Source: a virus. Taken from it: a stretch of 27,390 nucleotides of DNA. Where the stretch lies: IMG/VR virus record IMGVR_UViG_3300031857_001103, positions 1 to 27,390 of that record; one strand, 5' to 3'. The notes beneath the pieces are model-generated. The model was not told where the DNA came from. It made no database searches and saw only the letters and a program-made list of their open reading frames with translations. This document shows, in pieces, positions 1 through 27,390 of the stretch. Each line of letters starts with the position of its first letter. Within the stretch, counting starts at the first letter, position 1. The position numbers were made by a program, and so were the translations under genes.

Positions 1-956
1 AGGAAGTAGAATTCACCAGTTCCGAGGGTTGCATCGCCATCTGCTGTTGCTATGGACGATGCAAAGTTTCCACTGACATAACCGAGAAGATTTACATCGA
101 CATAACTTGATGCAACATTTAGATTGACAGCGACACCAATCGACTCGGCATTTGCAACGGTGTTAGCCCTTGCAAGTGTCAGACCACCGCTAGGAATATC
201 ATGCCTAACCACCATTCCAAAGGTAAGACCGATTCCCGTGATTCCACCTGCGGGCATGGAGAAACGCTTGATGATCGATCCGTTGATTACGCGGGTCGAG
301 CCATCTCCAAGCATCGACAGGGTTCCATAGGTTGTTCCTGGTGAGTCAAAGTAGGTGTCTACATCTACAGTTGCTCCTGCACTGTATGTTGACATCGTGA
401 CTCTGGATGCGGGACTTCCATCATCTCCTTCAGAGAATATGAACTTGTTGTTCTTGGAGTAGAACTTTGCATCTCCTGTGAATGCAAGGGCATCGCTGAT
501 TCTCCATCCGCTGTATGTCCTTGCTCCCTCGAAACCCTTCCAAAGGAAATACTTGTCGCCACAGGCTCCTGCTATGATGATTCCGCCACCACCAGCATCG
601 GTTATGACATTGTCGCTTGTTCCGCCAGTTCCTGGTCCCGTTCCCACTGCTCCAAGTACGAGATTGTAGTCATCGATGGTGACGAGGTTGGTGTTCACCG
701 TAGTCACGGTTCCATCGAATGTTATGTTTCCTGTGAAGGTATGGGGACCAGGAATGATCTCAGCAAGATAGACGGTTGCCACACCATTGTCTGTGGTATT
801 GACGGCTATGCCAGTGTCACCAGCCACCTCATATACCTTGAGGCGGTTCAACTTGTCTATGATCTCATTGTTCGTGAGAGTATACCACTCATACATGGTA
901 TCCGACAAGGTAAGGGGTGGGATTATGTAACTGCTACTGGCTGGACCTGTCGGCAT
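1..956 (-). CDS. Fibre-like virion protein, 3' end outside the window
   Basis: The reading frame is open on the minus strand from the ATG at 956 to the window edge, giving 318 visible codons without a stop. The N-terminus (MPTGPASSSYIIPPLTLSDT) leads into a short helical stretch (EWYTLTNNEIIDKLNRLKVY). After this comes a glycine, threonine and asparagine-rich beta region with TGNITFDGTVTTVNTNLVTI, then DDYNLVLG and DAGGGGIIIAG. From memory these motifs recur in long fibre or appendage proteins of T4-like cyanophages encoded just after the DUF4815 gene. The start overlaps the upstream 63-residue gene by 23 bases; an AGAGAG stretch upstream is a weak ribosome site, and a second in-frame ATG lies at 896. 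It probably attaches to the baseplate or contacts the host. The fibre role is inferred from composition and position; receptor specificity cannot be read because the C-terminus is missing. Confidence 0.72.
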   Translation of the reverse strand, partial: MPTGPASSSYIIPPLTLSDTMYEWYTLTNNEIIDKLNRLKVYEVAGDTGIAVNTTDNGVATVYLAEIIPGPHTFTGNITFDGTVTTVNTNLVTIDDYNLVLGAVGTGPGTGGTSDNVITDAGGGGIIIAGACGDKYFLWKGFEGARTYSGWRISDALAFTGDAKFYSKNNKFIFSEGDDGSPASRVTMSTYSAGATVDVDTYFDSPGTTYGTLSMLGDGSTRVINGSIIKRFSMPAGGITGIGLTFGMVVRHDIPSGGLTLARANTVANAESIGVAVNLNVASSYVDVNLLGYVSGNFASSIATADGDATLGTGEFYF

Positions 957-1125
957 TTGAGTTTCTCTCTGCTAATAGTTCCTGTACTTGCTTCTTCAAT
1001 GTATTTATCTCTTGCTTGAGAGACTTTAGTTCCTTATCGACGCTCCTGCGGAACAGTATCTCCTTTTCCTTCTCAGGATTGTGGATGATCAATGCACCAG
1101 AAGACTTGTCACGGATGTATTTCAT
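934..1125 (-). CDS. Small coiled-coil protein between DUF4815 and fibre genes (63 aa)
   Basis: Encodes 63 residues starting MKYIRDKSSGALIIHNPEKE. Residues 27-55 are a charged heptad-like helix (KELKSLKQEINTLKKQVQEL), a good coiled-coil candidate. Its ATG shares one base with the stop of the DUF4815 gene (TAATG), and its end overlaps the fibre gene start by 23 bases, so translation is probably coupled. Short proteins beginning MKYIRD/MKYVK-like and followed by a coiled coil occur at this place in T4-like aquatic phages from memory. No enzymatic motif is present. A role as a small trimerising or adaptor piece for the fibre, or as an assembly factor, is inference only. Confidence 0.75.
   Translation of the reverse strand: MKYIRDKSSGALIIHNPEKEKEILFRRSVDKELKSLKQEINTLKKQVQELLAERNSNADRSSQ
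1002..1009 (-). promoter_or_regulatory. GATAAATA late-promoter-like box before the fibre gene
   Basis: On the minus strand the sequence reads AGAGATAAATACATTG, with GATAAATA ending 45 bases before the ATG of the fibre gene. The T4 late promoter is a lone extended -10 element TATAAATA, and cyanophage versions allow another first base. The same octamer occurs 82 bases before gp48. The box lies inside the 63-residue gene, so it would start an internal transcript for the fibre gene. Confidence 0.35.
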
Positions 1126-4100
1126 TATTCGATTGCAACTATTCTAAGGTTCTTGATCGTAGGAACTCTTGTTTCGTTTGTTGAGTACATCACGATCTTG
1201 ACAATGAATGTATTGAATGGAAGTTCGGGAATTAGCGAGTACGAGGCTTCCCTGTAATCATACTCATTCACCGAATATCCTTGATTGGTCTGGCTCTCCT
1301 GTACCAACTCAAAGAACGCGCTTGCTGGTTCCTGAGTCATCCGTTGATATGGATTCTCCTCGACTTCCTTGGAGAACTGAGTGGAGTCCGTGGTCTTTGC
1401 ATAGACCTGCACAAATGAACTATTGGGAATATTTGCATCGAAATAGACCTTGAGTTCCTTTCCTCGCAATCCATTTGGAATCTCAACCAAGCGGGTTATG
1501 TACCTTGCTGTGTTGTCTGATTCCGCGCCAATGAGAGACTGCTCCTCTATCGGATTGGTCGAATACTGAGGAACAAGGAGTTTCTTTCCGTATGTCCACT
1601 GCTTTCTTCCTCTTCTAGTCAAGGCACCACCAACTGCTCCTGCACCCACACCACCGATGGCTCCTGCAAGTGTGTTGAATGTGGAGAAAACCACTGGTGT
1701 TGTTGCTACTCCTATGATTGCTCCTGTCGTGGTAATTGCCAATGCTGCACCAAATGTAACAAAGCCAAGAACTGCTCCCACTAGCAATCCTCCGATTCCA
1801 AAAGCACCCCTTCGAACTTTCTTTCTTCTCGGTCTGAATGCATTTGGATTTTCTTCTATGATGCTGCTATTTGCTCCGTCTGTTATGATGTAGGATACAC
1901 CAATCAAGTTTGTTCTATCCATGTCCACCATGAATGTGTTGACGCCATTGCTGGTGTTCTTTGTCGTTATGTCAAAGGTCACTGTTGATGTATCGCTGAT
2001 TTCCTCAAGAGGCTCTATCAGCGAAAGGTTTCTGCTGTTATTGAATGGATATGATCTTCCAGGAACATCAAGTTGAGATGATGTTACCACTACATCATCT
2101 GGAGTGAACATGAACAAGTTTGGCTGTAGGACACCAACTGCATTTACAGGGTCAGCATCTTCGTCCGCAACTGTTTGAATTGAGAAGTTTCTTATGCCAT
2201 TACTGTTGCTTGCAAACTCACATCTGTACAACTTGAACATCAGATCGGTGCTGCTATCGCCAGAACTTTCAGAGTTGTTCTGAGACTTGAACAATGATCC
2301 CTTGGACAGAGTTGAAGATATTCTTTGATCAGTCTCAATATCGACCTCTCCCACGCTTGCAACAAACACAGAATACCTTGTGCTGTTGGTATGAACCATT
2401 ACTGCATATTCTCCAGGTGCGAGGAATACAGGTGTGGAGAACTTGAATGTGGTTGCAGTCGGGGTGTTTGGGTTCACATTCAGTTGACTTGGAATTTTCA
2501 CCACCGTGCTGAATGGCAGAATCACCGAAGTATGTGGAAGTCCATTTATGACGGGACAGATGCTCACTGTGATTGGAAGTTCCGTATCTGCCGATGCAAT
2601 GTATAGATCGATGCTTTCCGCATACAATCCGTTTGGATAGAGATCATCACTGACCTCAAAGGTCTGAGACATCGGATCCACCCAGTTGTTGTACTTGATG
2701 GTGTTGATGTTCTTCTTTCTGTACAAAGGAGTCGAGACCACCTTGTTGCTGTTTGGAGTCTGCTTCCTTATCTCGGGAGGACGAATAGACTGAACATCAA
2801 GAGTATTCTGCTGCTTGATTCCTCCGCAATAGAAGACTGCCTCAGCGATGGTGGTGGCATTCTCAACATTGTTGTTTGGATCATCGATCACTCTGATGAG
2901 TTTCTCTCCAACCTCGAATAGTCCGCGAGGTATGCCAAGAACAACATTCGCCAACGAACCATTGAATGAATCGGTGATGAAAGGACCAGTGATACCAGAT
3001 GTACCACCTGATGCACCCAACAAGAACACCGTTCCTCCTGCCGCATTTCCCTCTACCGCTATGCGATAGCAAAGATCATTCATGTTGACATTGTCAACAA
3101 AGACATGAACAGGAGTGCCAGGCTTGAGATTGAATGCATTGAATATAATGATTTCATCCCGCATGTATGGAACAACACTTGTGTTGATCACCGTATCGGT
3201 GGAAACATTCGTGTAATAGTCCTTCTTGCGGAAATCCGACTGATAGATGTTCTTGATCGAATCGACCAGATCGGTCTCGCGGGAAATTCCCAATTTGTTA
3301 GACCACTTGTTCTCAATGGCATTGGAGATGTTCTTTTCCCTGCTCTTGCCAAAGAACTCGGCATTCTTCTGACTTTCTGCCTCAGTCAGTTCGGTCGAAA
3401 GTCCAGTCCATAGGCTTTCCCAATCATTCCATTGAGTTCCATGCCCGTTCAGTGCATCGACTTGTCCCGCCACCCATGCATCATTCACTCCATTTTCATT
3501 TGACTTTACAGTGGGTCGGTACTCCTGATCATACCAGAAGTCTCCATGTGGTCTTATCACCATGTTGCCAACCCAGTTCGGGAATCCGAATGGGTTTACC
3601 TTTATGATGTTGCTTGCCTTGCTTTGCTCGACAACAGAGATGGAATGCCGTGTGTATGATTCACAGAGAATATTGTCGATGGTCAGGGTGATTCCGCTGT
3701 CACTGCCAACATACTCCATGCCAAAGGCATGTGAATCAAACGATGGCTTCAACTCTCCCTTTTCAATGTCGATTGAACACCTGTAGTCAGGATTGAGTAC
3801 ATCTCCGATTGAGTGACCGTCGAATGTGTCTACAAGAACAGCCCTCTTTATGGCATCGGAGCCATCCGAAGTTTGTATATCCTTGTATATTACATTTGAC
3901 TCCACATCGCTGAGAACAGCATGCTGCTCAAGTTCATCGACTCTCTTGGACATTCTGGCGATGTCCTTCATGGTGAACCTGTTGTTTCCAATGGAATCTA
4001 CCTTCACATCATCTGGATTGAATGTATATGCTGGCACACTCAATACAGACAATGTCATCGACTCATTGAGATCCTCGGGAACCTGCGGACTGTCGCTTGG

Positions 4101-6851
4101 AATTCCAGGAACTCTTCTCAGAGTGGAGGTATCTCCATCTGCCGCGATATTACGAGAGATCACTATCTTGTCTATTCTTGGAAGGTATGCTGTATAGTCT
4201 GTCGATATGCTGTAGTTAGTGGGAATGAATCCACCAGAGAAACCCAAAACAGGAATGTTGGATGCTGCTCCCGAAGAACCATTTGTGCGAAGTCCCTCTA
4301 TTACTTCAACTCCTCTGAAGTCAATCGCATTCGCCAGGTTTATGGATTTTCCAGTCGAGGGACTGATGTAGACAGGAATCATGTCATACGAGATTCCACT
4401 GCTTGTATAGGACTCCTTTACAAAAGGACCATAACCACTGTGGTTGAAATAAGAGTAGTTTACAGTAAACTGAAAGGTTGAATTTGGCAAGAATTCTTGG
4501 GTGTATTTCGGCTTGACATAAAGCCTACTGAGAAGGTATGACGAATCCCTTTGTCCTGAGTCAAATTGGAACTTGTAGGATATATCTTGTCCCGTCAATC
4601 CAACGATGCTGTCTATGCGATAGACATCAGCCCTGTCTAGGTTGAAGTAGAGCGAAGTGACCGAAGTATTGTTCTCAGGTGAATACTGAATCTTTCTCTT
4701 GATTGTGTTTATCGTACTCATGGAACTTGAGATTGTTTCGATTCCTCCAGTTCCGAGGGTCTTTGTCCTGATCTTATTGATCGGATCTTGATCGATATAC
4801 TGATTATTCGCCTTTACTTTTCCTATGATGGTGTACTGTCCAGGAGTGAGTTGTTTGGTAAACTTCACATATGCACCATTATCAGTGATTTTTGCCGTGG
4901 GGTATGAGAAGGCAAAACCAGAGACAACTCTATCGCTTGGACTACCCCCGCGTATCCTAAAAATCATTCCAGGGAACAATCCGCTTGCCGTTGGGGTACC
5001 CGTTGCGGTGGCATTAAAGACCAAGTAATATTCATCTTGCTCATCTATGGTCAGTTCTGCATCCAAGCCCTGACTACCTGGAGTGAATCCTTCTCCAGTA
5101 CACCACTTGAAGTCGGGAGAAAGATTTAGTGGAACAGATGGCTTGAAGTCATTGCTTGCATCCGAAAAGAACTGTCTATAGACCGTGTAGATGTAGGATA
5201 CACGCTCTACATCCTTTATCTGTGTTGTTGGCGTGTTTCCGTTCAACGGGAAAATCAACTGTTGATTTCCAAAGTTGTTGAACTTAGGAAGGATCAAATC
5301 ACTTGTGGAATCGACATCGCGAAGAGTCACAAGATCGAACAGAACTCTTGTTGACAAGCCTGTTACCTGATCTATCGCAAATAGGTTCACAAACTGATTT
5401 GCCGTTCCAGTTATGCCAGATTGATATACCTGTATGTCCGACAGGTAAGCCTTCATGTCTGCGCCCGTAGTTCCTGAATTTGCTTGACCACCATATGCAG
5501 TATCATTTATTGCAGCACTGGCAAATTCCATTCGGTGAAGACGAGCCGAGAAAATCGCACCAGAGAACCCTGTCGAGAGATAGTTCGGAAGAGGAACATT
5601 TGATTTTATGCCATAGACAACAATCGGATCTGTACCGTCATTTCCATTCAGCAGTGGTAGAATCCTGGTATTGTATGGACCTGTGCCACTGTTGTTGACC
5701 TGAGTTCTATACTTGCCCACAACATAGTTGTCGAAACTATTCTGTATGGCAATATCCTCATAGTCTGCTGTTGTTCGTGCCTTTGGGATATCGATCTGAT
5801 CCTTGAAGGCAGACTCATATTCATGACCAAACACATAAGCCTTACCCGATCCCAACTCAGCGATGAGAGTTGACTCATCCTTATCCTTCATTGTTATTGA
5901 GAAAGGCTTGACGATGTAGTTTCCTCTCTCGTCATATGTCCTCTGTGCGAACAACTTGACAAGTTCTGGATACTGAGTCTGATCGAACTTCTTGATGACT
6001 TCACCTGCCTCATAGCGAACAAGTTCAACGAAGTCTTCCTGTTCCGCGATTTCAACGAATGACAGTTGAAGGTCGATCTTGTACCTATGCGAGCCTGGTG
6101 CATTGTAGTTGTAACTTCCGCTTGCTGGATCCTTGAGCGTATAGTCCTCCTTCTCGGAGACTATGACTGAGTTGACTGCAAATCCCATTGATCCTGTTGG
6201 AAGATTGAACTGCCGTATCTCGTTGCTTATTGTATAAGCAGCCTGTAGTTGGTTGTCTGTCTTTACGAAGAAACCATCGACATAGTAGACTCCCTCTGCA
6301 ACGGCAACAGTTTTGCAACTTCCCTTGTGAGGAACAGTCGTGCTGCTTGGGGCGGTCTGAACCACGAAGAACTTCTCGGGATTGTCGCAAGCAGCAGTTG
6401 CACCAGCGGTGAATTCCCCGCCAGACATGTAACTGACCACAGCGATGACATAGTTATCCGAATCGCTGTAGGTTGGGAGAACATCAACGATCTTGCCTTT
6501 GGCAACGATGTCGCCGTTCGTATTCTTCTGAATGATGTTGTATCCGACAAGATCGCCAGATGAAAGATTCACTACTACTGGAGAGTCCGTGGTTGTGATG
6601 CTCTGTGGAAGAAGACGGACATAGTTGAGAGTCTGCGTGGTGATCTGTCCACCGATTATGACGCTTCCATCCTTGAAGATGTTGTTTCCGAATCTTTCGA
6701 TCTGATTCTGCAAGATGGTCTGCAACTGAGTGAGTTCGCGCGACTGCACGGCATATCCTGGACGGAACAGCATGCGGAGGAACTTCTTGTCCTCACTAAA
6801 GTCATCGTAGTATGGATTTACATTGAACAGGTTCGGATCGTAAGAAGGCAT
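1125..6851 (-). CDS. DUF4815 virion structural protein, baseplate to fibre connector (1908 aa)
   Basis: The N-terminus has the DUF4815 signature seen in T4-like cyanophages: YYDDFSEDKKFLRMLFRPGY followed by AVQSRELTQLQTILQNQIER (residues 16-55). A later block around NNWVDPMSQTFEVSDDLYPN resembles the DP..QTF segment typical of these proteins, followed by beta-rich repeats. The gene sits directly after gp8, where T4 has genes 9, 10 and 11, so it probably replaces wedge-to-fibre connector proteins; that role is inferred from position. An unusual feature is at residues about 1675-1745. A basic patch (RPRRKKVRR) is followed by about 60 glycine, alanine and hydrophobic residues resembling a glycine zipper, ending in another basic patch (RRGRK). 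Start at 6851, 12 bases after the gp8 stop, with an AGGAG-like site in TCTAGGAGCAAT. Confidence 0.9.
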   Translation of the reverse strand: MPSYDPNLFNVNPYYDDFSEDKKFLRMLFRPGYAVQSRELTQLQTILQNQIERFGNNIFKDGSVIIGGQITTQTLNYVRLLPQSITTTDSPVVVNLSSGDLVGYNIIQKNTNGDIVAKGKIVDVLPTYSDSDNYVIAVVSYMSGGEFTAGATAACDNPEKFFVVQTAPSSTTVPHKGSCKTVAVAEGVYYVDGFFVKTDNQLQAAYTISNEIRQFNLPTGSMGFAVNSVIVSEKEDYTLKDPASGSYNYNAPGSHRYKIDLQLSFVEIAEQEDFVELVRYEAGEVIKKFDQTQYPELVKLFAQRTYDERGNYIVKPFSITMKDKDESTLIAELGSGKAYVFGHEYESAFKDQIDIPKARTTADYEDIAIQNSFDNYVVGKYRTQVNNSGTGPYNTRILPLLNGNDGTDPIVVYGIKSNVPLPNYLSTGFSGAIFSARLHRMEFASAAINDTAYGGQANSGTTGADMKAYLSDIQVYQSGITGTANQFVNLFAIDQVTGLSTRVLFDLVTLRDVDSTSDLILPKFNNFGNQQLIFPLNGNTPTTQIKDVERVSYIYTVYRQFFSDASNDFKPSVPLNLSPDFKWCTGEGFTPGSQGLDAELTIDEQDEYYLVFNATATGTPTASGLFPGMIFRIRGGSPSDRVVSGFAFSYPTAKITDNGAYVKFTKQLTPGQYTIIGKVKANNQYIDQDPINKIRTKTLGTGGIETISSSMSTINTIKRKIQYSPENNTSVTSLYFNLDRADVYRIDSIVGLTGQDISYKFQFDSGQRDSSYLLSRLYVKPKYTQEFLPNSTFQFTVNYSYFNHSGYGPFVKESYTSSGISYDMIPVYISPSTGKSINLANAIDFRGVEVIEGLRTNGSSGAASNIPVLGFSGGFIPTNYSISTDYTAYLPRIDKIVISRNIAADGDTSTLRRVPGIPSDSPQVPEDLNESMTLSVLSVPAYTFNPDDVKVDSIGNNRFTMKDIARMSKRVDELEQHAVLSDVESNVIYKDIQTSDGSDAIKRAVLVDTFDGHSIGDVLNPDYRCSIDIEKGELKPSFDSHAFGMEYVGSDSGITLTIDNILCESYTRHSISVVEQSKASNIIKVNPFGFPNWVGNMVIRPHGDFWYDQEYRPTVKSNENGVNDAWVAGQVDALNGHGTQWNDWESLWTGLSTELTEAESQKNAEFFGKSREKNISNAIENKWSNKLGISRETDLVDSIKNIYQSDFRKKDYYTNVSTDTVINTSVVPYMRDEIIIFNAFNLKPGTPVHVFVDNVNMNDLCYRIAVEGNAAGGTVFLLGASGGTSGITGPFITDSFNGSLANVVLGIPRGLFEVGEKLIRVIDDPNNNVENATTIAEAVFYCGGIKQQNTLDVQSIRPPEIRKQTPNSNKVVSTPLYRKKNINTIKYNNWVDPMSQTFEVSDDLYPNGLYAESIDLYIASADTELPITVSICPVINGLPHTSVILPFSTVVKIPSQLNVNPNTPTATTFKFSTPVFLAPGEYAVMVHTNSTRYSVFVASVGEVDIETDQRISSTLSKGSLFKSQNNSESSGDSSTDLMFKLYRCEFASNSNGIRNFSIQTVADEDADPVNAVGVLQPNLFMFTPDDVVVTSSQLDVPGRSYPFNNSRNLSLIEPLEEISDTSTVTFDITTKNTSNGVNTFMVDMDRTNLIGVSYIITDGANSSIIEENPNAFRPRRKKVRRGAFGIGGLLVGAVLGFVTFGAALAITTTGAIIGVATTPVVFSTFNTLAGAIGGVGAGAVGGALTRRGRKQWTYGKKLLVPQYSTNPIEEQSLIGAESDNTARYITRLVEIPNGLRGKELKVYFDANIPNSSFVQVYAKTTDSTQFSKEVEENPYQRMTQEPASAFFELVQESQTNQGYSVNEYDYREASYSLIPELPFNTFIVKIVMYSTNETRVPTIKNLRIVAIE

Positions 6852-6863
6852 CTACTATTGCTC

Positions 6864-9188
6864 CTAGAAACCGATCACAATCTTGAACTCTTCGGATTGC
6901 TCGATATTTCTCTGTATGGGTCGTACATTTTCTATGTATAACACCTGTCCAGAACCTATCTTTATGTCTGGATTGGTGATTGAATTTATGGTAACGACGA
7001 GAGCGTTTTCTGCCGTCGATCCATATGGTGTGAACTTGAGGGCATCGCTTGAGTTGAACTGCCCTTTCACATTGGTCATGTATATCGTTCCTGTGAATCC
7101 AAGTCCACCAGGAACCTTGAAGTCAATGATGTCTCCAGTCACCTTCTTCAGCGTGTCGGTATCAACCTGCGATATGGTTCCATCAACAGCAGTGTTGGAA
7201 GCAAGTATGCCATCTGTCATCTGACTTGCAGCCACTATTGTCATTTTAGTGGTCAAGTCATACTCACCCGTATCCTTGGTCACAGTAGGAAGAAGTTCGG
7301 TCGATGCCATTCGACCAAAAAGTTCATCTCCACCAAATGTGAGGAACTCGCTTCCAGAGGTGACTCCAAACGATACTTGTTGCAGTTGTTCTCCGAATTC
7401 CTCATCCACATTCACTATTCGCGAGGACTCAAGGGTGTATCCAGATGTGGTGCCGAAGAAAATCGACTTGGACGCGGAGAAAGATCCGTATGTCGTGTCT
7501 ATAAGAACATTTCTGTCATAAAGGTCATAAGACAATATGGTTCCATATGCAGAAAGTGTGACTCCAACCTGATTCTGATACTGTCTAGCAACATCTCCTG
7601 TTGCAAATGGGGCAGTAAAAGTCGCACCGAAATAAACCCTAGACTTGCTAGAGGCATCATCGGAGAACCTAAACTCTCCCACTAAATCCGAAAGGAACAG
7701 ACGGTAGAACCTTGAACCAGGCAGTTTCTCGCTTCCGACTATCTTTGCTGTTGCCCTTGTCTCCTTGCCCATCAGATAGTTGTCTGTGGCAAATGTAGTG
7801 AAATCATAGGTTGCTCCCTTTGACGGCTGCTTGATCACAAGAGCCATCAGGGAGAATTCCTGCTCATCTCCAGCCAGAGTCAAGCCACCGTAAAGATATG
7901 GGTTCTTTATCAACCCAAACTGCCTATAGTCATTTCGGACAGACATCTTTCCACTCTCTGTCCCGTCAAGTTCAGTTACAATCATCAGGCTTGCTGGATT
8001 GAATTCTCTTATTGCGCTATAGCCATGACCAAGTGGCGTGGAAAGACTTACTGTGAATGCATTGTTGAATGCCGTGATCTGAGATCCGATGCTTGCACTG
8101 CCAGAGTCACTGACCACTCTTGGCTTTGCTGCCGTGTAGTTTCTACCAGAATTGGCAACAACCGCATTCACGATCTTCTTTGAGAACGATGTCAGGGGAA
8201 TGATCGATCCATTCTCGCCATCTCCGTCTATGACAACATAAGGAACGATCTTCATCTTGGATGCATTGGAAGGATCGCTTACCTCTGAAAGTGCGACTAC
8301 CTTCCTATCAAGTGCAGGATATACCTCGGCATAGTAGTAACTTCCTCCTGCATTTCCACCCTTCTTGAAGTCCACGATTCTCATGTATTGTCCAACGCCT
8401 GGTCCTGCCGTGACATGGATGGCATAGTTGTTCCAATACCCATTCGCAGGATCGTCTGCCTCTCCTGCGAAGTTGAAGGTTACAAGGGTGCTTCCCGCAG
8501 CGTTGGATGTGAGTCCAAGATCATCAATCGTGTTGTTCTTGGTGAAGAATCTTTCCGTCTTGTAAATCTTGGAGAAAGTCGGACTTAGACTTGCATTGAA
8601 GGAGACATTGTCTATCGATGCGGGCTTTGCTGCATTCTGAACTTCCTTCTGATCGGGATACTCCTCACCAGCAAGGAAGACAGGAATATAGTCTAGGGTA
8701 AGGTGTCCAAGATAATCCTCTGGAACCGTGTAGATGTATTTCCAACTATAGCCATCGGATAGCCTGATTGTATCGATTGACTTTCCCGTGGGCATGATCG
8801 TGGAAGCACCATTTGCTCCCATGCACTTGTAGATGTTGTTTTCGGTTGTGAAAACATAATAGTCCGTGCCAGCCATGTCCGTGGTTTCTGAATATGGAGT
8901 ATAGACCGTTCCATATGTCCAGTCTATCCTCGGAACAATCAACTTGATGTTGTCCCTCTGTAGCCTCTTCATGAAGATGCTCTGTCGCATCGTGTCATAG
9001 ACATGGCGAGAGGACTCCTGTATCGAAGGAGGATTTACATCGCTCTCCACCGCAGTGGTGTTTGGATCGTTCTCATAGGGATTTGCCCTGCTGACGAACA
9101 GATAGTAGCGGTTGCTTTCGGTGAGGACATCCCTGATGAGTTCTATCAGGTCTGTCTTGAACATGGACTTTAGAGCGGTGTTTGCCAT
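6864..9188 (-). CDS. 8: Baseplate wedge subunit gp8-like (774 aa)
   Basis: Residues 24-70 contain ESNRYYLFVSRANPYENDP. This is followed by the gp8-family pattern: W(T)YGTVYTPYSE, then YYVFTTENNIYKCM, then DGYSWKYIYTVPEDYL (about residues 90-160). In T4, gp8 is a baseplate wedge protein that binds gp10, gp7 and gp6. T4 gp8 is about 334 residues, whereas this one is more than twice as long, with a beta-rich C-terminal extension, as I recall for cyanophage versions. It lies between gp7-like and DUF4815 genes in T4 order (6-7-8). Its ATG is one base after the stop of the gp7-like gene, so the two are probably translated together. No membrane segments or signal peptide are visible. Confidence 0.85.
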   Translation of the reverse strand: MANTALKSMFKTDLIELIRDVLTESNRYYLFVSRANPYENDPNTTAVESDVNPPSIQESSRHVYDTMRQSIFMKRLQRDNIKLIVPRIDWTYGTVYTPYSETTDMAGTDYYVFTTENNIYKCMGANGASTIMPTGKSIDTIRLSDGYSWKYIYTVPEDYLGHLTLDYIPVFLAGEEYPDQKEVQNAAKPASIDNVSFNASLSPTFSKIYKTERFFTKNNTIDDLGLTSNAAGSTLVTFNFAGEADDPANGYWNNYAIHVTAGPGVGQYMRIVDFKKGGNAGGSYYYAEVYPALDRKVVALSEVSDPSNASKMKIVPYVVIDGDGENGSIIPLTSFSKKIVNAVVANSGRNYTAAKPRVVSDSGSASIGSQITAFNNAFTVSLSTPLGHGYSAIREFNPASLMIVTELDGTESGKMSVRNDYRQFGLIKNPYLYGGLTLAGDEQEFSLMALVIKQPSKGATYDFTTFATDNYLMGKETRATAKIVGSEKLPGSRFYRLFLSDLVGEFRFSDDASSKSRVYFGATFTAPFATGDVARQYQNQVGVTLSAYGTILSYDLYDRNVLIDTTYGSFSASKSIFFGTTSGYTLESSRIVNVDEEFGEQLQQVSFGVTSGSEFLTFGGDELFGRMASTELLPTVTKDTGEYDLTTKMTIVAASQMTDGILASNTAVDGTISQVDTDTLKKVTGDIIDFKVPGGLGFTGTIYMTNVKGQFNSSDALKFTPYGSTAENALVVTINSITNPDIKIGSGQVLYIENVRPIQRNIEQSEEFKIVIGF

Positions 9189-9189
9189 T

Positions 9190-11202
9190 TTAGAAGTTCG
9201 GTGAGGTTAGTTGATTGCTTTCGATTAGACCATACTCATTGCCATCTCCAGTTGTTCCGACATATGATGTTCCATACGGATCGGAATGGAAGTGGTATCC
9301 TACTGGAAGGCGGAAGAAGGGGTTCAATGCCATCGCTCCAAACGATGCTCCCGCTCCTGTTCCTCCATTCCACACTCCAGTCAAGCCACGGATTCCCCAT
9401 ATATTCGGGTGATGGTGGACTCGCCAGTAGTCATAACTAAATCCCTGTGCTTCTATGTATCCCTCGACGCTGAGGGTTTTGCCGAGAGGTTTGCCTTGTG
9501 GATCATGCGTGAAGCCGCCTGTCTCAGGAACTATTCCAGTGCCAAAGCGAACGCGATCTATCACGGCATTGTAAACTCCAGAAGAGGAGTACATCCTGAA
9601 TGTTGCTCCCGCAAGGAACCCTGCTCCCGTGACTCCACCGCTGGACACATTGAAATCGATCTCCTTGAGAAGAAGAACTCCATATGTTCCACCGCTGTTC
9701 AGAGACCTAAACTCAAACACGCTGGCAGTTATTCCATCTCCCGATGCACCTGTTGCTCCTATCGTCAACCAAGTGGTAGATGGAAGGAAGGTGAAGCCTA
9801 CTGGCTTGACGAACAACTTTCCACCCGTCTGCCCGTAGTTCTGATAGGTGCTGTAGGTGTCTCCGCGAGGATTGAACCCTGCGGGATAGATTGAGTACAG
9901 ATCGGCTGTAGTTCCCATTCGATATGGAGTGTAGTGACCGATGTATGCATTCTCGTAGCGTTGCATCTCCGAATGGAATGGGAGAGAATCTATCAGGTCT
10001 CTGCTCAACAGGACTTCAGCGAACATCTTGAAACCTGCTGGATGCACAAGTTTCTTATACAACTCCTTGTAGTCTTCAAGATGAATTTCGCTACGAAGCA
10101 CATACGAAAAATCCTGATAGTAATCGGCATCAAACAGTCTTTTGTTTGAACTCAATTTTCCATCATTGTTCTGATAGAAGCCAGCATAGTTCGTGACTGC
10201 ACCGATCACAGGATTGAGTATGACTGTTCCATCACCTGTATTCGATACTATGCTTGCCTGTGCATTCTTCGTGTATCCAACTCCTGAGTCAAGTATTCCT
10301 ATCTCAAGGACTTTGCCATTGCGGTTGACTCCATTGATCACGGCTGATGCACCAAGCCCTTCCTCTGCCGTGGTTATGCCCACATCATCGTGCTTTTGAT
10401 ACAGAGATCCACCTGCGACAACATCTATTCGGGTTATGACAGGATAGATGGTTTCCGTAATGGTTCCTGTGGGAAGATCGCACTTGAGTGGAAGGCTTGA
10501 GTCGAACTCTCCGACTAAATCTCTTATGAATATCTCGGTTACATCATAGTATTTTCTGCTGTACTGTATCACTTGCGATGCCACTGCCGATGCAGTCACA
10601 TTTCCATTGACAGGGTTGATCTGATATACCTGATTGCCTTCAATGGAATAGTTTCCTGTTCCACCGCTGCTTGTGGTCTTTATGGATTGTCTCTCTATCC
10701 ACTTTCCATGGGAGCATTTCAATATGTTCTTGCCAGGATAGGAAACCTCGGACGATACATTGTAGATCAACCGAAACAGGAATCTGAAAGCCTTCTCAGT
10801 TCCCTTTGCTCCATAGAAACTTCTCGCATTCTTGAGGAAGTTAGCCTCGCTGATCACATTTCCGTTTACATCGACTGCGAGTTGATATGGGAAATCCTTG
10901 AGGTACATCTCGCGAAACTCTGCGAAGAAGATGCCTATGCTTTGATCTATGTCTGCATGCTCTGAGAAGGAGTCAATCACGCCGAACGGGTTCTGAACCT
11001 GTTCAAGCCACTCATAGTAGACCTCTATGAATCTTCTGAAGGTATCATGATCTCGGTTGATGAAATCAGGAACCTGATCCACTACAAGGTTGCTAGGACC
11101 GAACCGCTTTATTATCCGAGGAGATTCTTCCGACAGAGCCAGCGTCTGCACCTCTGGTGGACCCGAACCTCCTGAGAATAGAAGTGGAAGACTTACTGGC
11201 AT
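9190..11202 (-). CDS. 7: Baseplate wedge protein, gp7-like (670 aa)
   Basis: The N-terminal third carries a pattern seen in wedge proteins of aquatic T4-like phages: PDFINRDHDTFRRFIEVYYEWLEQ (residues 45-68), then DIDQSIGIFFAEF, then FLKNARSFYGAKGTEKAFRF with LFRLIYN, then YPGKNILKCSHGKWIER. The rest is glycine-rich beta structure. It stands in the gp7 position between gp6 and gp8, and T4 gp7 links the inner wedge proteins to gp8 and gp10. T4 gp7 is about 1032 residues and diverges strongly, so the assignment rests mainly on position and this N-terminal pattern. Its ATG at 11202 shares one base with the gp6 stop. It may be named only 'structural protein' in other genomes. Confidence 0.7.
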   Translation of the reverse strand: MPVSLPLLFSGGSGPPEVQTLALSEESPRIIKRFGPSNLVVDQVPDFINRDHDTFRRFIEVYYEWLEQVQNPFGVIDSFSEHADIDQSIGIFFAEFREMYLKDFPYQLAVDVNGNVISEANFLKNARSFYGAKGTEKAFRFLFRLIYNVSSEVSYPGKNILKCSHGKWIERQSIKTTSSGGTGNYSIEGNQVYQINPVNGNVTASAVASQVIQYSRKYYDVTEIFIRDLVGEFDSSLPLKCDLPTGTITETIYPVITRIDVVAGGSLYQKHDDVGITTAEEGLGASAVINGVNRNGKVLEIGILDSGVGYTKNAQASIVSNTGDGTVILNPVIGAVTNYAGFYQNNDGKLSSNKRLFDADYYQDFSYVLRSEIHLEDYKELYKKLVHPAGFKMFAEVLLSRDLIDSLPFHSEMQRYENAYIGHYTPYRMGTTADLYSIYPAGFNPRGDTYSTYQNYGQTGGKLFVKPVGFTFLPSTTWLTIGATGASGDGITASVFEFRSLNSGGTYGVLLLKEIDFNVSSGGVTGAGFLAGATFRMYSSSGVYNAVIDRVRFGTGIVPETGGFTHDPQGKPLGKTLSVEGYIEAQGFSYDYWRVHHHPNIWGIRGLTGVWNGGTGAGASFGAMALNPFFRLPVGYHFHSDPYGTSYVGTTGDGNEYGLIESNQLTSPNF

Positions 11203-13046
11203 TAGATTTTCCTGACCGCCGCATCGTCAAGAGTGATTACTATTCCATTCTCAAGCGAGGAATCGATGGCAAGAACCTGATTTCTCTTTGGAACGATGTC
11301 GTATCTTTGATCAGGAACAACGGTGAACTGTATGAAGGGAAGAGACCCGCTTCCCGTTGGTGCAAACCCAACGAGATTCACCTTGCCTGTCTGGTAGTCT
11401 ATCTTTCCTATCTTTCCGTTGAGCAGAACACGAACTTCATTTGATCTTCCGAACAAAGCATACAATGCTATGTTTCCATAACCATCATCCTCAAGAATGC
11501 AGTCTCTTATATTGTTGAAGTTGTCTCTGTGCTTGAAGATCGATGTCTGCACAATGGGTGCTGCTCCATCCTGCGGATGATGCAACTTGTTCCCAAAATC
11601 CAAGGCATAGTTGTTCTTTCCATACTGAATCAATATCTTCTTAGCCAACTTTGTCGATATGCGGTTGCTCACCATTGAGTTGCTCGACAGATCAAGAAGC
11701 CTTGATAGAGTCGAGTATCTAAAGGATTTTCCAAATGACAGTAGGCTTTCAAATGAGTATCTCTCCACCGCGATTATCAGGGAGTCCTTGATAGCCCTTT
11801 CGAGAACAAATGACTTGGATGAATCGTATGTTGCAAAGCACTCGACAAGAATATAAGTGTAATCAGGATCTACTATCTCCGATGTGACTGAGACAATCTT
11901 CTTCTTGTCTATTATGTTACGCATCAGGCTCTGCTTCTGTGCATCGCTCAGATAGAACGAGCCTTTTGGCAGGACGGATATAAAAACCTTTCCATATTCT
12001 GGTGGATCATTCTCATCCCCACCCCATACCCGCACCTGTCTTGCTCCATTGAACTCTCTCAATATTATGCTCTCATAGTCCTGCACCGTCACTGCCCTGT
12101 CCTGACTTTGGTAATACTTCGGGGCGGTTCTTCTTATCTGCTCGACAGATTCCTGATTATCTCCTCCATAGGAAGGAGTGATCGTGGTTACAGCGGCATT
12201 GTAGTTGTTTCCGTCTATTCCCGAGAACGAGAACTGAGATTGTCCTGTGGTGGTTGTGCCGATTCCGTTGGCAGCGATTCCATCTGTTCTCAAGTAGACG
12301 GCAACAATGTAACTTCCTCTCTCTGGCTTTGCCCCGAGTATTCCATCACCGAAGGACAATTGATATCTTCCGCGATGATTTTCATTGAGGAAGTACACCT
12401 TGCTTGTGGAATCTATGCTGAGGAAATCCGTGTTCTTCTTCCAAGTCACATCTGCGTTGGAAAGATCATTTACAGACCTAAGAACATATATGCTCAATGT
12501 ACTGGCGTCTATGTTTTCAAATGGTATCTCAAACTTGGTCGAATTGCTCTGCTCGTCATAGATGAACGAGGATGTGGTATAGTTTCCCTGATAGATTTCT
12601 ATGTTTTCACACTTATACGGAACCGATGTTCGGTCGATGTCATGTGTGGCAATGGTAGTGAAAGAATATTCAACATCGTCCTTTGTTGCCGCGAATACAG
12701 TTCCTCTTGGTAACACAGAAGGAACTCCTGCCGTGACTCCAAACTCAAGCGATACAACAGCCCTTGATGAGGTCGAGGAAAAGGGAATATATCCGAGGTT
12801 CTTGGCAAGCGAAACTACTGACTTGCGAAGCATTGCGGAATCGATGAAAGACTCCGCGGCAAGCATGTTTGCATACATCGCAGTATAGTGCGTGTTGTAG
12901 GCAAGCAGATCAAGCAGGATGTTGATTCCTGCTCCTTCATAGTCATAGTCCGAGAATTCCGTGGTGGTGGACAGGTAGTTCTTGAGGTTTGTCTTTATTC
13001 CCTCAAAGTCTATTTCCGTAATGGGAAGCAATGCGCGATTGGGCAT
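11202..13046 (-). CDS. 6: Baseplate wedge subunit gp6, baseplate J-like (614 aa)
   Basis: The N-terminus matches the gp6 family: YEGAGINILLDLLAYNTHYT with AMYANMLAAESFIDSAMLRK (residues 40-79), then VSLAKNLGYIP. A central baseplate-J-like block (RYQLSFGDGILGAKPERGSY) and a downstream RAVTVQDYESIILREFNGAR segment with VRVWGGDENDPPEYGKVFIS follow. In T4, gp6 forms the iris that joins six wedges around the hub and holds gp53 and gp25; length here (614) is close to T4 (about 660). Its ATG overlaps the gp25 stop (TGATG), so the pair is probably translationally coupled, as expected for partners in the wedge core. No odd features were seen. Confidence 0.93.
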   Translation of the reverse strand: MPNRALLPITEIDFEGIKTNLKNYLSTTTEFSDYDYEGAGINILLDLLAYNTHYTAMYANMLAAESFIDSAMLRKSVVSLAKNLGYIPFSSTSSRAVVSLEFGVTAGVPSVLPRGTVFAATKDDVEYSFTTIATHDIDRTSVPYKCENIEIYQGNYTTSSFIYDEQSNSTKFEIPFENIDASTLSIYVLRSVNDLSNADVTWKKNTDFLSIDSTSKVYFLNENHRGRYQLSFGDGILGAKPERGSYIVAVYLRTDGIAANGIGTTTTGQSQFSFSGIDGNNYNAAVTTITPSYGGDNQESVEQIRRTAPKYYQSQDRAVTVQDYESIILREFNGARQVRVWGGDENDPPEYGKVFISVLPKGSFYLSDAQKQSLMRNIIDKKKIVSVTSEIVDPDYTYILVECFATYDSSKSFVLERAIKDSLIIAVERYSFESLLSFGKSFRYSTLSRLLDLSSNSMVSNRISTKLAKKILIQYGKNNYALDFGNKLHHPQDGAAPIVQTSIFKHRDNFNNIRDCILEDDGYGNIALYALFGRSNEVRVLLNGKIGKIDYQTGKVNLVGFAPTGSGSLPFIQFTVVPDQRYDIVPKRNQVLAIDSSLENGIVITLDDAAVRKI

Positions 13047-13456
13047 CAGGCAAACCTTTCTATTGATACATTCACCGTGGATACATCGCGAGAATTCATT
13101 ATCAGAAACGACACAGAAACACTGAATGCGTTGTAATCAGGATCAAACAAAACTACTACATCGTTTATGCTTGCCCTTGGTTCATATCTTGTAAGTATGT
13201 CTATGATGTTTGATCGTATGGCAAGTGCAGTAAGTGGAGTCGCTGGTTCGAAGAGAAGGCGAGTCACGCGAGAGTCTATCTGAGGCTTGAACGGCTTGTC
13301 ATACTTGTTCATCAAGACGAGATTTCTAACCGATCTTTTCACTGCCTCCGCATCCACTTTGCGGGATATATCTCCCGTCACGGGGTGTGGCGTGAAGTCA
13401 AGGTCAAGATCGCTGAATAGGTTTTTTCGTACTAGGCTTTTCATCGGTAATCTCAT
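13046..13456 (-). CDS. 25: Baseplate wedge subunit gp25 (GPW/gp25 family, 136 aa)
   Basis: The sequence has the gp25/GPW layout: DLDLDFTPHPVTGDISRKVD near residue 17, then AVKRSVRNLVLMNKYDKPFK, and the conserved EPATPLTALAIRSNIIDIL (about 70-88), ending in a beta strand NAFSVSVSFLIMN. gp25 is a small sheath-like wedge protein that nucleates contraction together with gp6 and gp53, which fits the gp6 gene directly downstream. The first ATG (13456) lacks a clear ribosome site. The second (MKSLVRKN, 13444) has GAG 7 bases upstream and gives 132 residues, the length of T4 gp25, so it may be the true start. Confidence 0.92.
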   Translation of the reverse strand: MRLPMKSLVRKNLFSDLDLDFTPHPVTGDISRKVDAEAVKRSVRNLVLMNKYDKPFKPQIDSRVTRLLFEPATPLTALAIRSNIIDILTRYEPRASINDVVVLFDPDYNAFSVSVSFLIMNSRDVSTVNVSIERFA

Positions 13457-13460
13457 GCGA

Positions 13461-13559
13461 TTATGGTGAGATCGGGACCATGACGAATATGTTTGTGCAA
13501 ACTTCCCAGATCAACGGAAATATGTATGGGTCTTCAACAGAAACATAATCAGTTATCAT
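13461..13559 (-). CDS. Possible 32-codon ORF bridging the 292-aa gene and gp25
   Basis: A minus-strand ORF starts with an ATG that overlaps the stop of the 292-residue gene (ATGA) and ends 4 bases before the gp25 start. It encodes MITDYVSVEDPYIFPLIWEV plus 12 further residues. It fills the only gap of about 100 bases in an otherwise gapless operon, and its start fits the coupling style of its neighbours. Against it: no visible ribosome site, very short length and no recognisable family. It may be a leader or chance. Confidence 0.25.
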   Translation of the reverse strand: MITDYVSVEDPYIFPLIWEVCTNIFVMVPISP

Positions 13560-14434
13560 CGTAGACTGGGGATATAGTCGATCAGGTTTATTGGCATTCC
13601 TGGTGGACCAGTTATGCCACTGTTTTCTTGAACAATCTCATTCAAAGTTTGGCTTGCGTCTGGAGTGGTGATCAATTCCTTCAAAAGCCTTGCTCCGAAA
13701 CAAGGATCTGCAAGTGCTGTTGAAAGCAAGTTGTTTCCTATGGCATATCGCTCTATTGCAGCAAGGGCAAGATTGTATGCATTGATGTCGCCGTCAATGA
13801 GAGTTCGAATGTTGCTTTCAAGGGATATGATGTTGGATGTCAGTTGTCGAATGTCTCCTACAAACTCCGCTGCCGCAGTTGCTCCACCAATGCTCAGTTG
13901 ATACTCCACTTCCGAAAGGACAGAGTTTATCTGATTCATATTCTGCCCAAAGTTCTCAAAGAATGGTCCTGTTATCTGAGGGTTAATAGATGAGAATGCC
14001 TGTGAGAAATTGTCCTCCAGCCTTTCACGCGGATCTTTCAGCAAATCCTTTATGCTGTTGTAGGTGACTTGAACTCCGATGATCCTATCAACTGTTGGAA
14101 GTATTCCTCCAGGACTAAGATCGACTCCACTTAACCTGTCAGTATGCGCTATGTAAGCACCAAGTTCCCCATTGACTGACTTCAATGCCTTATTTAATTC
14201 TCCAAAAGCCGCTGTTGCTCCAGCGAGCAACTCTGATTCTGCTATGGAGTCAGAGGAAGACAATGCTTTTCCGATCTCTCCCTTCAATGCCTCAGCCACT
14301 TGCTGCACTGGATTCCTAAACAAGTTGCCGTTCATGAAGTCATTGAGAAACTTCTTCGGACCTGGAGGAATGAGTTGAGAGATCAGAGTGCAGTTGGATG
14401 CATCAAATACGGATGGATAGTTTGGTAGTATCAT
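13556..14434 (-). CDS. Unrecognised spike-cluster protein (292 aa)
   Basis: I do not recognise this protein. It starts MILPNYPSVFDASNCTLISQ, then a proline-glycine stretch (LIPPGPKKFLNDF), and is mostly predicted alpha-helical from its alanine, serine and leucine content (for example SSSDSIAESELLAGATAAF and VLSEVEYQLSIGGATAAAEF). It ends with PPGMPINLIDYIPSLR. No signal peptide, membrane segment or cysteine cluster is visible. The start overlaps the PAAR stop by 4 bases (ATGA), placing it between spike tip and gp25. A baseplate or spike-associated structural protein, or an effector loaded near the spike, would both fit the location; neither is shown. Codons are somewhat more A/T-ending than in gp6 or gp5. 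Confidence 0.8.
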   Translation of the reverse strand: MILPNYPSVFDASNCTLISQLIPPGPKKFLNDFMNGNLFRNPVQQVAEALKGEIGKALSSSDSIAESELLAGATAAFGELNKALKSVNGELGAYIAHTDRLSGVDLSPGGILPTVDRIIGVQVTYNSIKDLLKDPRERLEDNFSQAFSSINPQITGPFFENFGQNMNQINSVLSEVEYQLSIGGATAAAEFVGDIRQLTSNIISLESNIRTLIDGDINAYNLALAAIERYAIGNNLLSTALADPCFGARLLKELITTPDASQTLNEIVQENSGITGPPGMPINLIDYIPSLR

Positions 14435-14697
14435 AGACCGACCTCCACACTGCTAAGTGTAAGCATCAAGTGACCACATGTAGAAAGACTTCCGTTCACA
14501 CAGGCAGGAAGATCGTTGCACTGAACTGTTGGAGTACCTGTGACCATCTTTGAACTTGAATGCTCATTGAGTCCATGAGAGGAAACAATGCTGCCAACTA
14601 TCACAACATTCAAATCATCCACAGTGCAGTTCGGAGATCCTGTCATAACAACTCCCCCGCCAACAGTGGATTTACCTATGCTACCCAAGAAACTCAT
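14431..14697 (-). CDS. PAAR-domain spike tip protein (88 aa)
   Basis: Shows the PAAR layout in 88 residues: GGGVVMTGSPNCTVDDLNVV, then SIVSSHGLNEHSS with a histidine, then VTGTPTVQCNDLPACVNGS and a final CGHLMLT. PAAR proteins cap the needle formed by gp5/VgrG trimers with a sharp cone that binds a metal ion through His and Cys residues. Candidate ligands here are the H of SHGLNEH and of CGH plus the cysteines. The ATG overlaps the stop of the 64-residue upstream gene (TGATG), and gp5 lies just before that, which matches a spike assembly unit. At 88 residues it is a stand-alone PAAR, without an effector extension. Confidence 0.88.
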   Translation of the reverse strand: MSFLGSIGKSTVGGGVVMTGSPNCTVDDLNVVIVGSIVSSHGLNEHSSSKMVTGTPTVQCNDLPACVNGSLSTCGHLMLTLSSVEVGL

Positions 14698-14891
14698 CAG
14701 AATGCTCCTCCATCCAATATTTCAAATCCTGCAAAAAGTTCAAACCCCGAGTTTGCTATGTACGGGGGAATTCCAACAGTCTCTAATGTGCAGATGTATG
14801 TGAACCCGTCATCCACGAAATAGACCACATCGCCAGGGCTGTACCTAGTATCAAGATCATAGTTGCCTCTCCAGTTAAAAGGTGATGCCAT
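14697..14891 (-). CDS. Small carbohydrate-binding-module-like protein (64 aa)
   Basis: The ATG at 14891, two bases downstream of the last base of the gp5 stop, gives MASPFNWRGNYDLDTRYSPG. A TTG extension to 14900 would overlap gp5 and is less likely. The core W-R-G-x-Y-(x5)-Y-x-x-G-D-V-V-(x4)-G-x-x-Y-x-C resembles the chitin-binding type 3 / CBM5/12-like fold common in phage tail proteins. It lies between gp5 and PAAR with coupled starts on both sides, suggesting a spike or hub accessory that touches a surface polysaccharide or cell wall glycan. In some phages a similar module is fused to a larger tail protein; here it is a separate gene. The fold call is from motif memory only. Confidence 0.75.
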   Translation of the reverse strand: MASPFNWRGNYDLDTRYSPGDVVYFVDDGFTYICTLETVGIPPYIANSGFELFAGFEILDGGAF

Positions 14892-14892
14892 C

Positions 14893-16092
14893 TCATGCAA
14901 GCCCTGTGCTGGAAGGTATGTTCATCCCTTGAGGGACGCCAAATGCAGAAAATGGATTTGGGTATATTCCTGGAATTATGATCGGATCAGCAGCACTCTC
15001 ACCAAGTCGCGTGAGCGAGTTGAGTCGAATGAGCCGTGTCTTGCCCGAGATGAACAGATCGCTCTTTCCTATCTTTGTCTTCAGAACTATGTCATCCGCA
15101 GAGTTTATGGCAACACGACCGAGATCAGTTTCAGTCACGCAGTCTCCGAGAACCTTGGTGTACTTGTTTCCCATGATCGTCTCGCGATAGTCTCCAAGAA
15201 CAGCCACATCCCATGTTCCATATACCACCCCACGCACATCTTTAGTTGCCTGTAGGTTCACATTCCCATCCACCTGTAGGTTGAGACTTCCGCCAGGAAT
15301 GCTGCTGCCGACATAGATGCTTGCATCTCCATCGACGGTGATCTTGGCTCCTCCTCGTATGTGTACGAAATCGCTTCCTGCGATCAGTTCATAGTTGTTT
15401 CCCTTGACCTTATGAACTCTTGTACCATCGGGATTGCCTTCCCAACCGTTACCCACTTCCTCAAAACTACCCGATGGATGGTAGGTGTGATGCCTTTCCT
15501 TGCCAGGAGTATCATCCCATTCCTCGACCATTCCCGAAGGTGTGGCAAAAACCTTGTTATGAGGATACTTGGTCGCATAGGGAGTCTTTGGCTCAGACCA
15601 TCTTTGAGTATCAAAGGTATCCCATGCAACGGGAATCTTTGAGTCCACCCCATCTCTCTTGTCCTTGACTATAGTTTTTTCAGTCTGCTCTCCTGTGGCA
15701 AGTCGATTGGTATCAGCAACATCTTTTTCCTTGGGATAGGTTCCCGAAGGATCGTTGAAGCCCATCTCCTTATTGGCGAGTTCGGATGGAATTCCTCCAA
15801 CACTGAACATCACCACAGGTTGCTGTGCATTGACTCCATCACGAAAAAAACCAAATACATGGGAACCTGTGATAAGACCTGTCGGTGACTTGCCGACCCC
15901 ACTTATCGATGCGCTCGTTATGTCCTGTAGAGGATGCGCCCAAGGCAAGTTGTCAGTAGGTATTTTTCGCTTATCATCGGTGTGATACCCAAAGATGCGA
16001 ACGCGCACCCTTCCGAGTTTCAATGGATCAGCGATGTCCTCAACGACACCGAACCACCAGACAAATCCAGCCTGACCCATGAACTCTATCAT
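14893..16092 (-). CDS. 5: Baseplate central spike gp5, lysozyme domain absent (399 aa)
   Basis: Residues 10-110 match the T4 gp5 OB-fold domain: WWFGVVEDIADPLKLGRVRV, then NLPWAHPLQDITSASISGVG and a GFNDPSGTYPKEKD linker. T4 gp5 then has an approximately 165-residue lysozyme domain with an [21 protein letters not shown]-like core. Here the sequence goes straight through a short linker to the beta-helix (VHKVKGNNYELIAGSDFVHI, GDASIYVGS, LQVDGNVNLQATKDV, VLGDYRETIMGNKYTKVLGD), with its spaced V-x-G repeats. Total length is 399 against 575 in T4. The protein should form the trimeric needle below gp27. Peptidoglycan digestion must come from elsewhere or not be needed. M1 follows a 46-residue gene by 3 bases; M5 (MGQAGFVWW) is an alternative start. 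Confidence 0.93.
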   Translation of the reverse strand: MIEFMGQAGFVWWFGVVEDIADPLKLGRVRVRIFGYHTDDKRKIPTDNLPWAHPLQDITSASISGVGKSPTGLITGSHVFGFFRDGVNAQQPVVMFSVGGIPSELANKEMGFNDPSGTYPKEKDVADTNRLATGEQTEKTIVKDKRDGVDSKIPVAWDTFDTQRWSEPKTPYATKYPHNKVFATPSGMVEEWDDTPGKERHHTYHPSGSFEEVGNGWEGNPDGTRVHKVKGNNYELIAGSDFVHIRGGAKITVDGDASIYVGSSIPGGSLNLQVDGNVNLQATKDVRGVVYGTWDVAVLGDYRETIMGNKYTKVLGDCVTETDLGRVAINSADDIVLKTKIGKSDLFISGKTRLIRLNSLTRLGESAADPIIIPGIYPNPFSAFGVPQGMNIPSSTGLA

Positions 16093-16095
16093 CTA

Positions 16096-16236
16096 TCATC
16101 GTTTCCTGTCTTGGTTTCCGAAGTTGTCATTTCCCCAACGCTCCCAATCAAGCAGTTCTTCCTTTGTATAAGGCAACTTGCGGAGTTTCTCTTCGGTTTC
16201 CTGTGGGGTGATTACATGACGCTCTTGATTTTCCAT
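16096..16236 (-). CDS. 46-residue protein between hub gp27 and spike gp5
   Basis: A minus-strand ORF encodes MENQERHVITPQETEEKLRK followed by LPYTKEELLDWERWGNDNFG and six more residues. A strong ribosome site AAGGAG (16245-16250) stands 8 bases before its ATG, one of the best sites on this strand, and it fills the gap between gp27 and gp5 with 16 and 3 bases on either side. The product is highly charged and probably helical; no membrane segment or cysteine is present. I do not recognise it. Position between the two proteins that form the hub-spike complex suggests an assembly factor or small hub component, which is inference. Confidence 0.75.
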   Translation of the reverse strand: MENQERHVITPQETEEKLRKLPYTKEELLDWERWGNDNFGNQDRKR

Positions 16237-16252
16237 GATCTAGTCTCCTTCA

Positions 16253-17578
16253 CTACTTGATTTTAGTACCGACAATTTCCGAGGGAATTGCTTGAATCAG
16301 AGATTCCTTCGACATATCCACATATGTCGTATAACCCTCTCTTATATTTAGGGTGTGTCTAAGGGATGTGATGATGTAGTTTCCCGACATATGCGTATCA
16401 AGGTATTCTCCTTGATCTTCCTGCTTGTAGCCTATTTTTGGTATCTCAAATCCTATGACATCAAGAAGCCGAAGAGAAGAGTTTCCTGGAACCGTGAGAC
16501 TTACCTGATTGGCAACTAACTGCCTGTTTAGGCTTTTCCTGCTGAGATAGTATCTCTGATATTGATCATTGTCTTTTATCTGATTTGTCCTCTGTGTCTG
16601 AGTCGGGAGAAGATTTCTGAGTGCATTTGCTCCTACCTTGGTGTATAGGTCTGCCGTCTTATTCACAGGAAACAACGGATATGGGTTGAGTGTCTTTCGC
16701 GATGACTGGTTGAAGTTGTCCATGTAGTCAAATTGATATACATTCAACTTCTTTGTCGTTATGTCATGTACCTGTGCGATCTCACCATACATTCCCTTAT
16801 GAAACTCATCAAGACGGTCAAAGTGAGATGGAATGGAGTATGAAAGAACTCTTGTCAGAAAGCCAAGGGGATCTCCAAGATTCAAGGCATTCTTCGGCTC
16901 TACGCGGTAGATGTATTTTGGCTCCTTATCGAACTCACTCAAAACATCTCTGAAGTGATGTCCATCCACATCCTCATAGAACACGAACAATGAATCGTCT
17001 TCGTCTGTGAATGTCTTGGCTGAAAGCCACTCAATCGTGAACAGAGGAGTCCATCTTGGGATTATGAACCTATGGGTTTCCTTTGTATCTCTATTGGTGA
17101 AGAACCTGTCTTTGTTCTCTCTGAAATATTGTTCGAAGATGGTCGATGCCATTTTCGTCACTGTGCCATTCAGAGAATAGTCAACAACTACAAATCGATT
17201 TAAGAAATTGACCTCTGAGACAAACTGCAACTTGGATACCTCAAGGCTCTGTCCAGAACCTCTGGACTTACCTAAGATGGAAGTCACTATTCCCCGAATC
17301 GTGATCGGAGCAAACATGTCCCCTGATGTCCTATAGACTATCTCAACTCTTTCGTTTCCAACCAAAGGAACCGTCTCGACAAGATTGAGGGTATCAAGCA
17401 GTCCAAGTTCTCCATACATCTTGTTGTCATAAACGGACTCAGCGATGGTCAGTTCCTGCAAGGCATTCGTTCCAATCAGGTCGATTGGCTCACCGCCAGA
17501 GTTGCTATACAGAAGGCATTTCTGTATCTCAAAACCCTTTTCAGCGAACGGAGATGATGTCCTTACAAAGTCATCCAT
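16253..17578 (-). CDS. 27: Baseplate hub protein, gp27-like (441 aa)
   Basis: The start resembles the gp27/gpD hub fold: an N-terminal beta region with NALQELTIAESVYDNKMYGE and LGLLDTLNLVE parallels the T4 gp27 stretch [20 protein letters not shown]. A middle segment (PRWTPLFTIEWLSAKTFTDE then DSLFVFYEDVDGHHFRDVLS) parallels the T4 WTSTFENYLS... FVFVWQDIMGVNMMDY region. It ends with SGNYIITSLRHTLNIREGYT, similar to the hub's second barrel. In T4, gp27 is a trimeric adaptor between the hexameric tube and the gp5 spike, and gp5 is encoded just downstream here. Its start overlaps the gp53 stop by 8 bases. Length 441 against about 391. Alignment is by eye, so family membership is likely but not certain. 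Confidence 0.8.
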   Translation of the reverse strand: MDDFVRTSSPFAEKGFEIQKCLLYSNSGGEPIDLIGTNALQELTIAESVYDNKMYGELGLLDTLNLVETVPLVGNERVEIVYRTSGDMFAPITIRGIVTSILGKSRGSGQSLEVSKLQFVSEVNFLNRFVVVDYSLNGTVTKMASTIFEQYFRENKDRFFTNRDTKETHRFIIPRWTPLFTIEWLSAKTFTDEDDSLFVFYEDVDGHHFRDVLSEFDKEPKYIYRVEPKNALNLGDPLGFLTRVLSYSIPSHFDRLDEFHKGMYGEIAQVHDITTKKLNVYQFDYMDNFNQSSRKTLNPYPLFPVNKTADLYTKVGANALRNLLPTQTQRTNQIKDNDQYQRYYLSRKSLNRQLVANQVSLTVPGNSSLRLLDVIGFEIPKIGYKQEDQGEYLDTHMSGNYIITSLRHTLNIREGYTTYVDMSKESLIQAIPSEIVGTKIK

Positions 17579-18443
17579 TCACCAAGTTCTCCGTGATCTG
17601 CTTATTCACTCGTTCTGCTGCTGATTTAGTCAGCACCAGTATGTTTCTTCTGTTGTCGTTTTCCCTGTCTTCATATTCCCTGTTCGTGATGGAATATGTT
17701 GTCAGATCCTCATTGATGTACCTTCCAAGCATCGTATCGCCAAAGGTATGTCCTGACAGAGAACTGGGGCTGATGTAGCCACTTTGCTTGTTCAATGGAA
17801 GCGTTGGGTCAAGAAGTGTGCCATTGGCATCTTCAAAATGATGCATGGCATAGGGACTCTCTATGATCTTTCCTACTCTGCCGACAAAGTACCTGACATT
17901 ACCCAATGCATCGGCATTTGATCCTGCGATGTACTCGCCCTCAACGGGAATCCATGCCGTCTTCTGCACAAGTTCTATGACGAGTCGGCAGTGAAGAGGA
18001 TCAAATGAAATCACCCTTGAATTCTTAAGAGATGACTGAACCGAAGGTTGAAGTTCGGGATTGGTCTGACCAGTTGCGAACACGATGTCATTTATGCGAA
18101 ATGATCCTGTAAAACCCTTGGTGCCATCGGTACTTGTTAGAAACAAGGTATATCCAGGATATTTTTCATCAATGTAGTTCTCAAACGATGATGGACTTAG
18201 TATCCAATCATAGTATGGATTTACCTTGCCGTTTAAATGGAGAGAAAGCCAGTGAAGATTGGAGTTCCCATAGACCCTATCTGCAAAAATCTCAGGTCTG
18301 TCCATCTCCGAGATAGGTAGGTTTATAGGCTGAGATCCATCTTTGATTGCAACATCCAAGACCTTGACAGCCGTGGTTATGTCGGTCTGTTGTCCAAAAC
18401 CATTCTTGGAGTAGTAGGTTGTGATTGGAAACTTGTCGTACAT
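17571..18443 (-). CDS. 53: Baseplate wedge subunit gp53-like (290 aa)
   Basis: The key block at residues 45-90 is RPEIFADRVYGNSNLHWLSL followed by HLNGKVNPYYDWILSPSSFE. It closely follows the T4 gp53 pattern RPEELANAIYGNPQLYWVLL...NDNYDPYYGWITS. gp53 belongs to the wedge core with gp6 and gp25 and clamps the hub-proximal part of the wedge. T4 gp53 is 196 residues, so this version has a C-terminal extension of about 90 residues with a mixed beta region (VEGEYIAGSNADALGNVRYF) and a charged helix near the end (EYEDRENDNRRNILVL). It starts 3 bases after gp48 and overlaps gp27 by 8 bases. Confidence 0.9.
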   Translation of the reverse strand: MYDKFPITTYYSKNGFGQQTDITTAVKVLDVAIKDGSQPINLPISEMDRPEIFADRVYGNSNLHWLSLHLNGKVNPYYDWILSPSSFENYIDEKYPGYTLFLTSTDGTKGFTGSFRINDIVFATGQTNPELQPSVQSSLKNSRVISFDPLHCRLVIELVQKTAWIPVEGEYIAGSNADALGNVRYFVGRVGKIIESPYAMHHFEDANGTLLDPTLPLNKQSGYISPSSLSGHTFGDTMLGRYINEDLTTYSITNREYEDRENDNRRNILVLTKSAAERVNKQITENLVNG

Positions 18444-18446
18444 GTA

Positions 18447-19934
18447 TCAGTATCCGTGAATGATGTGTTCGTTGTTGAGTTGCTCCATCTCCTGGAACTG
18501 CAACTCCATCTTGATGAATGCAGGTTTGCCGTCATAAAATGTCTTGTAGTCTCCTGCTCCAGAATAATCAACGCCGATGTTCGTCAGTGCTAGTCTTGGC
18601 AACTTGGGTAGATTGTCATTTATTACAGCCGCTCTAGTCTCGTCTTCAATGGTGTAGAACTGAGCCTCAAACTCGGCAGGGAATCTGAAGAAATGTCCAC
18701 CACCACCTCTAAGTGCAGGATAGGCATGGTATCTGAACATCTTTATGATGTTCAATACCTCCTGTGCCTCTTCTTGATTTTTTGGAGCAAACTCAAAGGT
18801 AAACGAATGAGTTCTCAAGCCTACATCGCGGAACATAGCCTCTCTTCTGGGGTTCGTCACCGATCTTGTTCCCGCATTTCTTGCGGCTTGAACGGCAGGA
18901 GCCTCAAGTTTGGCTACAGATGAAAGTGTTGCAACTCCATCGGCAAGATAGCCAGTACCAGCCTTCTCAATCAAAGCATTCACTCCACCCCTGTTTGCAG
19001 TAAGAGTGTCGAGAAGAATCCTCATCGAACCCATGTCTTCCTCGGAATATATGAGTTGGTCATTGAACTGAATCTTGAGAGGCATGTACAGACAAATTGT
19101 GTCTTTAGAGCGAACATTGGCATATCCAAACCTTCTGTTTGCAAGCAGAATGTTCTGCTCTTCCTTTCTTCTGTTTATGGACTTGCCAGACACCCCTTTG
19201 GTCGATGCGCTGACTCTGTCTCTTTCGTTTTCGAACTGAGAGATAAATTCTGGTCTGTTTCTGTTGCCGAGCGTCTCGAAAAACCTATAGATGTCTTGTG
19301 CAGTACCTTTCAGAATAGCCCCTGCGTTGTCAACAGTAGCGGCATTGCCAATTGCATCCAAAAACCCAATGTCTTGAATATCTTTTATTAGACGGAGCGT
19401 ACCATCGGCTGCTGCGAAACTTTCAGAGTCGGTTGCGACTCCATTGGTTGTCAATTTTGTTCCATCGGTTGATCCCTGTAGCAATTTGCGATATTCATCA
19501 ATCTGTCCATCAGTTCCTGTCACGCCCGCCGCCCTCAATATGCTATCAATAGACTCACCAGGAACAATTCCACCAAACAATTGTTGTACTGCCAGCACTT
19601 GATTCTGCTTTCTTTGCTCAAGTCGCACGCTATCAGATTCACCCTGATAAATATTGAAGACAATGAAGTGGTGATATCTACGATTAATCCCCAAGTCGTG
19701 TGGATATCTGAGAAAACTTGGAATTCCAAGTATCTCATTGTTTTTACCCGATGATGGTGCAAAGTATCCAGAGTATTGTTGTAGGCGTGACTGTAGATCG
19801 TATTCGCCTGCTCTGTATTGTGAGTCGCCCTCAGCCTTTCTGCTGAAGGAAGCAGGACCATATGGCGAGTCATACATTGTGGAATCGACATCTGACTCAC
19901 TGTATAACCTAAATTTTCTACTATCGTTTGACAT
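18447..19934 (-). CDS. 48: Baseplate tail-tube cap gp48-like (495 aa)
   Basis: The C-terminal half has the gp48/gp54 family tube-cap motif: NPRREAMFRDVGLRTHSFTF followed by EFAPKNQEEAQEVLNIIKMF and RYHAYPAL, then a beta region ending in AFIKMELQFQEMEQLNNEH. gp48 binds the top of the hub and starts tube polymerisation with gp54. The gene is longer than T4 gp48 (364), mainly through an N-terminal and central insertion at residues 120-230 with A/T-richer codons. It is the first gene of the leftward operon. Its ATG lies only 2 bases from that of the divergent gp4, and no Shine-Dalgarno is visible because the upstream DNA is gp4 coding sequence. Confidence 0.87.
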   Translation of the reverse strand: MSNDSRKFRLYSESDVDSTMYDSPYGPASFSRKAEGDSQYRAGEYDLQSRLQQYSGYFAPSSGKNNEILGIPSFLRYPHDLGINRRYHHFIVFNIYQGESDSVRLEQRKQNQVLAVQQLFGGIVPGESIDSILRAAGVTGTDGQIDEYRKLLQGSTDGTKLTTNGVATDSESFAAADGTLRLIKDIQDIGFLDAIGNAATVDNAGAILKGTAQDIYRFFETLGNRNRPEFISQFENERDRVSASTKGVSGKSINRRKEEQNILLANRRFGYANVRSKDTICLYMPLKIQFNDQLIYSEEDMGSMRILLDTLTANRGGVNALIEKAGTGYLADGVATLSSVAKLEAPAVQAARNAGTRSVTNPRREAMFRDVGLRTHSFTFEFAPKNQEEAQEVLNIIKMFRYHAYPALRGGGGHFFRFPAEFEAQFYTIEDETRAAVINDNLPKLPRLALTNIGVDYSGAGDYKTFYDGKPAFIKMELQFQEMEQLNNEHIIHGY

Positions 19935-19936
19935 AT

Positions 19937-20392
19937 ATGGCTACCGAAAAAAAGTTTCTACAGGGCATTTTCAGACCAAAGAACCCGAAGAAGTATCGGG
20001 GTGATCCCACTAAGATTATTTATCGCAGTTCTTGGGAGAGGAAGTTCATGGACTACTGCGATTTAAAGGATTCCATAGTCGAATGGTCTAGCGAAAGCAC
20101 GGTTGTACCATACAGGTACGATATAGATGGAAAGACTCACAGGTACTTCATAGACTTTCGCATCACTGTCATGGAGAAGGAGGGAAAGACTCAGACCTAT
20201 CTGGTAGAGATCAAGCCTTCCAAGAAGACAAAGCCGCCAAAGCAACCCAAGCGCAAAAGCAAGAGTTATGTCTATGAATCTCTTGAGTATGTCAAGAATC
20301 AGAACAAATGGGAGTCTGCCCGCAAGTATGCCGAGGGCAGGGGATGGAAATTCATAGTGCTTACCGAAAACGAACTAGGAATAAAGAACTGA
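19937..20392 (+). CDS. 4: Head completion protein gp4, TnsA-like nuclease fold (151 aa)
   Basis: Encodes MATEKKFLQGIFRPKNPKKY, then RGDPTKIIYRSSWERKFMDY, typical of T4-like gp4 (also called gp50/65 in older maps). The nuclease-like core is visible: E34 in SSWE, D73 in YFIDF, and E91-x-K93 in LVEIKPSK, matching a PD-(D/E)xK arrangement as in TnsA-like endonucleases. gp4 acts at the portal vertex after DNA packaging, before tail joining. A TTG nine bases upstream (19928) could extend it by three residues, but the ATG at 19937 is preferred. No ribosome site is seen. The stop overlaps the next start (TGATG). The codons GAA AAA AAG near the start form an A-AAA-AAG run. Confidence 0.88.
   Translation: MATEKKFLQGIFRPKNPKKYRGDPTKIIYRSSWERKFMDYCDLKDSIVEWSSESTVVPYRYDIDGKTHRYFIDFRITVMEKEGKTQTYLVEIKPSKKTKPPKQPKRKSKSYVYESLEYVKNQNKWESARKYAEGRGWKFIVLTENELGIKN
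20017..20024 (-). promoter_or_regulatory. GATAAATA late-promoter-like box before gp48
   Basis: On the minus strand the sequence reads GCGATAAATAATCTTAG inside the gp4 coding region, 82 bases upstream of the gp48 ATG. GATAAATA is one base from the T4 late consensus TATAAATA and identical to the box before the fibre gene. Since gp48 and gp4 start 2 bp apart, the promoter of the leftward operon must lie within gp4, and this is the best candidate. No -35 element is expected for this promoter class. Confidence 0.45.
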
Positions 20393-21108
20393 TGCTAAAA
20401 GAGACACTGAACATACTTAGGAAGCCAGGCGAAGAAGAAGACAAGCAGGAGTACATGAAACTCAAGGCTATCTTTGAGGAGATGCAGTTCCTCAAGGACA
20501 CGGAACTTCAGCAGCCATCGGATGACATGTCTATTGAGGCTATGGAGTGGTATGAGCAGAACGCTCTAGAAGTTTATGAAAACATGTTCTCCACAAGTCA
20601 GATGAATCAGAGCCTCAAGAAACTGCTGATCGATAATTCAAGAGCCGACTACGGAGCATTCGTAAGATACACGGGAAGACTCTACACCTTCAGATATGAA
20701 CCCGAGTCCGACAGGCTAGACTACTGGGACAAGTACCCGCTTGTCCTCAGAATGCTTGATGAGTCCGACAGCAACACTTCCTTCCTTGGAATGAACCTTC
20801 ATTACCTAGATCCCATGAGAAGAAGAATGATGTTCATGTCCTTGGTCGAGCGATATCTGACGGGAAGCCTTTCCAACCCAAACTCCAGAATCGGATACCT
20901 CAACATGCAGAAACTCATGGTTCCTCCGAATAGATATGGAAGGGTATGTATTCGTCGGTACAAGTACGACAATATCAGGGGAAAGCCTCTGCTCATACCA
21001 CCAGAACACTGGATGAAGATGATATTCCTTCCGACATATCACTTCATAGGAGCAAAGCCAAATAGAGTATGGAAAGACAGTTGGAAGAAGTATAGAAGGA
21101 TGATCTAA
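20392..21108 (+). CDS. Conserved T4-like phage protein, probably virion or tail assembly (238 aa)
   Basis: The ATG at 20392 overlaps the gp4 stop and gives MLKETLNILRKPGEEEDKQE; longer upstream extensions run inside gp4. The N-terminal 90 residues are helical and charged. The core reads YTGRLYTFRYEPESDRLDYW, DKYPLVLRML and SFLGMNLHYLDPMRRRMMFM, a combination I remember from many large myoviruses as an uncharacterised virion-associated protein. The C-terminus is basic (GAKPNRVWKDSWKKYRRMI), suitable for nucleic acid contact. Gene 2 (DNA end protector) is another possibility because it stands beside gene 4 function in head completion, but I cannot show it. It is followed by the gp54-like gene after one base. 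Confidence 0.78.
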   Translation: MLKETLNILRKPGEEEDKQEYMKLKAIFEEMQFLKDTELQQPSDDMSIEAMEWYEQNALEVYENMFSTSQMNQSLKKLLIDNSRADYGAFVRYTGRLYTFRYEPESDRLDYWDKYPLVLRMLDESDSNTSFLGMNLHYLDPMRRRMMFMSLVERYLTGSLSNPNSRIGYLNMQKLMVPPNRYGRVCIRRYKYDNIRGKPLLIPPEHWMKMIFLPTYHFIGAKPNRVWKDSWKKYRRMI

Positions 21109-21109
21109 G

Positions 21110-22078
21110 ATGCCGACAGAATTCAATGATCCGCTACAACAACAACTGCGGGCAGAAGCGGAGGCTTATCTCCAACTTCAACAATTTGTTACGGGCTTAA
21201 ACAACGACATAAATTCTGAGCGGGATCGTATAGACAGAGAACTGTTTAACATCGAACTTGCAAATTCTGTGGTACAACAGTCTCAGTTTGCCAAAAGAAA
21301 TGCTGTAGCAAACAAACTGTTTCAAGAGAGAATACAGAATCAATCCAAAAATCGTCCGACATCCGATAGCGATCTATCCAAGCAACTTGATCATCTTGAG
21401 GAGATGGGATACTACGCCAGACCTACAAGATTTAGTTTCTTCATCGAAGGTTTGTCGCCAAGGATAAATGACAGGTTGATTCGAAACTGCATCTCAGCAT
21501 CTCTTCCTGGAAGATCGCTCATGACTCAGGGGTTCAAGATTTATGGAAATCCGCTAGAGCAGGTATACGAAGTAAACTATGCCACAGAAATCAACATGAC
21601 CTTCCGTGTTGGAGAAGACATGGCAGAGAGGGATCTATTTGAATCATGGATGAATACGGCAATATCATACAACACATCGGATCTAAACTACCCCGATGAC
21701 TACATGACGACAATGAGAATATATCAACTGGATCGCAAGGATGGATATCTTTATTGCATCAGGCTGAACAATGTCTTCTGCAAGACACTCGCAGACATGG
21801 ATTTTTCGTCAGACAGTAGCGATCAAGTTCAGACCATTCAAGTTGCACTAGCATACTCCGACTTTTCTATTGTCGGAAAAACCAGTGTGGAGAATCTCAG
21901 CAATGACTTTAGGTTGCGATCTGGATCGAAAATACCAAGATCACGGGCGGAACTCAATAGGACAACCAGAAACGACCAAAGAAGAGAACAACAAAACCTA
22001 GACGTAAATACACGCCGACAGGTGGAAGTAAGAACCGCAATACCAAACGATTTGTGGCGATACCTCAACCAATATTGA
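21110..22078 (+). CDS. 54: Tail-tube-fold protein, gp54-like baseplate tube initiator (322 aa)
   Basis: Residues 100-260 follow the tail-tube (gp19-like) fold used by gp19, gp48 and gp54: RPTRFSFFIEGL, then RNCISASLPGRSLMTQGFKI, then VYEVNYATEINMTFRVGEDM with a following FESWMNTAI, DLNYPDDYMTTMRIYQLDRK, and a final beta strand IQVALAYSDFSI. The first 90 residues are a charged helical arm and the last 60 are basic and flexible. The total length matches T4 gp54 (about 320), which sits on gp48 and starts tube growth. A dedicated tube protein gp19 would be about 160-200 residues without these arms, so gp54 is preferred. A clear ribosome site AAGGA lies about 10 bases before the ATG. Confidence 0.78.
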   Translation: MPTEFNDPLQQQLRAEAEAYLQLQQFVTGLNNDINSERDRIDRELFNIELANSVVQQSQFAKRNAVANKLFQERIQNQSKNRPTSDSDLSKQLDHLEEMGYYARPTRFSFFIEGLSPRINDRLIRNCISASLPGRSLMTQGFKIYGNPLEQVYEVNYATEINMTFRVGEDMAERDLFESWMNTAISYNTSDLNYPDDYMTTMRIYQLDRKDGYLYCIRLNNVFCKTLADMDFSSDSSDQVQTIQVALAYSDFSIVGKTSVENLSNDFRLRSGSKIPRSRAELNRTTRNDQRREQQNLDVNTRRQVEVRTAIPNDLWRYLNQY

Positions 22079-22107
22079 CTTGAATAGAACATAATGGAGA
22101 AAACATC

Positions 22108-22809
22108 ATGCCTTTGCCTACACTAGCAGTACCAAGATACCCCGTCACCATACCCTCGACAAAGAAGCAGACCACATATAGACCATTCCTCATGAGGGAG
22201 CAGAAGATGCTCTATGTCGCCCTTGAGAGCAAGGATCACAAGCAGATGATGCTTGCCATGTGCGACATACTCAAGCACTGCGTGGATGGCATCACAGACA
22301 CCAACGACATGCCCCTCTTTGACATTGAGTATCTGTTCATGAAGATACGCTCCAAATCGGTGGGAGAGACGGTTGAGGCAAAGACCAAATGCCCAAACTG
22401 CCAGTTCACCAACGACATCACGATCAATCTTGATGAAGTCAATGTCGAGTTCTCTTCAAACCATACAAAGAACATAGTCCTTGCAGACAAACTTGGCGTA
22501 GTCATGCGTTATCCTTGCGTAACCGATGCGGTGCAGAACATAGACAGTCTTGATGGAGTCGGCATGATAAAGTACATTGCCGATTCCGTCGAAATGGTTT
22601 TTGATGAGAATGGCACATACACCCGAAAGGACTTCACGGATGAGGACATCGCAAAGTTCATAGACTCTCTAAATGCCGCTCAGTTTGAGAAGATAGTCAA
22701 GTTCTACAATGAGGTTCCTCAACTCAGGAAGACCGTGAACTGCAAGTGCGTTAATTGTCAGAACGACTATGAGATATCATTCAAGGGTCTACAAGATTTT
22801 TTTATGTGA
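22108..22809 (+). CDS. 26: Baseplate hub assembly protein gp26-like with zinc ribbon (233 aa)
   Basis: The N-terminus MPLPTLAVPRYPVTIPSTKK and then YRPFLMREQKMLYVALESKD and FDIEYLFMKIRSKSVGETVE match the T4-like gp26 family as I remember it. Two CxxC pairs, KCPNCQF (about residues 94-100) and CKCVNCQN near the C-terminus, form a probable zinc ribbon. gp26 is needed for assembly of the T4 baseplate hub. The gene stands before a 61-residue ORF and the tape measure. It ends GAT TTT TTT ATG TGA, and the T7 run forms a perfect slippery heptamer (see 22797-22803), so part of the product may be made as a 295-residue -1 frameshift fusion. GGAG lies 9 bases before the ATG. Confidence 0.85.
   Translation: MPLPTLAVPRYPVTIPSTKKQTTYRPFLMREQKMLYVALESKDHKQMMLAMCDILKHCVDGITDTNDMPLFDIEYLFMKIRSKSVGETVEAKTKCPNCQFTNDITINLDEVNVEFSSNHTKNIVLADKLGVVMRYPCVTDAVQNIDSLDGVGMIKYIADSVEMVFDENGTYTRKDFTDEDIAKFIDSLNAAQFEKIVKFYNEVPQLRKTVNCKCVNCQNDYEISFKGLQDFFM
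22797..22803 (+). promoter_or_regulatory. Candidate -1 ribosomal frameshift site joining gp26 to the next ORF
   Basis: Seven consecutive T are in register as T_TTT_TTT, so both ribosomal site tRNAs can re-pair after slipping back one base. The zero-frame stop follows one codon later. A Shine-Dalgarno-like AAGGG (22783-22787) ends 9 bases before the run, close to the stimulatory spacing known for dnaX. The -1 frame continues without a stop into the 61-residue ORF, giving a 295-residue fusion. No strong downstream hairpin was seen by eye. Confidence 0.5.
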
Positions 22810-22994
22810 TGCTGTGTCATGATTCATTGGCAAACCTGTACAAGACCAACTTTGCGATGATGCAGCACCACAAATATTCCCTGAGCGACCTTGAAGACAT
22901 GATTCCGTGGGAAAGAGAAATCTATGTATCGATGCTCATGAAGCACATACAGGATGAGAATGAGCGATTGAAGCAGCAACAGCAGAAGAAGTAA
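22809..22994 (+). CDS. Small hub-assembly-like ORF between gp26 and tape measure (61 aa)
   Basis: The ATG shares one base with the gp26 stop (TGATG) and begins MLCHDSLANLYKTNFAMMQH, then HKYSLSDLEDMIPWEREIYV; the last residues are a polar Q/K tail (ERLKQQQQKK). The segment MQHHKYSLSDLEDMIPWERE is the kind of conserved motif seen in tail-assembly-chaperone C-terminal parts and in short T4-like hub proteins sometimes labelled gp51. T4 gp51 as I remember it is far longer, so no symbol is given. It may be made by reinitiation at TGATG and also as the C-terminal part of a gp26 fusion by -1 frameshifting. It sits 3 bases before the tape-measure gene. Confidence 0.8.
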   Translation: MLCHDSLANLYKTNFAMMQHHKYSLSDLEDMIPWEREIYVSMLMKHIQDENERLKQQQQKK

Positions 22995-22997
22995 GAC

Positions 22998-25055
22998 ATG
23001 GCTCTACCCCCAAACCAACCCAATAGCCTTCAAGGCACAATGCGGTCGAGAGAGATGCAGCAATATCAGGATTTTTCCATGAAGGAAGCGATCAAGACTG
23101 CCACAAAGGCAGGCTTGTTTACTGCCGTCAGTAATCAGATTGCGAATTCCACGGTTCTTCGCCGTATTCCTGGCATGGCTTCCGTCAGGGAGGGAATGGA
23201 ACTCAAGAAGAGAGAACTCTACGAGAGAACAGGAAGAGACGAGTCAGGAAGAAAACTCACCAAGCGAGAACTTGAGGACAGGGAACTGCGCCGAAAGGAT
23301 GCTGGTGCGCTTGCCTCAATATGGGAACTTCTTGATCAGGATTGGAGAAATGGCGTTCCTGTAATCATCAAGGGAATGGAATCTGCTGCATTCGCCATGA
23401 TGTCTGGTTTCGGGAGTAATGCAGCAGGAAGAGAAAGATTCCGACCCATATCAAGGGAGTATGGCAGAAGTGACAATGTCACGATTGCATCTTCGGGAGA
23501 GGGAGCATATGACATTCAAGATGAGTCTTCCGAAAAACTTCAGCGGAGAGAGGAAGCCGCAGAGCAGGAACGGGCAGATGATGCCGATCAAGACAGGGAT
23601 CAGGAGAAGGAAGAAGGCTTCTTCACCAACCTATTCTCAAAGACATTCGGATCAAGGGACAGATCAAAGAGCGGTGGATTGATAGACTCATTGCTTGGCA
23701 TAGTTGGTCCTCTGCTCGGCATATTTGGTGGAGGTGGTGGAATCATCGGAATGCTCTCTGGCATTGTCGCTCCACTCATGGGAGTTCTTGCAACCGCTGG
23801 TACCGCGATAATCGGATTCATTACACCCTTACTTCCCGTGATAATCGGAGGAATACTCGTTGGTGCCGCAGGACTATTGATTACCAAATGGATAGAGGGA
23901 TTTTTTGAAGACGAGGGCAAAGAAACACAAACAGGTATTGGAAGGGCGTATACCGTAACTGCCCAGGATGGAACCAAACGAGCAGCGACCGCACAGGAAC
24001 TTGGCACAACTGACGAAGAAATAGCATCAGGGTTTCGTATGACTGCACAAGGAGATGTTATAAATCCGAATGCATATTTCGCATCGACTGAGGGTGGGAA
24101 AGTAAAAAATCCAAAAAGCCCAAGACTATCTGCACCTTATAGAGAAACTAGAAGCGAAGCAGAAATTTTCAAATCAATGCAAGCATACAGAGAAGTGACG
24201 GGAGAAACACTCGGAGTCGAAACATTTAACAGGCTCGGAGAATTTCTCAACGCGGTGGGGGCTATACAGGCTGAACGAGATAAAGAGGGCGGTTTGAGTA
24301 GGGAAGAAGGGCTTGCCGCAGAAAAGGAAAGAAAGCCGTTCATTCAAAAACTGCGTTCTCTGGACATACTCATGGGTCAATTCAGCAGGGAATTGAATGA
24401 AACTGGAAACAACATAGATTCAGGTGCAAGGCGTGAAAGATTTATGCGAAACTGGAATTACATACGAGATCAAGCCGACAAACTGATGGAAGAAGCGGAC
24501 GGGAAAGGATTCCATCGCGCTGTAGGGAAAGCCCTTTATTATATTTCAAGACAATATACTCCATTCTCGGGTCTCATGAAAGAATTTAGAAATGCATATG
24601 GAGTAGTCACAGATTATGGAGTGACGCCTGGAAGTGCAGTAATTTCCGATGGTATATTTTCAGACAGCGTAATAGTTCCTGGTGAAGATAGTCTAACGGG
24701 GATACAACAAACAATGTCCCTTGACGGACTAAAAACTCCAATGCCCGCACAAATTCCTAGTACAACCTTGGACATGTTGAATAGTCCAGGAATGGGTGGC
24801 GAAATAATAAGCACAGAAAACGAGATGGGAACTGGTTCGATAAACGCCAAGCCAAATGGATCGGGAAATTTCGTCACAACTCTTTCTGCTGCTCTCAACC
24901 AAGCAAGAAACGGAATGATGGGTGGTGGTCAGGCTCCCGTGATCATCAACAACAATAGCCCGACAAGCAATGTGATGGCTTCCGCCAGCGCGCGAACACC
25001 CACGGGCATCGATCTGTCACCGATGTTCAATGGTGCGAGACTTGCCGCCATCTGA
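22998..25055 (+). CDS. Tail tape measure / hub protein, gp29-like (685 aa)
   Basis: Begins MALPPNQPNSLQGTMRSREM. The first 225 residues are charged and helical, rich in R, E and D. Residues about 227-300 are hydrophobic and glycine-rich (GLIDSLLGIVGPLLGIFGGG then GIVAPLMGVLATAG and TPLLPVIIGGILVGAAGLLI), enough for two or more membrane-spanning segments, as in tape measures that enter the host membrane. The C-terminus has a Gly/Met/Asn-rich stretch. It follows gp26 and the small ORF, as tape measures follow their chaperones, and would fill the role of T4 gp29 (590 residues). Codons at residues about 314-630 are markedly more A-ending (GAA, AAA, ATA) than in the flanks, suggesting a recombined segment. 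It ends 3 bases from the convergent deaminase gene with no visible terminator. Confidence 0.82.
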   Translation: MALPPNQPNSLQGTMRSREMQQYQDFSMKEAIKTATKAGLFTAVSNQIANSTVLRRIPGMASVREGMELKKRELYERTGRDESGRKLTKRELEDRELRRKDAGALASIWELLDQDWRNGVPVIIKGMESAAFAMMSGFGSNAAGRERFRPISREYGRSDNVTIASSGEGAYDIQDESSEKLQRREEAAEQERADDADQDRDQEKEEGFFTNLFSKTFGSRDRSKSGGLIDSLLGIVGPLLGIFGGGGGIIGMLSGIVAPLMGVLATAGTAIIGFITPLLPVIIGGILVGAAGLLITKWIEGFFEDEGKETQTGIGRAYTVTAQDGTKRAATAQELGTTDEEIASGFRMTAQGDVINPNAYFASTEGGKVKNPKSPRLSAPYRETRSEAEIFKSMQAYREVTGETLGVETFNRLGEFLNAVGAIQAERDKEGGLSREEGLAAEKERKPFIQKLRSLDILMGQFSRELNETGNNIDSGARRERFMRNWNYIRDQADKLMEEADGKGFHRAVGKALYYISRQYTPFSGLMKEFRNAYGVVTDYGVTPGSAVISDGIFSDSVIVPGEDSLTGIQQTMSLDGLKTPMPAQIPSTTLDMLNSPGMGGEIISTENEMGTGSINAKPNGSGNFVTTLSAALNQARNGMMGGGQAPVIINNNSPTSNVMASASARTPTGIDLSPMFNGARLAAI

Positions 25056-25058
25056 TGC

Positions 25059-25451
25059 TCAGGAAGCAGCGATGATGCCCATGTCGAACTCATGGATGCC
25101 ATCGTCCATCGTGTAGCAGATGCGATCAAAGACCTTGCCGCACCAAGGCATGCACTTGGGGCAAGGACGCGACATACGCATCTCACCGAATGAGTTGAAC
25201 CGAAAGTTCCACAACTCAAGCCCATCCCTGCGATCACACTTGAGGAAGGCATCAAGTTCGGAGTGGACTTCACCGAAGAGGTAGCCGTGCTTGACGGCAA
25301 GCGGGTGCGTCTTGAATCTATTGATGCCAACGGCAAGAATCTTGTTCTTGTGCATGATGATGCTGCAATGCTTCTTGCGGCGTGGAATCTCCATGCACTT
25401 CTCATAGGCAAAGGAAATCAACTTCTGATGTTTCGCGGGTTCCAGGATCAT
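25059..25451 (-). CDS. Zinc-dependent nucleoside/nucleotide deaminase-fold protein (130 aa)
   Basis: Shows the cytidine/deoxycytidylate deaminase zinc signature: H63-S-E65 (GEVHSELDAF) with the catalytic glutamate, and P96-C97-x-x-C100 (RPCPKCMPWC), an additional C104 nearby. Upstream, CSIIMHKNKILAVGINRFKT matches the first beta strands of this fold. At 130 residues it is a single minimal domain, shorter than T4 dCMP deaminase (about 190), and lacks its extra zinc site. The substrate cannot be read: a nucleotide-pool role (dCMP, cytidine or guanine-like) is most likely in a phage, and an RNA or tRNA editing role is possible given the tRNA cluster nearby. It faces the tape-measure gene, end to end, and follows a 50-residue ORF on the same strand. 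GGGA lies 14 bases before its ATG. Confidence 0.82.
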   Translation of the reverse strand: MILEPAKHQKLISFAYEKCMEIPRRKKHCSIIMHKNKILAVGINRFKTHPLAVKHGYLFGEVHSELDAFLKCDRRDGLELWNFRFNSFGEMRMSRPCPKCMPWCGKVFDRICYTMDDGIHEFDMGIIAAS

Positions 25452-25457
25452 CTTAGT

Positions 25458-25610
25458 TTATTCCCTGATCAACTGGGACACACTATCTAGATCGGGCATT
25501 GAAGACTCCACCGTAACATTCTTTTCGAATCCAAAAGAAACTTTGGACTGCTCTCTCGCACACGACGATGTAAGAATACTCGCAAGGAAACAGGAGTCAA
25601 GCAAGTTCAT
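25458..25610 (-). CDS. Possible 50-residue protein upstream of the deaminase
   Basis: A minus-strand ORF from an ATG at 25610 to TAA encodes MNLLDSCFLASILTSSCARE, then QSKVSFGFEKNVTVESSMPD and LDSVSQLIRE. It ends 6 bases before the deaminase ATG, so the two could form a small operon. The C-terminal half has a protein-like pattern (VSFGFEKNVTVE then LDSVSQLI), and there is no competing ORF over this stretch. The ribosome site is weak (GAAAG in GTTGAAAGTTTCC). No family is recognised and the role is unknown. Confidence 0.5.
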   Translation of the reverse strand: MNLLDSCFLASILTSSCAREQSKVSFGFEKNVTVESSMPDLDSVSQLIRE

Positions 25611-25653
25611 CAAAGGAAACTTTCAACCGTCAAAGAATCTGTTGACAAACTAC

Positions 25654-25681
25654 TTGACTTCGTTTGGGGACATTCTATATT
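25654..25681 (+). promoter_or_regulatory. Sigma70-like promoter for the small-gene and tRNA region
   Basis: TTGACT (25654-25659), a 16-base spacer and TATATT (25676-25681) make a good bacterial housekeeping-type promoter in the gap between divergent genes. It lies 55 bases before the ATG at 25736. A second TTGACA at 25642 is too far from the -10. Unlike the structural genes, this region would be read early by host polymerase. Confidence 0.55.
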
Positions 25682-25735
25682 TGTCTTCGTGCAGAGAGCA
25701 TAGATAGGAAGTTCGTGCATTTAAAGGAGATGACA

Positions 25736-26152
25736 ATGAAGATGAGTCTAGATCATACATTCGTGGCAGCATTCGGAACCTTCATGAGTTCCCTCAAGCA
25801 GATCGTGGCAGAGAACACCGCCAACATTCAGACCCCGCATGGTACGAGCGTGTGGGAGGTCTCCTACGAGGAGGGATACAAGTATGTGCGTGTCGTTCTT
25901 ACAAGCGAGTCGCCCAACGGCACCAAGCAGAAGACTGCATGGGGCTTCATCGACAAGCGCAGCGGCGATATCTTCCGCAGTGCGAGTTGGAAGGCTCCCT
26001 CCCTCAATCACATCCGTGGAAACATCTTTGACGAGAACAACGGTCTGAAGAATGTCCACTGGACTGGTCCTGCGTACATATGGGAGATCAACGGAAAGGA
26101 GAAGGAAGAGACAGTCACCACAACCACTGCACCCGCAACGGAGGTGGTCTGA
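25736..26152 (+). CDS. Conserved phage protein with SWKAP-type motif (138 aa)
   Basis: The start at 25736 is fixed by AAAGGAG (25723-25729) 6 bases upstream; an ATG at 25730 abuts that site and is less likely. The protein starts MKMSLDHTFVAAFGTFMSSL with an amphipathic helix. It has a beta region VWEVSYEEGYKYVRVVLTSE and a core GFIDKRSGDIFRSASWKAPS followed by RGNIFDENNG and ends with a low-complexity threonine-rich tail (TVTTTTAPATEVV). Proteins with GD(I/V)x(K/R)xASWKAPxxxxRGN-type motifs are common small phage proteins of unknown function, as I remember. No catalytic triad, signal peptide or membrane segment is visible. It abuts the following 94-residue gene (TGAATG). Confidence 0.82.
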   Translation: MKMSLDHTFVAAFGTFMSSLKQIVAENTANIQTPHGTSVWEVSYEEGYKYVRVVLTSESPNGTKQKTAWGFIDKRSGDIFRSASWKAPSLNHIRGNIFDENNGLKNVHWTGPAYIWEINGKEKEETVTTTTAPATEVV

Positions 26153-26437
26153 ATGTTTCGCCTTCACATCGACATTCCTCTTCCCTATACTGAGGAAGAA
26201 GCCGCGAAGATGGCAAAAGCCATCATTGCAACTTTAGATCCCAACAAACTTGATGTCTATTGCATCAACTACCGACTCGGGCATGATGAGGATCGGCAGA
26301 AGTCCAACTATCTCGACAAGAACGAGAATGGGCATGTCAGCAACAAGAAGGGTAAGATTCTGTTCAAGAAAGATTCTTCAGATGTTTCAAAGATTCATTC
26401 ATGGGATGCATTGACACCGACCGATGATGTCGTATAG
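26153..26437 (+). CDS. Conserved small phage protein (94 aa)
   Basis: Begins directly after the preceding stop. MFRLHIDIPLPYTEEEAAKM leads to an amphipathic helix and then to VYCINYRLGHDEDRQKSNYL, which has the look of a conserved core, then KNENGHVSNKKGKILF. The rest is charged and there is no cysteine cluster or membrane segment. The YRLGHDEDRQKSNYL-type segment is familiar from T4-like aquatic phage small proteins, but I know of no function. It is translated as a pair with the 138-residue protein from the promoter at 25654. It ends 17 bases before tRNA-Ile, so that tRNA is likely cut from the same transcript. Confidence 0.78.
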   Translation: MFRLHIDIPLPYTEEEAAKMAKAIIATLDPNKLDVYCINYRLGHDEDRQKSNYLDKNENGHVSNKKGKILFKKDSSDVSKIHSWDALTPTDDVV

Positions 26438-26453
26438 TTAAGGAGTCAAGAAC

Positions 26454-26528
26454 GCGCCGTGGGAGGTCTTGGCATCCTCAGCCTGATTTATAACCAGGTA
26501 AGACTAGGTTCGAATCCTAGACGGCGTA
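26454..26528 (+). tRNA. tRNA-Ile (anticodon UAU), reads AUA
   Basis: Acceptor GCGCCGT (26454-26460) pairs with ACGGCGT (26521-26527), with one G-U pair. D arm GAGG/CCTC; T arm CTAGG-TTCGAAT-CCTAG. The anticodon loop TTTATAA (26487-26493) has U33, A37 and A38 around UAU (26489-26491). Oddities: positions 8-9 are GG rather than UA, and the loop-closing pair is A-C if the stem is CCTGA/CCAGG. An alternative stem GCCTG/CAGGT leaves a 9-base loop. No CCA is encoded. The coding genes here use ATA freely, so an AUA-reading tRNA would be useful to the phage. Confidence 0.75.
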
Positions 26529-26595
26529 TTGTGAGTGAGATGGCTTGGATCAGTCTCTTGCTCGTACTCAATGTGATCCATGGAGATTGTGTAAC

Positions 26596-26889
26596 ATGTT
26601 TGACAAGAATAGCGTGTTCAAGAGCGTTGCAGTCCTGTCCGCACTCGGCTTTGTTGCCTTCTCGTTCCTCTTCCCTGAGATCGCGAATGCACAGATGAAG
26701 GCGAACTTCTGCCTCATCGTCGGTCTTGGCTCCCTTGCCATCTACTTCTACACGAAGGGAAGCAATGAGGTCGATTTCAACGAGCGGGACAGCATGTACC
26801 GCCACATCGACAGCGTCACCGATGGGCTTCAGCGCCAGATCGATGAGATCAGCCGCGAACTTGACTGCTGCAAGAAGAAGGGCAAGTAA
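26596..26889 (+). CDS. Small membrane protein with signal-like N-terminus (97 aa)
   Basis: The ATG at 26596 follows GGAG by 10 bases; a TTG at 26545 is an alternative start and would run through the leader. Residues 8-30 form a hydrophobic segment (VAVLSALGFVAFSFLFPEIA) ending in A-N-A-Q, which resembles a signal cleavage site. Residues 36-54 are a second hydrophobic helix (CLIVGLGSLAIYFYTKG). The rest is a charged helix (RHIDSVTDGLQRQIDEISRE) ending in CCKKKGK. Topology with two segments and a cytoplasmic charged tail would suit a holin-like or host-envelope protein, but no family is recognised. It lies between two tRNA genes and is followed by a hairpin 5 bases after its stop. Confidence 0.8.
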   Translation: MFDKNSVFKSVAVLSALGFVAFSFLFPEIANAQMKANFCLIVGLGSLAIYFYTKGSNEVDFNERDSMYRHIDSVTDGLQRQIDEISRELDCCKKKGK

Positions 26890-26894
26890 GTAAC

Positions 26895-26914
26895 TAGGGT
26901 GTCTGTCCACCCTA
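26895..26914 (+). terminator. Hairpin after the small membrane protein, terminator or processing stem
   Basis: TAGGGTG (26895-26901) and CACCCTA (26908-26914) pair perfectly over a 6-base loop TCTGTC, starting 5 bases after the stop at 26887-26889. There is no T run downstream, so a rho-independent terminator is doubtful; an RNA-stabilising or tRNA-processing stem between the protein gene and tRNA-Gly is equally possible. A GC-rich stretch with GCGCG and CGCGC arms follows at about 26936-26960. Confidence 0.35.
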
Positions 26915-26966
26915 CCCACAAGCGATAGCAGAGGGGCGCGCAATTCTGCGAATCACGCGCTTTGGT

Positions 26967-27038
26967 GCGAATGTAACTCAGCGGTAGAGTCTCGGTTTTC
27001 CAAACCGATGGTCGTGGGTTCGAATCCCATCGTTCGCT
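26967..27038 (+). tRNA. tRNA-Gly (anticodon UCC), reads GGA
   Basis: Acceptor GCGAATG/CGTTCGC, D arm ACTC/GAGT with loop AGCGGTA, anticodon stem TCGGT/ACCGA with loop TTTCCAA (UCC), variable TGGTC, T arm GTGGG-TTCGAAT-CCCAT, and discriminator T typical of glycine tRNAs. GGA is the dominant glycine codon in all genes of this window, so this tRNA matches phage codon use. No CCA is encoded. Confidence 0.93.
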
Positions 27039-27043
27039 TTCAT

Positions 27044-27135
27044 GCGTAGTATCAGTCGAGTAGCGCACTCGGAGGCTCATCTAGGATTGCAATGTACATT
27101 GCAATTGAGAAAGGGTTCAAGTCCCTCACTACGCT
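27044..27135 (+). tRNA. Atypical tRNA-like gene with palindromic insert, isotype unclear
   Basis: Acceptor GCGTAGT (27044-27050) pairs perfectly over 7 bp with ACTACGC (27128-27134). A T arm with loop TTCAAGT and stem GGG/CCC sits immediately before it, as in a true tRNA. The middle does not fold normally: no 5-bp stem with a 7-base loop exists between 27066 and 27103, and a 20-nt palindrome occupies 27086-27105. The total of 92 nt is like a class II tRNA, but without the palindrome it would be 72. A D-loop-like AGTCGAGTA is present but its stem is not. It may be a tRNA with an insertion in the anticodon region, a decayed tRNA, or a tRNA-like element. Confidence 0.45.
27086..27105 (+). repeat. 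20-nt perfect palindrome within tRNA-like gene
   Basis: ATTGCAATGTACATTGCAAT equals its own reverse complement over all 20 bases. In RNA it can form an 8-bp hairpin with a GTAC loop. The core TTGCAAT recurs in the outer stem of the neighbouring element (27138-27200), so both may pair or share an origin. Confidence 0.9.
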
Positions 27136-27137
27136 TT

Positions 27138-27200
27138 TGCAATCTCATGAGGCTACTACCCTTCAATGCCCGTTGGACTTGCAACGGTCATGAGATTGCA
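27138..27200 (+). ncRNA. Structured 63-nt element, possible three-way junction RNA
   Basis: The outer arms TGCAATCTCATGA (27138-27150) and TCATGAGATTGCA (27188-27200) are perfect 13-bp complements. Inside, CCGTTG (27170-27175) pairs with CAACGG (27182-27187) over a 6-base loop, and GGC (27151-27153) pairs with GCC (27168-27170) over a 14-base loop, giving a likely three-way junction. The element lies between the tRNA-like gene and tRNA-Gln. It lacks a T-loop sequence, so it is not a normal tRNA on either strand. A small RNA, a processing signal or a recombination site are all possible. Confidence 0.45.
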
Positions 27201-27205
27201 TTTAT

Positions 27206-27276
27206 TGTCCGATTGTGTAACGGTAGCACAAGAGGTTCTGGTTCTCTTTGTCCTAGTTCGAATCTAGGTCGGACAA
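27206..27276 (+). tRNA. tRNA-Gln (anticodon CUG), reads CAG
   Basis: Acceptor TGTCCGA/TCGGACA begins with the U1-A72 pair typical of glutamine tRNAs. D arm GTGT/GCAC with loop AACGGTA, anticodon stem AGAGG/TCTCT with loop TTCTGGT (CUG at 34-36), variable TTGT, T arm CCTAG-TTCGAAT-CTAGG. Position 37 is G rather than the usual A. No CCA is encoded. CAG is the common glutamine codon in the structural genes. Confidence 0.88.
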
Positions 27277-27295
27277 TTGGTTGTGTACTCAATTC

Positions 27296-27367
27296 GCCAC
27301 TTTAGCACAGAGGCAGTGCGTCATATTTGTAATGTGAATGTCGTGAGTTCGAATCTCACAAGTGGCT
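27296..27367 (+). tRNA. tRNA-Thr (anticodon UGU), reads ACA
   Basis: Acceptor GCCACTT/AAGTGGC, D arm GCAC/GTGC with loop AGAGGCA, anticodon stem TCATA/TGTGA (one T-G pair) with loop TTTGTAA (UGU), variable ATGTC, T arm GTGAG-TTCGAAT-CTCAC, discriminator T, and no encoded CCA. ACA is a frequent threonine codon in the phage genes here. Confidence 0.92.
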
Positions 27368-27372
27368 TTCAC

Positions 27373-27390
27373 GGTCCTATCGTCTAAGGG
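27373..27390 (+). tRNA. Start of a further tRNA cut by the window edge
   Basis: GGTCCTATCGTCTAAGGG at the last 18 bases looks like the 5' end of a tRNA: a 7-base acceptor GGTCCTA, then TC and the start of a D arm GTCT with loop AAGGG. TCGTCTA-type D arms are common in Asp and Glu tRNAs, but the anticodon lies outside the window. Spacing of 5 bases after tRNA-Thr fits a tandem tRNA array. Confidence 0.6.

Follow-up and report, generated by a model that had tools for sequence, protein, structure and literature searches.

A conserved slippery site at the end of gp26 in a T4-like phage contig and the probable −1 frameshift into a gp51-like extension

Tail assembly in long-tailed phages requires two forms of the chaperone at a defined ratio, and the window, the whole stretch of DNA analysed here (27,390 bases; the entire virus contig record, with T4-like baseplate and tail genes), raises the question of how the second form is made. 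Its gp26 homologue (22,108–22,809, plus strand, 233 aa) ends ...TTC AAG GGT CTA CAA GAT TTT TTT ATG TGA TGC..., and a short open reading frame, ORF2, has an ATG (22,809–22,811, plus strand) that overlaps the gp26 stop as TGATG and is a possible reinitiation site. ORF2 could be a gene of its own or the C-terminal part of a longer chaperone. Judging from the sequences of the window and its relatives, −1 frameshifting at T_TTT_TTT very probably joins gp26 to this extension.

The assignment of gp26 as a short tail assembly chaperone (TAC-N) draws on its matches to PF12322 (E 2e-55; 188 bits versus a cutoff of 24.5) and phrog_150 (E 6.6e-62) and on an AlphaFold2 model (pLDDT 90.9), and both the PF12322 domain and the phrog_634 extension of the gp26/gp51 family are present. 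The record contains a single gp26 match; as it is a 27-kb fragment, a second gene for an in-frame long form could lie outside it. An NCBIfam search returned nothing over cutoff. A sequence search of gp26 against solved structures found no relative, and in a Foldseek search of the model against the PDB the E-values alone were not significant; the TAC fold is apparent only from structure comparison. When the model was re-aligned with 997 chains, the HK97 tail assembly chaperone 2ob9 came first (Z 8.2, rmsd 3.9, 84 residues aligned), followed by 3fgx (Z 7.3) and 3klu (Z 6.9) (residues 1–94), which we take to be Bacillus-type proteins of the same family as the HK97 chaperone, then by 5ir0 (Z 4.4) and others at 2.6 or below. 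Since 2ob9 ranks first, residues 1–90 of modeled gp26 most likely adopt the chaperone fold, in agreement with T4 genetics, in which gp26 and gp51 are listed as hub assembly chaperones. Two CxxC pairs (C95/C98 and C214/C217) in gp26 resemble a zinc ribbon and are partly missing in some relatives (S-CAM1, Melnitz-1).

Close to the end of gp26, seven T bases (22,797–22,803, plus strand) stand in the T_TTT_TTT register of the gp26 frame, and the zero-frame stop TGA (22,807–22,809, plus strand) lies one codon past this slip site. From the heptamer on, no stop interrupts the −1 frame until a TAA at 22,992–22,994, and the extension (TAC-C, gp51-like; 22,803–22,994, plus strand) would add 63 codons to 232, giving a predicted fusion of 295 aa beside the 233-aa short form. 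An earlier note on this DNA had reported the register of the T run, the position of the stop and both protein lengths, and all of these figures are right on re-reading. The extension matches phrog_634 (E 9.9e-28) and is homologous to the C terminus of T4 gp51; furthermore, the phrog_150 profile continues into it, with the separate ORF2 matching the C-terminal columns 238–281 (E 1.4e-6). Among the Phe codons of twelve window genes TTT is in the minority (130 TTT, 226 TTC). The heptamer alone is not decisive, because T_TTT_TTT occurs in frame twice in the 7,073 codons of these genes; it is, however, kept in every readable locus of the relatives. The second occurrence (15,844–15,850, minus strand) lies in a baseplate-like gene (14,893–16,092), where we see no reason for its use.

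Conservation was assessed in two sets of loci. The first comprises 80 loci found through similarity to the extension, four others and the window (85 in total, 73 non-redundant), and the second 160 further loci found through gp26 similarity alone, which avoids selection on the extension; in the second set the site could be read in 159 loci (104 non-redundant), one running off its contig. Some overlap exists between the two sets, amounting to a few contigs (L010 and L034, used as queries, came from the first), and pooling them at 90% non-redundancy over 110 nt leaves 140 sequences. In the first set, all 73 non-redundant sequences have an in-frame site at the end of gp26 (T_TTT_TTC in 35, T_TTT_TTT in 24 and T_TTT_TTA in 14) with the extension in the −1 frame, and the stop follows within 0–2 codons in 70 of them. 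The same arrangement, T_TTT_TT(C/T/A) in frame and then the extension in the −1 frame, is found in 159/159 readable loci of the second set (104/104 non-redundant). The codon preceding the slip codons ends in T in 73/73 sequences of the first set, and the first slip codon is TTT in every case (TTT:TTC 73:0, versus 535:194 elsewhere in the gp26 genes of that set; p 1e-9). It remains TTT even where gp26 favors TTC, as in PhiW-14, Mendera and Atu_ph04. As the second slip codon may encode Phe or Leu (TTA), what is conserved is the slippery bases and not a Phe-Phe pair. Named phages with the site are KVP40, S-CAM1, P-SSM2, S-WAM1, Melnitz-1, phiM7, Mendera, SRB7757, Asswx_1, PhiW-14, Atu_ph04 and RHph_I1_18.

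The extension also evolves as a protein read in the −1 frame. Between the window and a related locus (L002) there are 15 synonymous and 8 nonsynonymous codon changes in that frame, versus 5 and 21 when the gp26 frame is read. The earlier note had proposed a −1 frameshift analogous to lambda G/GT, and the comparative tests bear this out: T_TTT_TTN is conserved in phase, independent starts are missing from about half of the loci, and the −1 frame is under purifying selection. Together, these comparisons establish, at the level of sequence, that the signal and the reading frame are conserved; that ribosomes actually slip here, how efficiently, and that the products help to load the tail tube onto the tape measure we infer from lambda and T4 genetics. 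Counting against the frameshift reading, the heptamer is absent in the three Ackermannviridae gp26 genes that were read, those of SFP10, 0507-KN2-1 and Vibrio 1.255.O. The Ackermannviridae gp26 ends (L095:2200–2270, L091:2266–2336 and L090:2178–2250) have no T6 heptamer, SFP10 and 0507-KN2-1 reading GAG ATT TTC ATT TAA TTTTTG; the gp51-like extension is still in the −1 frame, and in SFP10 and 0507-KN2-1 there is no ATG close to where it begins.

A Shine-Dalgarno-like AAGGG (22,783–22,787, plus strand) ends 9 nt before the heptamer and is a candidate stimulator. The earlier note placed it correctly, and the first position of the interval given there, 22,783, is the first base of this element. 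In the first set the GG of a GGN codon occupies −11/−10 from the heptamer in 73/73 sequences, and the mean pairing energy with the anti-Shine-Dalgarno end of 16S rRNA peaks at the AAGGG position (−6.5 versus a background of −0.9 kcal/mol). The amino acids account for part of this conservation. The choice of GAG over GAA before the GGN codon (28:11 at the site versus 449:1213 elsewhere, p 1e-8), in contrast, is a preference that the protein does not require.

Downstream of the heptamer the window is predicted to form a stem of 10–11 bp, with the 5′ arm about 6 nt past the heptamer (22,810–22,819, plus strand) and the 3′ arm at 22,858–22,867 (plus strand). The predicted fold has a z of −2.5, with 3/200 shuffles as good. 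At least 8 consecutive pairs in this register occur in 8/140 non-redundant sequences, whereas 300 column-wise synonymous shuffles gave 1.1 such sequences on average and never more than 4 (mean 2.4, maximum 7 under a less strict synonymous null with pooled usage). Compensatory changes are seen at three pairs among these eight sequences, within which the percentage paired is biased, since they were picked for pairing. RNAalifold across all 73 sequences of the first set found no common downstream structure, and only the clade-limited stem passes the synonymous-shuffle control; an Rfam search gave nothing relevant. The stem is missing in most relatives and is at most an accessory element. A different long stem, GCGTTAATGCA pairing with TGCGTTAATGC, begins just past the heptamer in L045 (from about L045:2492), and four non-redundant loci share pairing at a further register, 78; stimulatory stems may thus have arisen more than once.

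How much could reinitiation contribute? The earlier note had allowed TGATG reinitiation as an extra route, and the overlap is indeed present in the window, but most relatives have no ATG there (it precedes the conserved block of the extension in only 17/73) and about half have no start at all; in S-CAM1, for example, the extension lacks an ATG. Both routes might operate in the window clade: the long chaperone would come from frameshifting, some free extension from reinitiation at the ATG, and the stem could tune the balance. This would supplement the frameshift explanation and not replace it. TGATG and the beginning of the 5′ arm within the ATG speak for such an arrangement, whereas the stem is also found in relatives without that ATG (L126, L149) and free extension has no known use; we consider it unlikely. 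Unlikely, too, is the more specific possibility that in this clade the stem raises frameshifting and buries part of the ATG, which would limit reinitiation and set the ratio of short form, fusion and free extension.

If, instead, ORF2 were a separate gene expressed solely by termination-reinitiation at TGATG, the T run would merely encode a conserved Phe-Phe. Database annotation treats ORF2 as its own gene, the TGATG overlap exists in the window, and in several relatives an ATG lies close to where the extension begins. Such a gene would nevertheless need a start codon, and ATG, GTG and TTG are all missing in 40/73 relatives of the first set (before the conserved block) and in 51/104 of the second (first 14 extension codons). 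Furthermore, a Phe-Phe requirement would allow the first codon to be TTC and the codon before it to end in any suitable base, neither of which is seen, and the TTA variants lose the second Phe yet keep the heptamer. About 20 nt separate the Shine-Dalgarno-like element from the ATG, which is beyond the ordinary range of initiation. Expression by reinitiation alone is therefore very improbable. Although homopolymer runs can produce transcript slippage and the window has seven T, it is hardly credible that the frames are joined by RNA polymerase instead of the ribosome, since in 82/140 non-redundant relatives the run is just six T before a C or A, short for polymerase slippage, and tandem −1 re-pairing accounts exactly for the seven-base register and the spacing of the Shine-Dalgarno-like element.

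Under the preferred reading, −1 frameshifting by the ribosome, translation of gp26 would give the short chaperone (TAC-N) as the major, 233-aa form, and ribosomes would pause at T_TTT_TTT near its end. Pairing of AAGGG with 16S rRNA about 10 nt upstream would aid the pause, as would, in the window clade, the stem-loop that begins about 6 nt past the site. The two tRNA-Phe would then re-pair one base back, and reading in the −1 frame would continue into the 63-codon extension. The output would be a minor, 295-aa long form (TAC-NC) alongside the major form, as in lambda G/GT. This suggests a testable model of ratio control, with the Shine-Dalgarno-like element everywhere and the stem-loop in some clades.

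T4 reaches the same two forms differently. T4 gp26 corresponds to the short form, and T4 gp51 resembles gp26 but carries the same extension in frame at its C terminus, its phrog_150 match spanning the whole length including the extension. Because gp51 is in effect gp26 plus the extension in frame, T4 encodes both chaperone forms as separate genes (26 and 51), whereas the window has one frameshifted gene. Aeromonas phage 25 likewise has gp26 and gp51 as separate genes. Across the comparison, marine T4-like phages and many others retain one slippery site, whereas T4 and Aeromonas phage 25 have two genes. In Vibrio phage phiTY18 (L099:925–1653) and Campylobacter phage CP20 (L101:856–1590) one open frame ends in a gp51-like extension, as in T4 gp51. 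In T4, gp26 and gp51 have been listed as hub assembly chaperones, gp51 being required yet absent from the particle (PMC3004832), and in 2016 T4 was still listed as the exception among long-tailed phages (Atkins et al., 2016; PMC5009743).

The earlier note's statement that no such shift was known for the T4-like gp26 pair is wrong. T4-like tail assembly chaperone genes were reportedly identified, and the frameshift proposed, by Vladimirov, Gautam and Davidson (Virology 2022, 566:9–15). Theirs is the work cited in the Adele phage paper for poly-T −1 frameshift signals in the TAC-N genes of T4-like phages (PMC12846349), and in the PRFect paper for the presence, in some T4-like phages, of a short gene together with a fused long one (PMC10885494). 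The T4-like gp26/gp51 chaperones belong to the same gene family as the window pair (PF12322, phrog_150/634). Since the arrangement had been proposed there, the window is a well-supported new case and not a new phenomenon. The 2022 study reportedly found frameshifting kept in several T4-like groups, with T4 using genes 26 and 51. The present comparison goes further in the size of its conservation test, in the synonymous evidence for the Shine-Dalgarno-like element and in the clade-limited stem, the latter two being modest additions. Many annotations can now be corrected, as the extension is open and conserved but unannotated in the Synechococcus phages S-CAM1 (L003:3700–3900) and S-WAM1 (L100:1490–1680) and in Aeromonas phage Asswx_1 (L092:2199–2380). 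In S-WAM1 the start of gp26 is probably also annotated too late.

Beyond the T4-like phages, lambda G/GT and P2 E/E′ resemble the window in having a short chaperone, a −1 slip near its 3′ end, probable in the window, a short extension and a position before the tape measure, in the window a putative one. Window gp26 is longer than a lambda/P2-type chaperone, with further domains past about residue 90, and lambda uses a different heptamer. In E. coli dnaX the heptamer is preceded at about 10 nt by a Shine-Dalgarno-like element and followed by a stem-loop. The window shares this layout, but dnaX is an unrelated gene with an A_AAA_AAG heptamer in which the shift yields the shorter product. In Vandenendeviridae and Andersonviridae, a poly-T motif has been described where TAC-N ends, the −1 frame being open in every genome covered by that study (PMC12846349); these are other phage families, and their motif is GTTTTT.

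The pair is followed by a long open reading frame where the tape measure gene would be expected (22,998–25,055, plus strand, 685 aa). We found no relatives of it in viral contigs and no similarity to its P-SSM2 equivalent; a weak match to the tape-measure family phrog_167 (E 0.0088), together with its position, gives weak support for its being the tape measure. In Rhizobium phage RHph_I1_18 the open reading frame close behind the pair is annotated as tape measure. On the minus strand at 25,059–25,451 there is a 130-aa open reading frame with HSELDA and PCPKC motifs, which by eye resembles a deoxycytidylate deaminase.
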